A DNA stretch of 64,000 nucleotides from Methylosinus trichosporium OB3b (GTDB lineage Bacteria; Pseudomonadota; Alphaproteobacteria; Rhizobiales; Beijerinckiaceae), in NCBI RefSeq assembly GCF_002752655.1, contig NZ_CP023737.1:2752001-2816000 (forward strand), in the 5' to 3' direction. The notes beneath the pieces are model-generated. The model saw only the letters and a program-made list of their open reading frames with translations. It had not been told where the DNA came from and searched no databases. The position numbers and the translations under genes were made by a program. Below are positions 1 through 64,000 of this stretch, one piece after another. How positions within the stretch are numbered: position 1 is the stretch's first letter; each line of letters starts with the position of its first letter.

Positions 1-1
1 G

Positions 2-820
2 CCCTCGGGCGAAACCTATAAATGGACGGATTCGACCTATGTGCGCAATCCGCCCTATTTCGAGGGGCTGACCAAGGAGCCGAAGCCCGTCGCGGACATC
101 GTCGGGGCGCATATTCTCGCGCTCTTCGGCGACAAGATCACCACCGACCATATCTCGCCGGCGGGCTCGATCAAGGCCGCCTCGCCGGCCGGGCGCTGGC
201 TGATGGAGCGCCAGGTCGCGCAGGCGGACTTCAACCAATATGGCACGCGCCGCGGCAATCACGAGGTGATGATGCGCGGCACTTTCGCCAATATCCGCAT
301 CAAGAACCATATTCTGCGCGACGACGCCGGCAATGCGCCGGAGGGCGGGAACACGAAGCATTTCCCGGACGGCGAGACGCTCTCCATCTATGACGCCGCG
401 GCGAAATACGCCGCCGAGGGCGCGCCGCTGGTCGTCTTCGCCGGCGCCGAATATGGCAATGGCTCGTCGCGCGACTGGGCGGCGAAGGGGACCATGCTGC
501 TCGGCGTGCGCGCTGTCATCGCGCAGAGCTTCGAGCGCATCCATCGCTCCAATCTCGTCGGCATGGGCATTCTGCCGCTGACCTTCGAGCCGGGGACGAG
601 CTGGGCGTCGCTCGGTCTCACCGGCGCGGAGACGGTGACGATCCGCGGTCTCGCCGGCGACACGCTGACGCCCCGGCAGACGCTGCAGGCGGAGATCGTC
701 TATCCCGACGGCAAGACCGCGAATGTGCCGCTGCTGGCGCGCATCGACACGCTCGACGAGCTCGAATATTTCAAGAACGGCGGTATTCTGCCTTACGTGC
801 TGAGGCAGCTCGCCGGGTGA
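2..820 (+). CDS. acnA: aconitate hydratase A, C-terminal part (5' end outside window)
   Basis: Aconitase interconverts citrate and isocitrate in the TCA cycle in the cytoplasm. The frame is open from the first bases of the window and ends in TGA at 818-820. The 272 visible residues correspond to the end of domain 3 linker and the swivelling domain 4. Recognisable blocks are 'KITTDHISPAGSI', 'GNHEVMMRGTFANIRIKN' and 'YGNGSSRDWAAKG', which include substrate-binding Ser/Arg residues of the AcnA/IRP1 subfamily. The three Fe-S cysteines lie upstream, outside the window. A strong 13-bp hairpin follows the stop at 886-921. AcnA rather than AcnB is clear because the swivel domain is C-terminal. Confidence 0.95.
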   Translation, partial: PSGETYKWTDSTYVRNPPYFEGLTKEPKPVADIVGAHILALFGDKITTDHISPAGSIKAASPAGRWLMERQVAQADFNQYGTRRGNHEVMMRGTFANIRIKNHILRDDAGNAPEGGNTKHFPDGETLSIYDAAAKYAAEGAPLVVFAGAEYGNGSSRDWAAKGTMLLGVRAVIAQSFERIHRSNLVGMGILPLTFEPGTSWASLGLTGAETVTIRGLAGDTLTPRQTLQAEIVYPDGKTANVPLLARIDTLDELEYFKNGGILPYVLRQLAG

Positions 821-885
821 CACGGCCGAGATACGGATGAACTGATCTCATCTGAGCAGCGCTCCCAGATCGCCGGCCGACGCGG

Positions 886-921
886 GCGCGCTCCTCTCTC
901 GCAAGCGGGAGAGGAGCGCGC
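886..921. terminator. strong hairpin downstream of acnA
   Basis: A perfect 13-bp inverted repeat (886-898 with 909-921, arm 'gcgcgctcctctc') closes a 10-base loop. It may end acnA transcription, but there is no clear T tract. The inner part resembles the 'ctcccgcgagcgggag' hairpins that recur between genes in these bacteria, so it may equally be a dispersed repeat. Confidence 0.5.
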
Positions 922-1021
922 GTCGAGACTCGGTGAATTTAATTCGTTCTCGAGCGCAGAACGTGTTGACGAGCTACAGCTCGGCGTCACAGGATGAAAT
1001 AAATTCATCCATGGGGTCGGC

Positions 1022-1903
1022 ATGCGCCATCTCCCTTCGCTCGTCGCATTGAAAGCCTTCGAGGCCGCCGCATGGCGGCAGAGCTTCAAGCTGGCCGCCG
1101 CCGACCTCGGCGTCACGCCGACCGCCGTCAGCCATCAGATCAAGCAGCTGGAGGCGGAGCTGGGCGTCAGCCTGTTCACGCGGCGGCCGCGCGGGATCGC
1201 GGTCACGCCGGAGGGGCGCGCCCTCTTCATCGATCTGCGGCGCGCCTTCGACGCTATCGCCGAGGCGGTCGAGCGCACGCGCGAGCGCCGGCGAATCGCC
1301 GCCCTCGCCGCGCCTGCGGCGCTCGCCGAGCGTCTGCTGCTGCCGCGCATAGACGACTTTCGCGCGCGCTGTCCGGGCTGGGACCTGCGGCTGAGGATCT
1401 GCGACGATGCGGACGAGCCGCGCGATGGCGCGACCGATGTCGTGATCCGCTGCGGCCCTCTGGAGGCGCAATCCCGCTTCGCCGCGACGCCGCTGCCGCC
1501 GCAACGCTTCGCGCCTGTCTGCAGTCCCACGCTCGGCGTGCGCCGTCCCCGCCATCTCGCGACGGCGACGCTGCTCCACTGCCCCTCGACGCCGAGTTGG
1601 CGTCAATGGCTCGAGGCGCGCGGCAAAGGCCGTTTCGACCCGGAGTCCGGCCTGCGCTTCGAGGACGAGGCCGCCCTCATTCGCGCCGCGGTCGCCGGTC
1701 GCGGCGTCGCGCTGGCGCGACTGCCGCTCGTCGCTCGGGAGCTGCGGTCCGAGGCGCTGGCGCAGCCCTTCGGCCCGCATCTCGACGGCCCCTCATATCA
1801 TCTCGTCCATTCCCACGGCGCGCAAGACCAGCCGGCGGTCGCCGTTCTGAGAGATTGGCTGCTCGCCGAGCTCGTGGACACGCCGCGCGGCGCGGATCAA
1901 TAG
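1022..1903 (+). CDS. LysR family transcriptional regulator (GcvA-like)
   Basis: This 293-residue protein has the LysR layout: an N-terminal winged helix-turn-helix (about residues 5-65, with 'LAAADLGVTPTAVSHQIKQL') followed by a periplasmic-binding-protein-like effector domain (about 90-285). The sequence 'LPSLVALKAFEAAAW' at the N-terminus is typical of the GcvA/AmpR subgroup. The target is not evident. The upstream neighbour acnA is on the same strand but separated by a hairpin, and the downstream gene is convergent and overlaps the last 7 bases. The glycine cleavage operon of this window lies 40 kb away and has its own riboswitch, so a GcvA role should not be assumed. Confidence 0.85.
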   Translation: MRHLPSLVALKAFEAAAWRQSFKLAAADLGVTPTAVSHQIKQLEAELGVSLFTRRPRGIAVTPEGRALFIDLRRAFDAIAEAVERTRERRRIAALAAPAALAERLLLPRIDDFRARCPGWDLRLRICDDADEPRDGATDVVIRCGPLEAQSRFAATPLPPQRFAPVCSPTLGVRRPRHLATATLLHCPSTPSWRQWLEARGKGRFDPESGLRFEDEAALIRAAVAGRGVALARLPLVARELRSEALAQPFGPHLDGPSYHLVHSHGAQDQPAVAVLRDWLLAELVDTPRGADQ

Positions 1904-2514
1904 CCGAACGGATAGCTCATCGGCGCCGACTGCCACGACTTCACGCTGGCGGAGCCGCGATAGCGCTGGGACGGCCCATAGGCCATGGCGCGCGAGCGAT
2001 GGCCGGCATAGGCGACGGCGTTGGAGCGATGCGGCCGATGCAGGCCTGCGACATGACGCTTCTGGCCGCTATGCGCGGCGTAGCGATGCGAGGTCGGAGC
2101 GGAGCCGGTGATCGAGATCTGCGCGCCCTCTTCCTGCACCATCTTGTAGAGCGCCGCGGCGTTGCCGGGGGCGAGGCGCACGCAGCCGTGCGAGGCCGGA
2201 CGGCCGAGCGCGCCGGTCGAATAAGTGCCGTGGATGGCGTAGCCGCCGTTGAAGAAGATCGAATGCGGCATCGGCGACATGTGATATTTGCGCGAATAAT
2301 GCATTTTCTGCAGCCCGGTGGGGGCATAAGTGCCGCGCGGCGTCACATAGCCGGAGCGCGCCGTGGAGACCGGCCAGCTGTAGGACCCTTTGGACGATTC
2401 GACATGCATCCGCTGGGTCGAGAGGTCGACATGAATTTGCACGGTGGCCGAAGCCGCGCCGATCGACGCGAACAGCGCGGACGCGACGAGCGCGAGAACT
2501 TTCAAGAAACGCAT
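1897..2514 (-). CDS. exported L,D-transpeptidase (YkuD domain)
   Basis: L,D-transpeptidases make 3-3 peptidoglycan cross-links or attach proteins to peptidoglycan in the periplasm. Starting at ATG 2514 gives 205 residues with a clean signal peptide (cleavage near Ala23); a 'gggag' ribosome binding site lies 7 bases upstream, so I prefer it to a longer frame starting at 2541. The YkuD domain spans about residues 25-135 and contains the catalytic motif with His95 ('YAIHGT') and Cys111 ('SHGCVRL'). The last ~65 residues form a low-complexity His/Arg/Tyr/Ser tail, unusual for a minimal YkuD enzyme. The gene converges on the LysR gene with a 7-base overlap. Confidence 0.9.
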   Translation of the reverse strand: MRFLKVLALVASALFASIGAASATVQIHVDLSTQRMHVESSKGSYSWPVSTARSGYVTPRGTYAPTGLQKMHYSRKYHMSPMPHSIFFNGGYAIHGTYSTGALGRPASHGCVRLAPGNAAALYKMVQEEGAQISITGSAPTSHRYAAHSGQKRHVAGLHRPHRSNAVAYAGHRSRAMAYGPSQRYRGSASVKSWQSAPMSYPFGY

Positions 2515-2831
2515 GACTATACTCCCACGAACTCGAGACACATGCCGCTCAGCTAGCGCGGCATAGAACCGTGGCCTCTACGTAAGGGCAATCTATATCC
2601 GACGGTAAGGTTGACGCCAAAGCCGAAATTTTGGCCGCAAAGGCCGCCGGCGCGGCGCGCCGACTGTCATTTTTCTGTCAGGCGACTGATTCCGGCCAGA
2701 ATTTCGCCCGATTGCCGCGATTGAACCGACGTCGGCGCCGCATGGCCGCCACGAGTCGTCTCCTCGAGAGCGCGAGAGCGCATGCGGATCGCACGGAGGC
2801 TCTGGAGGCCGAACCCGCGAAAGTCGCTCAC
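2515..2831. other. intergenic region between two divergent cell-wall genes
   Basis: This 317-base gap separates the divergent L,D-transpeptidase and mepA genes and must hold both promoters. I see no convincing RNA gene or palindrome. The stretch around 2600-2720 is less GC-rich than its surroundings. Confidence 0.4.
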
Positions 2832-3746
2832 ATGGTTTCTCTGCGACCGACGATTTTGATGCTTTCGCTCCTCGTCTGCGCCGCCGCGCAGGCTCAGGAT
2901 CGGGGCACGCTCGACCCCAGGCCATTGCCGCCTCTCGCTCATCCCGGCGATCCCAAGACCCCGGCCAAGGAGCTGTTCGGCCGCGCGCCCGGTCCGGCGG
3001 CGCTCGAACCCGAGCCGATCGGCTTTTACTCGCACGGCTGCCTCGCCGGCGCGCAGGCGCTGCCGGCCAATGGCCCGAGCTGGCAGGTCATGCGCCTCTC
3101 GCGCGGCCGCTATTGGGGCCATCCGGATTTGATCGCCTTCCTCGAGCGGCTGGCGCCGCCGGCGGCGCAGGCCGCCGGCTGGCCGGGCCTCCTGATCGGG
3201 GATATTTCACAGCCGCGCGGCGGCCCTATGCTCACAGGCCACGCCTCGCATCAGATCGGCCTCGACGCGGATATCTGGTTGACCCCCATGCCCGGCCGCG
3301 AGCTCTCTCGCGCCGAGCGCGAGGAGATGTCGGCGACCAATGTCGTGCGGGAGGATCGGCTCGACGTCGACCCGGAAATCTGGACCGAGGGGCATATGGC
3401 CGTTCTGCGCACGGCCGCGCAATCGCCGCAGGTGCAGCGCATCTTCGTCAACGCCGCGATCAAGCGCGCGCTCTGCCGCCAGGCGACCGGCGACCGCCGC
3501 TGGCTCGCCAAGGTCCGCCCGATGTTCGGGCATGATTACCACTTCCACGTGCGGCTGTTCTGCCCGCGCGGCGCCGAGAGCTGCAAGGATCAGGACGGCG
3601 TGCCGCCGGGCGACGGCTGTGACGCCTCGCTCTCCTGGTGGTTCACCGAGGAGGCGCTGCACCCGAAGAAATCGACCAAGACCTGGCCGCCGATGACCAT
3701 GGCCGGCCTGCCGGCCGAGTGCCGGCAGGTGCTGACGGCGCGATAG
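2832..3746 (+). CDS. mepA: penicillin-insensitive murein endopeptidase
   Basis: MepA is a periplasmic zinc endopeptidase that cuts D-Ala-mDAP and mDAP-mDAP cross-links. Starting at ATG 2832 yields 304 residues with a signal peptide ('MVSLRPTILMLSLLVCAAAQA'-like, cleavage near residue 21); an open frame continues further upstream but would bury that signal. The LAS-family zinc motif is visible as 'GHASHQIGLDADIWL' (His140, Asp147), with the second metal site 'GHDYHFHVRL' about 100 residues later. Cysteines near residues 70 and towards the C-terminus match the disulfide-rich family. It is divergent from the L,D-transpeptidase gene, so two cross-link remodelling enzymes are neighbours. Confidence 0.93.
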   Translation: MVSLRPTILMLSLLVCAAAQAQDRGTLDPRPLPPLAHPGDPKTPAKELFGRAPGPAALEPEPIGFYSHGCLAGAQALPANGPSWQVMRLSRGRYWGHPDLIAFLERLAPPAAQAAGWPGLLIGDISQPRGGPMLTGHASHQIGLDADIWLTPMPGRELSRAEREEMSATNVVREDRLDVDPEIWTEGHMAVLRTAAQSPQVQRIFVNAAIKRALCRQATGDRRWLAKVRPMFGHDYHFHVRLFCPRGAESCKDQDGVPPGDGCDASLSWWFTEEALHPKKSTKTWPPMTMAGLPAECRQVLTAR

Positions 3747-3790
3747 AGCGCCTTCCGATCGAACGGGATCGTTCGATCGATCAGCGCGTC
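3745..3790. repeat. palindromic intergenic repeat, family R2
   Basis: The gap after mepA holds a palindrome built on 'gatcgaacgggatcgttcgatc'-type sequence, preceded by 'agcgccttcc'. Related copies occur at 25183-25300 (two), 36663-36716 and 37982-38036, always just downstream of or between genes. It is a REP-like family. Confidence 0.75.
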
Positions 3791-3798
3791 CCCCGCGG

Positions 3799-4377
3799 TC
3801 AGGCCGGCTCCGCGCCCAGCCCTGTCGGGCAGGCGACGCCGGTTCCGCCGAGCCCGCAATAGCCGTCCGGGTTCTTGGCGAGATACTGCTGGTGATAGTC
3901 TTCCGCATAATAGAAAGGCGGGGCGGGCGCGATCTGCGTCGTGATCGGGCCGAGGCCCTTGGCGGCGAGCGCCGCGCCATAGGCTCGCCGCGACGCTTCG
4001 GCGAGGCGCAGCTGCTCGTCCGACGAGCAGAAGATCACCGAGCGATATTGCGTGCCGATATCATTGCCCTGCCGGTCGCCCTGAGTCGGATCATGACTCT
4101 CCCAGAAGGTTCGCAGCAGCGTCTCGCAGGAGATCAGCGCCGGATCGAACGCCACCAGCACCACCTCGGCATGGCCGGTGCGGCCCGAGCAGACCTGCTC
4201 GTAGCTCGGATTTTCGGTCGCCCCGCCCGCATAGCCGACGGCGGTGACGAAGACGCCCTCGCCGAGCCGCCAGAAGCGCCGTTCCGCGCCCCAGAAGCAG
4301 CCCATGCCGAGGACGATTTGTTCGAGCCCTTGCGGGAAGGGGCCATGCAAGGGATGATGATTGACGAAATGGTCCAT
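3799..4377 (-). CDS. msrA: peptide methionine sulfoxide reductase MsrA
   Basis: MsrA reduces the S-epimer of methionine sulfoxide in proteins and free methionine, repairing oxidative damage. The 192-residue protein carries the catalytic 'GCFWG' motif with Cys27, the family blocks 'TAVGYAGG' and 'GHAEVV', and the conserved '[20 protein letters not shown]' region. Length matches the family. It begins with ATG 4377 and stands alone, convergent with mepA across the R2 repeat. No MsrB is visible in the window. Confidence 0.95.
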
Positions 4378-4455
4378 ATCGGTCGCGCCTTTCCGGCTGC
4401 CGCTGCGTTTGCGCCAATATGGGATCGCTCCGCCGCCGGCGGAAGGGCTGCGCCG

Positions 4456-4764
4456 TCAGCGCGCCGGAAAATCGATCGGTCGGCGGCGCTTGCGGCTCGC
4501 GGCGATGAGCAGCGCGCCGAGACCGGTGAGCGTGAGGCTGAGCGGCGCGCGCAGAAGCAGCTCGAAAAGAGGGCCCCACAGCGACCGCTCGGCGGCGGCC
4601 TGCCAGGCCTTCGTCTGCAGCGGGAACAGCTCGATGGTGGCGACGCCGAGCGGGACAATGCGCAGATCCCCGCCGGCCAGCGAGCGCGTGCCGTCGACGA
4701 TAAGGGCGGCGAATCCCCCGGCGAGCAGGAGAAGGCCGGCGAATCGGATGAGCAATCGGAGCAT
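4456..4764 (-). CDS. small conserved membrane protein of unknown function
   Basis: The 102-residue protein starting at ATG 4764 has two hydrophobic segments: an N-terminal one ('[20 protein letters not shown]', about residues 4-23) and a C-terminal one (about 68-92) followed by a basic end 'RKRRRPIDF'. The middle part lies probably in the periplasm. I recognise it only as a type of small inner-membrane protein seen in Hyphomicrobiales, without known function. An open frame extends upstream to 4986, but the hydrophobic start at 4764 is the more natural N-terminus. Confidence 0.6.
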
Positions 4765-4956
4765 GGGATCGTCTCGAGGCGGCGCTGCGAGTCCCCACAG
4801 GAATAGAACGCGTGGCGGCCTCTGTCCACGGGGGAAGGCCGCGGACCAGAAAAAGCGCAAAAAGCGCGGCCGGGGACGTAGATAGGATTTGCGCTCTGCT
4901 CGCGCCCGCATATAGTGCGCCGCCATCGCACCCGGCGATTTGCCGGCGGCGAGCGC

Positions 4957-5046
4957 GGAGGGGTGGCCGAGTGGTTGAAGGCGCACGCCTGGAAAGTGTG
5001 TATGCGGGAAACCGTATCGCGGGTTCGAATCCCGCCTCCTCCGCCA
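4957..5046 (+). tRNA. tRNA-Ser (GGA)
   Basis: The 90-base cloverleaf has a 7-bp acceptor stem with one G-T pair, a long type II variable arm ('gtgtgtatgcgggaaaccg' region) typical of serine tRNAs, the anticodon GGA within 'cctGGAaag', and a T arm with 'ggttcgaat'. The terminal CCA is encoded at 5044-5046. It reads UCC and UCU serine codons. Confidence 0.96.
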
Positions 5047-5380
5047 TCCTACGCTGGAACACGCTTCGGGCGCGCGTGCTCCTCGAGCCGACTGCGAGCC
5101 ACGCTACTGTGGAGTTTCTGGTCGCGTCAGAGGCGTTGCCCAGCTCGAGACAAGATCGCGGAGAATGAGGAGCGGGCGGCTGTCCATTAGGTCGCTCCTA
5201 TTGTCAGGTTCTGGATTCGTTCGCCCGCTGGCCGGCCCCAACGGGCGGCGGCGAGCCGAGCCGCTCCATCAGGCGACCCGGCTGGAGCGGGGCAATCATG
5301 TCCTTTCAGGAACGTGCGGGTGCGGAAGAGCCCATCCCCACACGATAGTTCCATTCGAGCACGCGTTGCATCGCAGAGTT
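5047..5380. other. gene-free region downstream of tRNA-Ser
   Basis: These 334 bases lie between tRNA-Ser and the end of the convergent M24 gene. No frame looks like a real protein and I find no copy of the tRNA 3' end. It may hold decayed mobile DNA, as the M24 cassette next to it looks acquired, but nothing in it is recognisable. Confidence 0.35.
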
Positions 5381-6625
5381 CTATGCGCGCATCAGCCGCG
5401 TCGAGTTGCTGTTGAGCTCGATACCGCCGCTCTCGCCGACCAGCACGGTGCCGCCGAGATTGACCATTCGCCTGCCGATGCCGCAGTTGGGTTCGAGCGC
5501 GAACACCATGCCGGATTCGAGCACGCGGTCGACGCCCATGGTCGGGAGCGGCAGCACCTTGCCGTAGCGGGCCACTTCCGGCAAGTCGACGACATGCTCG
5601 CCAGCGCCGATCATGGTGTAAGGCGTCAGTGAGTGGACGAGCGGGTGCACTTGCCAGCAGGCGGCTTCGCGTATCGGGGCGCGCATCGCCTCAACGACGT
5701 CGCCGAACACGGCGCCGGCCTTGAGGGCCTTGACGCCAGCCTCGTAAGAAGCGCGCGCAAGCGCCGCCGCATCTTCGAAGTCCGAATGAATATTGCCGAC
5801 GCCGATCGCGGGCTGGTGCTGGGTTTCCAGCAAACCGAAGGACGCGAACACCTCGGAAAGAACGACATCGCCCTCCTGAATGATAGGCGGCGCCTCGGGC
5901 CGATAGAGCCAAGCCGGCGGCCCCCAGCCGACGAACTCCGGACCCGAGCCGAGCAGGATTTGGCCGGTGTAGCCGACATTGCGTGCGGCGGTATCGAGGG
6001 CGACGGCGTAGATCTCGTGCTCGCCGGCGCCGGGACGGGCGGCAGCGCGCATCGCCTCGCACATTTTCTCGCCGATCTCCGCCGACCATTTCAGAACAGC
6101 GATCTCCTCGTCGCTCTTGGCGGCGATGCGGTTCAAGAAGTCGGCGCCGACCGGCTCGAAGCGGGCCTTCGGCAGGTCGTCGAGGATCGCCTTCCAGGTG
6201 TTGTAGGGAATGACGCCGTCGAAAAAATAGGGCGGGTAGGGTTCGAGCCCGACGATGCCGAAAGTGCAGCTGTCGAGGCCGCGATCTTCGATGATCTCGA
6301 CGACGTTGGTCCCCATCTTGCCGACATACATGTTCTCCGGACTGATCCAGCTCCGGTGACCGGTGTAGCCGGCCTGAATGTGGTCTTCGATGACCGTGGA
6401 GATGAAGACGACGACGATCGGCTCCTCGCCCTTTGGGAAGATGACGATCGAACCCGGCCGCTCGTTGGTGAACCAAGCATCGGGCGCGTAAAACGCCGGG
6501 TAAGCTCCTTCCCGGTCGCCGTAGACGATGAGCGCGTCGAGGCCACGTTCTTCCATGAGCCGGTTCGCCAGCCCCCAGCGTCGATCACGTTCGGCAACCG
6601 AATAAGTCGGGATGGTGCTAGACAT
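5381..6625 (-). CDS. M24 family (creatinase/aminopeptidase P-like) protein
   Basis: The 414-residue protein has the two-domain creatinase/prolidase fold: an N-terminal domain (about 1-150) and a pita-bread M24 domain (about 165-405). ATG 6625 is preceded by 'aaagga' at good spacing; an open frame continuing upstream is not needed. Of the five metal ligands of M24 peptidases, the region normally holding two aspartates reads 'SEVFASFGLLETQHQPA', so both look replaced, while a His ('HPLVHSL'), Glu ('ALEPNCGIG') and Glu ('LVGESGGIEL') remain. That suggests a metal-independent, creatinase-like hydrolase instead of a peptidase. It is probably co-transcribed with the 98-residue gene upstream, under TetR control. 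Confidence 0.8.
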   Translation of the reverse strand: MSSTIPTYSVAERDRRWGLANRLMEERGLDALIVYGDREGAYPAFYAPDAWFTNERPGSIVIFPKGEEPIVVVFISTVIEDHIQAGYTGHRSWISPENMYVGKMGTNVVEIIEDRGLDSCTFGIVGLEPYPPYFFDGVIPYNTWKAILDDLPKARFEPVGADFLNRIAAKSDEEIAVLKWSAEIGEKMCEAMRAAARPGAGEHEIYAVALDTAARNVGYTGQILLGSGPEFVGWGPPAWLYRPEAPPIIQEGDVVLSEVFASFGLLETQHQPAIGVGNIHSDFEDAAALARASYEAGVKALKAGAVFGDVVEAMRAPIREAACWQVHPLVHSLTPYTMIGAGEHVVDLPEVARYGKVLPLPTMGVDRVLESGMVFALEPNCGIGRRMVNLGGTVLVGESGGIELNSNSTRLMRA

Positions 6626-6648
6626 GAGCGCGGTCCTTTTTCGGGGCT

Positions 6649-6945
6649 TTAGATGCGGATGCCTTCGATCTCGGCCTTGCCGAGCGGCAACTTCGCGGCG
6701 GCGATGAAGCGGTCGCCGTCGACTCGGCCGACGATCTCGGCGCGAATACGTCCGATCGGCGTGCTGATCCTGGCGGAGAAACGAACCTCGTCGCCGGCGA
6801 CGGCGCCGCCGGAGAAGTCGGATCGTCCCTTGACGTTTTTGATGAAGCCCGAGAGGGTTGCGCCCTCGACATTCAATACCAGCTCGGCTTCCTGTGGTCC
6901 GACCGGTGTCTTGACAGTGATCTTGTAGGTTCCCGGAACAGGCAT
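6649..6945 (-). CDS. conserved 98-residue beta-rich protein of unknown function
   Basis: I do not recognise a named family. The protein starts 'MPVPGTYKITVKTPVGPQ' and alternates short hydrophobic strands with glycines ('GRIRAEIVGRVDGDRFIAAA'), suggesting an all-beta lipocalin- or barrel-like fold; there is no signal peptide and no cysteine. It is the first gene of the unit with the M24 protein, 23 bases upstream of it, and sits directly behind the operator-rich promoter at 6971-7037. The role is probably tied to the same small-molecule pathway as the M24 protein. Confidence 0.7.
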   Translation of the reverse strand: MPVPGTYKITVKTPVGPQEAELVLNVEGATLSGFIKNVKGRSDFSGGAVAGDEVRFSARISTPIGRIRAEIVGRVDGDRFIAAAKLPLGKAEIEGIRI

Positions 6946-6970
6946 GACGTTGCACCTCGCATAGAGATGG

Positions 6971-7037
6971 TGACCTATTGGTCATTATCTCTCGGAGCGA
7001 TAGGCGTCAATCAATTAATGACCAAACAGTCATTAAT
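6971..7037 (-). promoter_or_regulatory. promoter with paired TetR-type operators
   Basis: Reading leftwards there is a -35 'TTGACG' (7010-7005), a 17-base spacer and a -10-like 'TAATGA' (6987-6982) for the 98-residue/M24 unit. A perfect 9-bp inverted repeat 'attaatgac-n6-gtcattaat' (7014-7037) lies just upstream of the -35. A second palindrome 'tgacc-n4-ggtca' (6971-6984) overlaps the -10. The sites share the half-site 'ttggtcatta'. This fits repression by the divergent TetR gene at 7099. Confidence 0.75.
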
Positions 7038-7098
7038 CGTCGCCCGAAAACTCTGGCGATGCCGTACAAAAAAATCTGGCGTGTAAGCGTGAGCGTCT

Positions 7099-7761
7099 AT
7101 GGTTGACCAAGGGGAAGAACCGCCGGTGGAGCCTCCATCTGAACCGATCGACAAACCGAGACGGCGCCGCAAGGAGGCGCGGCCGCAGGAGATCATTGCC
7201 GCAGGGCTGGCGGAATTCGCCGAACGCGGTTTCGCGGCGACCCGGCTCGAGGATGTCGCCGCTCGCGCCGGCGTCGTCAAAGGGACGATTTACCGCTATT
7301 TCGATAGCAAGGAGACGCTCTTCGAGGCGGCTCTGTCATCGGGCGTCGGCCCTGCTTTCGAATCGCTGCCGGACATCGTCGCTGACCACGACGGCTCGAC
7401 TTTCGACCTTCTCCGCCTATTGGTCGTCCGACTCTATGAAACCTTGTTCCTCCCAGAGGTCGAACTCCTCGCCCGGATCATCATCAGCGAAGGACATCGT
7501 TTCCCCGCTGTCGCCGAGCTCTACCACCGGATTCTGATCGGCAAAGGCCGCGATATTCTTCGTCGGATCATCGAGCGCGGTCTGGCGCGCGGTGAGTTGT
7601 CGCCGTCGCCGCTCAGCGCGACGCCTGAAGTGCTGATTGGCCCCGTGGTCATGGCCATCGTCTGGAACACGACTTTCGACCGCCTCGATCCGATCGAGCC
7701 AAAGCGATTTCTGGAAGCGCATCTCGATCTTCTCGAAAAAGCGCTTGGGCGCAATGGCTGA
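7099..7761 (+). CDS. TetR/AcrR family transcriptional regulator
   Basis: The 220-residue protein has an N-terminal HTH domain (about residues 28-78) with 'RLEDVAARAGVVKGTIYRYF', and an all-helical ligand-binding domain after it. It begins at ATG 7099 and is preceded by a Pro/Glu-rich leader of about 20 residues. It is transcribed away from the 98-residue/M24 pair and probably binds the palindromes at 6971-7037, controlling that pair and itself. The ligand is unknown. Wording like 'GTIYRYFDSKETLFEAAL' is typical of regulators of lipid or aromatic catabolism, but this is only a family trend. Confidence 0.88.
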   Translation: MVDQGEEPPVEPPSEPIDKPRRRRKEARPQEIIAAGLAEFAERGFAATRLEDVAARAGVVKGTIYRYFDSKETLFEAALSSGVGPAFESLPDIVADHDGSTFDLLRLLVVRLYETLFLPEVELLARIIISEGHRFPAVAELYHRILIGKGRDILRRIIERGLARGELSPSPLSATPEVLIGPVVMAIVWNTTFDRLDPIEPKRFLEAHLDLLEKALGRNG

Positions 7762-8215
7762 TCGAGCTTTCGGTTCCATCTGTTGGTCTTCATTCAACTC
7801 GAGCGCCGTTTATGCGGCTTTCGAATGCAACAGCGTAGACGTAGTTCTCATCTGGATCTGAGATCGGACGGCGCGTCGATGACAGCGCCGCGCGGCGATG
7901 GTCGCCGTGGCGCGTTCCAGGGTGAATCGATGTTCGGTCAATTCATCAGACAAATTCTCACTGCATCCAGAGAGCCGGCCAATCCACGAGCAAGCGAAAA
8001 GGATCGGCGCGCGCGCCGATGTTCGACACATCCATGCGCGAGATCGGCGGCTATCACACCGAGCGGGTCGTTGACCGGTGGACAGCCCGCTATCGGATGG
8101 CGCCATTCCCGGCGCCGAGCGATGGACGATCATTCCGGTCATGAAGACGCGCGGGACCTGTCCGGCCTCGGCGCGAAGAGAGTCGCCGCTCCCGCGCTGA
8201 TTTTGCCGCTTAGAA
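7762..8215. other. gene-poor stretch left of the integrated element
   Basis: No convincing gene lies in these 454 bases. A 41-codon frame at 8019-8144 (MFDTSMREIGGYH start) has amino-acid composition like a real protein and could be the remnant of a longer gene, but I cannot assign it. The region would be the original sequence downstream of tRNA-Lys before insertion of the element. Confidence 0.35.
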
Positions 8216-8265
8216 TATTGGTGGGCGCACAAGGGCTCGAACCTTGGACCCGCTGATTAAGAGTC
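8216..8265. repeat. attachment site, left copy (tRNA-Lys 3' fragment)
   Basis: Fifty bases identical to 16220-16269. The match covers the encoded CCA, the acceptor 3' strand, the T arm and the anticodon-arm 3' part of tRNA-Lys, then breaks off ('gagtctcacgg' here against 'gagtcagctg' in the intact gene). It is the distal junction left by integration. Confidence 0.92.
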
Positions 8266-8381
8266 TCACGGTTCGGCATTTCGACGGATTTATCGACGCT
8301 CCCTAAGCATTCCCAACCGCATGAATAGATGCGATTTTCATTGCATTTCGATTCCCTGAGTTTACTTTGAATGCCGTTCGC

Positions 8382-8403
8382 GGTGGCGACACGGTGGCGA
8401 CAC
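8382..8403. repeat. tandem 11-bp repeat, candidate integrase arm site (left)
   Basis: Two abutting copies of 'ggtggcgacac' lie between the left attachment site and the integrase start. A matching tandem pair is at 16145-16166, inside the other end. Such directly repeated short sites flanking both cores fit arm-type binding sites for the integrase or its excisionase; this is inferred from position. Confidence 0.6.
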
Positions 8404-8414
8404 GGGATTGCACA

Positions 8415-9707
8415 ATGCCGATCAAGCTGACGAAACGAGCTGTCGACGGCCTCGCCGCGAGGGAGCGGGCATTCATCGAATTCGACGCCGACATCGCCGG
8501 CTTCGGCGTTCGCGTCATGCCGAGCGGCGTCAAATCTTTCGTGGTCGAGTATCGCCCGCACGGCGGCGGGCGCAGCGTCGCCAAGCGGCGGGTCACCCTC
8601 GGCAAGACGACGCAATTGACGCCGGAGCAAGCTCGCCGGGCGGCGGCTGACATGCTGGCGCAGGTGCGGCTCGGCGCTGATCCTGCCGCCGAAAAGGCGA
8701 GCCATCGGGAAGCGCTCACGGTCGCGGGCCTGATAGAGGCGTTCGAGGCCGAGCACGTCGCCGGCAAGCTGAAGGACTCGACGGGCCGATCCTATCGCGC
8801 CGGGCTGGACGCTCTGAAGGGTGCGCATGGCTCGCTGAAGGCCGAAGCGCTCACGCGCGGACAGGTCGCGGCCCTGCACGCAAAGATGCGCGCGACGCGC
8901 TATGCGGCCAATCGGGCGCTCGCCACATGGTCGAAGATGTTCGCTTGGGGAATGAAGCGCGGCCTCGTTCCGAAGGGCGATAATCCGGCGCGGGAAATCG
9001 ACCGCTACAAAGAGGATAAGCGCGAGCGTTTCCTCACATCCGAGGAACTGGCGCGGCTCGGCGACGCTCTGCGGGAGGGCGAGACGAGCGGCCTCGTCTA
9101 TGAGGTCGACGAATCGAAGCCGAAAGCCAAACATGCGCCGAAGCTGGAGAATCGGCGCGTCAAGCTCGACCCCTTAGCGGCCGGCGCAATCCGGCTCCTG
9201 ATCCTCACGGGCGCGAGGCTGCGGGAAATCCTCGATGCGCAATGGTCGCAAGTCGACAGCGAGCGCGGCATTCTATTCCTGTCGGACAGCAAGACGGGCC
9301 GCAAGTCGATCTATCTGAGCGCCGCTGCGCAAGCCGTGCTGGCGAACCTGCCGAAGATCGAAGGCAACCCGCACGTCATCGCCGGCGCCAAGGATGGCGA
9401 GCCGCGCGCGGACCTCAAGAAGCCCTGGAGCGCGGTGAAGCGCGCGGCCGGCCTCGAGGGGGTGCGGCTTCACGACCTGCGGCATTCCTTCGCCAGCGTC
9501 GGCGCTGGCGCGTCGCTCGGCCTGCCGATCATCGGCAAGCTTCTCGGCCATACGCAGGCCGCGACGACGGCGCGCTACGCGCATCTCGACGCCGATCCGC
9601 TGCGAAGGGCCGTCGACACGATCGGCGCGACGATCGCCGCGGCAATGGACGGCGGGAAGCCGGGTGGCGAGGTTGTGCCGTTCACAAAGAAGCGCGATGT
9701 TACTTGA
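8415..9707 (+). CDS. P4-type tyrosine recombinase (integrase)
   Basis: This 430-residue enzyme catalyses site-specific insertion and excision at the tRNA-Lys gene. It has the N-terminal DUF4102 domain ('IKLTKRAVDGLAARERAF', 'DADIAGFGVRVMPSGVKSF'), a SAM-like core-binding domain (about 100-200) and a catalytic domain with Arg near 268 ('TGARLREI'), 'HDLRH' at 353-357, 'LLGHTQ' and the nucleophile Tyr near 388 ('TTARYAHL'). ATG 8415 fits the usual 'MPIKLTKR'-type start; an in-frame ATG at 8367 would add 16 residues that overlap the tandem repeats. It reads inward from the left attachment site. Confidence 0.95.
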   Translation: MPIKLTKRAVDGLAARERAFIEFDADIAGFGVRVMPSGVKSFVVEYRPHGGGRSVAKRRVTLGKTTQLTPEQARRAAADMLAQVRLGADPAAEKASHREALTVAGLIEAFEAEHVAGKLKDSTGRSYRAGLDALKGAHGSLKAEALTRGQVAALHAKMRATRYAANRALATWSKMFAWGMKRGLVPKGDNPAREIDRYKEDKRERFLTSEELARLGDALREGETSGLVYEVDESKPKAKHAPKLENRRVKLDPLAAGAIRLLILTGARLREILDAQWSQVDSERGILFLSDSKTGRKSIYLSAAAQAVLANLPKIEGNPHVIAGAKDGEPRADLKKPWSAVKRAAGLEGVRLHDLRHSFASVGAGASLGLPIIGKLLGHTQAATTARYAHLDADPLRRAVDTIGATIAAAMDGGKPGGEVVPFTKKRDVT

Positions 9708-9963
9708 TATACCCAGAAAGCTGCCTTGCGCACATAGCGAGAATCGAGCATACTTGAGTCTCGCGTTCGTTCCCGGCGATACAGGGGCGTTTCGTCACTG
9801 CCACGATACGGCGGGGGTCGTCGCACCGACTTTAAAGAGGCGTTTCGCGACCGCGGCGACATGGCGGGTCGGCTTCGCACGGCCGTAAAATGGGCGCGCC
9901 GCATTCGAGCGGCCTCGTCGAATCGCGACGATACAGCGAGCAACCGAATCCCGAGGATCGCAC

Positions 9964-10233
9964 ATGCACAGCGAAGCTGTTGCGTGCGGGGATGGCGTCG
10001 CACGCTCCTCCTCCCACGCCCTTTTGAAGACGCCTGAAGCGTCGGCTTACCTCTACTCGACCTACCGGATTTCCACGCCGCGCACGCTCGTGAAGCTGCG
10101 CTGCATTGGCGGCGGGCCTGCATTTCGTCGGATCGGTCGCGCGGTCGTCTATGAGCGCGATGCGCTCGACCGCTGGGCGCAGGCTCGCCTCTCGCGGCCG
10201 ATGTCGTCGACCTCCGACACGGAGGCCGCATAA
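9964..10233 (+). CDS. AlpA/excisionase-like helix-turn-helix protein
   Basis: The 89-residue protein contains an HTH_17-type MerR-like fold: 'LLKTPEASAYL' (about 21-31), the recognition area 'STPRTLVKLRCIGGGP' and the 'FRRIGRAVVYERDALDRWAQAR' wing and helix. Proteins of this kind in islands act as excisionases or as activators of the integrase and replication genes. It is the first gene of a rightward row of tightly packed genes reaching 14616. The 256 bases upstream contain two copies of 'ggcgtttcg' that could be binding sites. Confidence 0.85.
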   Translation: MHSEAVACGDGVARSSSHALLKTPEASAYLYSTYRISTPRTLVKLRCIGGGPAFRRIGRAVVYERDALDRWAQARLSRPMSSTSDTEAA

Positions 10234-10237
10234 CGCC

Positions 10238-10450
10238 ATGGCCGAAACGAAAAGGCCCGCCGCGCTGGCGACGCGGCAGGCCCTGAGAAATTTGTCATGC
10301 GGCAAAGCTGACGGGTTTCTCAATACTGCAATTCAGCCTTCGGTTTCAATTGAAAACCGCCGCGCGCAATTGGTCGCGCGACGCTTTCGAATTTCTGAGA
10401 CGCTTGCGGCCGTCGTCGTCTCCCTCTGCTACGGGGAGGCGCGGCAATGA
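10238..10450 (+). CDS. small hypothetical protein of the element (70 residues)
   Basis: The frame starts with ATG 10238, five bases after the stop of the AlpA-like gene, and its TGA overlaps the next ATG at 10447 as ATGA. That coupling on both sides is the main reason to accept it. The C-terminal half 'RRAQLVARRFRISETLAAVV' looks helical, resembling a small DNA-associated peptide common in such islands. No further function is visible. Confidence 0.6.
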   Translation: MAETKRPAALATRQALRNLSCGKADGFLNTAIQPSVSIENRRAQLVARRFRISETLAAVVVSLCYGEARQ

Positions 10451-11049
10451 GCGCGGTTCAATCTCGGCCTCTGACGGAGGCGCTCGCCCGAGGCAGCGGC
10501 CCGCGCGTCGAGTTCTCAGGCGCGCTCGAATGGATGCCGAACGCTGAAGGTGGCGTTGTTCGCGCGCTGCGGCGTTACGAGGACAGGCCACTCGTCATCC
10601 TCGGACGAACGCCTGAAGAGGAGGCCATGCTCGCGCTCGACCAGATCGCAGACGAGGCGTTCGCCTCGGGCCACGGCGAGCTGGTCCTCTCGACGCGGCG
10701 ATACGAAGTCGCGTCGCTGCGCCAGTTGCGCCGCCGAGTTCGCGGCGTTGTCGACGGCTATGCGCGCGCCGACGAGCGCGACGGCAAGCGGCAAGTCAGC
10801 CGCGGCTTCAAGGTCTTTTCAGACGGCGAGAACAAATCACAACATCTCGTTGCCATCGGCGCGCTCGGCGAGGTCCTGCTTTGGGCGCGCAAAAATCAGC
10901 CGTTCGAAATTAACGCTGAAGTTCATCCGCACAATTGTCTCTTGGCGATCGATATCAAACCGATTTCACGAGACAGAGCAATTCAGTGCGCACGTTCTGA
11001 CAATTGGATTGCGAGAGACAGGAAAAAGCGGGAGGCGCGCCATGTTTGA
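10447..11049 (+). CDS. hypothetical protein of the element (200 residues)
   Basis: I recognise no family. The protein is soluble and charged, with a mixed alpha/beta look: 'DRPLVILGRTPEEEAMLALDQI' in the middle and a basic C-terminal end rich in Arg/Lys. It overlaps the previous gene by 4 bases (ATGA) and the following primase gene by 8 bases (ATGTTTGA), so it is translationally coupled to both. The location just before the primase suggests a replication or regulatory accessory role, but this rests on context only. Confidence 0.7.
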   Translation: MSAVQSRPLTEALARGSGPRVEFSGALEWMPNAEGGVVRALRRYEDRPLVILGRTPEEEAMLALDQIADEAFASGHGELVLSTRRYEVASLRQLRRRVRGVVDGYARADERDGKRQVSRGFKVFSDGENKSQHLVAIGALGEVLLWARKNQPFEINAEVHPHNCLLAIDIKPISRDRAIQCARSDNWIARDRKKREARHV

Positions 11050-13456
11050 CCTTCAACAAGCGGCGCGCCTTCTCGGCGGCGAGGTTTCGGGCGGGCAAGT
11101 TCTATGTCCGGGCCCGAACCATTCGATGTCCGATCGCAGTCTCGCGGTTCGATTCAGCCCGGACGGCTCTTTCATCGTGAATTCGCACGCTGGCGACGAC
11201 TTCGCACTGTGCCGCGACCACGTGAGCGCGGCGCTCGGCCTCACTCCCCTCGCGGCGAACGGCGCGCGCGAGCCGCGTGCGGAAAGGCCGCGAGAGGCGA
11301 AACCCCAGGGCGACGGTTCCGAAATCGTCATGCCTGTCCCGTCCGACGCTCCGCCGGCGCCAGCGACGCATTCGAGCCTTGGGAGGCCGAGCGGACGTTG
11401 GGGCTATCGCGACGCAAACGGCGATCTGCTATTCGAACAGTTGCGTTTCGATCCGGCCGGCAAGGGCAAGGTCTTTCAGCCCTTGACGCTCTGGCGCACG
11501 CCGCGCGGAGCGCTCGAATGGCGCTGGAAGGGCGTGCCGGAACCGCGCCCCCTCTATGGGGGGGACAGGCTCGCCGCGCGTCCAGATGCGCCCGTCATCG
11601 TGTGTGAGGGCGAGAAGAGCGCCGACGCGGCCGGCCGTCTGCTGCCGGACTATGTGGCGGTGACGAGCATGAACGGCGCGGATAACGCCGGCAAGGCCGA
11701 TTGGAGCGCGCTACGCGGCCGGCGCGTGGTCATATGGCCGGACGCAGACGAGAAGGGCGCGCGATACGCCGATGCGGTCGCCGCTCTCTCCCTCGCGGCC
11801 GGCGCGACAAGCGTCGCAATTGTCGATCTCCCCGAGGCCTCGCCGAAAGGCGCGGACGCCGCCGATTTCGAGGAGCTTGGCGGCGCGCCGGATGCTGCGG
11901 CGGAGTTCATCGCCGACGCGACGCTCTACACGCCGCCGGAGAGGGGCGAGGCGAAGGCGAGCGCCGACACGAAACCGGAAGAAGCGCGGGCGAGCGCCTG
12001 GCCTGAGATGAAGCCTCTCGGATCGTCACTCCCGCCCGTCTCGCCGCTCGCGCCGGAGCTGTTGCCGGAGGCGATCCGAGACTACGTGTTCGATGTCGCT
12101 GATCGCCAGCAAGCGCCGCCCGACTTCGGCGCCATCGCGGCGCTGTGCGGCCTCGCTTCGATCGTCGGCAACATCGCGCGCATCCGACCGAAGCAATATG
12201 ACGATTGGGAGGTTGTTCCGACCCTATGGGGCGCGATCGTCGGGAGGCCGAGCGCGATGAAGTCTCCTATGATGCGCGCGGCGCTCGCGCCGGCATATGC
12301 GTTGCAGGATGCGCTACGCAAGGAATGGGAGACAGCGCAGCGCGCTGCCGATATCGAAGGCGCATTGTCGAGCCTCGACGCGAAGGAAGCCGGCAAGCGT
12401 GCGGCGAAGGCGCTGAAGGGCGGCGACCGCGAAGAAGCGAGACGCGTTCTCGCCGAACATGCCAGAGACGGCGAAGATGAAGCACCTTGCCCCCGCTTGA
12501 TCGTCAATGATGCGACGGTCGAAAAGCTCGGCGAGCTAATGAACGAAAATCCGCGCGGCCTATTGCTGATCCGCGACGAATTGCACGGCTTCCTCGCGCG
12601 AATGGAGGCCGAGGAATACCAGTCCGAGCGCGCTTTCTATCTCGAAGCGTTCAACGGCGACAGCCAATTCACCTACGATCGAATTGGCCGAGGGACAATC
12701 CACATAGAAAATTGCACGCTGTCCATTATCGGCGGCATTCAACCGTCGCGCATTTCCCCGCTCGTCAAAGGCGCTATGACGGGCGAGCGCGATGACGGCT
12801 TGATCCAAAGGCTTCAGCTTGCGGTTTGGCCCGACGATATCGGCTCTTGGGCTTGGTCGGATCGCAGCCCGGACGCTTTGGCGCGCAAGCGCTTCGATGA
12901 TGCGTTCCGCGATCTTCACGAGATGGCGAAGGAGTTGACCGAGCCGGCCGTCTTCAACTTCTCGCCCGAGGCGCAGAATATGTTCCGTCAATGGGTGACG
13001 GAAATTCAACTCGAGGCCCGCGCCGGGAAGCTGCCTTCGGTTATGGAGAGCCATCTGCTCAAAATGCCGAAGACGGTCGCGTCCCTGGCGCTGATCTTCC
13101 ACCTCGCGGACAACGGGCGGGGCGCGATCAGCGCCGAGGCGACGGCCCGAGCGCTCGACTTCGCCGACTATCTGCGCAGCCATGCGAACCGGCTCTATTC
13201 CGCCGGAGCCGCTGCGGCGGAGAACGGCGCAAAGCTGATCGTCGAGCGGCGGGCGCAGTTGCCGCAGCCGTTCACAGCGCGTCACGTCCATCAAAAAGCA
13301 TGGGCGGGTCTTGCCGATCGCGACGCAGTGGGAACTGCGATCGACCTGTTGATCGAGAGCGGATATTGCCGTGAAGTTCCCGTTTCGACTTCCACAGCCG
13401 GCGGCCGTCCGACCATCGCATATGCGTGGAATCCCGCTCTCGGGACGGAGGATTGA
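11042..13456 (+). CDS. DUF3987 primase/ATPase-type protein with Toprim domain
   Basis: This 804-residue protein probably replicates the element's DNA. An N-terminal zinc-ribbon candidate uses Cys22, His27, Cys57 and His60. A Toprim domain follows at about 180-260, with 'VIVCEGEKSADAAG' (Glu) and 'VVIWPDADEKGARYA' (Asp-x-Asp). The C-terminal DUF3987 region (about 330-700) has a Walker A-like 'GRPSAMKS' near residue 400 and a Walker B-like 'LLIRDELHGF'. DUF3987 proteins are typical of satellites and prophage-like islands. The start ATG 11042 overlaps the previous stop, although the frame stays open upstream to 10550. Confidence 0.88.
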   Translation: MFDLQQAARLLGGEVSGGQVLCPGPNHSMSDRSLAVRFSPDGSFIVNSHAGDDFALCRDHVSAALGLTPLAANGAREPRAERPREAKPQGDGSEIVMPVPSDAPPAPATHSSLGRPSGRWGYRDANGDLLFEQLRFDPAGKGKVFQPLTLWRTPRGALEWRWKGVPEPRPLYGGDRLAARPDAPVIVCEGEKSADAAGRLLPDYVAVTSMNGADNAGKADWSALRGRRVVIWPDADEKGARYADAVAALSLAAGATSVAIVDLPEASPKGADAADFEELGGAPDAAAEFIADATLYTPPERGEAKASADTKPEEARASAWPEMKPLGSSLPPVSPLAPELLPEAIRDYVFDVADRQQAPPDFGAIAALCGLASIVGNIARIRPKQYDDWEVVPTLWGAIVGRPSAMKSPMMRAALAPAYALQDALRKEWETAQRAADIEGALSSLDAKEAGKRAAKALKGGDREEARRVLAEHARDGEDEAPCPRLIVNDATVEKLGELMNENPRGLLLIRDELHGFLARMEAEEYQSERAFYLEAFNGDSQFTYDRIGRGTIHIENCTLSIIGGIQPSRISPLVKGAMTGERDDGLIQRLQLAVWPDDIGSWAWSDRSPDALARKRFDDAFRDLHEMAKELTEPAVFNFSPEAQNMFRQWVTEIQLEARAGKLPSVMESHLLKMPKTVASLALIFHLADNGRGAISAEATARALDFADYLRSHANRLYSAGAAAAENGAKLIVERRAQLPQPFTARHVHQKAWAGLADRDAVGTAIDLLIESGYCREVPVSTSTAGGRPTIAYAWNPALGTED

Positions 13457-13458
13457 CC

Positions 13459-13821
13459 ATGGGGCGATGGCTTGCGCTCGCCCGCGCCGACGCGAGCGAA
13501 AAAATTCTGAAAGCGCCCTTGGGCGGCACCCTCAAAACCCTCGAAACCTCGCGCGCCGTAGGTTCTGAAGGTTTTGAAGGCTCGGGTCCCGACGCTTGTG
13601 CGAAAAATTTCGCTGCGCGCACTCCCGATCCGTCGCCGGCCGAGCCGCCCGATATCGCCGTCGCCAAGCTGCTCGACGCCATGGCGGCGGAGAACGCCGC
13701 TCGACGCGATTGGTGGACGAAGCCGGAGCCGGAGCATGGATCGGGCAGGATCACCATCCGTTCCGTCGCGACGGGCGAGAGCGTCACCATTCATCTTCCT
13801 CGAGGGAGCGCGGGCCGATGA
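13459..13821 (+). CDS. hypothetical protein of the element (120 residues)
   Basis: ATG 13459 follows the primase stop by two bases, with 'ggagg' eight bases before it. The N-terminal half is rich in Gly, Ala, Thr and Ser and probably disordered. The C-terminal half ('PPDIAVAKLLDAMAAENAAR') is helical and ends with 'GRITIRSVATGESVTIHLP', a small strand pair. No family was recognised. It ends in an ATGA overlap with the DUF5681 gene. Confidence 0.65.
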   Translation: MGRWLALARADASEKILKAPLGGTLKTLETSRAVGSEGFEGSGPDACAKNFAARTPDPSPAEPPDIAVAKLLDAMAAENAARRDWWTKPEPEHGSGRITIRSVATGESVTIHLPRGSAGR

Positions 13822-14261
13822 GCACTGATAATTCAGACAAAAAGCAGGGCGGCGGCCGATTTCAGAAAGGCCAGTCCGGCAACCCTCGCGGCAAGCCCAA
13901 GGGCGCGCGCCATCGCGCGACGATCCTCGCCGAGGCGTTGCTCGACGGCGAAGCCGAGAAGCTGACGCGGAAGGCGATCGAGCTGGCACTCGACGGCGAC
14001 GGCGTGGCGTTGCGCTTGTGCTTGGAACGCATCGCTCCGCCTCGCAAAGATCGCCCGGTAGGATTTCCGCTGCCGAACATCGAGCGCCCGGCCGATGCGG
14101 TCGCAGCAAGCGCCGCCATCCTCGCGGCCGTCGCGCAAGGCGATCTCACGCCCGACGAAGCTGAGCGCGTGCTTCGGCTGCTCGCCGAACACGTCAAGAT
14201 CGTCGAGACGACGGAGCTTGAAGAGCGGCTGAAGCGCCTCGAGGAAAGGACCGGACTATGA
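13818..14261 (+). CDS. DUF5681 domain protein
   Basis: The 147-residue protein opens with the DUF5681 signature 'GGGRFQKGQSGNPRGKPKGA', a basic glycine-rich motif common in proteins encoded next to phage terminases and in integrative elements. The rest is helical, with a coiled-coil-like end 'TTELEERLKRLEERTGL'. The motif probably binds nucleic acid. It overlaps both neighbours by ATGA. In complete phages such proteins often precede the terminase large subunit, which is absent here. Confidence 0.8.
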   Translation: MSTDNSDKKQGGGRFQKGQSGNPRGKPKGARHRATILAEALLDGEAEKLTRKAIELALDGDGVALRLCLERIAPPRKDRPVGFPLPNIERPADAVAASAAILAAVAQGDLTPDEAERVLRLLAEHVKIVETTELEERLKRLEERTGL

Positions 14262-14422
14262 CGACAGCGATCGAAAAGCGCCTCGCCCGCTTGGAGCGCG
14301 AGAGAGAAGCGGAAAACCCCTACGTTATCCTGCCGACGCTGCCGGGCGAAGAGGCCACGCCAGAGCGCGAGCTGACGATCGACGAGTGGCAGGCGCGGCA
14401 TTGCGGGGAGGATCGACAATGA
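14258..14422 (+). CDS. small acidic protein of the element (54 residues)
   Basis: ATG 14258 overlaps the DUF5681 stop and its own TGA (14420-14422) overlaps the next ATG, again as ATGA. The peptide begins 'MTTAIEKRLARLEREREA' and looks like a short coiled coil followed by an extended Pro/Glu segment ('LPTLPGEEATPERELT'). The function is unknown. Acceptance rests on coupling and on coding-like composition. Confidence 0.6.
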   Translation: MTTAIEKRLARLEREREAENPYVILPTLPGEEATPERELTIDEWQARHCGEDRQ

Positions 14423-14616
14423 CGCGGATCAATTCAGCGAGACTGCGCAAGCTCGAAACGCATCGCTCGCGCCTTCGCGACCTACGGCAATTGAGCGACG
14501 CGCAATTGAATGAGGGCATTGCCGATGAATTGGGGATTTCGCCCGAGGAAGTCGAGGCCATGAGCGACGACGAACTTGAATTGATCGCCGGCAAGAGAGG
14601 GAATGAACGGAAATGA
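14419..14616 (+). CDS. small hypothetical protein of the element (65 residues)
   Basis: This is the last gene of the coupled row, starting at ATG 14419 in the ATGA overlap. It is helical and charged ('ARLRKLETHRSRLRDLRQLS') and ends with an acidic helix ('GISPEEVEAMSDDELELIAG'). No family was recognised. After its stop, 'ggaaatga' appears twice more within 70 bases, the remnant of a local duplication, and then an AT-rich stretch with 'ttgattttaatcaa' follows at about 14714. Confidence 0.6.
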   Translation: MTRINSARLRKLETHRSRLRDLRQLSDAQLNEGIADELGISPEEVEAMSDDELELIAGKRGNERK

Positions 14617-14819
14617 AGCGCTCGGCCGGCGGATGACAGGAAATGACGACATTTCACGGCGCTGCGCGAATGAGTGGAAATGAGCGGGCGGAGCTGAGCA
14701 TTCACTTGAATTCTTGATTTTAATCAAAAAAAATCAAAACCGCCCGACTAGCAACAAAATAAAAGGAAGGCTCCCGGATCGATACGCGCCGACGATTGAG
14801 AGCCGCGAGGGCGCGGCGT

Positions 14820-15227
14820 TCAATCCCTTCCTCGCGGCAACTGATGGCGGGCCGCGAGAATAAGACCACGCTCTCGCACATGGTCCGCGAAGTCTTGCTC
14901 AACTCGCCGCCGCCGCGCCGCGCGCTGCTTTTCCTTCAGGATCGGCGCGTAATGGTTCACCGCGAGGGTGAACGGCAGCGAGACGAAGAAGACGCCGAGC
15001 GCGAAGCAGACCTTCCCGAAAGCCGGCGCATTCATGTAGTCAGGGCCGAAGCCGAGCGCCTTGCACAATTCCATGAGCGCATAGCCGGATACGCCGGCGA
15101 GTGAAATTTGGACAGAAAACCAAGCGATTTGCCGGAATGCAGGCCCGAAACCTCCGGCTCCCCAGATTGCTACGCCAATTCCTGCGATTGTGACCGCCGC
15201 AAGACCGGCTTGGATTGCGATGAACAT
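14820..15227 (-). CDS. element-encoded small membrane protein
   Basis: The 135-residue protein has three likely transmembrane segments: about residues 5-27 ('AGLAAVTIAGIGVAIWGAGG'), 33-53 and 70-92 ('FGKVCFALGVFFVSLPFTLA'). A basic cytoplasmic tail contains 'KQRAARRRRVEQDF'. It starts at ATG 15227. It is on the opposite strand to the replication genes and may be co-transcribed with the lipoprotein gene at 15575. Size and topology would suit a holin-like or envelope-modifying protein, but I recognise no family. Confidence 0.65.
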   Translation of the reverse strand: MFIAIQAGLAAVTIAGIGVAIWGAGGFGPAFRQIAWFSVQISLAGVSGYALMELCKALGFGPDYMNAPAFGKVCFALGVFFVSLPFTLAVNHYAPILKEKQRAARRRRVEQDFADHVRERGLILAARHQLPRGRD

Positions 15228-15275
15228 CTGAAAATTCCTGCGAATGGCTCGTCATCAATGACAGGGTGCGAAGCC

Positions 15276-15575
15276 TCAATTGCAAATTGTCGTCGAGCCG
15301 ATCCGATTGCACATGACGGACCGGTTTGCGTTGGCGATGGCGACAGCGCGGTTCATCTCTTGTTGTTCGGCTTGGACGACTTCGAAAAACGTGCGTTCGA
15401 CGCACGTCGAGAAAGCTGGCGTTCCCGGCACATGCCCGAAATTGGCGCAAACGTCTTTTGCGCCGGCGATGACTTTCGCGCGTTCTTCTGCCGCTTCTTG
15501 CGCTCGCTCAGCGGCGGACTTGCACGCGCTCACGGCGACGATAGCCAAGAGCGCGGCTGCATGCTTGATTTTCAT
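15276..15575 (-). CDS. element-encoded small lipoprotein
   Basis: Starting at ATG 15575 (with 'gggggag' just upstream) gives 99 residues with a lipoprotein signal ending in a lipobox 'VSAC', so Cys near residue 20 would be lipidated. A helical segment rich in Ala/Glu follows ('SAAERAQEAAEERAK'), and four further cysteines lie in the C-terminal half, which could form two disulfides. It stands 48 bases upstream of the membrane protein gene, and the two probably form one unit. The function is unknown. Confidence 0.65.
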   Translation of the reverse strand: MKIKHAAALLAIVAVSACKSAAERAQEAAEERAKVIAGAKDVCANFGHVPGTPAFSTCVERTFFEVVQAEQQEMNRAVAIANANRSVMCNRIGSTTICN

Positions 15576-15759
15576 CGACTCCCCCGGCGCTTGACCGAAT
15601 GCGAGCGGAACACGCAACACGGCTACGGCAAAGTCCGTGGAGTTCCGGAGCGCCAACCACTCGGGCGCGTCCTCGAAAAAGCGGAGTTTTCCCTTGAAAA
15701 AATGGATTTTTCCCTCGGCTCCCGTGCTCTTTTGAGGCCGTGAAAAAACGAGGTCTCTC

Positions 15760-15927
15760 ATGAACCGATACCCGACTATTCCCGCCTCTCGCCTGCCCTG
15801 GCGCCGTTCTCCTCGCGGCCTTCCCGCCTTCTACCGCCAGCGCGACGCCCTCGCGATGCTGCTTCTTCGCGCGGCGAGTCTGCTGGTCAACATGGCGCGA
15901 GAAATCGCGCCATGGCTGAAGCCCTGA
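15760..15927 (+). CDS. small proline/arginine-rich ORF (55 residues)
   Basis: ATG 15760 has 'gagg' six bases upstream, and the frame ends at TGA 15925-15927, ten bases before a perfect intrinsic terminator. It reads 'MNRYPTIPASRLPWRRSPRG' and then a hydrophobic-amphipathic helix 'LAMLLLRAASLLVNMARE'. A correctly placed terminator supports a real transcript. Function unknown; it might be a membrane-active peptide. Confidence 0.45.
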   Translation: MNRYPTIPASRLPWRRSPRGLPAFYRQRDALAMLLLRAASLLVNMAREIAPWLKP

Positions 15928-15936
15928 CGACGGAAT

Positions 15937-15964
15937 GAGGGGAGCCTGTTCGGGGCTCCCCTTT
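15937..15964 (+). terminator. intrinsic terminator inside the element
   Basis: The perfect 8-bp stem 'ggggagcc' / 'ggctcccc' with a 7-base loop is followed by 'ttt'. It ends the short transcript of the 55-residue ORF near the right end of the element. Confidence 0.75.
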
Positions 15965-16144
15965 GCCGATCCACGTCTCCGGCATGGCGCGGAACGCGAA
16001 TGCCCGCGAAGGTGCCAGCGAGGCGGTGAAGGCGCAAGCCATGGCCTCGGGCGCTTCGCGAAGGCCAGTGCCTTCGCGGTTCGGATCATGGCGCAGCAAC
16101 CAATGGCTCGCGCGCTTACTCGACGTTCCGGCGACTTTCCGCGC

Positions 16145-16166
16145 CGTGGCGACATGGTGGCGACAC
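16145..16166. repeat. tandem 11-bp repeat, candidate integrase arm site (right)
   Basis: The pair 'cgtggcgacat' and 'ggtggcgacac' mirrors the tandem at 8382-8403 in the same orientation. It lies 54 bases inside the right attachment site. Confidence 0.6.
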
Positions 16167-16219
16167 GGCTTTCAGCCCGGCGGCTTTCTCGCCCGAAACG
16201 TTTCGCAACGTCTTGATTT

Positions 16220-16298
<79 letters not shown>

Positions 16299-16381
16299 GT
16301 CCGCTCTTGCGAACGTTGGGCGGGGATATCAAATCGATGTGGCCGTGTCCAGCTTCGAGCGGAAAAATTTCGTCTCGGTCG

Positions 16382-17326
16382 TCAGCTCGCTTTGCGCAGC
16401 CGATGCAGCGTGATCTCGGGCGGGCAATTGAAGCGGACCGGCAGGACCGAGGAGCCGGCCCCGACCGAGGTGTAGCCCTGCATCTCGCCATGGCGCCAGG
16501 CGCCCGCGCCGAGCGCGCGCGGCAGCACCGAGTCGAGAGTGACCGGCGTTCCGCCGGGCAGGCAAATCTGGCCGCCATGGGTGTGGCCGGCGAGCAGCAG
16601 ATCGACGCCCGCCCCCGCCGCGCGGGCGTAAATCTCCGGCGTATGCGACAGCAGGATCGAGAAGTCCTCGCGCGGCGCGCCGGCGAGCGCGCGGCCGAGG
16701 TCGTCGGCGCGGAAATAATGCGGCTCGTCGACGCCGGCGACATGGATGCGCGCGCCGCCGCGCTCGATCGCCTCGCGTTCGTTGAGCAGCACGGTCATCG
16801 CCATCGCCTCGAGCCCCGGCGCCATGCGGATCGTGTCGTGATTGCCCAGCACGGCGAGGATGGGCGCGTCGATCGCCGCGCGCAGCCGCGCGAGGCCGGC
16901 GAGCGCGGGCGCGAAGGGGCCCGTGGTGGCGCCGCGATAATCGCCGGTCAGTACGCAGAGGTCGTAGCGCAGTCCCTGCAGCAGCGCGCCGACGCGCGCC
17001 ATCGCGCCGGGGCACATGTCGACATGCAGATCGCTGAGATGTAGAATTGTGAAACCGTCGAAGGCGGCCGGCAGCCGGGACGAGACGACGAGATTCTCTC
17101 TCAGCGCGATTTTCTCGGCGTTGGCGAGGCCGCGCCGATAGAGTCCGACGACGGTCAGCGCGGCGCGGATGACGCGCGGAGAATAGGCGACATTCTCGAT
17201 ATGGAAGAAATTGAGGCCCTGCCCGAACGCTTGCGCCTCATGCTCACGCTCGACGGCGAGACGCTCGCGAGCGCGCTGTGGCCCGAGCCGCGCCTCGAGC
17301 CAGGGCGGAATGTCATCCTCGGTCAT
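16382..17326 (-). CDS. metallophosphoesterase (YkuE/calcineurin-like)
   Basis: The 314-residue protein has the full calcineurin-like motif set: 'ILHLSDLHVD' (D-x-H), 'VLTGDYRG' (G-D), 'VLGNHD' (G-N-H-D), 'LLLSHTPE' and 'LLAGHTHGGQ'. The catalytic domain begins near residue 90. The first 90 residues are helical and charged without a typical signal peptide, which differs from YkuE's short TAT-type N-terminus. The substrate is unknown: relatives act on phospholipids or UDP-diacylglucosamine. It is divergent from the PBP1C gene, 80 bases away. Confidence 0.85.
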   Translation of the reverse strand: MTEDDIPPWLEARLGPQRARERLAVEREHEAQAFGQGLNFFHIENVAYSPRVIRAALTVVGLYRRGLANAEKIALRENLVVSSRLPAAFDGFTILHLSDLHVDMCPGAMARVGALLQGLRYDLCVLTGDYRGATTGPFAPALAGLARLRAAIDAPILAVLGNHDTIRMAPGLEAMAMTVLLNEREAIERGGARIHVAGVDEPHYFRADDLGRALAGAPREDFSILLSHTPEIYARAAGAGVDLLLAGHTHGGQICLPGGTPVTLDSVLPRALGAGAWRHGEMQGYTSVGAGSSVLPVRFNCPPEITLHRLRKAS

Positions 17327-17406
17327 CGTGCGGAAGATCTCCTGTGCTCGCCCCGATGCGAGCTTCGCACATCCGGTCGTGCGAGATGAAGATGGTTCGC
17401 GGCCCG

Positions 17407-19653
17407 ATGTCGACGAATGCGGCCTGGGCCCTCATCCGACCCGGCTGCGCCGGGCCACCTTCTCCCGCGAGCGGGAGAAGGACTGCGCGTCGCCTGTTCT
17501 GCTTTTTCTTCGTCGTTCTCGGGCTCGGCGTTTCTATTCGCTGCATCCCCGCCGCGCTCGTCGCGCCGGAGCCGACGCCGATCGTTTATGATCGCAACGG
17601 CGCCTTCGTCACCCAGATCGGCGCTCACGCGGATTATGGCTATTGGCCGCTGCGCGCTGTTCCCGAGCGCGTCGCCCTCGCGACGCTGGCGCTCGAGGAT
17701 CGGCGCTTCTTCTCCCATCCCGGCGTCGATCCGCGCGCCGTGCTGCGCGCCGCCTGGCGCAATCTCTTCGGCCGAGGACGACGTGAAGGCGCCTCCACCA
17801 TCGCCATGCAAGTCGCGCACATGCAAACGCGGGCGCCGCGCAGCTTCGCCGCCAAGATCCTCGAAGCCGCGACCGCGCTGGCGCTGATCGCGCGCCACGG
17901 CCATGAGGCCGTGCTCGCGCATTATCTGCGCCTCGCGCCCTATGGCAATGGCAGCCATGGCGTCGCCCATGCGGCGCGCTTTTACTTCGACAAGCCGGCC
18001 GAAGATCTCTCGCTCGCGGAGATTGCGCTGCTCGCCGCGGTGCCGCAAGCGCCGGGGCGAATGAATCTGTTCCGCGAGCGTGGGCTCGCTTCGGCGCGGA
18101 CACGGGCGAAACAGGCGCTCGCCTATTTGCGGGAACATGGTCTCGTCGACACGACGCAGGTCGCGCTCGCCGAGCGCCAGCTGGCGACGCTGCGTCCAGT
18201 CGGCGCCGCGCGGCGTCTGGACGCGCTGCATCTCGCCTTGCGCTATGACGCGCTGATCCGCGAGGGCGCGATCGCGCCGGCGTCGCCGCAGGACCCGCGC
18301 ATTCATGCGAGCGTCGACCTCGCGCTGCAAGAACAAGTCGCGAGCCTCACGCGGCGTTATCTCTCGCTGTGGCGCGGCGCCGGCGCGCGGCAGGCGGCGG
18401 TCTTGGCGGTCGAGCGCGGAACCGGCGCGGTGCTCGCCGATGTCGGCTCATCCGACTATCGCGATTCGCGCGACGGCGCTTTCGACTTCACTCGCGTGCA
18501 GCGCTCGCCCGGCTCGACGCTGAAGCCTTTCGTCTATGCGCTCGCCTTCGAGCGCGGCGCGCTGCGGGCGACCGACATCCTCTCCGATATTCCCGAGGGC
18601 GCCTCCGGCGTCGACAACGCCGACGGCCTGTTCCTCGGTCCCATGCCGCCGCGCCAGGCGCTCGCCAATTCGCGCAATGTGCCGGCGACCAATCTGCTGC
18701 GCCGCGTCGGGCTCGAGGCCAATTTCCGCTTTCTGCACGATCTTCGCCTGCATGATGTCGAGGCGCCGGCCGAATCCTTCGGCGTCGCCATGGCCATCGG
18801 CGCGCTGCCGACGCGGCTCGAGCGGCTCGTCGCCGCCTATGGCGCGCTCGCCGAGGACGGCGTTCTGTCCGATCTCGTCTTCGCGCGCGAGCAGAGGCGG
18901 CGGCGTTCCATCCGCGTGATGTCGAGCGACACGGCGCGGCTCGTCACCTCCATGCTCGCCGATCCGCTGGCGCGCCTGCCGAGCTTTCCGCGCTATGGGC
19001 CGCTGGAATATCCCTTCGCGGTAGCGGTGAAGACGGGGACGTCGCAGGGCTATCGCGACGCCTGGACCATCGCTTTTTCACGCAAGGCGATCGTCGGCGT
19101 GTGGCTCGGGCGCGGCGACGCCGGCGCGATGAACCGGCTGAGCGGCGCCGCCTCCGCCGCGCGGTTGGCCCATGCCGTGCTCGCTCATGTGCATGGCGCG
19201 AAGCCCGGCGATCTCGCCGAAGATTCGTTTCCGGCGCCGGACGGGCGCGTCCCGGTGGAGATGTGCCTCTCGGGCGGCGCCAATGGCGGCGCCTGCAGCG
19301 AGACCTTGATGGAGTGGGTGAAGCCGAACGAGCGCCCGGCGGCCGCGCTCGCGGCGCCCGCTCCGTTCGCGGCTGCGGTCGGGCCCGTGGCGCTGGCGAT
19401 CACGACGCCCGAGCATCGCACGCATATCTGGCGCAATCCCGAGCAGCCGGAGACGCTGAACCGCCTCGCGCTGAAAGCGACGGCGACGCCGTCTGCGCAG
19501 CAGATCCTCTGGTATGTCGATGGCGAACCCTTCGCGCTCGCCGAGGCCGACGCGACGGTCTATTGGCCGATGCGCCCGGGGACGCATCGCATTCAGGCGC
19601 GTCTGCCGATGCGGCAGGAAGGGTCGCGCGTGGTCGAGATCACGGTGGAATGA
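17407..19653 (+). CDS. pbpC: penicillin-binding protein 1C
   Basis: This bifunctional peptidoglycan synthase has one N-terminal membrane anchor ('LFCFFFVVLGLGVSI'), a GT51 transglycosylase domain ('LEDRRFFSHPGVDPRA', 'EGASTIAMQ'), a transpeptidase domain with 'SPGSTLKP' (SxxK), 'SRN' and 'KTGTSQGYRD' (KTG), and the C-terminal PBP1C-specific beta domain ('HIWRNPEQPETLNRLALKA'). The start is uncertain. ATG 17407 (748 residues) is a guess, ATG 17386 or 17392 also fit, and no ATG/GTG/TTG occurs between the repeat at 17430-17482 and the anchor. That repeat is therefore translated as the cytoplasmic tail. Confidence 0.93.
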   Translation: MSTNAAWALIRPGCAGPPSPASGRRTARRLFCFFFVVLGLGVSIRCIPAALVAPEPTPIVYDRNGAFVTQIGAHADYGYWPLRAVPERVALATLALEDRRFFSHPGVDPRAVLRAAWRNLFGRGRREGASTIAMQVAHMQTRAPRSFAAKILEAATALALIARHGHEAVLAHYLRLAPYGNGSHGVAHAARFYFDKPAEDLSLAEIALLAAVPQAPGRMNLFRERGLASARTRAKQALAYLREHGLVDTTQVALAERQLATLRPVGAARRLDALHLALRYDALIREGAIAPASPQDPRIHASVDLALQEQVASLTRRYLSLWRGAGARQAAVLAVERGTGAVLADVGSSDYRDSRDGAFDFTRVQRSPGSTLKPFVYALAFERGALRATDILSDIPEGASGVDNADGLFLGPMPPRQALANSRNVPATNLLRRVGLEANFRFLHDLRLHDVEAPAESFGVAMAIGALPTRLERLVAAYGALAEDGVLSDLVFAREQRRRRSIRVMSSDTARLVTSMLADPLARLPSFPRYGPLEYPFAVAVKTGTSQGYRDAWTIAFSRKAIVGVWLGRGDAGAMNRLSGAASAARLAHAVLAHVHGAKPGDLAEDSFPAPDGRVPVEMCLSGGANGGACSETLMEWVKPNERPAAALAAPAPFAAAVGPVALAITTPEHRTHIWRNPEQPETLNRLALKATATPSAQQILWYVDGEPFALAEADATVYWPMRPGTHRIQARLPMRQEGSRVVEITVE
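17430..17482. repeat. dispersed double-hairpin repeat inside the pbpC 5' end
   Basis: The stretch contains 'cccggctgcgccggg' and 'ttctcccgcgagcgggagaa', two abutting palindromes. This pair is a very common intergenic repeat of Hyphomicrobiales. Here it appears to lie in the reading frame of PBP1C. Confidence 0.65.
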
Positions 19654-19657
19654 AAGA

Positions 19658-19717
19658 GCGAGCCTGAAGGCTCGCGGTCCAATCCGCGCCACCTGGACCG
19701 CGAGCCTTCAGGCTCGC
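19658..19717. repeat. palindromic intergenic repeat, family R1
   Basis: A 60-base inverted repeat in which 'gcgagcctgaaggctcgcgg' is mirrored by 'ccgcgagccttcaggctcgc' around a 12-base centre. Each arm is itself palindromic. It lies between the convergent pbpC and fumC genes. Other copies are at 43115-43175 and, as a half copy, 52526-52551. Confidence 0.85.
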
Positions 19718-19729
19718 ATCTTTGTCCGC

Positions 19730-21127
19730 TCAATCATTCGGCGCGAGCATCTTCTCCGGCCGCACCAATTCGTCGAACTCGGCCTCTGTCACCTTGCCGG
19801 ACTTCAGCGCCTCCTCGCGCAGCGTCTTTCCATTGTGATGCGCGGCGCGGGCGATCTTGGAGGCGGCGTCATAGCCGATCTTGGGCGCGAGCGCCGTCAC
19901 CAGCATCAGCGAACGCTCGAGGAAGTTCTTGATGTTGGTTTCGTCCGGCTCGACGCCGTCGATGCAGCGGGTGACGAAGCTGTCGATGCCGTCGGCGAGC
20001 AGGATCGTCGATTCGAGCAGAGCGAGCGCGATCACCGGCTTCATCACATTGAGCTCGAGATGGCCCTGTGACGCGGCGAAGGTGATCGTCGCATGATTGC
20101 CGAAGACGCGCGTGCACACCATGGTCATCGATTCGACTTGCGTCGGATTGACCTTGCCCGGCATGATCGACGAGCCCGGCTCGTTCTCCGGCAGCTTCAG
20201 CTCGGCGAGGCCGGCGCGCGGACCGCAGCCCATGAGGCGAATGTCGCAGGCGATCTTATAGAGGCCGGCGGCGAGCGCGTTCAGCGCGCCATGGGCGAAG
20301 ACCGCGGCGTCATGGGCGGCGAGCGCCTCGAATTTATTCGGCGCCGTGACGAAGGGCAGGCCGGTCTGCGCCGCGATCTTCGCCGCGACGGTCTCGGCGA
20401 AGCCCTTATAGGTGTTGACGCCGGTGCCGACGGCGGTGCCGCCCTGGGCGAGCAGGAAGAGATCGGCGAGCCCTTCGCGAATGCGCCGCGCGCCGAACTC
20501 GGCCTGGGCGGCGTAGCCGGAAAATTCCTGGCCGAGCGTGACCGGCGTCGCATCCTGCAAATGCGTGCGGCCGATCTTCACAATATGGTCGAACGCCTTC
20601 GCCTTCGCTGCGAACGCCGCGTGCAGCCGCTCCACCGCCGGCAGCAGGCGCTGCGAGATGGCGATGGCGCCGGCGACATGAATAGCGGTCGGAAAGCTGT
20701 CGTTGGAGGACTGGCCGAGATTGACGTGATCGTTCGGGTGAACCGGGGACTTGGCCCCGCGGCCGGCGCCGAGCGCCTCATTGGCGCGATTGGCGATCAC
20801 CTCGTTGACATTCATGTTGGACTGCGTGCCCGAGCCGGTCTGCCAGACGACCAGCGGGAAATGCTCGTCGAGCTTGCCCGCGATCACTTCGCGCGCCGCC
20901 GCGGCGATGGCGGCGGCGACCTCCGGCGGCAGCAGGCCCTTCTCGACATTGGCCTCGGCCGCTGCGAGCTTCACCCGCGCCAGCGCATGAACGACCTCGA
21001 TCGGCATGCGGCCGACCCCGATGGGGAAATTGCGGCGCGAGCGCTCCGTCTGCGCGCCCCAATAGGCGGAGGCCGGAACCTCTATGTCGCCGAAGGAATC
21101 ACGCTCGATACGGAATTGGTCGGTCAT
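19730..21127 (-). CDS. fumC: fumarate hydratase class II
   Basis: FumC reversibly hydrates fumarate to malate in the TCA cycle without an iron-sulfur cluster. The 465-residue protein matches the family in length and carries '[15 protein letters not shown]' (substrate site), '[14 protein letters not shown]', '[12 protein letters not shown]' (catalytic His region) and the signature loop '[13 protein letters not shown]'. ATG 21127 starts the family-typical '[19 protein letters not shown]'. It is monocistronic, convergent with pbpC and upstream of the stress-response genes. Confidence 0.97.
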
Positions 21128-21190
21128 CGGTGGACGCTCGCAGACGAAGGAAAGGCTGAAGCTTCCCTATGCGGCATTTCGGCCCGTCTA

Positions 21191-21769
21191 TCAATCATTG
21201 CCGGCGCGCGGCAGGGCCGTGGCCTCGCCGATGAAGAAAGCGTCGCCGATATCGGCGCCGCTCGACAGCGACAGCACGTCGGCGAGGCGGTTGCGGGCGC
21301 GATTGACGCGGCTCTTCATCGTGCCGGGCGCGCAATTGCAGATCGCTGCGGCTTCTTCATAGGAGAGGCCCGAGGCGGCGACGAGGATCAGCGCCTCGCG
21401 CTGATCGAGCGGCAGCTTCTGCAGCGCCGCGCGGAAATCGAGAAAATCCATATGCGCGTTCTGCGCCGGCAGCGACACGAGACGCGCGGCGATGAGCCCG
21501 TCCGGATCGGGCGTCTCTCGGCGACGCTTGCGATAATCGCTGTAGTGGATGTTGCGGAGAATAGTGAACAGCCAAGCGGTGAGGTTCGTGCCTTCGGTGA
21601 AGGAGGCGAGGCTGCTCCAGGCCTTGACCAGCGTCTCCTGGACGAGGTCGTCGGCGCGGTCGGCGTTGCCGCAGAGCGAGACCGCAAAGGCGCGCAGGTT
21701 CGGTATGGCCGATACGAGATCGGCTTTCGATCCTTTGCCCCCGGCTTTCGCCGACTCGTTCTCCGGCAC
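21191..21769 (-). CDS. ecfG: EcfG-type ECF sigma factor of the general stress response
   Basis: The 192-residue protein has sigma region 2 ('DDLVQETLVKAW', 'NLTAWLFTILRNIHYSDYRK') and region 4 ('LPLDQREALILVAASGLSYEEAA', 'GTMKSRVNRARNRL'), with no C-terminal extension. The EcfG assignment rests on sequence character and on its position directly after nepR. It starts with GTG 21769, overlapping the nepR TAG by one base, so the two are coupled. It directs transcription from GGAAC-N16/17-CGTT promoters; one such site precedes nepR, implying autoregulation. Confidence 0.93.
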   Translation of the reverse strand: MPENESAKAGGKGSKADLVSAIPNLRAFAVSLCGNADRADDLVQETLVKAWSSLASFTEGTNLTAWLFTILRNIHYSDYRKRRRETPDPDGLIAARLVSLPAQNAHMDFLDFRAALQKLPLDQREALILVAASGLSYEEAAAICNCAPGTMKSRVNRARNRLADVLSLSSGADIGDAFFIGEATALPRAGND

Positions 21770-22128
21770 TATCCCTCCCCGGGCGCTTTCGTGCTCGCCG
21801 AGGATATCGTGTCCGCCTCGAGCTGGTTCAAGAGCTCCAGGAAACGCTCGGGCACGGGCTGCTCGAGCACGTCATTATACAGATCGCGCAGCTGGTCGCC
21901 GATTTGCTCGCCGATCTTGTTCCTGTCGGCATCGCGCCTAGATGACGAGCGCGGGCTCCGCTCCTGCGGGCGACGCGAGTTCAAGACCACCAATCCTTCG
22001 TGATCGGCCGCGGAATGCACATCCTCTTGCGTGACCACTGGATCAAACGGCGTCTCCTCCCGGTCTCCTCGGCTGTCGGTTTTGCTGAGCGCGGCGGCGG
22101 CATTGGTTCTGCGGCTGCTCTTTCCCAT
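21769..22128 (-). CDS. nepR: anti-sigma factor NepR
   Basis: NepR binds EcfG and keeps it inactive until phosphorylated PhyR takes NepR away. Starting at ATG 22128 ('gagg' upstream) gives 119 residues. The conserved NepR segment is 'IGEQIGDQLRDLYNDVLEQP' followed by 'VPERFLELLNQLE', about residues 72-105; the N-terminal 70 residues are polar and probably disordered. The order phyR, divergent nepR-ecfG is the classic alphaproteobacterial arrangement. No PhyR-type histidine kinase is in the window. Confidence 0.93.
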   Translation of the reverse strand: MGKSSRRTNAAAALSKTDSRGDREETPFDPVVTQEDVHSAADHEGLVVLNSRRPQERSPRSSSRRDADRNKIGEQIGDQLRDLYNDVLEQPVPERFLELLNQLEADTISSASTKAPGEG

Positions 22129-22209
22129 CGGCTCCTCGAGAATTGCAAAAATCCATGCCCTGGCGAGTTGACGCGACCGCGCTATACTGCATTGCGCCGA
22201 CGCAACGAC

Positions 22210-22234
22210 AACGCTAATTTTACCAAAAGGTTCC
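22210..22234 (-). promoter_or_regulatory. EcfG-dependent promoter of nepR-ecfG
   Basis: On the minus strand 'GGAAC' (22234-22230) and 'CGTT' (22213-22210) are 16 bases apart, matching the GGAAC-N16/17-CGTT consensus of EcfG sigma factors. It is about 80 bases upstream of nepR ATG. Confidence 0.85.
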
Positions 22235-22313
22235 CTGGGGCGCGGCGACGATTTGACGCAGCGATGAGCGTGACCGCCGGTGTGAATTTCGCACTGCGGC
22301 AAAGCGAGGACAC

Positions 22314-23132
22314 ATGATGTCCCTATCTCAGGCTATTCTAAGGCACCTCCCTTATCTCAGGCGTTTCGCCCGCGCCCTCTCCGGCAGCCGCGAGGGCGGC
22401 GACGCCTATGTCCTCGCCACTCTCGAAACACTGGTGGCCGATCCGGACCGCGTCGAGGCGGACGAGGATCTGCGCGTCGCGCTGTATCGGCTGTTCCTCG
22501 ACATCTGGACGTCGAGCCCGATCAACGCGCATACCGACCATTCGGGCCTCGCTCCGGCCGAGGAGGAGGGAGCCAAGCGCAATCTCGAAGCCATATCGCT
22601 GCAGCCGCGCATCGCTTTTCTCCTCCATGCGCTCGAGGGCTTCTCGCTCCCCGAGATCGCCAGCGCTCTCGGCCTGCCGGAAGCGCGCGCCGCTGCGCTG
22701 ATCGACGCGGCCAGCGCCGAGATCGCCGGCCAATTGGCGACCGATGTGCTCATCATCGAGGACGAGCCGCTGATCGCGCTCGATCTGCGCGCGCTCGTCG
22801 AGGAGCTCGGCCATCGCGTCGTCGCCGTGGCCCGCACACATAAAGAAGCCGTGGCCGCGATCGCCAAGACGCCGCCCGGTTTGATCCTGGCCGACATCCA
22901 GCTGGCCGACAACAGCTCAGGTCTGGAAGCGGTTAACGAAATCCTCGGCTCGGTGTCGACGCCGGTGATCTTCGTCACCGCCTATCCGGAACGCTTCCTC
23001 AAAGGCGAGCCGCCGGAGCCCGCTTTTCTGATCGCCAAGCCATTCAGCGTAGACAGCCTCAAGGCGATCATCAGCCAAGCTTTATTTTTCGACAGACGCT
23101 CCCATGTCAAAGGCAATGATAAGCACAACTGA
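22314..23132 (+). CDS. phyR: PhyR general stress response regulator
   Basis: PhyR is the anti-anti-sigma factor: when its receiver is phosphorylated, its sigma-like domain binds NepR and frees EcfG. The 272-residue protein has the sigma-like domain at about 1-140 and a C-terminal receiver (145-262) with the acidic pocket 'IIEDEP' (Glu149, Asp150), phospho-acceptor Asp194 in 'LADIQL', 'FVTAYP' and Lys in 'IAKPF'. ATG 22314 is preceded by 'gcgagg'. It is divergent from nepR. Confidence 0.96.
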   Translation: MMSLSQAILRHLPYLRRFARALSGSREGGDAYVLATLETLVADPDRVEADEDLRVALYRLFLDIWTSSPINAHTDHSGLAPAEEEGAKRNLEAISLQPRIAFLLHALEGFSLPEIASALGLPEARAAALIDAASAEIAGQLATDVLIIEDEPLIALDLRALVEELGHRVVAVARTHKEAVAAIAKTPPGLILADIQLADNSSGLEAVNEILGSVSTPVIFVTAYPERFLKGEPPEPAFLIAKPFSVDSLKAIISQALFFDRRSHVKGNDKHN

Positions 23133-23286
23133 TCGTATAAAGCGATAGCTTAAGTAGTCGTTTGTTTTCGTACGTATAGACCACAGGTCAAGTTTGGCCA
23201 AAAAAAACTTCTATCCTGCGCCAAGAGAGCGCAACCTTGTCTTCACTCGGGCGTTGACTCCCGGGGGACAGGAGAAGGCAGATCAA

Positions 23287-23565
23287 ATGACCGCTATGCA
23301 GGAACCCAAGAAGTCGAACCGGGGCTTTGCGTCGATGGACCCCGAGAAGCAGCGCGCCATCGCCCGCAAGGGCGGCCAGAACGTCCCCGACGAGAAGCGC
23401 AGCTTCTCTCAGAATCCGGAACTGGCGGCGAAAGCCGGGCGCAAAGGGGGGCAGAGCGTCGATCCGACCAAGCGCAGCTTCTCCCGCGACCATACCCTCG
23501 CGTCCGAAGCCGGGCGGAAGGGCGGTCACGCGTCCCATTCCAAGCCGAGAACAGCCGCGGAGTAA
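23287..23565 (+). CDS. KGG-repeat stress-induced protein
   Basis: The 92-residue hydrophilic protein contains three KGG-type repeats: 'RGFASMDPEKQRAIARKGG', 'RSFSQNPELAAKAGRKGG' and 'RSFSRDHTLASEAGRKGG'. Proteins of this kind (GsiB/KGG family) are small, disordered and induced by general stress or desiccation. ATG 23287 has purine-rich 'ggagaagg' upstream; a longer frame from 23194 is less likely. It follows phyR by 154 bases. I see no GGAAC-N16-CGTT site directly in front, so its dependence on EcfG is unproven. Confidence 0.85.
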   Translation: MTAMQEPKKSNRGFASMDPEKQRAIARKGGQNVPDEKRSFSQNPELAAKAGRKGGQSVDPTKRSFSRDHTLASEAGRKGGHASHSKPRTAAE

Positions 23566-23622
23566 TCCGCGGCCGCCCGCGCGCGCCTTCGGAAGCGATT
23601 CGGCGCGAGAGCGCCGAGCGCC

Positions 23623-24087
23623 TCAGGCGGCGTGTGGCTTGGTGGTTTGCGCGATGATGGAATAGAGAGCCGACGGATCGCGGGTCGTGCGAATGGTCGC
23701 GACCACGGCCGGATCGCGCAGCATGCGGGCGGCGCAAGCGAGCGCTTTCAAATGATCGGCCCCCGATGATTCGGGGGCGATCAGCAGAAAAACCAGATCG
23801 ACCGGCGCGCCGTCCAGCGCGTCGAAATCGATCGGGCGCTCGAGCCGCGCGAAAATCCCGAAGATCGATTTGACGCGCGCCAGCTTGCCGTGCGGAATGG
23901 CGATGCCATTGCCGATGCCGGTCGAGCCGAGACGCTCGCGCTGCAACAGTGCGTCGAAGATTTCGCGGGCCGGCAGGCCGCAAATTTCCGCAGCCTTCTC
24001 GCTCAGCTCCTGAAGCGCCTGCTTCTTGGTGTTGGACTTGAGCGTCGGAATAATCGCTTCCGATGTGAGCAGATCAGCGAGCCGCAT
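23623..24087 (-). CDS. ptsN: nitrogen PTS enzyme IIA (PtsN)
   Basis: PtsN is the terminal phospho-acceptor of the regulatory nitrogen phosphotransferase system and controls potassium transport, carbon/nitrogen balance and stress responses. The 154-residue protein has the EIIA-2 fold with the phosphorylated His66 in 'GIAIPHGKL', and 'VFLLIAPESSGADHLKALA' as the second conserved block. It is the last gene of the lptB-rpoN-hpf-ptsN row, 253 bases downstream of hpf, and so may also have its own promoter. Confidence 0.95.
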   Translation of the reverse strand: MRLADLLTSEAIIPTLKSNTKKQALQELSEKAAEICGLPAREIFDALLQRERLGSTGIGNGIAIPHGKLARVKSIFGIFARLERPIDFDALDGAPVDLVFLLIAPESSGADHLKALACAARMLRDPAVVATIRTTRDPSALYSIIAQTTKPHAA

Positions 24088-24340
24088 GAGGCGTCAATCC
24101 CATTCACGATCTGATTTCGGCATGAGAACGCGCCGTCGCCGGGGTCCGGTGAAGGCTCATTCGAAGCTATTCGCCTGAACGCCGGCGCGAGGCGACGAGG
24201 TTTGCGTCGCGGAAACTCCGTGGCCGTCGCGCTGAACGACTCTGCGCCGCATGATATGGCGCCACTGGAGCTTCCGCATTCTCATCGCCGCCGCTTCCCA
24301 TTCCATGGGCCGCCCCGTTCTATGGCAAAATATATGCCGC

Positions 24341-24919
24341 CTATTCTCCGCCGGGCGCGTCGATCCATCCGATATGGTCGTCGCTGCGCCGGTAGACAAC
24401 ATTGAGGCGGCCGGTATCCGCGTGCCGGAACACGACCACGGGCGCGCCGGTCAGGTCGAGATCGAGCACCGCCGCCGACACGGTGAGCCGGCGCAGGCGC
24501 GCGGTCGACTCGGCGACGATCGTCGGCGCGAATTCCTTGGGCGCCTCGACCTCCTGATCGGGCGCCTCGAGCACATAGCTGGCGGCGACCTCGCCGAGGT
24601 CGGGGCCGGCCGCGGCGTGCTCGGCGCGATGCTCCTTCAGCCGGCTCTTGTAGCGGCGCAGCCGTTTCTCGATGCGGTCGGCCGCGAGGTCGAAACAGGC
24701 GTAGGGCTCTTGAGCGCGGCCATCGGCCTGCAGCACGATGCCGGAGGTCAAATGCAGGCTGCAATCGGCGCGATAGCCCGATCCTTCCGGCGCGATCGTC
24801 ACATGGCCGCTGATCTCGCCGTCGAAATATTTGGAGGCCGCGGCGCCGAGCCGTTCGGCGACATGGGCCCGCAGGGACTCGCCGATATCGATATTCTTTC
24901 CGGACACCCGCAAAGACAT
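24341..24919 (-). CDS. hpf: ribosome hibernation promoting factor, long form
   Basis: The long HPF forms inactive 100S ribosome dimers in stationary phase. The 192-residue protein has the N-terminal S30AE domain (about 1-105: 'RVSGKNIDIGESLRAHVAERL', with the interaction strand region) and the C-terminal dimerisation domain (about 130-190: 'VFRHADTGRLNVVYRRSDDHIGWIDAP'). Length and the second domain distinguish it from the short HPF/YfiA. It lies between rpoN and ptsN, as usual in alphaproteobacteria. Confidence 0.95.
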   Translation of the reverse strand: MSLRVSGKNIDIGESLRAHVAERLGAAASKYFDGEISGHVTIAPEGSGYRADCSLHLTSGIVLQADGRAQEPYACFDLAADRIEKRLRRYKSRLKEHRAEHAAAGPDLGEVAASYVLEAPDQEVEAPKEFAPTIVAESTARLRRLTVSAAVLDLDLTGAPVVVFRHADTGRLNVVYRRSDDHIGWIDAPGGE

Positions 24920-25295
24920 GCTTGCTCCACCTCATCGAGCCGCGCGCTCGCGCCGCGAGGGCGCGCGCCGCTGACGGAAATGTCCTGAATGCGGGCTCTT
25001 CGCCATTCGCGCCCGGGCAGCCCGCTCCGCCCGAATGACGCTCGCCCCTCAACTCGTCCTTCTGCCGCGCGAACATGGCGGAAATTCGGGCGCCTGCCCA
25101 ACCATTGATCGGAAGCGTTAAGTTGCTGGGCGCTCGAAGTCAATGGCCGATCGAGCGCCGAGGCCTGCTCCAGCATTCCTTCTTTTGAGCGAGTTCCGAT
25201 CGACCGAACGACGCGTCGAACGGAAAGCGCTCTAGAATTCTTTCGTTTGAGCGAATTCTGATCGATCGAACGATTCCGTTCGATCGGAAAGCGCT
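24920..25295. other. hpf-rpoN intergenic region with repeats
   Basis: These 376 bases separate rpoN from hpf. The left half shows nothing recognisable; the right part (25183-25300) is filled by two copies of repeat family R2. The gap suggests that hpf-ptsN can be transcribed apart from rpoN. Confidence 0.45.
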
Positions 25296-25300
25296 CTAGA
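25183..25300. repeat. two tandem copies of palindromic repeat family R2
   Basis: Two near-identical units at 25183-25234 and 25246-25300 share 'ttgagcga(g/a)tt', a central 'gatcgaacga...cgttcgatc' palindrome and 'cggaaagcgctctaga'. They are in the opposite orientation to the copies at 3745, 36663 and 37982. The second unit reaches the rpoN stop codon. Confidence 0.8.
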
Positions 25301-26882
25301 GAGCCGGTTGAACGGTCTCGCGCAGCTGGCTCTGCTTGGCCCTGCGGCGGTCCACCGATGACGGAATGCGCAGGCTGTCGCGATATTTGGCGACAGTGCG
25401 CCGGGCGATGTCGATATCGATCTGCTTGAGCCTCGCGACGATGGCGTCGTCCGACAGCACGTCGAAGGGGCTCTCCTTGTCGATCATCTGCTTGATCTTG
25501 TAGCGCACCGCCTCGGCCGAATGGGCCTCGCCGCCACTGGTGGTGGCGATGGAGGCGGAGAAGAAATATTTCAGCTCGAAAATTCCCCGCGGGGTCATCA
25601 TATATTTGTTCGAGGTGACGCGCGAGACTGTGGATTCGTGCATGCCTATGGCGTCGGCGATGGTGCGCAGATTGAGCGGCCGCAGATGCTCGACGCCCCT
25701 GGCGAGAAAAGCGTCCTGCAGGCGCACGATCTCGGAGGCGACCTTGAGAATGGTGCGCGAGCGCTGCTCGAGGCTCTTGGTCAGCCAGTTGGCGTTCTGC
25801 AGGCAGCTCGAGATGAAGGTCTTGTCGCCGTCGCGCTTGGCGCCGGCGCTCACCTGCGCTGCATAGGAGTGATTGACCAGCACGCGCGGCAGCGCATCCG
25901 AGTTCAATTCGACGATCCAGGAGCCGTCGGCGGCCGGCCGCACGATCACATCGGCGACGAGCGGCTGGAGCGGCGCGCCGCCGAAGGCGCGGCCCGGCTT
26001 GGGATCGAGCCGACGCACCTCGGCCGCCATATCGGCGATGTCCTCGTCGTCGACGCCGCAGAGGCGCGCGAGCTGGGCGAAGTCGCGCTTGGCGAGGAGC
26101 GGCAGATTGGCGATGAAGATCTGCATCGCCGGATCGAGCCGGTCGCGCTCGCGCAGCTGCAGAGCGAGGCATTCTGAGAGATCGCGGGCCCCGACGCCGG
26201 AGGGGTCGAAGCGCTGAATGATCGCCAGCACGGCTGCGACGCGAGCCGGATCGGCGTCGAGCCGCGCCGCGATCTCGGCGACGTCCTCGCGCAGATAGCC
26301 GACCTCGTCGATGGCGTCGATGATCGCCTGGCCGATGATGCGATCGATCGGATCGGCGCAGGCGAGCGCCAGCTGCTCGCCGAGATAATCGTGAAGGCTC
26401 GCCTGAGAGGCGACATAGGCTTCGAGATTGGGAGCCTCGCCGTCGGCGGGCGCGCCGCCGGCGCCGTTCCAGGAGCTGGCCGAAAGGCCGGCGCCCTCGA
26501 GCGCGCCCATCGAATCGGCCGGGCTGCGCGCATTGTCCAGCTCGAAGGCGTTGCCGATCTCGGTGCCGAGCTCGGCCGCGAGCTGCGTCGCGTCGACGGC
26601 GAGGCTGTCGCGCGCCCAATCGCCCTCGGCCGGCTCGCCGTGACTTTCGGCGCTTCCCGCCTCGCTCGCCGCGACTGCGTCGCCGCCATGCGACTCCTGC
26701 TGCGCATCGGAGAAATCATTGGCGTCCACCGCCTCGAGCAGCGGATTGCGCTCGAGCTCTTCATGGAGAAAGGCGGACAGCTCGAGATTGGAGAATTGGA
26801 GGAGCTTGATCGCCTGCAGCAGCTGAGGCGTCATCACCAGGGCCTGGCCCTGACGCATCATCAGTTTGGTGGAAATCGCCAT
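25296..26882 (-). CDS. rpoN: RNA polymerase sigma-54 factor
   Basis: Sigma-54 directs transcription from -24/-12 promoters with the aid of enhancer-binding ATPases. The 528-residue protein has the activator-interacting N-terminus ('MMRQGQALVMTPQLLQAIKL'), an acidic variable region II (about 55-130), the core-binding domain, an HTH ('TIADAIGMHESTVSRVTSNK') and the RpoN box 'ARRTVAKYRDSL' near the C-terminus. ATG 26882 gives the standard N-terminus. It is followed downstream by hpf and ptsN. Confidence 0.97.
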   Translation of the reverse strand: MAISTKLMMRQGQALVMTPQLLQAIKLLQFSNLELSAFLHEELERNPLLEAVDANDFSDAQQESHGGDAVAASEAGSAESHGEPAEGDWARDSLAVDATQLAAELGTEIGNAFELDNARSPADSMGALEGAGLSASSWNGAGGAPADGEAPNLEAYVASQASLHDYLGEQLALACADPIDRIIGQAIIDAIDEVGYLREDVAEIAARLDADPARVAAVLAIIQRFDPSGVGARDLSECLALQLRERDRLDPAMQIFIANLPLLAKRDFAQLARLCGVDDEDIADMAAEVRRLDPKPGRAFGGAPLQPLVADVIVRPAADGSWIVELNSDALPRVLVNHSYAAQVSAGAKRDGDKTFISSCLQNANWLTKSLEQRSRTILKVASEIVRLQDAFLARGVEHLRPLNLRTIADAIGMHESTVSRVTSNKYMMTPRGIFELKYFFSASIATTSGGEAHSAEAVRYKIKQMIDKESPFDVLSDDAIVARLKQIDIDIARRTVAKYRDSLRIPSSVDRRRAKQSQLRETVQPAL

Positions 26883-27047
26883 GATCCGCTACTCGAAACC
26901 TCTGCCGCGCATCGTCCGCATGGGCGACGGCGTTCTCGGCCTGTTTCTTGCTTATAGCACGGTGTGGCGTCCTTCGCAGGGTCAATTATTCGGCGCCTCC
27001 CCGAAAAAGCGCCTAGCAGTTAATCGCGAGACTTTTGCCGCCTCGCC

Positions 27048-28049
<1,002 letters not shown>

Positions 28050-28154
28050 AGTGTACAGCTTCGGAAGGCAAAACCCACGTTACGATTTTGCAATCCCGTA
28101 TTCGCCGCGAGGCGCGTCGCCGAAGCTCGGGCCGAGCGGTTCAGGCCCAGCAGC

Positions 28155-28760
28155 TCAGGCCCAAGGGCGCGCGGCGGCGGATTTCGCCTCGAAGCTGTCG
28201 ATCGTCGCCGCTTTCTGCAGAGTGAGGCCGATCTCGTCGAGGCCCTCGAGCAGGCACTGCTTGCGGAAAGGATCGATGTCGAAGCGGATAACGCCGCCGT
28301 CCGGTCCGCGGATTTCCTGCGGCTCGAGATCGATCGTCAGCGTGGCGTTGGCGCCGCGCTCGGCGTCGTCCATCAGTTTCTCGAGTTCCGCCTGCCCGAC
28401 CTTGATCGGAAGAATGCCGTTCTTGAAGCAATTATTGTAGAAGATGTCGGCGAAGCTGGTCGAGATCACCGCGCGGACGCCGAAGTCGAGCAGCGCCCAG
28501 GGCGCATGTTCGCGCGAGGAGCCGCAGCCGAAATTATCCCCGGCGACGAGGATCTGCGCCTCCCGATAGGCGGGCTTGTTCAGCACGAAATCGGGATTCT
28601 CCGAGCCGTCCTCACGATAGCGCAACTCCGAGAACAGGCCCTTGCCGAGACCGGTGCGGGCGATCGTCTTCAGATATTGCTTGGGGATGATCATGTCGGT
28701 GTCGATGTTCATGATCGGCAAGGGCGCGGCGACGCCGGTCAGTCTGACGAATTTTTCCAT
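28155..28760 (-). CDS. leuD: 3-isopropylmalate dehydratase small subunit
   Basis: LeuD pairs with LeuC to isomerise 2-isopropylmalate in leucine biosynthesis. The 201-residue protein is the swivel-domain subunit: '[19 protein letters not shown]', '[15 protein letters not shown]' (substrate Ser/Arg), '[20 protein letters not shown]'. Length is standard and ATG 28760 gives the usual start. leuC is not in the window. It is in the same direction as lptB but 106 bases upstream. Confidence 0.96.
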
Positions 28761-29005
28761 GCTCGGAAGGCCTCGCGCAAGGTTGCGTGTCTCGATCCGC
28801 CTCTAACAGATCGCGGCCGTTTCGCAAAGCGAGGGGCTGCGCGGCCGCTCGGGCGGTCGAGGAGCTCGGGACCGGCGCCTCATCGACTACACCAGCCGCA
28901 AAACCAGCGGCCAGCGCTATTAATCTTAACTTCTTTCCGAGTTTGATTGCTGACAAGGCCACGCTTACGATCGCCTCTATCGCGCATCACTTTAGGAGGC
29001 TTGTC

Positions 29006-30394
29006 TTGTATTTCCAAAATATTTCTCGTTTGCTTCTTTGCGTATCGATCGCTCTGCCGGCCGCCCCGGCCGTCGCCGCGAATTCGACCCGCACGAGGCT
29101 CATCGCCGTCAGCCCTTCTCCTGCCGGAAGCCCTGTGACGTTGACGGCGGAGGTGGACGCGCCGGCCGGCGTCGGCGGCGCTACTGGACGCGTCTCCTTC
29201 ACCGACGGCGAGAGGATCGTGGGATCGGCTCTCGTGAACGCGCTCGGCGGCGCGCAGACGAGTCTGTCGCTCGGGCTCGCCCACGCCTGCGCGCTCGCCA
29301 GTCCCTCGGGAGTCGAATGCTGGGGCTGGAACAAATACGGTCAGCTCGGCGACGGCGCGACGACCGACCATCTTCCGGCCCCTGTCACAGGCCTCACCAA
29401 AAGAGTGGTCGCGCTGGCGGTCGGCGGGGTCCATAGCTGCGCGCTGACGGTCGAGGGAGCCGTGATCTGCTGGGGCGAAAACTCGCTCGGTCAGCTCGGA
29501 GGCCCTACGCCGGACCGGGCGCAGCCTGCTCCCACTCCGGTTCCCGGCCTTTCGAGCGGCGTCATCGCGATCGCATCCGGATCATATCACAGCTGCGCTG
29601 TGACCGAGGCCGGCGCGATTTTCTGCTGGGGCCGCAACGTCGAGGGCCAGATCGGCAACGGCGTCGACTTGGAAACATTCGCTCCGCCGACGCGGGTTGG
29701 CGGCCCTGCCGAAATCTATACGGATGTGGCGGGCGGCGCTTCTCACAGCTGCGGCCTGACGAATGCGGGCGCGGTGCTGTGCTGGGGCCAGGGGTTCGGC
29801 AAGGTTCCCACGCCGGTCGCCAAGCTCGGCAGCGGGGTCGTCGCATTGACGGCGGGCTCCTATCATGACTGCGCTCTCACCAAGGCCGGCGCCGTCCAAT
29901 GCTGGGGGCCGGCATGGAACGCCGGCGCCCCGACGCCGGTCGCTGGCCTGTCGAGCGGCGTCGTCGCAATCTCGTCTGGAAGCGGGCATGATTGCGCGCT
30001 GCTGCGCGACGGCGGCGTGCGCTGCTGGGGCTATAACCAATATGGCCAGCTCGGCGACGGAACGACCACAGATCGCACGATCCCGACGCCCGTCCTGAAC
30101 CTCGGCGCCGCCGCGGTCGCGATCGCCGCCGGCTTCGACTTTTCCTGCGCGCTGCTGTCGACGCGGGCGGTGAAATGCTGGGGTTATAACGAGGTCGGCG
30201 AGATTGGCGACGGCGGCGTGACGAACCAGCCTCTCCCCGTCCCGGCGAAGGGCCTCTCCGCCCTGCTGCGCACCCGCGCCCGGCTCACCACATCGACGCT
30301 CGGAAACGGGCTCCATGCTCTGCGCGCGAACTATCTCGGCGACGCGGCTCATGCGCCTTCGCAATCCACTCCGCTGCCGATGCGGCTCAAATGA
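29006..30394 (+). CDS. exported RCC1-repeat protein with split Ig-like domain
   Basis: TTG 29006 lies six bases after a perfect 'aggagg' (28994-28999), which fixes the start and gives 462 residues with a signal peptide ending near 'AVAA' (residue 25). Residues about 30-85 look like the first half of a bacterial Ig-like domain ('SPVTLTAEVDAP', 'ATGRVSFTDGERIVGSA'). Seven RCC1 repeats follow, each with a Cys pair ('HSCAL' ... 'VxCWG'), enough for a seven-bladed propeller. The last 35 residues ('LTTSTLGNGLHALRANYLGD') look like the second half of the same Ig domain. Likely secreted or cell-surface; ligand unknown. Confidence 0.85.
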   Translation: MYFQNISRLLLCVSIALPAAPAVAANSTRTRLIAVSPSPAGSPVTLTAEVDAPAGVGGATGRVSFTDGERIVGSALVNALGGAQTSLSLGLAHACALASPSGVECWGWNKYGQLGDGATTDHLPAPVTGLTKRVVALAVGGVHSCALTVEGAVICWGENSLGQLGGPTPDRAQPAPTPVPGLSSGVIAIASGSYHSCAVTEAGAIFCWGRNVEGQIGNGVDLETFAPPTRVGGPAEIYTDVAGGASHSCGLTNAGAVLCWGQGFGKVPTPVAKLGSGVVALTAGSYHDCALTKAGAVQCWGPAWNAGAPTPVAGLSSGVVAISSGSGHDCALLRDGGVRCWGYNQYGQLGDGTTTDRTIPTPVLNLGAAAVAIAAGFDFSCALLSTRAVKCWGYNEVGEIGDGGVTNQPLPVPAKGLSALLRTRARLTTSTLGNGLHALRANYLGDAAHAPSQSTPLPMRLK

Positions 30395-30415
30395 GCGGAG
30401 CCGAATGACGCCTGC

Positions 30416-30450
30416 TTGCGGTTTAAGACGATCGGTCGTATAAAAAGAGC
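30416..30450 (+). promoter_or_regulatory. promoter and operator of the TetR gene at 30451
   Basis: A -35 'TTGCGG' (30416-30421) and -10 'TATAAA' (30439-30444) are exactly 17 bases apart. The spacer contains the near-palindrome 'acgatcggtcgt' (30428-30439). Only six bases separate the -10 from ATG, so the mRNA is probably leaderless. Operator binding would block RNA polymerase directly. Confidence 0.7.
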
Positions 30451-31044
30451 ATGAGCCGAAGAGACGTCAACGACATCAGGCGCAAGCTGCTCGATCAGGG
30501 GGTCGCCCTGCTGATGGAGCAGGGCTATCACGGCACCGGCCTCACCGAGCTGGTGCAGGCCGTCGGCGTGCCGAAAGGCTCGTTCTACAATTACTTCCCG
30601 AGCAAGGAAGCCTTCAGCGCCGAGGTCGTCGCGCATTATATCGAGCCGTTCATCCAGCGGCTCGACGCGCATCTCGGGCAGGCGGGTCGTTCCGCCGACG
30701 CCGCGCTCCGCGCCTATTTCGACGATCTCATTGCCGAGACGGAGCGGCGCGACTTCAAAGGCGGCTGCCTTCTCGGCAATCTCATGGGCGAGATCGGCGA
30801 GACCAGCGACCTCTGCCAGACCTCCTTGCGCGAGGCGGTGCGCCGCTATCGCGACAAGCTGCGCGAGGGCCTGGCGCGGGGCCAGGAGGAAGGGCGCTTC
30901 CGCAAGGATCTCGACGCCAAGGAGATGGCCGATGTGCTCGTCGACTCCTGGCAGGGGGCGCTTCTGCGCATGAAGATCGAGCGGTCGGTTCGCCCGCTCG
31001 TCCAGTTCCGCGACATGCTGCTCGACGGCTATTTCCGCGCGTGA
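30451..31044 (+). CDS. TetR/AcrR family regulator
   Basis: The 197-residue protein has an HTH at about residues 10-55 ('LTELVQAVGVPKGSFYNYF'), and an AcuR/NemR-like ligand domain with 'DFKGGCLLGNLMGEIG', where the Cys is conserved in electrophile- or thiol-sensing members of this subgroup. It precedes the SQR-like operon, and palindromes of the same sequence occur in front of both. So it most likely represses itself and the operon. The inducer may be a reactive sulfur or electrophile species, judged from the Cys and the target genes (inference). Confidence 0.88.
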   Translation: MSRRDVNDIRRKLLDQGVALLMEQGYHGTGLTELVQAVGVPKGSFYNYFPSKEAFSAEVVAHYIEPFIQRLDAHLGQAGRSADAALRAYFDDLIAETERRDFKGGCLLGNLMGEIGETSDLCQTSLREAVRRYRDKLREGLARGQEEGRFRKDLDAKEMADVLVDSWQGALLRMKIERSVRPLVQFRDMLLDGYFRA

Positions 31045-31061
31045 TTTTTTACCCCCAAACG

Positions 31062-31080
31062 AGACGACCGGTCATTTAAC
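31062..31080 (+). promoter_or_regulatory. operator in front of the SQR-like operon
   Basis: The palindrome 'acgaccggtcat' (31064-31075) matches the one in the TetR promoter at 10 of 12 positions, both preceded by 'ag'. A further half-site 'gagacgacc' follows at about 31095. It lies in the 127-base leader of the flavoprotein gene. Confidence 0.65.
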
Positions 31081-31171
31081 GCGAGGCCGAGCACGAGACG
31101 ACCAACGCCGACCAATGGCTCGGCGAACGCAAAACCGCGCGCGCGAAGCTGCGCGGACAAGGGAGGAAGCA

Positions 31172-32362
31172 ATGACGAAGCACATACTCGTCGTCGGCGG
31201 CGGCGTCGGCGGAACCATGACCGTCAACAGCATCGTCGCCAAGCTCTATCCGGAGATCGCGCGCGGCGCGGTCCGGGTGACGATGCTGTCGGACTCGCCC
31301 TGGCATTATTACAAGCCGGCTTTCATGTATGTCGCCTTCGACATGTTCTTCGAGGGCGAGCTGCGCCGCAAGCAGCGCTCGCTGCTGCGTCCCGAGATCG
31401 AGTTCCTCGTCGACAAGGTCGAGCGTTTCGATTTCGCCGGATCGAGCGTGACGACGCGCAGCGGCCGCAAGATCGGCTATGATTATATCGTCGTCTCCAC
31501 CGGCTGCCTGCCGGCGCCCGAGCGCATTCCCGGGCTGAAGGAGACGGGCGATTATTTCTACCAATACGAGCCGGCGCGCCGCCTCGCCGACAAATTGCGC
31601 GGCTTCGAGAAGGGCCGCATCTTCATCACGGTCAACTTCCCCAAGACTCCGAATGTCCCGCATCAGTGCGGCATCGCGCCGATCGAGACGACGCTGATGC
31701 TCGACGAATATCTGCGCCGCAAGGGCGTGCGCGACGCGGTGGAGATCGTCTACACCTATCCGACCGTCTCGCAGCTCTTGCGCAATTGCCTCTTCCTGCA
31801 ACAGGAGGTCTGCGAGGTCCTGCCTTCGGTGTTCGAGAGCAAGGGAATCAAGTTCCAGCGCGGCTTCACGCTCGAATCCGTGGACGCGGACCGCAAGGTC
31901 GCACGCTCCGAGGAAGGACGCGAGGAAGGTTTCGACCTGCTGATGTGCACGCCGCCGATCCGCGCGGTCGATGCGGTGATCGCCAGCGGCGCGTCGCAGG
32001 CGGTCAATGGCGAAGGCTGGCTGCCGACGAACCGCCGCACGCTGCAGCTCGAAGGCCATCCCAACGTCTATGTGATGGGCGACACGGTCGATCTGCCGAT
32101 CAGCAAGGCCGGCGGCTCCTGCCACAACCAATGCCCGGTCATCGCCAACAACATCGCCGGCGACATTCGCCTCGGCCGCACCGTCGACGCCTATCACGGC
32201 AAGGTTCAGGCGGTCGCGCAAATGGGCCTCGAGATGGGGATGCCGCTCTGGTACGACTATGACGAGGACGTTCATCCGACCCCGCCGACGAAGCTCGGCG
32301 GCCTGCTGCGCAAGGCGTTCAACCGCGGAATCTACTGGTCCGTCGCCCGCGGCGTGATCTGA
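31172..32362 (+). CDS. SQR-like FAD/NAD(P)-dependent oxidoreductase
   Basis: The 396-residue flavoprotein starts with the Rossmann motif 'HILVVGGGVGGTMTVNSIV' and belongs to the sulfide:quinone oxidoreductase/flavocytochrome c sulfide dehydrogenase superfamily. Cysteines at SQR-like positions are visible in 'VSTGCLPAPE' and 'HQCGIAPIETT', and a third pair in 'GGSCHNQCPVIANNIAG'; 'NVYVMGDTVDLPISKAG' is the second FAD motif. ATG 31172 has 'ggaggaag' upstream. It is probably membrane-associated via its amphipathic C-terminus ('LLRKAFNRGIYWSVARGVI'). True sulfide activity is not proven. Co-transcribed with DUF1641 and scaffold genes. Confidence 0.85.
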   Translation: MTKHILVVGGGVGGTMTVNSIVAKLYPEIARGAVRVTMLSDSPWHYYKPAFMYVAFDMFFEGELRRKQRSLLRPEIEFLVDKVERFDFAGSSVTTRSGRKIGYDYIVVSTGCLPAPERIPGLKETGDYFYQYEPARRLADKLRGFEKGRIFITVNFPKTPNVPHQCGIAPIETTLMLDEYLRRKGVRDAVEIVYTYPTVSQLLRNCLFLQQEVCEVLPSVFESKGIKFQRGFTLESVDADRKVARSEEGREEGFDLLMCTPPIRAVDAVIASGASQAVNGEGWLPTNRRTLQLEGHPNVYVMGDTVDLPISKAGGSCHNQCPVIANNIAGDIRLGRTVDAYHGKVQAVAQMGLEMGMPLWYDYDEDVHPTPPTKLGGLLRKAFNRGIYWSVARGVI

Positions 32363-32386
32363 AGCAATCGATCGGAGGGATGAGCA

Positions 32387-32794
32387 ATGAACGCGACCAA
32401 TCTTCAAGCTGCGCCGGTCGAGCGCGCAACCCGCATGTCGGACGAAACCGCGCGCGGCGTGTCCGAGCTTCTCGAAAAGGCGTCGCCGCTTCTGCAGGGA
32501 CGGCGCTTCCACAATATCGTCGATCTTCTCTCCCTCGTCTCGGACGGGGTCGATATGGCCGACGACGCCATGATCGAAAAGCTGATGAAGGCCTATGAGG
32601 AGGCGATCGGCGCCGCCTGGACGCTCGGCAACGCCGCGCGTTTCGCCGCCAATGAAGCGGCGACGAAGCCGACGCCTTCGCTGATCGGCCTGCTGCGGAC
32701 GGCCGGCGACGAGGATGTGCGCCGCGGCCTGCATTTCGCGCTGCTCTTCCTCGCCGCGCTGGGGCGCGGACAGCGCGACGACGCCGAGGCATGA
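32387..32794 (+). CDS. DUF1641 domain protein
   Basis: The 135-residue protein is the DUF1641 type: 'LLEKASPLLQGRRFHNIVDLLSLVSDGVDM' region, then a helical hydrophobic part ending in 'LRTAGDEDVRRGLHFALLFL'. DUF1641 proteins occur beside SQR-like flavoproteins and formate dehydrogenase genes in many bacteria, but their biochemical role is unknown. It starts 24 bases after the flavoprotein stop ('ggagg' upstream) and overlaps the scaffold gene by ATGA, so the three gene products are probably made together. Confidence 0.85.
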   Translation: MNATNLQAAPVERATRMSDETARGVSELLEKASPLLQGRRFHNIVDLLSLVSDGVDMADDAMIEKLMKAYEEAIGAAWTLGNAARFAANEAATKPTPSLIGLLRTAGDEDVRRGLHFALLFLAALGRGQRDDAEA

Positions 32795-33270
32795 CCGACG
32801 ATCGCGCGCTGCAGGCGCTCTATGAGGAGCGCGTGCGCGGCTGGGCGAGGCGGGTGCGCGACGATGTTCGGCTCGCGCCCGCCGATCTCACCGTCAGCCG
32901 AACGAGCCCGGCCTGTGGCAGCACGCTGACACTCGACGTGAGGCGAGAGCGAGATCGCATCGCTGCGCTCGGCTATCGGGCGCGCGCCTGCACTCTGGGC
33001 ATGGCGTCGACAGCCGTGGTGGCGGCGCAGGCCGTCGGCGAGCGCTTCGAGGACGCGCTCGCGGCCGGGCGCGCGCTCGCCGCGCTGCTCGCCGGCGAGG
33101 ACGCGCGTTTCGAAGAGCGATGGCGCGCGCTCGACATGTTCGTCGCGGCGCGCGGCTTCCCGTCCCGCCACGGCTCGATCCTGCTGCCCTTTCACGCGCT
33201 CACGGAGGCCGCGGCGCGGCTCAGCCTTCCGTCAATGTCAGCAGAATATCCGCATACCACGCGCAGTTGA
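32791..33270 (+). CDS. NifU/IscU-like scaffold protein, one Cys ligand missing
   Basis: The 159-residue protein has the U-type Fe-S scaffold fold: 'SPACGSTLTLDV' (first Cys, where active scaffolds have Cys-Gly-Asp), 'ARACTLGMASTAVVAAQAVG' (second Cys), and the C-terminal segment 'SRHGSILLPFHALTEAA'. At the third ligand position, where SufU/IscU have 'RxKC..LP', a serine stands. It also has Ser where the Asp of 'CGD' is usual. It may thus carry sulfur or persulfide instead of building a cluster (inference). The last 50 bases overlap the convergent serine protease gene. Confidence 0.75.
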   Translation: MTDDRALQALYEERVRGWARRVRDDVRLAPADLTVSRTSPACGSTLTLDVRRERDRIAALGYRARACTLGMASTAVVAAQAVGERFEDALAAGRALAALLAGEDARFEERWRALDMFVAARGFPSRHGSILLPFHALTEAAARLSLPSMSAEYPHTTRS

Positions 33271-33949
33271 GGCCGAGCGCCTCGTCCTGCTGCAGGTCGC
33301 GGCCGACGTCGAGCCGCGCCGAATGGACGCCGAGCAGCGTCCACGGCAGATCGCCCTGGCAGCTCTCCAGAGCCGGAATGCGCGCCACCACCGGCGCGCC
33401 GCTGGCGCCGCGATGGGTGCGCGCATCGCTGAGGAAATAGCCCTGGCCCTGGAAGCGCAGGCCGAAGGAGGAGGCGACGACGCCCTGGCGCGCCACCGGC
33501 ATGTGATGCAGCGTGTCGTGAAAGCCGAGCGGAAAGCCGACGATCAGCAGCGAGGAGCCGATCTCGACCTGATCGAAGCCGCCCGGCAGATGCGCGGGCG
33601 TGAAGGCGCGATAGACGGTCGGCTCCGGCAGCTTTCCCCGCTCGATCTCGATCGCCGCGACATCGACCTCGCCGGCGGCGTCGACGGCCTGACGCCAGAC
33701 GCTCTTGCCGTCCTCATAGAGCGGAATGGAGAAGCCCGTCGACTTGGCCATATTCTCGGCGTCGACATGCAGCTCGATCTCGATTCGGTCGGGCTGGTGC
33801 CCGCTCGCCGCATCCTTCAGCACATGGCGGCTCGTCACCAGGAACAGACGCTCGTCGCGCTCGAAGAAGAAGCTGCTCGCATTGGTCAGCGGCGCCTGTC
33901 CGTCGAAGGTGCAGAGCCGGGCGGTGGTGAGCAGCAGCGGTTCGATCAT
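33221..33949 (-). CDS. trypsin-like serine protease domain protein
   Basis: The 242-residue protein has a trypsin-type double beta-barrel with the catalytic triad visible: His in 'LVTSRHVL' (about residue 42), Asp in 'EVDVAAIEI' (about 97) and Ser in 'HRGASGAPVV' (about 185). There is no signal peptide or PDZ domain, so it is probably cytoplasmic or a small stand-alone protease. It starts at ATG 33949 and overlaps the end of the scaffold gene by 50 bases tail-to-tail. The substrate is unknown. Confidence 0.8.
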   Translation of the reverse strand: MIEPLLLTTARLCTFDGQAPLTNASSFFFERDERLFLVTSRHVLKDAASGHQPDRIEIELHVDAENMAKSTGFSIPLYEDGKSVWRQAVDAAGEVDVAAIEIERGKLPEPTVYRAFTPAHLPGGFDQVEIGSSLLIVGFPLGFHDTLHHMPVARQGVVASSFGLRFQGQGYFLSDARTHRGASGAPVVARIPALESCQGDLPWTLLGVHSARLDVGRDLQQDEALGLNCAWYADILLTLTEG

Positions 33950-34231
33950 CGGCGGTTTCCTCTCTCCCCGAAGAACTTGCCGCTCGCGCGCGGCTCGGCA
34001 GGCCGCTCGCTGCGACAGACCGCGAGCTACGCCTTGATTTGCGTTACGGTCTGCGGTAGAGAGCCGGCGCCATCTATAAATAGGCGCGTCCCGGCTCGGG
34101 TCGAACGACGGATCAATGTTAACTGTTCGATGTTGCGGCGCCTCTGCGCTCGATCATTTTCATCAAATGATCTTCTTCGACAACGTTCGAACGCGATAAT
34201 CTCGGCGGATAACGAACGGAGCGTGCGGCGT

Positions 34232-35326
34232 ATGAGAGCATCTACCGAAGTTCTCCGCCAGAATGCAATGGCGAATATGCGAAGTCCCCATGAAATGGGG
34301 ATAATCTGCATCGATATCACCAACAAATGCGATCTCGCCTGCTCGAACTGCACGCGGCTGCTCGTCAATCAGGACCGGTTCTGGGACATGTCGCTCGAGA
34401 ACTTTCGCCTCGCCGTGCGCAGTCTCGCCGATTATCCTGGAATCATCGCGGTCATCGGCGGCAATCCGGCGATGCACCGGAGCTTCGAAGAGATCTGCGC
34501 CATTTTCGTCGAGGAGATTCCGCAGAAGGAGCGACGCGGACTCTGGACCAACAATATCTTCAGCTTCGCCGATCTCGCGAAAAAGACTTTCGGCGTCTTC
34601 AATCTCAATCCGCATGGCGTCGAGCGTGGGATCAAATCGCTCGAGCCTTTGCGCGATGGCGCTTGGTATCATGGCGGCCATTCGTCCCACGCGCCACTGC
34701 TGACGGCGCTGAAAGATCTCTTCGACGACGAGGAGATGTGGCGACGAATCGGGCGCTGCGACATCAACCATGAGTGGTCGGCGTCGATCGTCGAGAACAG
34801 AGGGCGGCTCAAGGCTTATTTCTGTGAGGTCGCCGCCTCTTTCGATCTCGCGCGGGGAACCGATTTTGGTGTCGAAGTGACGCCCGGCTGGTGGCGTCGC
34901 GACATTTCCACTTTCGCCGATCAGGTTGCGCGCTTCTGCCCGGGCTGCGGCGTGCCGGCCAAGGTCGTCGGCCATATGGATTGCGAGGAGATCGACACTT
35001 TTACTGTGAGCAACGCCGACATAGCGGAGAGTTCGCTGCGCAAGAAACGCTCGATCATCGCACTGGACCAGGACGACGCACATTTCCTCGGCCGACAAAG
35101 GGTGACCGAATATTCTCCCATGCTTCGCGCCGAGGGGAATGGCTCCGCCACGGGCGTCGTGAAGCGGTCGGCGCCGGTCGAGACTCCTGAAGCAGCGCCG
35201 CGGAAGCCGAGCCGACCCCTTTTCGCGCGGCCCAATGTCGAGCTCGAGTTCGCCAAATTTCTCTGTACGATCGGCCTCACCCGAGCAGGCACACGATTGT
35301 GGAACACGGCCAAGTCCCGAAAATAA
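34232..35326 (+). CDS. radical SAM protein of unknown specificity
   Basis: ATG 34232 gives 364 residues. The radical SAM motif is 'CDLACSNC' (CxxxCxxC) near residue 31, in 'CIDITNKCDLACSNCTR'. 'IAVIGGNPAMH' and 'GLWTNNIF' follow at typical barrel strands. A second Cys cluster, 'FCPGCGVPAK' and 'HMDCEE', lies at about 230-255 and may bind an auxiliary cluster. The end 'VELEFAKFLCTIGLTR' is repeated at the end of the next gene. It is 147 bases upstream of the glycosyltransferase gene and likely in one operon with it. It may modify a sugar, lipid or peptide of the cell surface (inference). The longer open frame upstream looks non-coding. Confidence 0.85.
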   Translation: MRASTEVLRQNAMANMRSPHEMGIICIDITNKCDLACSNCTRLLVNQDRFWDMSLENFRLAVRSLADYPGIIAVIGGNPAMHRSFEEICAIFVEEIPQKERRGLWTNNIFSFADLAKKTFGVFNLNPHGVERGIKSLEPLRDGAWYHGGHSSHAPLLTALKDLFDDEEMWRRIGRCDINHEWSASIVENRGRLKAYFCEVAASFDLARGTDFGVEVTPGWWRRDISTFADQVARFCPGCGVPAKVVGHMDCEEIDTFTVSNADIAESSLRKKRSIIALDQDDAHFLGRQRVTEYSPMLRAEGNGSATGVVKRSAPVETPEAAPRKPSRPLFARPNVELEFAKFLCTIGLTRAGTRLWNTAKSRK

Positions 35327-35473
35327 CCGTTTCTTCGAGCCGGACTCTTGCGGCGGCGCGCCGACGCGAGAGGCCGGCTCGTCGTCTCAGAAGATTTCGG
35401 CAGTAGCCGTGTCGGGTCCCGTCGAAATCTCGGCCGAGCGCCGCCTTATCACATCAAGCTCCGGAAGAGGCCG

Positions 35474-36655
35474 ATGACTGCAGCCTACCGTCTGCCGATC
35501 GTTTCCATCATCGTGACCAATTACAATTACGGGCGGTTTCTCCCTCAGGCATTGAACGCCGTCCGGCAACAGACCTATCCGCATTTGGAATGCATCGTTG
35601 TCGACGATTGCTCCACCGACTGCAGCCACGAGGCTCTCGATACAGCGGTTCGCGAGTGGCCCGAGCTGATCGTCATCCGCCAGCAGACGAATGGCGGCCA
35701 ATCTGCGTCTTGTCTAGCGGGCCTCGCGCGCGCCAGTGGCCAATACATCGTCTTTCTCGACGCAGACGACCTGATCACCGAGGAGTTCGTCGCCGCTCAT
35801 CTCGCGGCGCATTTCTGCTTGCGCACGCCAGTAGGAATGACCTGTTGTGATTGTTTCACCCTGCGGGACGAGCGGCTCATCTGTTCGACCTCACGCTATC
35901 TCGCGGGCCATTTCGCGAGCCGACCTGCGGATCCCACGCTCGTCCATCGCGGGGGCTTCGATCTGCTGCGGGAAGCGGGCTTCGAGCCGCCGGAGATCGA
36001 TTTCGAGGCTCTGCGTCTGATCCCATGGAACGAGAATCGGTGGCCGTGGTCATCGATGTCCGCGATGATGTTTCGCCGTGACGCGCTCGATCTGGTGACG
36101 GGCGCGAAAGGTTTCGTGCAATTGCGCGTCGGCACCGACTGTTTTCTGGCTTGGGCGGTGAATCGGCTGACTGGCAGCGTCATCATGGAGCTGCCGATGA
36201 TGATCTATCGCATCCACGGCTCCAACAGCTTCGCTGCGCGCGCCTCGCTCAATCATATGCGGCCGGGACACGCCGGCCTCGTCTTCGATTATCGCGCCGA
36301 TCAAATTCTGCTCGACCATCTCATTGAAAATTTCAGATATTTCCACGCCATCCTGGACAACGCCGAGCATTTGCGCGGGCTCTGCGAGCTCGTCGATCAA
36401 TCCGCCGCGAATGGAGAGAAGGACAGGCCCACGTTGAGCGATCTGCTCAGTGGGCATTTCGATGAGATCGTCGGGGCGCTCGGTCACGCTGAAGCGGCGC
36501 TATGGCTCAAGAAATCGAAGGGCGCGCATGGCGCGTTCGGCTTTCTCGGCGTGCTGCCGCCGAGGGTTGAGCTGGAAATCGCAAAGTTCCTCTGCTCGAT
36601 CGGTTCGACGCGTGGCGACGAAGTGTGGAATCGCGCGATCAGGCGCCTCTCGTGA
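35474..36655 (+). CDS. family 2 glycosyltransferase
   Basis: The 393-residue protein begins with the GT-A fold of family 2: 'VSIIVTNYNYGRFLPQAL', 'IVVDDCSTD', 'NGGQSASCLAGLARASG' and the metal-binding 'FLDADDL'. ATG 35474 is preceded by 'gaagagg'. There is no transmembrane segment, so it is a cytoplasmic transferase, acting perhaps on a polysaccharide or glycolipid. Its C-terminus 'VELEIAKFLCSIGSTR' repeats the tail of the radical SAM protein. This shared end is the strongest hint that the two work together. Confidence 0.9.
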   Translation: MTAAYRLPIVSIIVTNYNYGRFLPQALNAVRQQTYPHLECIVVDDCSTDCSHEALDTAVREWPELIVIRQQTNGGQSASCLAGLARASGQYIVFLDADDLITEEFVAAHLAAHFCLRTPVGMTCCDCFTLRDERLICSTSRYLAGHFASRPADPTLVHRGGFDLLREAGFEPPEIDFEALRLIPWNENRWPWSSMSAMMFRRDALDLVTGAKGFVQLRVGTDCFLAWAVNRLTGSVIMELPMMIYRIHGSNSFAARASLNHMRPGHAGLVFDYRADQILLDHLIENFRYFHAILDNAEHLRGLCELVDQSAANGEKDRPTLSDLLSGHFDEIVGALGHAEAALWLKKSKGAHGAFGFLGVLPPRVELEIAKFLCSIGSTRGDEVWNRAIRRLS

Positions 36656-36662
36656 CGACCGA

Positions 36663-36716
36663 GAACGCTTGCCGCTCGAACGGAATCGTTCGAGCGGTCT
36701 GAGTTCGCTCAGAAGG
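36663..36716. repeat. palindromic intergenic repeat, family R2
   Basis: Centre 'ctcgaacggaatcgttcgag' followed by 'cggtctgagttcgctcag'. It matches the copies at 3745, 25183 and 37982 and lies between convergent genes. A second palindrome-like stretch with 'gttcgggtcagagtctgctctcgaacccga' parts follows at 36735-36775. Confidence 0.8.
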
Positions 36717-36809
36717 AGGAGCTGGAGCAGTTTCCCGATCTGTTCGGGTCAGAGTCTGCTCTCGAACCCGACGCTTCCCCAGCCTCTTCGAGGGGATGAG
36801 CGCGTCACC

Positions 36810-37946
36810 TCACGGACCGTGATAATCCGGGTCCGGCCGCGCCACAAGAATGCCGGCGACGATCGGCATCGCATTGCGCAGCAGACGGAAACGGCCGAAG
36901 CCGGCCTTCTTGGCGATGCGCTGCAGCTCGGCGACCGTGCGCGGCTCGCCGCGGCCCATGGCCAGAGTGTAGAAGCCGTAATAGGCGTCGAGCGGCTCGG
37001 CGCCCTCGATCCCCGACATGGCCTCGACGATGAGCAGCACGCCGTCGCGCGGCAGAGCGCGGCGGACGTTGCGCAGCAGTTCCAGCGCCGTGGCGTCGTC
37101 GTGATCGTGGACGATGCGCACCAGAGTGATCACATCGGCGCCGACCGGCAGCGGATCGGTGAGGAAGCTGCCGGAGAAGAAGCGCGCGCGCTTGGCGAGC
37201 CCCGCCGCCTCCAGCCGTGTGCGCGCGCGCTCGACCACGGCGGGTAGATCGAACAGCATCAGCTCGAGCCGCGGCGCGCTGGCGGCGACGGCCTCGAGGA
37301 AGGCGCCTTCGCCGCCGCCAACGTCCATGATCCGGCGATGGCGGCGGAAATTATAGGCGCCGACGACCTCCTGCGCGACCAGCGGCTGCGATTGCGCCAT
37401 CAGCGCGCTATAGGGCGCGACCTCCTCGGGCGTCAGCTCGGTCGGACGCTCCGCCGCCGAATAGGGCCAGTAATCGGCTAGCTTCGGTTCGGCCTCCTCG
37501 GCGCCGCGCAGCAGGGCGACCGGATCGGCGAGATCGGCGTAGAGCATGGGCTGATGCTCGACCAGCGCCAGCGCCGCCTTGTTGCCGACGAGCGCCGCGC
37601 CGATGTCGCCCAATCCGTAGCGGTCCTTGCCGCGGCGGTCGACGAGGCCGAGCGAGGCGGCGGCGTCGAGGAGACGCGAGGCCGCATCGGGCGACAGCTC
37701 GGTCTTCTCGGCGATCTGCGCGAGGCTCTTGGGCGATTCGAGCAGGAGATCGAGCAGCTTCAGCCGCACGCAGGCGAGCAGAACCTGCGAATAGACGAAG
37801 CCCGCGCAGAGATCGAGCGCGGCCCGCGCTCGGCGCCGCGCCGCCTTGCGGGTGAGCGGATGCTTCGCCGCGAGCCGCTGAAAGCGCGGGCTCGACGCCA
37901 AGCGATCGCGAATGCGCCGCAGCCTGTCCCGCCAGAACTGACCCAT
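36810..37946 (-). CDS. O-methyltransferase, CrtF/acetylserotonin-type
   Basis: Starting at ATG 37946 ('ggagg' five bases upstream) gives 378 residues. It has an N-terminal winged-helix dimerisation domain (about 50-130: 'LAQIAEKTELSPDAASRLLD') and a SAM-binding domain with 'IMDVGGGEGAFLEAV', 'LMLFDLPAVVERAR', 'ADVITLVRIVHDHDD' and 'PRDGVLLIVEAM'. This is the family of CrtF (hydroxyneurosporene methyltransferase) and plant/bacterial O-methyltransferases. No other carotenoid gene is present, so a different small-molecule hydroxyl acceptor is equally possible. Confidence 0.85.
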   Translation of the reverse strand: MGQFWRDRLRRIRDRLASSPRFQRLAAKHPLTRKAARRRARAALDLCAGFVYSQVLLACVRLKLLDLLLESPKSLAQIAEKTELSPDAASRLLDAAASLGLVDRRGKDRYGLGDIGAALVGNKAALALVEHQPMLYADLADPVALLRGAEEAEPKLADYWPYSAAERPTELTPEEVAPYSALMAQSQPLVAQEVVGAYNFRRHRRIMDVGGGEGAFLEAVAASAPRLELMLFDLPAVVERARTRLEAAGLAKRARFFSGSFLTDPLPVGADVITLVRIVHDHDDATALELLRNVRRALPRDGVLLIVEAMSGIEGAEPLDAYYGFYTLAMGRGEPRTVAELQRIAKKAGFGRFRLLRNAMPIVAGILVARPDPDYHGP

Positions 37947-37981
37947 GGCGACCTCCGCCGCGAGAAGATGAGGCGCTCCGA

Positions 37982-38036
37982 GAAGCGCTTTCCGCTCGAA
38001 CGGAATCGTTCGAGCGATCAGAATTCGCTCCAAACG
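37982..38036. repeat. palindromic intergenic repeat, family R2
   Basis: 'agcgctttccgctcgaacgg' continuing into 'aatcgttcgagcgatcagaa' and 'ttcgctcc'. It is the best preserved single copy of the family and separates the methyltransferase gene from the upstream TetR gene. Confidence 0.82.
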
Positions 38037-38079
38037 GATGCCGGTCTAGCGGAAAAGCGCCGGCGGAGAAACGTCGAAT

Positions 38080-38706
38080 TTACCGGGGGCCCGCCGCCGA
38101 CTCGGCGCGGCGGACCGCGGCCTCCATCAGATTGCGGATCGCCGTGTCGAGCACCGGGTCCGGATCGAGTCCCTTGGCCGCGTCGAGATGGCCGGAGACC
38201 GCCAGCATGGCGACGCCATGGGCGAGCGCCCACACCTGCAACGCCAGCTTGCGCGCGCCCTGCGCGGAGACGCCGCGCAGCTGCAGAAAAGCGACGACCG
38301 AGCGCCACAGGATTTCGAGCGCGTGATCGGCGGCGTCGGCCGAGGCCTCGGCCGCGAGCGACGCCGCCGAGCCGAACATCGCCGCATAGAGGCCGGGCTC
38401 GGCGCGGGCGAAGGCGAGATAGGCGGCCGACATCCGCCACATGGCGGTCGCCGCATCCGGCCGGCCCTCGTCCCAGCCCTTTTCCAGCGCTGCGGCGAAG
38501 GACAGGAAGCCGCGCCGCGCGACTTCGTTCAGCAGCTCGTCGCGGCTGGCGAAATGGCGATAGGGCGCGGCGGCGGTGACGCCGACGCGCTTGGCCGCCT
38601 CGCTGAGGCTGAGCGCCGCCGGCCCGCCTTCGGCCAGCAGCTCCAACGCCGCCTCGATCAGCGCTTCCTTGAGGGCGCCGTGGTGATATTTTCGCTTCAT
38701 CGACAT
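38080..38706 (-). CDS. TetR/AcrR family regulator
   Basis: The 208-residue protein begins 'MSMKRKYHHGALKEALIEAA', a start typical of a TetR subgroup with a WHG-type C-terminal domain. The HTH is 'LSEAAKRVGVTAAAPYRHF' at about residues 33-51. The ligand domain contains 'LQVWALAHGVAMLAVSG', the W-x-x-x-H-G signature. It is in the same direction as the methyltransferase gene, 133 bases and one repeat away, and may regulate it. Its own start lies next to a tandem repeat array. Confidence 0.88.
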   Translation of the reverse strand: MSMKRKYHHGALKEALIEAALELLAEGGPAALSLSEAAKRVGVTAAAPYRHFASRDELLNEVARRGFLSFAAALEKGWDEGRPDAATAMWRMSAAYLAFARAEPGLYAAMFGSAASLAAEASADAADHALEILWRSVVAFLQLRGVSAQGARKLALQVWALAHGVAMLAVSGHLDAAKGLDPDPVLDTAIRNLMEAAVRRAESAAGPR

Positions 38707-38709
38707 GGG

Positions 38710-38775
38710 CGCGAGGACTTTGGACGCGAGGACTTCGGGCGCGAGGACTTCGGGCGCGAGGACTTCGGGCGCGAG
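38710..38775. repeat. 15-bp tandem repeat array in front of a TetR gene
   Basis: Four units of 15 bp ('cgcgaggacttcggg', the first with three changes) and a partial fifth lie from 38710 to 38775, just upstream of the TetR start at 38706. The length is a multiple of three, and the array could vary by slippage. Confidence 0.85.
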
Positions 38776-38910
38776 CTGGGTGGCGGGCGAGACAGGAGCC
38801 CGAGCCGTCGCATAGTCTCGTCACGAAGGGAAGACCGCGTCGGCGGCGGCCCCTGATCGAGGCGCGGCGCGCGCCTATTTGCGCCTATGGCGTCAAGCCG
38901 GGAGCATTCC

Positions 38911-40101
38911 ATGAACCAAGCCTTTTGCAAGCTCGTCGCAATTCTCGCTCTCGCGCTGCTCGCGCTCTCGGCGCAGGGGCGCGCCGAACCTTTGCGCCGC
39001 GCGGCGGAGATCGAGGCGACGCTGCGCCGCATTCGCCTGCCGGACGGCTTCTCCATCTCGCTCTATGCGCTCGTTCCGCATGCGCGCAGCCTCGCTGTCG
39101 CTCCGGGCGGCGAGGCGATCTTCGTCGGCACGGATGAGCGCCGCATCTTCGCGCTGACGCCGGGCGGAGCGCGCGCGGCGGCGGTCGAGTCTTTCGCGCC
39201 GGGCGCCGATTTCGTCATGCCGCACGGCCTCTGCTTCGACAAGGACGGGACCCTGTATGTCGTCGAGCAGAATCGCGTGTCGAGCTTCGCGCAGGCGGCA
39301 GTGGATCGCGGCCGGCTGCGCGCCGCCGATGCGCGCGTTCTCGTCGCCAAAGGCGCGCTGATACCAGTGTCAGAGCAGAGCGCCATTCACTCGACGCGCA
39401 TGTGCCGCATCGGTCCCGACGAGAAGCTCTACATCTCGCTCGGCCAGCCGCACAATGTCGCGCCGCGCGACAAGCTCGCGCTCTACGACCGCATCGGCAT
39501 GGGCGGAATCATCCGCATGAATCGCGACGGCTCCAGCCGCGAGGTTTTTGCTCGCGGCATACGGAACTCGGTCGGCATGGACTTCGATCCGAGCGACGGC
39601 GTCCTGTGGTTCACCGACAATCAGGTCGACCGCATGGGCGACGACACGCCGCCGGGCGAGATCGATCGCGCGCCGCGCGCCGGCCTTCACTTCGGCTTTC
39701 CCTGGTATGGCGGCGGCCATGTGCGCACACAAGAATATGCGCATGAGACGCCGCCCGCGGACGTCGTCTTTCCCGAGGTGGAGGAGGCGCCGCACGCCGC
39801 CGATCTCGGCATGATCTTCTACACAGGCGCGATGTTTCCCGAGCGTTATCGCGGCGGGATTTTCTCGGCGCAGCACGGCTCCTGGGACCGCGCCATGCCG
39901 GTCGGCGCGAGGGTGATGTTTACACCCGTCGGCGCCGATCGCAAGGCGTCCGCGAGCGAGCCCTTCGCCGAAGGGTGGAACACCACCGATCCGCATTATC
40001 TCGGCCGCCCTGTCGATGTCGCGCAACTGCCCGACGGCTCGCTGCTCGTGACCGATGATCAGAACGAGGCGGTGTACCGGATTTCGTATGGGGGGCGGTA
40101 G
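38911..40101 (+). CDS. exported PQQ-type sugar dehydrogenase (sorbosone dehydrogenase-like)
   Basis: The 396-residue protein has a signal peptide (about 1-25, 'LVAILALALLALSAQGRA') and a six-bladed beta-propeller of the soluble glucose/sorbosone dehydrogenase family: 'LPDGFSISLYALVPHARSLA', 'VMPHGLCFDKDGTLYVVEQN', 'RNSVGMDFDPSDGVLWFTDN', 'HFGFPWYGGGH', 'QHGSWDR'. The conserved His and Arg residues that hold PQQ in this family seem present. It starts at ATG 38911 with 'gggag' upstream. It is periplasmic and probably oxidises an aldose or aldehyde; no PQQ synthesis gene is in the window. Confidence 0.85.
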   Translation: MNQAFCKLVAILALALLALSAQGRAEPLRRAAEIEATLRRIRLPDGFSISLYALVPHARSLAVAPGGEAIFVGTDERRIFALTPGGARAAAVESFAPGADFVMPHGLCFDKDGTLYVVEQNRVSSFAQAAVDRGRLRAADARVLVAKGALIPVSEQSAIHSTRMCRIGPDEKLYISLGQPHNVAPRDKLALYDRIGMGGIIRMNRDGSSREVFARGIRNSVGMDFDPSDGVLWFTDNQVDRMGDDTPPGEIDRAPRAGLHFGFPWYGGGHVRTQEYAHETPPADVVFPEVEEAPHAADLGMIFYTGAMFPERYRGGIFSAQHGSWDRAMPVGARVMFTPVGADRKASASEPFAEGWNTTDPHYLGRPVDVAQLPDGSLLVTDDQNEAVYRISYGGR

Positions 40102-40141
40102 GGAGTAGGCAGTAGGCGGGCATTCTACAGTCTCTTTGGGC

Positions 40142-40224
40142 CGTCATTGCGAGCGCAGCGAAGCAATCCAGAGCCGCCGCCTGTGACTCTGGATCGCTTC
40201 GTCGCTACGCTCCTCGCAATGACG
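40142..40224. repeat. palindromic intergenic repeat, family R3
   Basis: An 83-base inverted repeat: 'cgtcattgcgagcgcagcga' with 'agcaatccagag' on the left, mirrored by 'ctctggatcgcttcgtcgct' and 'cgctcctcgcaatgacg' on the right. It lies between convergent genes. A half copy is at 60784-60825. Confidence 0.85.
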
Positions 40225-40237
40225 TCCTAGCGACTGT

Positions 40238-41749
40238 TTACTGCCTGCTGCCCCACCTCAACACCGGCCTCCGCGCCGCCGCAGTCTCGTCCGGCCGTCG
40301 GCGCGGCGCATGGCGCGGCGCCTCGGCGAACCGCTCGGTCTCGCCGCGCTGCGCGCTCTCGGCGAGCGCGCGCAATGTCGCGACGAAGCGATCGAGCGAG
40401 CGCTTCGATTCCGATTCCGTCGGCTCGATCAGCATGGCGCCGTGGACGACGAGCGGGAAATAGACCGTCATCGGATGATAGCCTTCATCGATCATCGCCT
40501 TGGCGAAATCGAGCGTCGTCACGCCCGTCCCTTTCAGAAAGGCGTCGTCGAACAGAACCTCGTGCATGCACAGGCGATCGCCGAAGGGCTGCGTCATCAC
40601 GTCGCGCAAGCGCGCGCGCAGATAATTGGCGGCGAGCACGGCGTCGCGCGACGCCTGCGCGACGCCGTCGCCGCCATGCGAGAGCAGATAGGAGAGCGCG
40701 CGCACGAACATGCCCATCTGGCCATGAAAGGCGGTCAGCCGGCCGAAGCTCTGCGTCCCCTCCGCATGCTCGACGAGCCGCAGAGAGTCGCCGTCGCGCA
40801 GGAGGAAAGGAACCGGGGCGAAAGGCGCGAGCCGCGCCGACAGCACGACGGGCCCGGCGCCCGGACCGCCGCCGCCATGCGGCGTCGAGAAGGTCTTGTG
40901 CAGATTGAGATGCATGGCGTCGACGCCCATGTCTCCCGGCCGCGCGACGCCGGCGATGGCGTTGAAATTAGCGCCGTCGCAATAAAAATAGCCGCCCGAC
41001 TCATGCACGAGCCGCGCGATCTCCACGACCTCGCGCTCGAATAATCCGCAAGTGTTGGGATTGGTCAGCATGATCGCGGCGACATCCGGCCCGAGCGCGG
41101 CCGCAACCGCGTCGGCATGGACGATTCCATCCTCGCCCGCCGGAATGGCGCGCACGGTGAAGCCGAGCAGAGCGGCGCTCGCCGGATTGGTGCCATGCGC
41201 GGATTGCGGAATCAGCACGGTGCGGCGCGTTTGCGCTTGCCCACGCGCGCGCAGCGCCGCCTCTATGGTCATCAGCCCGCACAATTCGCCATGGGCGCCG
41301 GCCTTGGGCGAGAGCGCCACCGCGCTCATATTGGTGAGCTCGAGCAGGAAGCGCGACAGCTCCTCCATCAGCGCGAGCGCTCCTCGCGCGGTCGCTTGCG
41401 GCTGCAGCGGATGAATATTCGCGAAGCCTTCGAGCCGCGCCATTTTCTCAGCCAGCCGCGAATTATGCTTCATCGTGCAGGAGCCGAGCGGATAGAGCCC
41501 GGCGTCGATCGAATAATTCTTGCGGGACAGCCGCACATAATGACGCATCGTCTCCGGCTCGGAGAGGCCCGGCAGGCCGATCGGCGCTGTGCGCTCGAGC
41601 GCGCCGAGTCGCGGCGTGAACGGTTCCGGCTCGTCGATGTCGACGCCGGTCACATCGGCGCGACCGATCTCGAACAGCAGCGGCTCTTCCTGATCGAGCC
41701 CGCGATCGCCGCTGAATGTCTCGGACGGATGATTGGGATGATCGAGCAT
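40238..41749 (-). CDS. gcvPB: glycine dehydrogenase (decarboxylating) subunit 2
   Basis: GcvPB carries the pyridoxal phosphate of the two-chain P protein, which decarboxylates glycine and loads the aminomethyl group on GcvH. The 503-residue protein has the PLP lysine in 'HLNLHKTFSTPHGGGGPGAG', the glycine-rich cofactor loop and 'YPLGSCTMKHN' near the N-terminus. It ends with a low-complexity Arg/Ala-rich tail. Its ATG (41749) overlaps the GcvPA stop region by one base. Last gene of the gcvT-H-PA-PB operon. Confidence 0.95.
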   Translation of the reverse strand: MLDHPNHPSETFSGDRGLDQEEPLLFEIGRADVTGVDIDEPEPFTPRLGALERTAPIGLPGLSEPETMRHYVRLSRKNYSIDAGLYPLGSCTMKHNSRLAEKMARLEGFANIHPLQPQATARGALALMEELSRFLLELTNMSAVALSPKAGAHGELCGLMTIEAALRARGQAQTRRTVLIPQSAHGTNPASAALLGFTVRAIPAGEDGIVHADAVAAALGPDVAAIMLTNPNTCGLFEREVVEIARLVHESGGYFYCDGANFNAIAGVARPGDMGVDAMHLNLHKTFSTPHGGGGPGAGPVVLSARLAPFAPVPFLLRDGDSLRLVEHAEGTQSFGRLTAFHGQMGMFVRALSYLLSHGGDGVAQASRDAVLAANYLRARLRDVMTQPFGDRLCMHEVLFDDAFLKGTGVTTLDFAKAMIDEGYHPMTVYFPLVVHGAMLIEPTESESKRSLDRFVATLRALAESAQRGETERFAEAPRHAPRRRPDETAAARRPVLRWGSRQ

Positions 41750-43083
41750 TACAGCGCTCCTTCGAGTGCGGCGATGAAGGCCTCATGATCCTCGTTCGTC
41801 GCCACCTCCGTGCTGGTGACGAGCAGAAGATCGTCGAGCCCGGCGCCGGGCAGAAGGCGAGACACCGGCACGCCGGCGAGCACGCCTCGTTCCGCCAATC
41901 GCTCGACGAGGCGCGCCGCATCGCTCGAGACGCGCAAGGTGAATTCGTTGAAGAAGGTCTCGTTCAGCACCTCGACGCCGTGGACGCGCGCGAGCCTCTC
42001 CGCGAGACGCACGGCGCTCGCATGATTGGCGCGCGCAAGACGGCGCAGTCCCGCCTCGCCGAGCAGAGTGAGATGAATGCTGAAGGCCAGCGCGCAGAGG
42101 CCCGAATTGGTGCAGATGTTCGATGTCGCCTTGTCGCGGCGAATATGCTGCTCGCGCGCGGACAGCGTCAGCACGAAGGAGCGTCGCCCATCGGCGTCGA
42201 CGGTCTCGCCGCAGAGCCGCCCGGGCATTTGCCGCAGATGCTCCTGCTTCGTTGCGAAGAGGCCGACATAGGGTCCGCCGAAAGAGAGCGGATTGCCGAG
42301 CGACTGCCCCTCGCCGACGACGATATCGGCCCCAAAATCCCCGGGCGGCGTCACCAGGCCGAGCGAGACGGCCTCGGTGACGACGGCGACGAGCAGCGCG
42401 CCTTTCGCATGGCAGGCGCGCGCGATCGGTGAAAGATCGCGCAGATTGCCGAACACGTCCGGCGTCTGCACGATGACGCAGGACACATCGTCGTCGATCT
42501 GCGCGGTGATGTCCTCGCGCGCGAAGACATCCGGAGCCAATGTGTCGACCTCGTCGCCGGCGAAGCGCGAGAGGGTGCGCACGACCTCGGCGTAATGCGG
42601 ATGCAGCCCGCCCGAGAGCACGGCCTTGCGTCGCTTGGTGACGCGATGCGCCATCAGCGCCGCTTCGGCGCAGGCGGTCGAGCCGTCATACATCGAGGCG
42701 TTGGCGATCTCCATGCCTGTCAAGGCGGCGACCTGCGTCTGGAACTCGAACAGGACTTGCAGCGTGCCCTGCGAAATCTCCGGCTGATAGGGCGTGTAGC
42801 TGGTGAGGAATTCCGAGCGCTGGATCAGATGATCGACGCTCGCGGGAATATGATGCCGGTAGGCTCCGGCGCCGAGGAAAGAGCGCGAGGCGGCGACATT
42901 GTTTCGCGCGAGCGCGGCGAGATGACGTTCGACCTCCATCTCGCCGCGGCCGCGCGGCAGATCGAGCGGCCGCGTCAGCAGCACATCTTTCGGCACATCT
43001 GCATAGAGAGCTTCGGCAGTCGGAACGCCGATCGCCTCGCGCATCTGCGCGCGATCGTCCTCGGTCAAAGGCAGGTAGCGCAT
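41749..43083 (-). CDS. gcvPA: glycine dehydrogenase (decarboxylating) subunit 1
   Basis: GcvPA is the cofactor-free partner of GcvPB in the glycine cleavage complex. The 444 residues match the family: '[20 protein letters not shown]' at the N-terminus, '[18 protein letters not shown]', '[20 protein letters not shown]' and '[18 protein letters not shown]'. It starts at ATG 43083, after a 100-base gap with repeat R1 behind gcvH. The separate two-subunit form is less common in Hyphomicrobiales than the single-chain GcvP. Confidence 0.95.
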
Positions 43084-43114
43084 GTCGCCCTCACGTGTCG
43101 CGAGCGTCTCGAAT

Positions 43115-43175
43115 GCGAGCCTGAAGGCTCGCGGTCCAGGTGGCGCTCTATGGACCGCGAGCCTTAGAGGCTCGC
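43115..43175. repeat. palindromic intergenic repeat, family R1
   Basis: The arm 'gcgagcctgaaggctcgcgg' and its imperfect mirror 'ccgcgagccttagaggctcg' surround a 13-base centre. It sits inside the gcv operon between gcvH and gcvPA, where the RNA hairpin could alter relative expression or stability. Sister copy: 19658-19717. Confidence 0.85.
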
Positions 43176-43183
43176 TCTTGGAG

Positions 43184-43558
43184 CTACAGACTTTCGACGA
43201 AAGCGCGATAGGCGTCCTCGTCCATCAGGCCTTCGAGCTCGGCCGCGTCGGCGATGCGCAGCTTCGCCAGCCAGCCTTTGCCGAGCGGATCCTCATTGAC
43301 GCTCGCCGGTTCGTCGTCGAGCGCGTCATTGGCTGCGACGACCTCGCCCGAGATCGGCGAATAGACCTCGCTCGCCGCTTTCACGCTCTCGATCGTCGCC
43401 AATTGGCCGCCCTTGTCGAGGCGCGCGCCCGGCTCGGGCAATTCGATGAAGACGATGTCGCCGAGCTGCGTTTGCGCATAGTCGGTGACGCCGACCACGG
43501 CGATCTCGCCTTCTAGGCGCACATATTCGTGATCCTTGGTGTATCGTTCGCCGCTCAT
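43184..43558 (-). CDS. gcvH: glycine cleavage system H protein
   Basis: GcvH shuttles the aminomethyl group on a lipoyl arm between P, T and L proteins. The 124-residue protein carries the lipoylated Lys60 in '[20 protein letters not shown]', and starts '[17 protein letters not shown]'. Its ATG overlaps the gcvT stop by four bases (ATGA), so the two are translationally coupled. Confidence 0.97.
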
Positions 43559-44715
43559 GCTCGGTCCTTTCCTCGAGACGCATATCGATGCGGGACAAAG
43601 GGCAATGTCGCGACCTCGACCTCGATCGGCTTGCCGCGCAGCTCGCTCGCGAGCCGGATGCCCGGCGTGGCGAAAGCGCTTTCGACCATGCCCATTGCGA
43701 TGGGGCGCGCGAGGCTCGGCGAATAGCCGCCCGAGGTGATGCGGCCGACGATGCGTCCATCCGGCGCCGTCAGCGTCGCGCCATCGCGCAGCGGCGCCTT
43801 GCTCTGCGGCAGCAGGCCGACGCGACGGCGCGCCGGGCCATTGTCGATCGCGGCGCGAATGCGCGCGAAACCGGGAAAGCCGCCCTGCTCGCGGCGGCGC
43901 TTGCCGATCGACCAGATGAGGCCCGCCTCGACCGGATCGGTCGTCGCGTCTATGTCATGGCCATAGAGGCAGAGCCCCGCCTCGAGCCGCAGCGAATCAC
44001 GCGCGGCGAGGCCCGCCGGCGCGACATCCTCATTCGCGAGCAGGCGCTCGGCGAGCCGCGTCGCGAGATATGCGGGAGCGGAAATCTCGAAGCCATCCTC
44101 GCCGGTGTAGCCGGAGCGCGAGACGAAAACCGAGGCGCCCTCATATTCCGCCGGGAGCCAGCCCATGAAGGGCGCGTCCTCGACGCCCGGCAGGATCGTC
44201 GATAACGTCGCCGCCGCGCGCGGGCCCTGCAGCGCCAGCAGCGCGCGGCCGGAGAGCACGGAGAGCTGGAGCTGCGGCAGCTCCTGGCGCAGCAGCGTGA
44301 AGTCCTGCTCCTTGCCGGCGGCGTTGACGACGAGCAGCAGCCGCTCCTCGCGGCCGGGAAGGCGCGTCGCCATCAGATCGTCGAGAATGCCGCCATCCTC
44401 GGCCAGCAATTGCGTGTAGCGCGTGCGCTGCGGCTCCAGCCCGTCGAGATCGGCGGGAACCAGAGTCTCGAGCAGACGCGCGGCGCCGCGGCCGGTGAGG
44501 ATCGCCTGGCCCATATGCGAGACGTCGAACAGGCTCGCCTTTGCGCGCGTGTGCAGATGCTCGGCGATGGCGCCGCTCGGATAGCTCAGAGGCAGCGAAT
44601 AGCCGGCGAAAGGCGCCATGCGCGCGCCGAGCCTGTGATGCAGCGCATCGAGCGGCGTCACGGCGCGAGCGTCGGCGGGGGAAGGAAGGGCGTGCTCGTC
44701 CACGGGGCGCTCCAT
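43555..44715 (-). CDS. gcvT: glycine cleavage system T protein (aminomethyltransferase)
   Basis: GcvT transfers the methylene group to tetrahydrofolate and releases ammonia. The protein (386 residues from ATG 44715) has 'LGARMAPFAGYSLPLSYPSG', 'KASLFDVSHMGQ' and 'SRSGYTGEDGFEI' from the folate-binding T domain, and the C-terminal barrel 'VGRITSGGYSPSL'. GTG 44703 is a serious alternative start, because 'ggag' lies six bases before it while ATG 44715 has only a hairpin ('gcgggacg-gctg-cgtcccgc') upstream. First gene of the riboswitch-controlled operon. Confidence 0.95.
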   Translation of the reverse strand: MERPVDEHALPSPADARAVTPLDALHHRLGARMAPFAGYSLPLSYPSGAIAEHLHTRAKASLFDVSHMGQAILTGRGAARLLETLVPADLDGLEPQRTRYTQLLAEDGGILDDLMATRLPGREERLLLVVNAAGKEQDFTLLRQELPQLQLSVLSGRALLALQGPRAAATLSTILPGVEDAPFMGWLPAEYEGASVFVSRSGYTGEDGFEISAPAYLATRLAERLLANEDVAPAGLAARDSLRLEAGLCLYGHDIDATTDPVEAGLIWSIGKRRREQGGFPGFARIRAAIDNGPARRRVGLLPQSKAPLRDGATLTAPDGRIVGRITSGGYSPSLARPIAMGMVESAFATPGIRLASELRGKPIEVEVATLPFVPHRYASRGKDRA

Positions 44716-44744
44716 GCGCGGGACGCAGCCGTCCCGCCTGTCGC

Positions 44745-44925
44745 CCCCTCTGTCTCGAGGACCTGAGAGATTTCCCCGCGTCGCCGCAGGTTACCCCCGT
44801 CGGTGGGCGCGCCTCACGAGGATGCGCGCCGCTTTCCAGAGCTTACTCGCCTTCGCGGTCCTTTTGCCTGAGCGTTTCCGGGGCGGTTGCGCCTTCGGCT
44901 CCGGCTGTGCCGGTCTCTCCCGCGA
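44745..44925 (-). promoter_or_regulatory. tandem glycine riboswitch
   Basis: On the minus strand two glycine aptamers follow each other upstream of gcvT. The first runs from 'gcgggagagaccgg' through 'gccgaaggcgcaac' and 'cgctcaggcaaaaggaccgc' to 'ctctggaaagc' (about 44925-44838). The second runs through 'gacgggggtaacctg' and 'atctctcaggtcctcgagac' (about 44837-44745). The phrases 'ctcaggcaaaaggac' and 'gggagag' are characteristic. Glycine binding should turn on the operon. A perfect 8-bp hairpin at 44718-44737, directly before the gene, may be part of the expression platform. Confidence 0.93.
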
Positions 44926-45078
44926 AGATCGACTGCCGAGGAATGTGAGAGCGAAGCCATCGAGCGTCAAGACGCGCCGCCACGGATTTCGCGCGCATAT
45001 TGTCGCGCCGCGGGCGCATCGTTGAAAAGGCGGAGCGCCGCGCCATGTCGCGAGGCGCATCACCCGAGGAGGGGAATC
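44926..45078. other. divergent promoter region gcvT / 62-residue gene
   Basis: The 153 bases hold the promoters of the riboswitch transcript and of the small gene at 45079. No motif is clear. Confidence 0.4.
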
Positions 45079-45267
45079 ATGAGCACGAGCAATGTCGATC
45101 TTCAGGACTACGCGCGGCGGCTCTACGACGCTCACGGCGACAAGGCCGTGGCCGAAGCCGCGCAGAAGGCGCGCGCTCTCGAGGAGCAGGGCCGGCGCGA
45201 GGACGCGCTGACTTGGCGGCGGATCGAGGAGATCATCAAGGAGACGCTCGGTCCGCATCAGAGCTGA
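45079..45267 (+). CDS. small conserved hypothetical protein (62 residues)
   Basis: ATG 45079 follows a strong 'gaggagggg' site. The peptide is highly helical and charged: 'LQDYARRLYDAHGDKAVAEA' and 'REDALTWRRIEEIIKETLGP'. I know such short proteins as conserved but uncharacterised in alphaproteobacteria. It is divergent from the glycine cleavage operon, with about 360 bases between the two starts, most of them riboswitch. Confidence 0.75.
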   Translation: MSTSNVDLQDYARRLYDAHGDKAVAEAAQKARALEEQGRREDALTWRRIEEIIKETLGPHQS

Positions 45268-45441
45268 CGGCCGGCGGCGCGGCTCTCTCTCACGGGCGCG
45301 AACGTCTTGCTCACGGGCGCGAAGCGTCTTGCCAGCGTCCGAGGCATGGCCCATGTTGAGCCGCTCGAAGCGGGCGGAACCCGGCCGAAACGGCCGGCGG
45401 CCTTCGCAAGGCGCGAACGACCCGCAGCATGGGAGAGAGAC
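45268..45441. repeat. short direct repeat and hairpin between two small genes
   Basis: A 21-22-bp direct repeat, 'tcacgggcgcgaacgtcttg' at 45290 and 'tcacgggcgcgaagcgtctt' at 45311, is followed by the perfect hairpin 'ccggccg-aaa-cggccgg' at 45381-45397, which could end the preceding transcript although it lacks a T tract. Confidence 0.6.
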
Positions 45442-45981
45442 ATGACGTTCAAATCCGCCGCGCTCGGCCTCGCCGCCGTCTGCGCGCCGCTCCTCATGGC
45501 CACGCCTTCCCCGGCCGTGGAGATCAGTCCGTTTTTTCCTTTGCCCAATTATTTCGAGAAGAGCAAAGCCGATCTGCTCGAGCAGCAGACCTCTTGGCTG
45601 AAGGACGGCGTGAAGGCGATCGACAAGGCGCATGCCGAGACGCAGGCGCAGCTCGACAAGACGCCCGAGGACGCGGCGCTGACCGCCAAGATCGCCGATC
45701 TCGACAAGCAGAAGGCGGCGGCGGTCAAGGAGCTCGCCGTGCTCGAGAGCCCGGAGGCCGGCAAGGAGGCGGACCTCGCCCGCAAGGACGTCGTCGTCAT
45801 GAACATCAACCGCTGGATCAATGCGCTCAGCCGTCAGGCGACGGAGCAGCTGAAGATCGCGATTATGAAGGACGGGCTCGAGCGCGACGTCGCCGAGCGC
45901 CGCCATATTCAGCTCAACGGCCAAGCCGACGAGCTGGAGCGGGCCAAGCATACGTCGAGCTTCGAGGGCTGGGGTCGCTGA
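45442..45981 (+). CDS. exported coiled-coil protein of unknown function
   Basis: Starting at ATG 45442 ('gggagaga' upstream) gives 179 residues with a signal peptide ending near 'SPAVE' (residue 25). The remainder is almost wholly helical with heptad character: 'AIDKAHAETQAQLDKTPEDA' and 'LDKQKAAAVKELAVLES'. It contains no cysteine after the signal. It is probably a periplasmic, elongated protein; no named family recognised. The frame stays open upstream to 45307, but that part overlaps the direct repeats. Confidence 0.7.
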   Translation: MTFKSAALGLAAVCAPLLMATPSPAVEISPFFPLPNYFEKSKADLLEQQTSWLKDGVKAIDKAHAETQAQLDKTPEDAALTAKIADLDKQKAAAVKELAVLESPEAGKEADLARKDVVVMNINRWINALSRQATEQLKIAIMKDGLERDVAERRHIQLNGQADELERAKHTSSFEGWGR

Positions 45982-46106
45982 GGTCGGGAAGCTCGTCGGC
46001 CCAATCGATGCTCGGGCTTTCGGGGTCGGGCGTCGAGCCTGCGATTTCTGAAATACCGCGCCGCATGGCATAAGGGCCGCGCCAAACGACCCTGAAAGCC
46101 CAAGCG

Positions 46107-47729
46107 ATGATACGCCTCGAGAACATCAGCAAGCAGAACGGCCAGCAGCTCCTCTTCGTCGAAGCCTCGGCGGCGCTCCTTCCCGGCGAGAAGGTCGGGC
46201 TCGTCGGCCCCAATGGCGCCGGCAAGACCACTCTGTTCCGCATGATCGCCGGCGAGGAGCGGCCCGACGAAGGGCAGGTGTCGGTCGATCGCGGGATCAC
46301 CATCGGCTATTTCGACCAGAATGTCGGCGAGATGGCCGGGCTCAGCGCCGTCGCCGCGACGATGGACGGAGCCGGCCCCGCGAGCGCGGTCGCCGCCGAG
46401 CTGGCGCGGCTCGAGGCCGCCATGGGCGATCCCGATCAGGCGGAGAATTTCGACGACATCCTCGAGCGCTATGGCGAGGCGCAGGCGCGCTTCGAGGAGC
46501 TGGACGGCTATGCGCTCGAGGGCCGCGCGCGCGAGGCGCTGGCGGGCCTCGGCTTCTCGGAAGAGATGATGGACGGCGACGTCGGCGGCCTCTCCGGCGG
46601 CTGGAAGATGCGCGTCGCGCTGGCGCGCATTCTGCTGATGCGGCCCGATGTAATGCTGCTCGACGAGCCGAGCAACCATCTCGACATCGAGAGCCTCATC
46701 TGGCTCGAGAGCTTTTTGAAGGGCTATGGCGGCGCGCTGCTGATGACCTCGCACGACCGCGAGTTCATGAACCGCATCGTCGGCAAGATCATCGAGATCG
46801 ACGGCGGCTCGCTCACCACCTTCTCCGGCGATTACGAATTCTACGAGCGCCAGCGCGCGCAGAACGAGGAGCAGCAGCAGGCGCAGTTCGAGCGCCAGCA
46901 GGCGATGCTCGCCAAGGAGATCAAATTCATCGAGCGCTTCAAGGCGCGCGCCTCGCACGCCGCGCAGGTGCAGAGCCGGGTGAAGAAGCTCGACAAGATC
47001 GACCGCGTCGAGCCGCCGCGCCGGCGCAAGCAGGTGACCTTCGAATTCGCGCCGGCGCCGCGTTCGGGCGAGGAGGTGGCGACGCTGGCGCGCGTGCATA
47101 AGCGCTATGGCTCGCGCAGCATCTATGAGGGGCTGGATTTCCAGGTGCGGCGCAAGGAGCGCTGGTGCGTGATGGGCGTCAACGGCGCCGGCAAATCGAC
47201 GCTGCTGAAGCTGATCGCCGGCGCGGTGGCGCCGGACGAAGGTCAGGCGAGCCTCGGCGCCAATGTGAAGATGGGCTATTTCGCCCAGCACGCCATGGAG
47301 GTTCTCGAGGGCGACCGCAGCGTGTTCGAGAGCCTCGAGGATTCCTTTCCGCAGGCGGGCCAGGGCTCGCTGCGCAGCCTCGCCGGCTGCTTCGGCTTTT
47401 CCGGCGACGATGTGGAGAAGAAATGCCGCGTGCTCTCGGGCGGCGAGAAGGCGCGTCTCGTCATGGCGAAAATGCTCTACGACCCGCCGAATTTTCTGGT
47501 GCTGGACGAGCCCACCAACCATCTCGACCTCGGCACCAAGGAAATGCTGGTGGCGGCGCTGGCGTCCTACGAGGGCGCGATGCTGTTCGTCTCCCACGAC
47601 CGCCGCTTTCTGGCGGCGCTGTCCAACCGCGTGCTGGAGCTGACGCCGGAGGGCGTGCATCAATATGGCGGCGGCTATGTGGAATATGTCGAGCGCACCG
47701 GGCGGGAGGCGCCGGGGGTGCATGGGTGA
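46107..47729 (+). CDS. ABC-F family ATPase (YbiT/Uup-like)
   Basis: ABC-F proteins bind the ribosomal E site and relieve stalled translation; they have two ABC domains and no membrane part. The 540 residues show Walker A 'GPNGAGKTT' and 'GVNGAGKST', signatures 'LSGGWKMRVALA' and 'LSGGEKARLVMA', Walker B 'VMLLDEPSNHLDI' and 'FLVLDEPTNHLDL', and the interdomain linker rich in Arg/Gln at about 245-310. No Uup-type C-terminal coiled coil is present. It stands alone before the VapBC genes. Confidence 0.93.
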   Translation: MIRLENISKQNGQQLLFVEASAALLPGEKVGLVGPNGAGKTTLFRMIAGEERPDEGQVSVDRGITIGYFDQNVGEMAGLSAVAATMDGAGPASAVAAELARLEAAMGDPDQAENFDDILERYGEAQARFEELDGYALEGRAREALAGLGFSEEMMDGDVGGLSGGWKMRVALARILLMRPDVMLLDEPSNHLDIESLIWLESFLKGYGGALLMTSHDREFMNRIVGKIIEIDGGSLTTFSGDYEFYERQRAQNEEQQQAQFERQQAMLAKEIKFIERFKARASHAAQVQSRVKKLDKIDRVEPPRRRKQVTFEFAPAPRSGEEVATLARVHKRYGSRSIYEGLDFQVRRKERWCVMGVNGAGKSTLLKLIAGAVAPDEGQASLGANVKMGYFAQHAMEVLEGDRSVFESLEDSFPQAGQGSLRSLAGCFGFSGDDVEKKCRVLSGGEKARLVMAKMLYDPPNFLVLDEPTNHLDLGTKEMLVAALASYEGAMLFVSHDRRFLAALSNRVLELTPEGVHQYGGGYVEYVERTGREAPGVHG

Positions 47730-47792
47730 GGGGGCGGCGGAGGCTCTCCGCGTGACCTCGCCGACGCCCTCTCGTCATGCTATATTGCCGCC

Positions 47793-48059
47793 ATGATCGA
47801 TCTCTCCCGAGAAACCGAAGCTCTGGCGAAGCGGATCGCCGCCGCGCGCAGCGTTTCCGTGGACGACGCCATACGTCAGGCGCTGCAGGCGATGGCGAGC
47901 GAGCCGGGCGTCTCGCGCGAGCGGTCCCGGGATCGCTCCCCCGCCGTGGTCGCCGCGAGTGTCGCGGAAGTGGAGCGGATCGTCGCGGAGCTCTCCGTAA
48001 TGCCGCTCCTCGACCGGCGCGATCCGCATGTCATCGCGGATGATCTCGACGCCCTATGA
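47793..48059 (+). CDS. vapB: VapB-type antitoxin
   Basis: The 88-residue protein begins 'MIDLSRETEALAKRIAAARS', like the Rv0623/PSK-type antitoxins that precede PIN toxins, with a short DNA-binding part followed by an acidic toxin-wrapping tail. Its TGA overlaps the toxin ATG (ATGA at 48056-48059), the usual coupling. It would neutralise the toxin and repress the operon. Confidence 0.85.
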   Translation: MIDLSRETEALAKRIAAARSVSVDDAIRQALQAMASEPGVSRERSRDRSPAVVAASVAEVERIVAELSVMPLLDRRDPHVIADDLDAL

Positions 48060-48460
48060 TCGTCGTCGACAGCTCGGCTTTGATCGCCATTCTATTCGAC
48101 GAGCCGGAAGGACGGGCTTTCACGACTATTCTGACCAGCGAAGAGCGCTGTGTCATGTCGGCCGTCAATGTGCATGAGACCGCATGTGTTCTGCGCGCTC
48201 GGCACGGCGCGGCGGCCCTTTCTCGCCTTTGGCGGCTCTTGGCCGTCTGCGAGATCGAGATCGCATCTTTCGATGAAGCGCAAATGCGTGTGGCGATCGA
48301 CGCTTTCGACCGATTCGGCAAAGGCGTTCATTCAAAGGCGCGACTGAATCTCGCCGGTTGCGCAGCCTATGCGCTCGCCGTTTCTCTGAACGCTCCGCTT
48401 CTGTTCAAAGGCAATGATTTTCCGGAGACCGATGTGCAAATCTACATGTCGGAACGGTGA
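48056..48460 (+). CDS. vapC: VapC-type PIN domain toxin
   Basis: The 134-residue PIN domain ribonuclease has the conserved acidic residues: Asp5 ('MIVVDSSALIAIL'), Glu in 'NVHETACVL' and Asp in 'PLLFKGNDFPETDV'. When free of VapB such toxins cut tRNA or rRNA. The reading frame is intact, so the module is probably active. Composition is slightly lower in GC than its neighbours, as is common for mobile toxin-antitoxin pairs. Confidence 0.9.
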   Translation: MIVVDSSALIAILFDEPEGRAFTTILTSEERCVMSAVNVHETACVLRARHGAAALSRLWRLLAVCEIEIASFDEAQMRVAIDAFDRFGKGVHSKARLNLAGCAAYALAVSLNAPLLFKGNDFPETDVQIYMSER

Positions 48461-48538
48461 GCTCGATAGGTGGCGCGTTCAGGGCCGCGCTCCGGACGGC
48501 GTCATTGCGAGGCGCGCGGTCCAGCGCGCGGGCGCCTC

Positions 48539-50710
48539 CTACATGCGCGCCAATTCGCTCTGCGGCGAGCGCAGGTCGCGGTCGTCGAACTTCGCGCGAT
48601 AGACGACCAGATTCTCCATCACGCGCTGCACATAATTGCGGGTCTCGGTGATCGGAATGCGCTCCACCCAATCGACCGGATCGACATCCTTGCGACGCGG
48701 ATCGCCATAGGCGTCGATCCATTCCTTCACACGTTTGCCGCCGGCGTTATAGGCGGCGAAGGTCAGGATATAGGAGCCCTTGTGCTCGCCGAGCAGCAGG
48801 CCGAGATGCGCGGCGCCGAGGCGGGCGTTGAAGGCCGGCTCGGCGATCATGCGCTTCACATCGAAGCCGACGCCGGTCTGCCGCGCCGTCTGCCGCGCGG
48901 TCGACTCGATCATCTGCATCAGCCCCATGGCGCCGGCGCTCGACACCGCCTTCGGATCGAAGGCGCTCTCCTGCCGCGCGATGGCGTAGACGATCGAGCG
49001 CGAGGCCGAGCCCGGCAGCGCCGTGAAGGCCGGAATGCCGAAGGCCGGAAAGGCGGCGTCGTCGATGGTGAAGCCGCGATAGGAGGCGAGCTTGCCCAGC
49101 GTCAGCGACACTTTGGCGTCGCGCCGGCGCTCGGCGACCGCCGCCAGCGCCGCCACTTGCGCGTCGCTCGTCAGCGTTTTCGCCGCGTCTGAGGCGAGAG
49201 GGGCCGCGAGCGCGCGCTCGTCGAGCGCGAACAGCAATTCGACGGCGCGCACCGCTTCGTCGCGCGCTTCGCCGACCGCCGGCGCCGGAGCGGGGCGCAG
49301 CGGCGAATCGGCGAGGCCGAGGCGTTCGCGCGCCAGCTGGCCATAGAAGGTGGTGGATTGCAGCGCGGCGATCTCGAAGGCGGCGCGCGCCGCCGCCACC
49401 GCCTCTGGCGTTCCCTTGGCCTCGCGCGCGCGGCCGAGCCAATAGGCGCCGCGGGATTTCTGCAGCGGCGTCTCGGCGACGCGCACAATCGTCTCGAATC
49501 GCTGCTCCGCCTCGCCCGGATTGTCGAGGAACCGCAGCGCGATCCAGCCGGCGTGGAACTCGGCCTCGACGCGATTGGTGAGCGCGCGCGCCGCATGGCC
49601 GGCGCAGAGCTCATAGGCCTCGGCGGGGCGGCCGAGATCGAGCATCTTGCGGGCGAGCAGCCGGCGCTCCACCCACCAGGCGTCGCCGTCGACGACGGCG
49701 GCCGGATCGCGCGGCGCGGCGCGCAGCAGCGTCGCCGCCTCGACGAACTTCTTTTGATGGCGCAGCGTGTAGACGCGCGCGAACACGAGGCCGGGATCGC
49801 GCTGCAGCGCCGCGGGCACGGCGGCGAAGCTCTTCTCCGTCGCGGCTCCGTTCGCCGCCAGCGCGCGGGCGCGGGCGAGGTCGAGCACATCGGCGCCGGC
49901 ATGGGCGGCGATGCGCAGCGCCGCCGAGGTCTTGCCCGCGTAGAGCAGCCGGTCGGCGCGATATTTGTGGTCGGCGGCGTCGAGATATTGCGAGAACTCC
50001 TTGCGCGCGGTCGTCTCCAGCGCCTCGTTGAAGTCATCGTCGCGCCACAGCGGCTTGATCAGCGCGGCGACCTCGAGCGGCTGGTTCTGGCGCGCCCGCA
50101 GGCGGGCCAGCGCCAGCTTGCCGGCCGGCGTGCGCGGCGGGCGGGCGGCGAAATAATCGTCGATCAGGCTGTCCGGATGGCGGTCGCCATAGAGCGCCTC
50201 CTCGACGCGCTGGCGCAGCCAGTCGGCCGCCGGCCAGGAGGGATGCTCGGCGAGGAAGCGCGACAGCCGCGCGAAGCCGGCCTCGCGCGGATGCAGCCGC
50301 AGGCCCGCCCATTGCGCCGTCATGCGGGCGAGCGGCGCCTCGACTGCGGCGAGCGCCGCGTCGCCGCCGGCAAAATCTCCCGCCTTATAGGCCGCGAGCG
50401 CGCTGTTGAACGCGTCGAGATCGGCTCCGAGCAGGGCGGCCGGGTCGGGCGCCGGCGGCTCTGCAGCCAGTCCGCCGTCCGGCGGCGCATAGGCCAGCGT
50501 CGCGGGGCTCTCGCGGGAGTCTGCGCGCGGCGCAGCGAACCCGCCGAGCGCCTCGCGCGCGGAGCCTGCGGCTCGCGGCGTCGTGGGCTCGGCCGCGTCG
50601 CCGGGGCGCTCCGGCGCCCGGCGAGTCGAGAAGCTATAGACGGACGCCGCCGCGCCCAGCGCGGACAGGCAGAAAAAGAGACGCGCGGCGCCTCCAAAGC
50701 GCTTCGACAT
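48539..50710 (-). CDS. slt: soluble lytic murein transglycosylase
   Basis: Slt cleaves glycan strands in the periplasm, leaving 1,6-anhydro ends. The 723-residue protein has an N-terminal signal or anchor segment ('FGGAARLFFCLSALGAAASV'), a long alpha-superhelical U/L domain (about 130-520), and a C-terminal SLT domain (about 545-700) with catalytic Glu in 'ESAFDPKAVSSAGAMGLMQ' and 'FAAYNAGGKRVKEWI'. Together with MepA, the L,D-transpeptidase and PBP1C it makes peptidoglycan remodelling a recurring theme of the window. It is divergent from dapA. Confidence 0.93.
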   Translation of the reverse strand: MSKRFGGAARLFFCLSALGAAASVYSFSTRRAPERPGDAAEPTTPRAAGSAREALGGFAAPRADSRESPATLAYAPPDGGLAAEPPAPDPAALLGADLDAFNSALAAYKAGDFAGGDAALAAVEAPLARMTAQWAGLRLHPREAGFARLSRFLAEHPSWPAADWLRQRVEEALYGDRHPDSLIDDYFAARPPRTPAGKLALARLRARQNQPLEVAALIKPLWRDDDFNEALETTARKEFSQYLDAADHKYRADRLLYAGKTSAALRIAAHAGADVLDLARARALAANGAATEKSFAAVPAALQRDPGLVFARVYTLRHQKKFVEAATLLRAAPRDPAAVVDGDAWWVERRLLARKMLDLGRPAEAYELCAGHAARALTNRVEAEFHAGWIALRFLDNPGEAEQRFETIVRVAETPLQKSRGAYWLGRAREAKGTPEAVAAARAAFEIAALQSTTFYGQLARERLGLADSPLRPAPAPAVGEARDEAVRAVELLFALDERALAAPLASDAAKTLTSDAQVAALAAVAERRRDAKVSLTLGKLASYRGFTIDDAAFPAFGIPAFTALPGSASRSIVYAIARQESAFDPKAVSSAGAMGLMQMIESTARQTARQTGVGFDVKRMIAEPAFNARLGAAHLGLLLGEHKGSYILTFAAYNAGGKRVKEWIDAYGDPRRKDVDPVDWVERIPITETRNYVQRVMENLVVYRAKFDDRDLRSPQSELARM

Positions 50711-51116
50711 GGGCGTTACGCTCCGAACCTTTACGAACCGTCAGCCTGCGACCATTTCGTTTCCGAAACCTCAACCACGAGTGAAAGTCTCGAATGCGAA
50801 GAGAGTTTTTGTTCACTGTCCTGCTCTGGGCGCGTATTGCCGCGTCCGCGGCCGCCACGGTCCGATGATATTTTTGATCAATTCGGCGCCGCCGCGTCGG
50901 TTCCGGCCCTTTCCTCCTCATCGCCCAGAGGCTATGAGAACGAGTGAGCGCGCCTTTCGAGGCGGAGCGACGGCTCGGAGCCGGCGGAGCGGCCGCTCCC
51001 TCCGTAGGCGCGCGGGCTCGCCCGGCGAGGATGCGGCCCTTCCTTCTCCGAGACAGTCCAAAATAATCTGAGCCGGCGATTGCGGCGCCGGCAAGGCGCA
51101 GTGAAGGCGACGGCAT
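50711..51116. other. divergent promoter region slt / dapA
   Basis: These 406 bases hold the starts of two divergent transcripts. An AT-richer stretch with 'gatatttttgatcaattc' lies near 50867. I see no RNA gene or repeat family member. Confidence 0.4.
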
Positions 51117-52007
51117 ATGCAGGACAAGGCAGTCTTTCGCGGATCCTATACCGCTCTCATCACCCCCTTCGCCGATGGCGCGGTGGATTACGCCGCTCTG
51201 CGCGCGCTGGTCGACTGGCAGATCGACAGCGGCACGCATGGACTCGTCCCCGTCGGCACGACGGGCGAGAGCCCCACTTTGAGCCATGAGGAACACAAAA
51301 AAGTCGTCGAGACGGTGATCCGGCAGGCGGCCGGCCGCGTTCCCGTCATCGCCGGCGCCGGCTCCAACAACACGCGCGAGGCGGTGGAACTGTGCCGCCA
51401 CGCCGAGGAGGCGGGCGCCGACGGCGTTCTCGTGGTCACGCCCTATTATAACAAGCCCAATCAGCTCGGCCTCTACGAGCATTTCAAGGCGGTGAGCGAG
51501 GCGATCTCGCTGCCGATCATCGTCTACAACATTCCGCCGCGCTCGGTCGTCGACATGAGCGTCGACACTCTGGCGCGCCTCGCGCAGCTTCAGAACATCG
51601 TCGGCGTCAAGGACGCGACCGGCAATGTCGGGCGCATCCTGCAGCAGCGCGCCGCCATCGGGCCGCAGTTCGTCCAATTCTGTGGCGATGACATTCTCGC
51701 TCTCGCGAGCGTCGCGGTCGGCGCGATCGGCGTGATCTCGGTGGTCTCCAACATCGCGCCGCGTCTTTGCGCGGACATGCAGAACGCCGCGCTATCGGGT
51801 GACTTTTCCGCGGCGCTCGCCATTCAGGATCGGCTGACGGCGCTGCAGCAGGCGGTTTTCCTCGAGGCGGGCGTGACGGGAGCCAAATATGGGCTGTCGC
51901 TGCTCGGCCGCTCGAGCGAAGATGTGCGGCTGCCGCTCGTGCCCTCGAGCGAGGCGACCAAGGCCGCGATCCGCGCAGCGATGGTCCATGCCGGCTTGAT
52001 CGGCTAG
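51117..52007 (+). CDS. dapA: 4-hydroxy-tetrahydrodipicolinate synthase
   Basis: DapA condenses pyruvate and aspartate semialdehyde in the lysine/diaminopimelate pathway. The 296-residue TIM-barrel protein has 'SYTALITPF', '[17 protein letters not shown]', '[18 protein letters not shown]', and the Schiff-base lysine in '[13 protein letters not shown]'. Its length is normal. It is followed 19 bases later by smpB, so the two are probably co-transcribed. Confidence 0.97.
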
Positions 52008-52026
52008 AAGGGCCCGGGACGAAGTC

Positions 52027-52503
52027 GTGGCCGAGAAGCAAACGCCCAATTTCAAGGTCGTCTCCGATAATCGACGCGCGCGCTTCGATTATGAGATCGG
52101 CGAGAGCTTCGAGGCCGGCCTCGCTCTGACCGGCACGGAGGTGAAGTCGCTGCGCACCGGCAAGGCGACGATCGCCGAGAGCTACGCTCATGTCGATCGG
52201 CATGGCGAAGCCTGGCTCGTCAACGCGACGATTCCGGAATATCTCTCCGGCAATCGCTTCAACCACGAGCCCAAGCGATTACGTAAGCTGCTGCTGAAGC
52301 AGCGCGAGCTCGCCAAGCTGGCGCAGGGCGTCGAGCGCGAGGGCATGACCATCGTGCCGCTCAAGCTCTATTTCAACGAGCGCGGCCGCGCCAAATTGCA
52401 GATCGCGCTCGGACGCGGCAAGAAGCTGCACGACAAGCGCGAGGTCGAGAAGAAGCGCGACTGGGGCCGCGAGAAGAGCCGGCTGCTGCGCGACCGCGGC
52501 TGA
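52027..52503 (+). CDS. smpB: SsrA-binding protein SmpB
   Basis: SmpB delivers tmRNA to stalled ribosomes. The 158-residue protein starts at GTG 52027 and shows '[20 protein letters not shown]', '[20 protein letters not shown]' and the basic tail '[20 protein letters not shown]', which enters the mRNA channel. The tmRNA gene itself is not in the window. Downstream lies a half copy of repeat R1. Confidence 0.97.
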
Positions 52504-52525
52504 GGCGGGGCGTGTCGGGTGACGG

Positions 52526-52551
52526 ATGGACCGCGAGCCTTTCAGGCTCGC
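52526..52551. repeat. half copy of repeat family R1
   Basis: 'tggaccgcgagcctttcagg' followed by 'ctcgc' forms an 8-bp stem with a 3-base loop (52533-52551). It lies between the convergent smpB and glycosylase genes and touches the stop codon of the latter. Confidence 0.75.
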
Positions 52552-53234
52552 ATCGTTCCGCCCTCCAGCAACGCGTGTGCGCGCGCAAAAATCGCGCGAA
52601 ACATTTCGGGGGTGAGCGCGCCGGTATTCGTGTTCAGCCGCGAGCAATGATAGCTGTCGATAAGCAATACGTCATGCTTCAGCATATTCGACGTGAGAAT
52701 ATGCTCGCGCCCATGAGCGAAAGGATGATCGCGCAGCTTCGCCGACAGCGCGCGCAGCACGCCCTCATGGGCGACGCGGCCGAGCGCGACGATCACGCGA
52801 AGCTCTGACATTTTCTCGATAGTCGCGACGAAGAAGGGTCGGCAGGCGGCGAGCTCGGCCGGCAGCGGCCGGTTGCCCGGCGGAACGCAACGCACGACAT
52901 TGGCGATGAGGCAGTCGATCAATTCGACGCCATCGTCCGCTCGCGCGTCATAGAGGCCGCGCGAGAAGCCATATTGCGCGAGAGTGGCGAACAGAAGCCG
53001 ACCGGCGTCGTCTCCGGTGAAGGCTCGGCCGGTGCGATTGGCTCCGCGCATTCCCGGAGCCAGCCCGACGATCAGCAGCCTCGCCGAGCGCGGCCCGAGA
53101 TCGAGAACGGGCGCATTATGCCATACGGGCTCACGTCCGCGCAGCTCGCGCCGGAGGGCGACGAGTCGCGGACAGAGCGGACAGTCCGAAGGCGGCTCGC
53201 CCGCAGAGGAGCGAGACGCCTCGTCACTCGTGAT
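52542..53234 (-). CDS. uracil-DNA glycosylase, Fe-S (UdgB/type 5-like), start codon unclear
   Basis: The enzyme removes uracil and related damaged bases from DNA. The full-length frame (230 residues) contains the Fe-S entry motif 'CPLCPRLVALR', the catalytic stretch 'LLIVGLAPGMRGANRTGRAF', further Cys residues 'LIDCLIANVVRCVPPGNRPL' and the late motif 'DSYHCSRLNTNTG'. No ATG, GTG or TTG precedes the first two cysteines; the frame opens after a stop inside the NYN gene. ATC at 53234-53232, followed by 'ACGAGTGAC', is where a start would be expected. The first ATG (53051) would remove the 'CPLC' half of the cluster site. Confidence 0.8.
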   Translation of the reverse strand: MTSDEASRSSAGEPPSDCPLCPRLVALRRELRGREPVWHNAPVLDLGPRSARLLIVGLAPGMRGANRTGRAFTGDDAGRLLFATLAQYGFSRGLYDARADDGVELIDCLIANVVRCVPPGNRPLPAELAACRPFFVATIEKMSELRVIVALGRVAHEGVLRALSAKLRDHPFAHGREHILTSNMLKHDVLLIDSYHCSRLNTNTGALTPEMFRAIFARAHALLEGGTMRA

Positions 53235-53832
53235 CGTCTTCGGGCGCGCCCTGGGTCACCGGCTGCGGACGACGCTCTTGGAAGCGCTGCATGCGCTCGG
53301 CGCGCTCGCCCGGATCGCGGCCGATCTTGCCGACGAGATGAATGAGATCGACGAACTCGTCCGACTGGCGGCGCAGCTCGTCGGCGATCATCGGCGGCTG
53401 AGTGGTGATCGTCGAGATCACCGAAACGCGCACGCCCTTGCGCTGCACGGCTTCGACCAGCGAGCGGAAATCGCCGTCTCCGGAGAACAGTACCAGATGA
53501 TCGATATGCTCGGCCATCTCCATAGCGTCGACGGCGAGCTCGATGTCCATATTGCCCTTGACCTTGCGGCGGCCGAGCGAATCGACGAACTCCTTCGTCG
53601 GCTTGGTGACGACGGCGTAGCCGTTGTAGTCCAGCCAATCGATCAGCGGACGGATCGAGGAATATTCCTGATCCTCGATCAGAGCGGTGTAATAGAAGGC
53701 GCGGATCAGGCGTCCCCTGGACTGGAACTCACGCAGGAGGCGCTTGTAGTCGATGTCGAAGCCGAGCGATTTGGCTGTCGCGTAGAGGTTGGCGCCATCA
53801 ATGAATAGAGCAATGCGTTCCGGGTCTGCCAT
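53224..53832 (-). CDS. NYN domain (LabA/DUF88-like) putative nuclease
   Basis: NYN proteins are PIN-like metal-dependent RNases. The 202-residue protein starts 'ERIALFIDGANLYATAKSLG' with the first catalytic Asp in 'IDGAN', followed by 'VTKPTKEFVDSLGRRKVKG', 'NMDIELAVDAMEMAEHID' and 'LVLFSGDGDFRSLVEAV' with the remaining acidic residues. It ends with a disordered tail. The stop overlaps the expected start region of the glycosylase gene, so the two are likely coupled. The substrate RNA is unknown. Confidence 0.9.
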   Translation of the reverse strand: MADPERIALFIDGANLYATAKSLGFDIDYKRLLREFQSRGRLIRAFYYTALIEDQEYSSIRPLIDWLDYNGYAVVTKPTKEFVDSLGRRKVKGNMDIELAVDAMEMAEHIDHLVLFSGDGDFRSLVEAVQRKGVRVSVISTITTQPPMIADELRRQSDEFVDLIHLVGKIGRDPGERAERMQRFQERRPQPVTQGAPEDDHE

Positions 53833-54256
53833 CTGTCTCGTTCTCGCTCATCGGGTTCCGGCCATCGGGAGGATCGCGGCTCGACGAATGCGCTGTGAAA
53901 CCCTCCGAACGGCAGCGCTTCGCACGGTTTTTCGTCCTTCGCCCCTCGCGCGATGAATGTTACGCTGGGCCCCGATGATTTGCCTGCGCTCCGTCCCGGC
54001 GTAGTTCTTCATCGCGACTCGCAGACGCTCGCGCCTACGGACTTACACGTCCCTGTCGGCTGTAAATCGGTCATGAAACGTCACGCGTCAAGAGGGCAAT
54101 ACAAATTTCATCGAGAAAAGATTGAGCAATATCAGCCACAGTTGTGGCGACATTGAGACTTGCGCGTTTTCCGCGTGCTCGGGGCGTTGCCGCGTTGCAT
54201 CGACGCGGAATTTGGTGTAGCAGCCGCCGAGCTGGGATCAATCGGGAGTCGTCGAA
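53833..54256. other. promoter region between NYN gene and rpoZ
   Basis: These 424 bases lie between divergent genes. A 67-codon frame at 53953-54156 exists, but its composition is not convincing. The AT-rich stretch 54090-54145 probably holds promoters. No RNA gene was recognised, though a structured RNA cannot be excluded by eye. Confidence 0.35.
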
Positions 54257-54643
54257 ATGGCGCGCGTAACCGTCGAGGACTGCATCGACAAGATCGAGAA
54301 CCGATTCGATCTCGTGCTGCTGGCGGCGCATCGCGCCCGGCTGATCTCCTCGGGCCAATCGATTCTCGTCGAGCGCGACAAGGACAAGAACCCGGTGGTG
54401 GCTCTGCGCGAGATCGCCGAGACCGCGCTCGCGCCGGACGATCTCAAGGAAGATTTCATCCACTCGCTGCAGCGTCATGTCGAGGTGGACGAGCCCGAGA
54501 CCGAGGCGGCGCCGCCGCTGTCGGCGAGCGGCGCCGATCTGCCGGAGGGCGACGCGCAATTCGACCGCATGACGGAAGAAGATCTGCTGCGCGGCCTCGA
54601 AGGCCTGGTGCCGCCGGCCGAGGTCGAGGACGAAGGCGAGTAA
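54257..54643 (+). CDS. rpoZ: RNA polymerase omega subunit
   Basis: Omega supports assembly of RNA polymerase and forms part of a ppGpp-binding site. The 128-residue protein has the conserved start '[20 protein letters not shown]' and '[20 protein letters not shown]', and an acidic C-terminal tail usual in alphaproteobacteria. It precedes the rsh gene, as commonly found (omega next to the ppGpp enzyme). 'gggag' lies upstream of ATG 54257. Confidence 0.96.
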
Positions 54644-54840
54644 CGCCGGGTCCTATCCGCGCTCGTCCCTGATTTCTGGCGTTCCGGCGCATATGGCGCT
54701 GGAGACGGCGAGCGAGCTGGTCTAGATTGAAGGCGAACGCGGCCCCGGGCCGGCTCGGCGCCTTGCTCGCTTCCCCTCCATTCTCGAGAGTTCCGACAGG
54801 CCGCCGACGGTCCGACAGATATGATCGTTGGTCGACGCCG

Positions 54841-57054
54841 ATGATGCGCCAGTACGAGCTCGTCGAACGGGTTCGCAAATATAATCCCAAGGTCGACGAG
54901 GACCTGCTCAACCGAGCCTATGTCTACGCCATGAAGGCGCATGGACAGCAGACCCGCGCCTCGGGCGATCCCTATTTCTCGCATCCGCTCGAGGTCGCGG
55001 CGATCCTCACCGATCTGAAGCTCGACGACGCGACCATCGTCGCCGCCGTGCTGCACGACACCGTCGAGGACACGAGCTCGACGCTCGACGAGATCGAGCG
55101 CCTGTTCGGCCCGCAGATTCGCAAGCTGGTCGACGGCCTCACCAAGATCGAGAAGCTCGACCTCGTCTCGAAGAAGGCGGCGCAGGGCGAGAATTTCCGC
55201 AAGCTGCTGCTCGCCGTCTCCGAGGATGTGCGCGTGCTGCTGGTGAAGCTCGCCGATCGGCTGCACAATATGCGCACGCTGCATTTCGTGCCGCTGGAGA
55301 AGCGCGCCCGCATCGCGCAGGAGACGCTCGACATCTATGCGCCGCTCGCCGGCCGCATGGGCATGCAGCGCCTGCGTGAGGAATTGGAGGGCCTCGCCTT
55401 CCGCCATCTGACGCCCGAGGCCTATCTCGCCATCGAGACGCGCCTGCATGAATTGCGCGCCAAGAACGGCCGCATCATCAAGCGCATCGAGAAGGAGCTG
55501 ACCGAGGAGTTTTCCAAGCGCGGCATTCACGCCGCGGTCACCGGGCGGCAGAAGGCGCCATTCTCGATCTGGCGCAAGATGGAGCGCAAATCCATCGCCT
55601 TCGAGCAGCTCTCCGACATTTTCGGCTTTCGCATCATCGTCGACGAGGTCGAGGACTGCTATCGCGCGCTCGGCATCGTCCATACGAAATGGCCGAGCGT
55701 GCCGGGACGGTTCAAGGATTATATCTCGACGCCCAAGCAGAACGACTATCGTTCGATCCACACGACGGTGATCGGTCCTGGGCATCAGCGCGTCGAATTG
55801 CAGATCCGCACCGCCGAAATGCACGAGATCGCCCGTTTCGGCATCGCCGCCCATGCGCTCTACAAGGACAGCGCCAGCGTCGAGGGCAAGGAGGAGCTGG
55901 CCAAGGAGAGCCGCGCCTTCAAATGGCTGCAGGACACGCTCGACCTGCTCGCCCATGGCGATAGTCCGGACGAGTTCCTCGAGCATACGCGGCTCGAATT
56001 GTTCCAGGATCAGGTGTTCTGCTTCACGCCCAAGGGCGGGCTCATCGCTCTGCCGCGCGGCGCGACGCCGATCGATTTCGCCTATGCCGTGCATACGCTC
56101 GTCGGCAATTCGGCGGTCGGCTGCAAGCTCAACGGACGCATCTCGCCGGTGCTGTCGCAACTGCAGAACGGCGACGAGGTCGAGATCATCCGCGCCGAAG
56201 GCCATGTGCCGCCGGCCGCCTGGGAATCGCTCGTCGTCACCGGCAAGGCGCGGGCGGCGATCCGCCGCGCGACGCGCGAGGCTGTGCGCCGGCAATATGC
56301 GGGGCTCGGCCGGCAGATCGTCGCGCGCGCTTTCGAGCGCGCCGGGCGGCCCTATTCCGACGACAAGCTGAAGGCGGCGCTGCCGCGGCTCGCGCGCCCC
56401 TCGCTCGACGACGCCTTCGCCGCTGTGGGCCGCGGCGAGATCTATTCGGGCGATGTGGTGAAGGCCGTGCATCCGGATTTCACCGAGGAGCGCAAGCAGC
56501 CGGCGCCGTTGACGCGGCTCGAGCCCGGCGAGCCGGGCTGGTTCGGCATGAAGTCGAATGTCAATGTCGTGTTCAAGGCGCCGGGCGGCGCCGACGAGAC
56601 GAGCGCCATACCGATTCGCGGCCTGCGCGGCGACGTGCCGGTGCGCTTCGCGCCCGAGGGCGGCGCCGTGCCGGGCGACCGCATCGTCGGCATTCTGACG
56701 CCCGGCGAGGGCATCACCATCTATCCCATTCAATCGCCGGCGCTCACCGCCTTCGACGATCAGCCCGACCGCTGGCTCGATGTGCGCTGGGACATCGATC
56801 CCGAGAGCCGCGAGCTGTTCCCCGCCACGCTTCTCGTCACTGCGATCAACGAGCCCGGCACGCTCGGAGCGCTCGCCACGGTGATCGGCGAGGCGGGCGC
56901 CAATATCGACAATGTCTCGTTCAGCGTCCATTCTCCCGACTTCCGCGAGATGCGATTCGACCTCGAGGTCGCCGACCTCAAGCATTTGAACGACATCATC
57001 GCCCGCCTTCGCGCCAGCGCTCTGGTCAGCAAGGTCGAGCGCGTCAATGGGTGA
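54841..57054 (+). CDS. rsh: bifunctional (p)ppGpp synthetase/hydrolase Rsh
   Basis: Rsh makes and degrades the alarmone (p)ppGpp in response to nutrient stress. The 737-residue protein has an HD hydrolase domain ('SHPLEVAAILTDLKLDD', 'AAVLHDTVEDT'), a synthetase domain ('DYISTPKQNDYRSIHTTVIG'), a TGS domain ('FCFTPKGGLIALPRGATPID') and a C-terminal ACT domain ('TLGALATVIGEAGANIDNVS'). The HD residues are intact, so hydrolysis is expected. ATG 54841 gives the family-typical 'MMRQYELVERVRKYNP'; the reading frame extends further upstream without need. Confidence 0.96.
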   Translation: MMRQYELVERVRKYNPKVDEDLLNRAYVYAMKAHGQQTRASGDPYFSHPLEVAAILTDLKLDDATIVAAVLHDTVEDTSSTLDEIERLFGPQIRKLVDGLTKIEKLDLVSKKAAQGENFRKLLLAVSEDVRVLLVKLADRLHNMRTLHFVPLEKRARIAQETLDIYAPLAGRMGMQRLREELEGLAFRHLTPEAYLAIETRLHELRAKNGRIIKRIEKELTEEFSKRGIHAAVTGRQKAPFSIWRKMERKSIAFEQLSDIFGFRIIVDEVEDCYRALGIVHTKWPSVPGRFKDYISTPKQNDYRSIHTTVIGPGHQRVELQIRTAEMHEIARFGIAAHALYKDSASVEGKEELAKESRAFKWLQDTLDLLAHGDSPDEFLEHTRLELFQDQVFCFTPKGGLIALPRGATPIDFAYAVHTLVGNSAVGCKLNGRISPVLSQLQNGDEVEIIRAEGHVPPAAWESLVVTGKARAAIRRATREAVRRQYAGLGRQIVARAFERAGRPYSDDKLKAALPRLARPSLDDAFAAVGRGEIYSGDVVKAVHPDFTEERKQPAPLTRLEPGEPGWFGMKSNVNVVFKAPGGADETSAIPIRGLRGDVPVRFAPEGGAVPGDRIVGILTPGEGITIYPIQSPALTAFDDQPDRWLDVRWDIDPESRELFPATLLVTAINEPGTLGALATVIGEAGANIDNVSFSVHSPDFREMRFDLEVADLKHLNDIIARLRASALVSKVERVNG

Positions 57055-57063
57055 GCCCTCGAG

Positions 57064-57813
57064 ATGACACGTCACATTCGCCTCGGCGTGAACGTCGACC
57101 ATGTCGCCACCATCCGCAATGCGCGCGGCGGTCTTGCGCCCGATCCCATTCGCGCGGCGCTGCTCGCCATCGAGGCCGGCGCCGACGGCATCACCGCGCA
57201 TCTGCGTGAGGATCGCCGTCATATTCGCGACGAGGACATGGCGCGGCTGAAGGCGAGCATCTCCAAGCCGCTCAATTTCGAGATGGCGGCGACCGAGCAG
57301 ATGCTCGACATCGCGTTGAAGACGCAGCCGCACGCGGTCTGCCTCGTGCCCGAGCGGCGCACCGAGCGCACCACCGAGGGCGGGCTCGACGTCTTCGGCG
57401 GCCACGACCATCTCGTTCCCTTCGTCGACGAGCTGAACCGCGCCCATATTCGCGTCTCTCTGTTCATCGAGCCCAATCCCGCCGCCATCGACGCCGCCGC
57501 CTCGATCCGCGCCCCCGTGGTCGAGCTGCACACGGGCGCCTGGTGCCATGCGGTCGAGATCGGCGACGCGGCGCTGGCCGAGCGCGAATATGCGCGCATC
57601 GTCGCCGCCGCGGCGCATACGGCGGAACGCGGCATAGAATGCCACGCCGGCCATGGGCTCGATTATGCGACGGCGCGGCGCATCGCCGGCCTGCCGCAGA
57701 TCGTGGAGCTCAACATCGGCCATTTCCTCATCGGCGAGGCGGTGTTCGTCGGCCTTTCCGATTCGATCCGGCAGATGCGCCGGGCGATCGACGAAGGCAC
57801 GGCCGCTTCATGA
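57064..57813 (+). CDS. pdxJ: pyridoxine 5'-phosphate synthase
   Basis: PdxJ performs the last ring-closing step of vitamin B6 synthesis. The 249-residue TIM-barrel protein has '[19 protein letters not shown]', '[16 protein letters not shown]' and '[20 protein letters not shown]', and active-site Glu/His residues in these motifs. It starts nine bases after rsh and overlaps acpS by ATGA. The order rsh-pdxJ-acpS-lepB-rnc-era is typical of alphaproteobacteria. Confidence 0.97.
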
Positions 57814-58205
57814 TCATCGGCTTCGGCAGCGATCTCTGCGACATCCGCCGCATCGAGGAGGCGCTGGAGCGCTATGGCGAGCGCTTCACGCGCCGCTGCT
57901 TCACCGATGTCGAGCGCGCCAAATCCGATGGGCGGGCGTCGCGCGCGGCCTCCTACGCCAAGCGCTTCGCCGCCAAGGAGGCTTGCGCCAAGGCGCTCGG
58001 CACCGGCATAAAGGACGGCGTCGGCTGGAAGACGATGGGCGTCGTCAATCTGCCCTCCGGCAAGCCGACCGTGGAGCTGACCGGCGGCGCCGCCGAGCGC
58101 CTCGCCGAGCTCGCGCCGCAGGGCGCGAAAATCGTCATTCATTTGACTCTGACCGACGAATATCCGCTCGCGCAGGCCCAGGTTCTCATCGAGGCGGTGA
58201 CGTGA
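57810..58205 (+). CDS. acpS: holo-[acyl-carrier-protein] synthase
   Basis: AcpS attaches the 4'-phosphopantetheine arm to acyl carrier protein. The 131-residue protein has the Mg-binding Asp8 in '[17 protein letters not shown]' and the Glu in '[17 protein letters not shown]'. ATG 57810 overlaps the pdxJ stop (ATGA). It belongs to the same operon as lepB downstream. Confidence 0.97.
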
Positions 58206-58293
58206 TAGAGCGGGAGACGGCGGGCCCTTCAGGTTCGCCCTTCAATCAACACGACCGAACGAGCGGCCTTCGGCCAAGAGGGAGTGACGCAGC

Positions 58294-59085
58294 TTGACCA
58301 GGAACGTCTCGGTCGCGGAACGGCGCGACGAAGGGGGTTTGCTCGAGACGATCAAGGTGATCGTCCAGGCGCTGATCATCGCGCTGGTCATTCGCACTCT
58401 GCTCTTCCAGCCCTTCAACATTCCCTCGGGCTCGATGATCCCGACGCTCTTGATCGGCGATTATGTGTTCGTCTCCAAATACGCCTATGGCTATTCCAAT
58501 TTCTCGCTGCCCTCGGTTCCGGTCGTCGACTGGCGGCTCGATCTCGTCTCCGGCCGCGTGATGGGCTCGGAGCCCAAGCGCGGCGACGTCGTCGTGTTCA
58601 AGCTGCCACGCGACAACGAGACCGATTACATCAAGCGCGTCATCGGCCTGCCCGGCGACCGCATCCAGATGATCGACGGCCGCCTCTACATCAATGGCGA
58701 GATCGTGCCGCGCGAGCCCAAGGCCAAGGAGCGCCAGGAGGGTCGCGACGGGCGCGAGGTCGAGGTGCCGACCTATACCGAGACGCTGCCGGGCGGCGTC
58801 GTCCATACGATCATCGAGATCGAGGGCGACCACGGCTACAAGGACAACACCGAGCTCTTCGTCGTGCCGCCGAATCATTATTTCATGATGGGCGACAATC
58901 GCGACAACTCCACCGACTCGCGCTTCGCGGCCGATGAAGGCGGCGTCGGCTATGTGCCGTTCGAGAATCTGGTCGGCCGCGCCGAGATCATCTTCTTCTC
59001 GGTGCACAAGGACGAATATGCGCTCGCCTTCTGGCGCTGGCCCTGGTCGGTGCGGTGGAGCCGGCTGTTCCAGCCGGCGCATTGA
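58294..59085 (+). CDS. lepB: signal peptidase I
   Basis: LepB cuts signal peptides from exported proteins at the periplasmic face. The 263-residue protein has one N-terminal membrane anchor ('TIKVIVQALIIALVIRTLLF'), the catalytic Ser in 'NIPSGSMIPTL' and Lys in 'DYIKRVIGLPGD', and 'GDNRDNSTDSR' (box E). It starts with TTG 58294, preceded by 'gaggga' at slightly long spacing; no ATG lies before the anchor. Confidence 0.96.
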   Translation: MTRNVSVAERRDEGGLLETIKVIVQALIIALVIRTLLFQPFNIPSGSMIPTLLIGDYVFVSKYAYGYSNFSLPSVPVVDWRLDLVSGRVMGSEPKRGDVVVFKLPRDNETDYIKRVIGLPGDRIQMIDGRLYINGEIVPREPKAKERQEGRDGREVEVPTYTETLPGGVVHTIIEIEGDHGYKDNTELFVVPPNHYFMMGDNRDNSTDSRFAADEGGVGYVPFENLVGRAEIIFFSVHKDEYALAFWRWPWSVRWSRLFQPAH

Positions 59086-59097
59086 CGCGCCGGAAAG

Positions 59098-59799
59098 ATG
59101 GGGTCGTCCGGCCGCAAGGATCTCGAAGCGCTGGAGGCGAGCGTCGGTCACGGTTTCGTGAACCGCGGCCTGCTCGAGCATGCGCTCACCCATGTCAGCG
59201 GCTCGACGGCGCGGACGGAGTCTTACGAACGTCTCGAATTTCTGGGCGACCGCGTGCTCGGCGTCGTTGTCGCCCATTTGCTCTACGAGACCTTTCCAGC
59301 GGAGAGCGAAGGCGAATTGTCGCGGCGCCTCGCCGATCTCGTGCGCAAGGAGTCCTGCGCCGAGGTGGCGGAGCGCTGGGGCGTCGGCCCGTTCATGCGG
59401 CTCGGCGACGGCGAGGCGCAGACCGGCGGACGGAAGAAGCGCGCCATATTGGGCGATATGTGTGAGGCGATCATCGGCGCGGTCTATCTCGACGGCGGCG
59501 CGGCGGCGGCCGAGGCCGTGGTGCGCGAGGCCTTCGGCGCCCGCATGCAGACGCAGGGCCGGCGCTTGCGCGACGCCAAGACCTCGCTGCAGGAATGGGC
59601 GCAGGCGCGGCGCCTGCCGACGCCGTGCTACAGGATGACATCGCGCAGCGGACCCGACCACGCGCCCTTCTTCAAGGTCGAGGTGGTGGTCGAAGGCTTC
59701 GTTCCGGCCGAAGGCGGCGGCGCCTCCAAGCGCGTCGCCGAGCAATCGGCGGCGCAGGCCTTTCTCGATCGCGAAGGCATAGAACGGGAAGGGACGTGA
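59098..59799 (+). CDS. rnc: ribonuclease III
   Basis: RNase III cuts double-stranded RNA in rRNA maturation and mRNA control. The 233-residue protein has the nuclease signature 'YERLEFLGDRVLGVVVAHLL', the second acidic site 'GDMCEAIIGAVYLDGG', and a C-terminal dsRNA-binding domain ('KTSLQEWAQARRLPTPCYRM', 'GGGASKRVAEQSAAQAFLD'). Its TGA overlaps the era start by one base. Confidence 0.97.
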   Translation: MGSSGRKDLEALEASVGHGFVNRGLLEHALTHVSGSTARTESYERLEFLGDRVLGVVVAHLLYETFPAESEGELSRRLADLVRKESCAEVAERWGVGPFMRLGDGEAQTGGRKKRAILGDMCEAIIGAVYLDGGAAAAEAVVREAFGARMQTQGRRLRDAKTSLQEWAQARRLPTPCYRMTSRSGPDHAPFFKVEVVVEGFVPAEGGGASKRVAEQSAAQAFLDREGIEREGT

Positions 59800-60737
59800 T
59801 GACATCGGAACAACTCCCTCACGACTCGCCCTCTGGAGCGAGCGACACCCGCTGCGGCTTCGTCGCGCTGGTCGGCGCGCCCAACGCCGGAAAATCGACG
59901 CTGCTCAATCAGCTCGTCGGCGCCAAAGTGTCGATCGTCTCACGCAAGGCGCAGACGACGCGCGCCCTCGTGCGCGGCATCGCCATCTCCGGCGAATCGC
60001 AGATCATCCTCGTCGACACGCCGGGCATTTTCGCGCCCAAGCGCCGGCTGGAGCGGGCGATGGTGGCGAGCGCGCTCTCGGGCGCCGGCGACGCCGATGC
60101 GGTGGTGCTGCTGATCGACGCGCGTCGCGGCCTCGACGCGGAAGTGGAAGAAATCATCGCCAAGCTGAACGAGCTCTCGGCGCCGAAGATTCTCGTGCTC
60201 AACAAGGTCGACGTCGTGCCGCGAGAATCGCTGCTGGGCTTGACGGCGGCGGTGACGCGACAGGCGGATTTCGCCGAGACCTATATGATCTCCGCGCTCA
60301 ATGGCGACGGCGTGCCGGATCTCCTCGCCAAGCTCGCGTCGATGATGAAGCCGTCGCCCTGGCTCTATCCGGAAGATCAGCTCTCCGACGCGCCGCTTCG
60401 TCTCCTCGCCGCCGAGATCACGCGCGAAAAAATCTTCGAGCGGCTGCACGACGAATTGCCCTATCAATCGACGGTCGAGACCGAGTCCTGGCAAAATCAG
60501 AAGGACGGCTCGGCGCGCATCGAGCAGACGATCTATGTCACGCGCGACGGGCAGAAGAAGATCGTGATCGGCGAGGGCGGCCGCACGATCAAGGCGATCG
60601 GCCAAGCGGCGCGCCACGAGATCCAGGAGGCCGCCGAGCAGAAGGTGCATCTCTTCCTGTTCGTGAAAGTGCGCGAGAACTGGGCGGACGATCCAGAGCG
60701 ATACCGGGAGATGCGGCTGGATTTTCCGAAGGAGTGA
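59799..60737 (+). CDS. era: GTPase Era
   Basis: Era binds the 3' end of 16S rRNA and assists assembly of the small ribosomal subunit. The 312-residue protein has the G1 motif 'GAPNAGKST', the effector region 'SRKAQTTR', 'DTPGI', 'NKVD', and a C-terminal KH domain ('RDGQKKIVIGEGGRTIKAIG'). ATG 59799 coincides with the last base of rnc. Last gene of the lepB-rnc-era operon; a repeat R3 half copy follows. Confidence 0.97.
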   Translation: MTSEQLPHDSPSGASDTRCGFVALVGAPNAGKSTLLNQLVGAKVSIVSRKAQTTRALVRGIAISGESQIILVDTPGIFAPKRRLERAMVASALSGAGDADAVVLLIDARRGLDAEVEEIIAKLNELSAPKILVLNKVDVVPRESLLGLTAAVTRQADFAETYMISALNGDGVPDLLAKLASMMKPSPWLYPEDQLSDAPLRLLAAEITREKIFERLHDELPYQSTVETESWQNQKDGSARIEQTIYVTRDGQKKIVIGEGGRTIKAIGQAARHEIQEAAEQKVHLFLFVKVRENWADDPERYREMRLDFPKE

Positions 60738-60783
60738 CGCCTACGACGCTGCGAACCGAAGGCGGAGCAATCTTTCAAGCGTA

Positions 60784-60825
60784 ATCCTGGATTGCTTCGT
60801 CGCTGCGCTCCTCATGATGACGGCG
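60784..60825. repeat. half copy of repeat family R3
   Basis: 'atcctggattgcttcgtcgc' followed by 'tgcgctcctcatgatgacgg' matches the right arm of the repeat at 40142-40224. It lies between convergent genes. Confidence 0.75.
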
Positions 60826-60827
60826 CT

Positions 60828-62321
60828 TCAACCGCCTGTCCTTAATCGCAGCCCCCGCGGCACGAGCCACGCCTCCGCCAGCGCGAAAACTCCCTGCGCC
60901 GCGAGCGCCATCAGCGCCGCCGGAACGGCGCCCTCCAGAATGAGCCCCATATTGTCGAGCCGCACGCCGGTGAAGATCGGCTCGCCATAGCCGCCGGCGC
61001 CGATCAGCGCGCCGAGCGTCGCCGTGCCGATATTGATGATCGCCGCGGTCTCGAGGCCGGCGAGAATGGCGCGCGAGGCCATGGGCAGCTCGACCAGCAG
61101 CAGTCGGCGCCAGGGCGAGAGTCCGAGGACGATCGCCGAATTGCGGATCGAGGCGGGAATGCCGGAAACGCCTGTCGCGACGTTCCGCAGGATCGGCAGC
61201 AGGCTGTAGAGGAACAGCGCGACGATCGCCGGCGCCGCGCCGAGGCCGAGCAGCGGGATCATGAAGACGAGCAGCGCCAATGACGGAATCGTCTGCAGCA
61301 GCCCCGCCGCGGCGAGCGTGATGCGTCCGAGCCGCGGGCGCCGCGCCGCCATCACGCCGAGCGGCAGAGCGACGGCGGCGGCTGCGGCGAGCGAGACGCC
61401 GACGAGAAAGATATGCTCCAGCGTGCGCCGCCACACGCGCTCGGCGAGGCCGCGCGAGGGCAGGGACGCAATGACGCCGAACTGTTTCGCGACGAAATTC
61501 GCCGCCGCCTCGCGCTCGCTGCGCAGCCCCGTCTTCACGGCGACATTCATCGCGATCATGGCCGAAGTCTCGATGCGCCCTTCGAGCCGCAGCATGGCCG
61601 CGAGCGCTTTCGGCGCGCGCTGCGCGAGATCGGCGCGATAGAGCAGAACGGCGCGATTCTCGATGAAGAAGCGCCGGTCGTCGTCGAGCACGAGAATGCG
61701 CCGATCGGCGAATTCGGGATCGGTCGTATAGAGGTCCATCACATCGATGGAGCCGTCGATCAGACCCTTATAGGCGAGGTGATGATCGAGCCCGCGCACC
61801 GTGTCGGGATCGAGCCCATAGGCCAGGGCCAATGCGGGCCAGCCGTCGGCGCGGGCCAGAAACTCCTGACTGAGGCCGAAGCTCAATTCCGTGCGGCGCG
61901 CGAGATCCGAAATAGACGCGATGCGCAAGGCTTCGGCGCGATCGCGGCGCATGCCGAGCGCATAGCTGTTGCCGAAGCCGAGCGGCAGGCTCGCCCTGAT
62001 TCCATGCGTGGCGAGAGCGTTCTCGATCTCGGCGGCGGTCGAGACGTTCTGATCGGCGAGAATCTCCTGCTTCAGCGTGCCCGTATATTCGGGATAGACG
62101 TCGATCTCGCCGGCGATGAGCGCGTTCCACAACAGGCGCGTGCCGCCGAGCCCGAGGCGTCGCTCGACATCGGCGCCGGAGGCCACGGCGAGATCGGCGG
62201 CGATCTCGGCGACGATCGCCGATTCGACGAAGGTCTTGGAGCCGATTCGCACATCGAACGATTCGCGCGCGCAGGCGCAGAGCAGGGCAAGGGCCGCGAC
62301 AACAGCGAAGGCGCTCCTCAC
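60828..62321 (-). CDS. osmoprotectant ABC transporter, binding protein fused to permease
   Basis: The 497-residue protein joins an OpuAC-type substrate-binding domain (about 22-275: 'RIGSKTFVESAIVAEIAADL', 'AGEIDVYPEYTGTL') to a permease domain (about 290-490) with five to six membrane spans and the ABC-contact loop 'GVSGIPASIRNSAIVLGLSP'. The N-terminus carries a lipoprotein-like signal ('ALALLCACARES'). Such fusions import glycine betaine, choline or similar solutes. The ATPase gene at 63076 overlaps it by ATGA. The order binding domain first, permease second is the less common arrangement. Confidence 0.9.
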   Translation of the reverse strand: MRSAFAVVAALALLCACARESFDVRIGSKTFVESAIVAEIAADLAVASGADVERRLGLGGTRLLWNALIAGEIDVYPEYTGTLKQEILADQNVSTAAEIENALATHGIRASLPLGFGNSYALGMRRDRAEALRIASISDLARRTELSFGLSQEFLARADGWPALALAYGLDPDTVRGLDHHLAYKGLIDGSIDVMDLYTTDPEFADRRILVLDDDRRFFIENRAVLLYRADLAQRAPKALAAMLRLEGRIETSAMIAMNVAVKTGLRSEREAAANFVAKQFGVIASLPSRGLAERVWRRTLEHIFLVGVSLAAAAAVALPLGVMAARRPRLGRITLAAAGLLQTIPSLALLVFMIPLLGLGAAPAIVALFLYSLLPILRNVATGVSGIPASIRNSAIVLGLSPWRRLLLVELPMASRAILAGLETAAIINIGTATLGALIGAGGYGEPIFTGVRLDNMGLILEGAVPAALMALAAQGVFALAEAWLVPRGLRLRTGG

Positions 62322-63076
62322 GACGGCCCCGCATCGCTCGGCGTAGCGGTGAGCCGCCGCGTGCTCGCGCGCACGAAGCGCGTCACAAACGCATCCGCCG
62401 GCCGCTCGACGAGATCGGCGAAGCGGCCCGTCTGCACGATGCGGCCGTGATTCATCAGCACGATTCGCTCGGCGAAGAAGGCGGCTTCGGACAGGTCATG
62501 CGTGACGATGACGACGGTCTTGCGCAGCCGCTCGAAGATGGCGGCGAGATCGTCCTGCAGATCGGCGCGAATCAGCGGATCGAGCGCGCCCAGAGGCTCG
62601 TCCATCAGCAGAATGTCGGGATCGAGCATCAGCGCGCGCATCAGGGAGACGCGCTGGCGCTGGCCGCCGGAGAGCTCGGCCGGGTAGCGATCGAGCGCGA
62701 CGCCGCAAAGACGCGTGAGCCGGCAGAGCTCGTCGAGCCGCGCCGCGCGGCGCTCGGCCGACCAGCCGTCCTCGCGCGCCATCAGCTCGATATTGCGCCG
62801 CGCGGTGAGATGCGGGAACAGACCGCCGTCCTGGATCACATAGCCCATCAGCCGGCGCAGATGCGGCGCCGATTTCTGCGAGAGCAGATGGCTCTCGATC
62901 TCGATGGTTCCGGCGTCCGGCGGCTCGAGCCCGACGATGAGCGACAGCAGCGTGGATTTGCCCGATCCCGAGGAGCCTATCAGCGCCGTCGTGCGGCCGG
63001 CTTCGAAGGTCAGCGTGACCCGATCGACAGCGAGGGCGCCGCCATAGGATTTGCTGACCTCGTCCAATCGGATCAT
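62318..63076 (-). CDS. osmoprotectant ABC transporter ATP-binding protein
   Basis: The 252-residue ATPase has Walker A 'GSSGSGKSTLLSLIVG', signature 'LSGGQRQRVSLMRAL', Walker B 'ILLMDEPLGALDP' and the H-loop 'VIVTHDLSEA', as in OpuCA/OsmV, but no C-terminal CBS domains. It powers the fused permease downstream. The two form a complete two-gene importer. Confidence 0.92.
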   Translation of the reverse strand: MIRLDEVSKSYGGALAVDRVTLTFEAGRTTALIGSSGSGKSTLLSLIVGLEPPDAGTIEIESHLLSQKSAPHLRRLMGYVIQDGGLFPHLTARRNIELMAREDGWSAERRAARLDELCRLTRLCGVALDRYPAELSGGQRQRVSLMRALMLDPDILLMDEPLGALDPLIRADLQDDLAAIFERLRKTVVIVTHDLSEAAFFAERIVLMNHGRIVQTGRFADLVERPADAFVTRFVRASTRRLTATPSDAGPS

Positions 63077-63206
63077 CGCGGCGGCCGCCTCATTGTGGCG
63101 TGCCGTCTATCTGGAGCGAATGGGCGACGCGCCAAGGGGCGCGTCGCCGGGGAAGGGATTGCAGCGCGATCCGGCGTGACGCCGAGCCTCGTCCGAATGC
63201 CTCGGT

Positions 63207-64000
63207 TCACTTGAGTTGCAGCACGGTGGGGACGCCGCCGGAGATGTTCGAGCCGTTGTGGTAGATGAGATTATTGCCGAAGCTGAACACCCCATAGGCG
63301 TTCGGATCGATGAGGAGGCCGGTGTTGTTCGCCGTGGCGGTGGAGCGGGCGAGCTGGATCCAGCCGTCGGATCCGGCCTTGAAGCCGACGCCGCTGTTAA
63401 CGACGGTCGTGTCGGTCACGTCGCCATAGCTGAACTTCTCCGAGGCGATGCCGGCGGATCCGGCGCCCGAGATCGACACGCGATTGATGACGCCGTCGGC
63501 CACATTGTTGATGGCGCTGAGCGAGATGCCGTGGCCGGCCACCTTGGCGATCGTCGTGTCCTCGATCAGATAGCGCACCTTGCCGCCGACGGCGCCGGAC
63601 GCCTGGATGAAGACGCCATTGCCCTTGAGATTGCGCAGATGGCAGTTCTTGATCGTCACGAGGCCAGCGGAGTTGACCTTCACGCCGATGTAGCCGGTGT
63701 TGTTCAGGCCCTGGATGACGAGGCCGCTGATGTTGACGGAGTCGGTCACGGCGGCGGCGACGGTGATCACGTCGAAGGGGCCGCTCTGGCCGGCGCTGGC
63801 GCCGGGCGCGCCGGTGACGGAGATCGCCTTGTTGATGGTGAAGGGGCCGAAGTCGCCGGCGTCGATCGCCTTCATGTCGCCACCCGCGGAGGTCTGGCCG
63901 ATCGCATAAGCGAAGGTGCGGCAAGCGGAGGCGGCGGTCGCGCAGCCGCCGGAGTCGGAGCCACTCGCCGAGACATAGGTGACGGGCGAAGCCGCGAGAG
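63207..64000 (-). CDS. right-handed beta-helix protein (5' end outside window)
   Basis: The frame is open to the end of the window, giving about 264 residues up to the stop at 63207. Near the visible N-terminus are 'TYVSASGSDSGGC' and 'CRTFAYAIGQTSAGGD', the usual beginning of the exported pectate-lyase-like family. Beta-helix rungs follow ('VNISGLVIQGLNNTGYIGVK', 'VTIKNCHLRNLKGNGVFIQA'). There is no enzymatic motif that I can name. The missing start probably carries a signal peptide. Likely a surface or secreted protein. Confidence 0.85.
   Translation of the reverse strand, partial: LAASPVTYVSASGSDSGGCATAASACRTFAYAIGQTSAGGDMKAIDAGDFGPFTINKAISVTGAPGASAGQSGPFDVITVAAAVTDSVNISGLVIQGLNNTGYIGVKVNSAGLVTIKNCHLRNLKGNGVFIQASGAVGGKVRYLIEDTTIAKVAGHGISLSAINNVADGVINRVSISGAGSAGIASEKFSYGDVTDTTVVNSGVGFKAGSDGWIQLARSTATANNTGLLIDPNAYGVFSFGNNLIYHNGSNISGGVPTVLQLK

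Follow-up and report, generated by a model that had tools for sequence, protein, structure and literature searches.

Unrelated enzymes can be brought together by short address tags, of which most known cases come from shelled compartments and megasynthases. In modular polyketide and peptide synthases, docking domains are short helical elements at protein termini that specify which proteins meet, and these domains come in matched pairs of heads and tails. For bacterial microcompartments (BMCs), PMC11157265 describes encapsulation peptides as terminal amphipathic helices of 15-20 residues that are joined through a flexible linker and bring several enzymes together. Here we describe a C-terminal tail that is under purifying selection, is separated from the core of its enzyme by a linker predicted to be disordered, and is carried by unrelated enzyme families. 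A survey of titles and the beginnings of abstracts, drawn mostly from papers outside subscription journals, yielded no account of this tail or of the pair of enzymes, a radical SAM protein and a glycosyltransferase (GT), on which it was noticed.

The window analysed is a stretch of 64,000 nucleotides from the 5.18 Mb genome of Methylosinus trichosporium OB3b. Within it a radical SAM protein of 364 aa (34232..35326, predicted start) and a family 2 glycosyltransferase (GT2) of 393 aa (35474..36655, predicted start, with an in-frame TTG upstream at 35348) are encoded in the same orientation on the forward strand. The radical SAM protein comprises a core with a predicted twitch-like part, a linker (residues 301-333, 35132..35230) and a C-terminal tail (residues 334-364, 35231..35323), and ends in ...RPNVELEFAKFLCTIGLTRAGTRLWNTAKSRK. 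The GT tail, identified by BLASTP, codon comparison and class-specific profiles, occupies residues 363-393 (36560..36652), and the protein ends in ...PPRVELEIAKFLCSIGSTRGDEVWNRAIRRLS. Pfam places PF00535 in the GT with E 4.4e-27 (95.5 bits against a gathering cut-off of 23.3) and PF04055 in the radical SAM protein with E 1.6e-4, where the 22.4 bits fall short of the gathering score, 29.5. Elsewhere in the window, an open reading frame of 535 aa (28787-30394) contains repeated units of the H(S/D)CAL...GxVxCWG type, which we take to resemble RCC1-type repeats.

When the two whole proteins were compared by BLASTP, the last ~30 residues alone aligned (19/30 identical, E 3e-7), the next-best segment being noise (E 0.8). 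With the GT tail as query, a six-frame search of the entire genome returned, after the query's own match, the radical SAM tail at E 9.3e-6, followed by a single match at E 1.6. Together with the profile controls given below, these searches rule out chance as the source of the similarity. At the DNA level the tails are about 60% identical, different codons are used at 14 of the 19 identical residues, and pS is 0.78; because synonymous sites between the tails are saturated, a recent duplication can be rejected. The original prediction had claimed that two proteins of unrelated families share a C-terminal motif, and that the divergence of the underlying DNA points to selection and not to a recent copy. 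Both frames and both tails are where it placed them, the bodies do not align above noise and match different Pfam entries (PF04055 below its gathering score), and the diverged DNA is accompanied by low dN/dS in each tail.

The dN/dS ratios come from comparison of the window with Methylosinus sp. Sm6, of the same genus, and each rests on two sequences and, for tails and linkers, on 18-31 codons, those of both tails and of the radical SAM linker numbering 27-31. For the radical SAM protein they were 0.15 in the core, 1.13 in the linker and 0.11 in the tail; for the GT they were 0.17 in the N-terminal part, 0.30 in the middle, 0.76 in the linker and 0.17 in the tail. The AlphaFold model of the radical SAM protein (mean pLDDT 84.9) has the same modular architecture: residues 306-333 fall below 50, consistent with a disordered linker, and the tail is predicted to form two helices (336-346 and 352-363) at a modest pLDDT of about 55-70. 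Confidence is lower, too, near the radical SAM motif (residues 31-50; 70 and 59). The GT model was discarded owing to its mean pLDDT of 45.6.

The tail is a minority feature among homologues of both window enzymes. The search for radical SAM homologues found 473 and listed 120, eight of which have the tail, namely the window entry, its Sm6 counterpart and six proteins, one named Methylocapsa aurea, that bear a long form (RPWxKPxAEFxLTxGR......LTxxGERLWRx), and it was absent from the other 112. Both window tails are of the short form; the one on the radical SAM protein agrees better with that on the GT (53%) than with the long-form tails borne by radical SAM homologues (37-41%). Over 21 aligned rows a G and a W are invariant, and A, T, G and L are conserved in at least 90%. 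Among GT2 homologues the tail was missing from 21 of 25 ends read; these ends were taken from 30 loci with frames chosen by pattern, and the row for one locus (L011) is a neighbouring gene, the GT end of that locus having been read separately.

A first profile drew its ten tails solely from radical SAM proteins and, for this locus in the two strains, from the GT. Its matches included further GT2 proteins, with E as low as 2e-13, and PhyH proteins at E between 4e-5 and 2e-3. Profiles restricted to one enzyme class each were also run over 4426 frames and proteins. The radical-SAM-only profile found other GT2 tails at 32-47 bits (best E 4e-13) and PhyH tails at 19-29 bits (best E 2e-7), with reversed and shuffled controls starting at E 1.8; against the window GT tail it gave 14.3 bits over 17 residues (E 0.006). 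The GT-only profile detected long-form radical SAM tails at 44-54 bits, PhyH tails at 19-26 bits and the window radical SAM tail at 26 bits (E 2e-6). The PhyH-only profile recovered long-form radical SAM tails at up to 29 bits (E 2e-7) and GT2 tails at 12-29 bits, but not the radical SAM tails of the short form (E 2.7 and 4.1); the link from the window pair to PhyH thus runs solely through the long-form tails. Across the class-specific profiles the best reversed or shuffled match reached 7.9 bits (E 0.7); the similarity between families therefore stands well above the controls.

By Pfam, the tailed bodies carry PF00535, PF05721 (PhyH) or PF13704. All four PhyH matches in 20 genomes were the tailed ones, so the independence of tail and body rests on the other classes. 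On a GT2 tree of 13 tailed and 11 tail-less bodies (11 of 22 tail-less loci kept; 7 of 21 inner branches open), the window GT groups with tail-less rows (98/100). The tailed rows require two changes, the strongly supported branches alone force one, and 1% of bootstrap trees need one; a single origin of the tail within GT2 thus stays compatible with this tree. In a sequence database the window GT tail retrieved itself alone among 11 candidates, and three consensus tails retrieved one GT2 and one PhyH protein among 144, both searches being limited by their short exact words and by database size.

Searches for the motif in the genome and in relatives, a check put forward with the original prediction, extended it to further proteins. 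A third tailed protein in the same genome, another GT2, lies outside the window (G000:C1:487917-488015), and a final profile gave clear matches in 13 of 298 genomes of the family, the same-genus genomes G004, G006 and G007 being among those with no match. The E-values of this last profile (A4) are flattering, as the tails of most matched proteins were built into it; the first and class-specific profiles are the independent tests. A genome was called tailed if it had at least one match at E <= 2e-10, which left out G062, G068, G165, G192 and G306 (E 1.6e-4 to 0.009), and the 298 genomes were taken as one draw across searches, as far as handles agree. PF13704 proteins in G165 and G192 have a partial motif (E 0.001 and 0.003) and were not counted. 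On a rescan, the 13 tailed genomes yielded 19 matches with E no higher than 2.2e-7; next came the GT tail of Sm6 (0.0069), and the remaining, weaker matches began at 0.03.

Eight of the 13 (G001, G002, G003, G008, G164, G228, G264, G300) had a single tailed protein at E <= 0.01, a count in which a diverged second tail could hide, since the real Sm6 GT tail scored just 0.0069 and weak matches occur in G264 (0.03) and G164 (0.07). The lone tailed protein is a PhyH in G164, G264 and G300, a PF13704 protein in G228 (73% complete) and a GT2 in the others. Beyond the family, and leaving aside the own genome, E <= 0.01 was reached by three weak matches in 397 genomes of the order (best E 0.0033) and by two in 289 of the class (best E 0.0042). 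Scoring in these samples was confined to the top 19 or 27 first-look candidates of each genome, so that rare diverged tails could have escaped. A general fold recurring in many unrelated proteins, which would have counted against the original prediction, is rejected within these limits.

The radical SAM gene itself occurs in four of the 298 family genomes, spread over two genera, and in two (G000 and G009) of the 13 tailed ones; two of its four loci have tails on both enzymes and two on neither. One tail-less locus has the frame of the Beijerinckia mobilis locus, and the end found at the other is that of B. indica P0017. The prediction had also counted absence of the tail from orthologues of either gene against itself, and here the outcome is mixed: the tail is present in Sm6 and absent from the two genomes of the other genus as well as from most listed homologues.

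Several matches stood apart. G257 has two tail matches, one of which (L098/L079, G257:C29:40640-40744) lies in a 100-residue frame with a PhyH-like end, an apparent gene remnant; a whole tailed PhyH gene is found on contig C44 of the same genome. In G068 (L104/L111, frame 7856-10414) a short-form motif, RPIERELAKFLGTIGFKDYGRLLW, lies near 8744-8830 (E 1.6e-4), apparently close to the start of a glycosyltransferase-like gene and not at its end; since 298 genomes were searched, this match is only suggestive. At L073:9099-14051 (G238), two tailed GT2 genes alternate with two genes for membrane proteins that look acyltransferase-like by eye, in a neighbourhood resembling sugar metabolism (genes called with a simple in-house script).

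The predicted fold of the radical SAM core is closest to the SpeY and BtrN dehydrogenases, which combine a radical SAM core with a twitch domain and oxidise an alcohol of a sugar or cyclitol by two electrons. In a 52-row alignment the cysteines of the CX3CX2C motif (C33, C37 and C40; 34328..34351) are invariant. So too are C176, C198, C236 and C239 (34757..34948), but C26 and C89 likewise. The auxiliary 4Fe-4S cluster of BtrN is ligated by four Cys (PMC9012708), and by the fold match C176, C198, C236 and C239 are candidate ligands of an auxiliary iron-sulfur cluster. None of the 17 NCBIfam radical SAM families listed came near its cut-off, the best reaching 21.2 bits where 380 are required, and searching the sequences of solved structures with the radical SAM alignment gave no match at E 0.01. 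GT2 fusions were seen in 21 of the 120 listed homologues (e.g. P0053, P0058, P0074, P0097) and a fusion to an exostosin-type domain in one. The family, whose members in several bacterial groups are fused to glycosyltransferases or encoded next to them, looks like a sugar-modifying enzyme. At the position of the tail, P0020 and P0037 instead have a PF02810 (SEC-C-type) end and others have short basic segments; the C-terminus of these proteins looks like a swapping point.

We suggest, at roughly even chances, that the tail is a portable C-terminal docking module that recruits glycan-modifying enzymes to an untailed partner, most likely a protein. Such a module, about 27-35 residues long, would consist of two short helices on a flexible leash, appended within one alphaproteobacterial family to unrelated bodies (GT2, the GT2-like PF13704, twitch-type radical SAM and PhyH dioxygenase), and its binding to a partner without the tail would keep the tailed enzymes together at one site. 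In the window it would place the GT beside a radical SAM enzyme that might oxidise or epimerise a sugar carbon of the same glycan or nucleotide sugar. From the enzyme types, the product would probably be a glycan and the role one in surface modification. The prediction of a docking or targeting peptide that brings both enzymes to one site is thus upheld in part: the tail is selected, follows a linker predicted to be disordered, sits on unrelated families and is concordant at all four radical SAM loci, but with 8/13 genomes single-tailed, its use extends beyond bringing two tailed enzymes together. Not being a clamp between just two enzymes, the tail should have some other binding target, pair with itself in homodimers or attach to the membrane. 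Docking is favoured because specific residues are kept across enzyme classes and because other radical SAM homologues end differently. Counted against it are the uneven cross-family signal, the modest pLDDT of the tail, the amphipathic helices and the potential single origin within GT2.

The main rival, unlikely in our judgement though far from negligible, holds that the tail is an amphipathic helical hairpin lying on the inner membrane, the site of lipid-linked glycan building, with no protein receptor. Of 14 hand-picked helices taken over all tails tested, nine had hydrophobic moments above those of shuffles at p < 0.05, with amphipathic helices seen in long-form tails; in the window pair amphipathicity is weak (one of four helices at p < 0.05), and helix 1 of these tails has a net charge of -1. 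Several tail-less radical SAM homologues end in short basic stretches (SLFGRIKSLF or LMDRIRSMFGY) that might be functional replacements; such ends, however, were not above shuffles (p 0.15-0.37, seven tested), and the residues kept across families exceed what a lipid surface would need. That the tails pair with one another, so that an enzyme tailed on its own would form homodimers and the two window enzymes would form a complex, is rather improbable: the short form common to both window tails, and their closeness to each other, fit such pairing, as does the concordance of the four radical SAM loci, whereas in the majority of tailed genomes, those with one tailed protein found, homo-association alone would be left.

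A signal for degradation or turnover, read by a protease or adaptor, would suit the terminal position of the tail and the hydrophobic last residues of many GT2 and long-form radical SAM tails, yet we consider it very improbable; 5-12 more residues follow the matched part in PhyH proteins, in the PF13704 protein L061 and in the window proteins. We give least credence of all, next to none, to targeting into a protein-shelled compartment (BMC or encapsulin). Encapsulation peptides are indeed built as a short helix at the protein terminus, joined by a flexible linker (PMC11157265), but no BMC shell protein was matched in the 13 tailed genomes; a control search of 14 named genomes was positive in two. 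For encapsulin shells, 11 of the 13, including the own genome, gave no match, and the other two (G257 and G300) matched PF04454 over profile positions 165-253 of 253 only.

Returning to docking, it is tempting, if doubtful, to imagine an undescribed scaffold that, in a family including methanotrophs, lines up tailed GTs, a radical SAM sugar oxidase and a 2-oxoglutarate hydroxylase as an assembly line in the cytoplasm; the tail would be its universal plug, the short and long forms fitting two receptor variants. If docking holds, a tag on glycosyltransferases, radical SAM enzymes and dioxygenases that occurs where no microcompartment shell was matched would point to a new mode of organising glycan synthesis, and the tail would offer a direct handle for fishing out the partner.

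Compared with known tags, the tail resembles BMC encapsulation peptides in being a terminal helical element behind a flexible linker (a prediction for the radical SAM protein alone), and differs from them in having two conserved helical segments in place of one helix. Unlike the docking domains of synthases, one type of tail is found on several enzymes, with no receiving half found. The window GT has the PF00535 catalytic domain typical of family 2 glycosyltransferases and is set apart from most of its homologues by the tail. The radical SAM protein, 11-15% identical to SpeY and BtrN, differs from them in that homologues of its type are fused to glycosyltransferases or lie beside them and, in some lineages, carry the tail.
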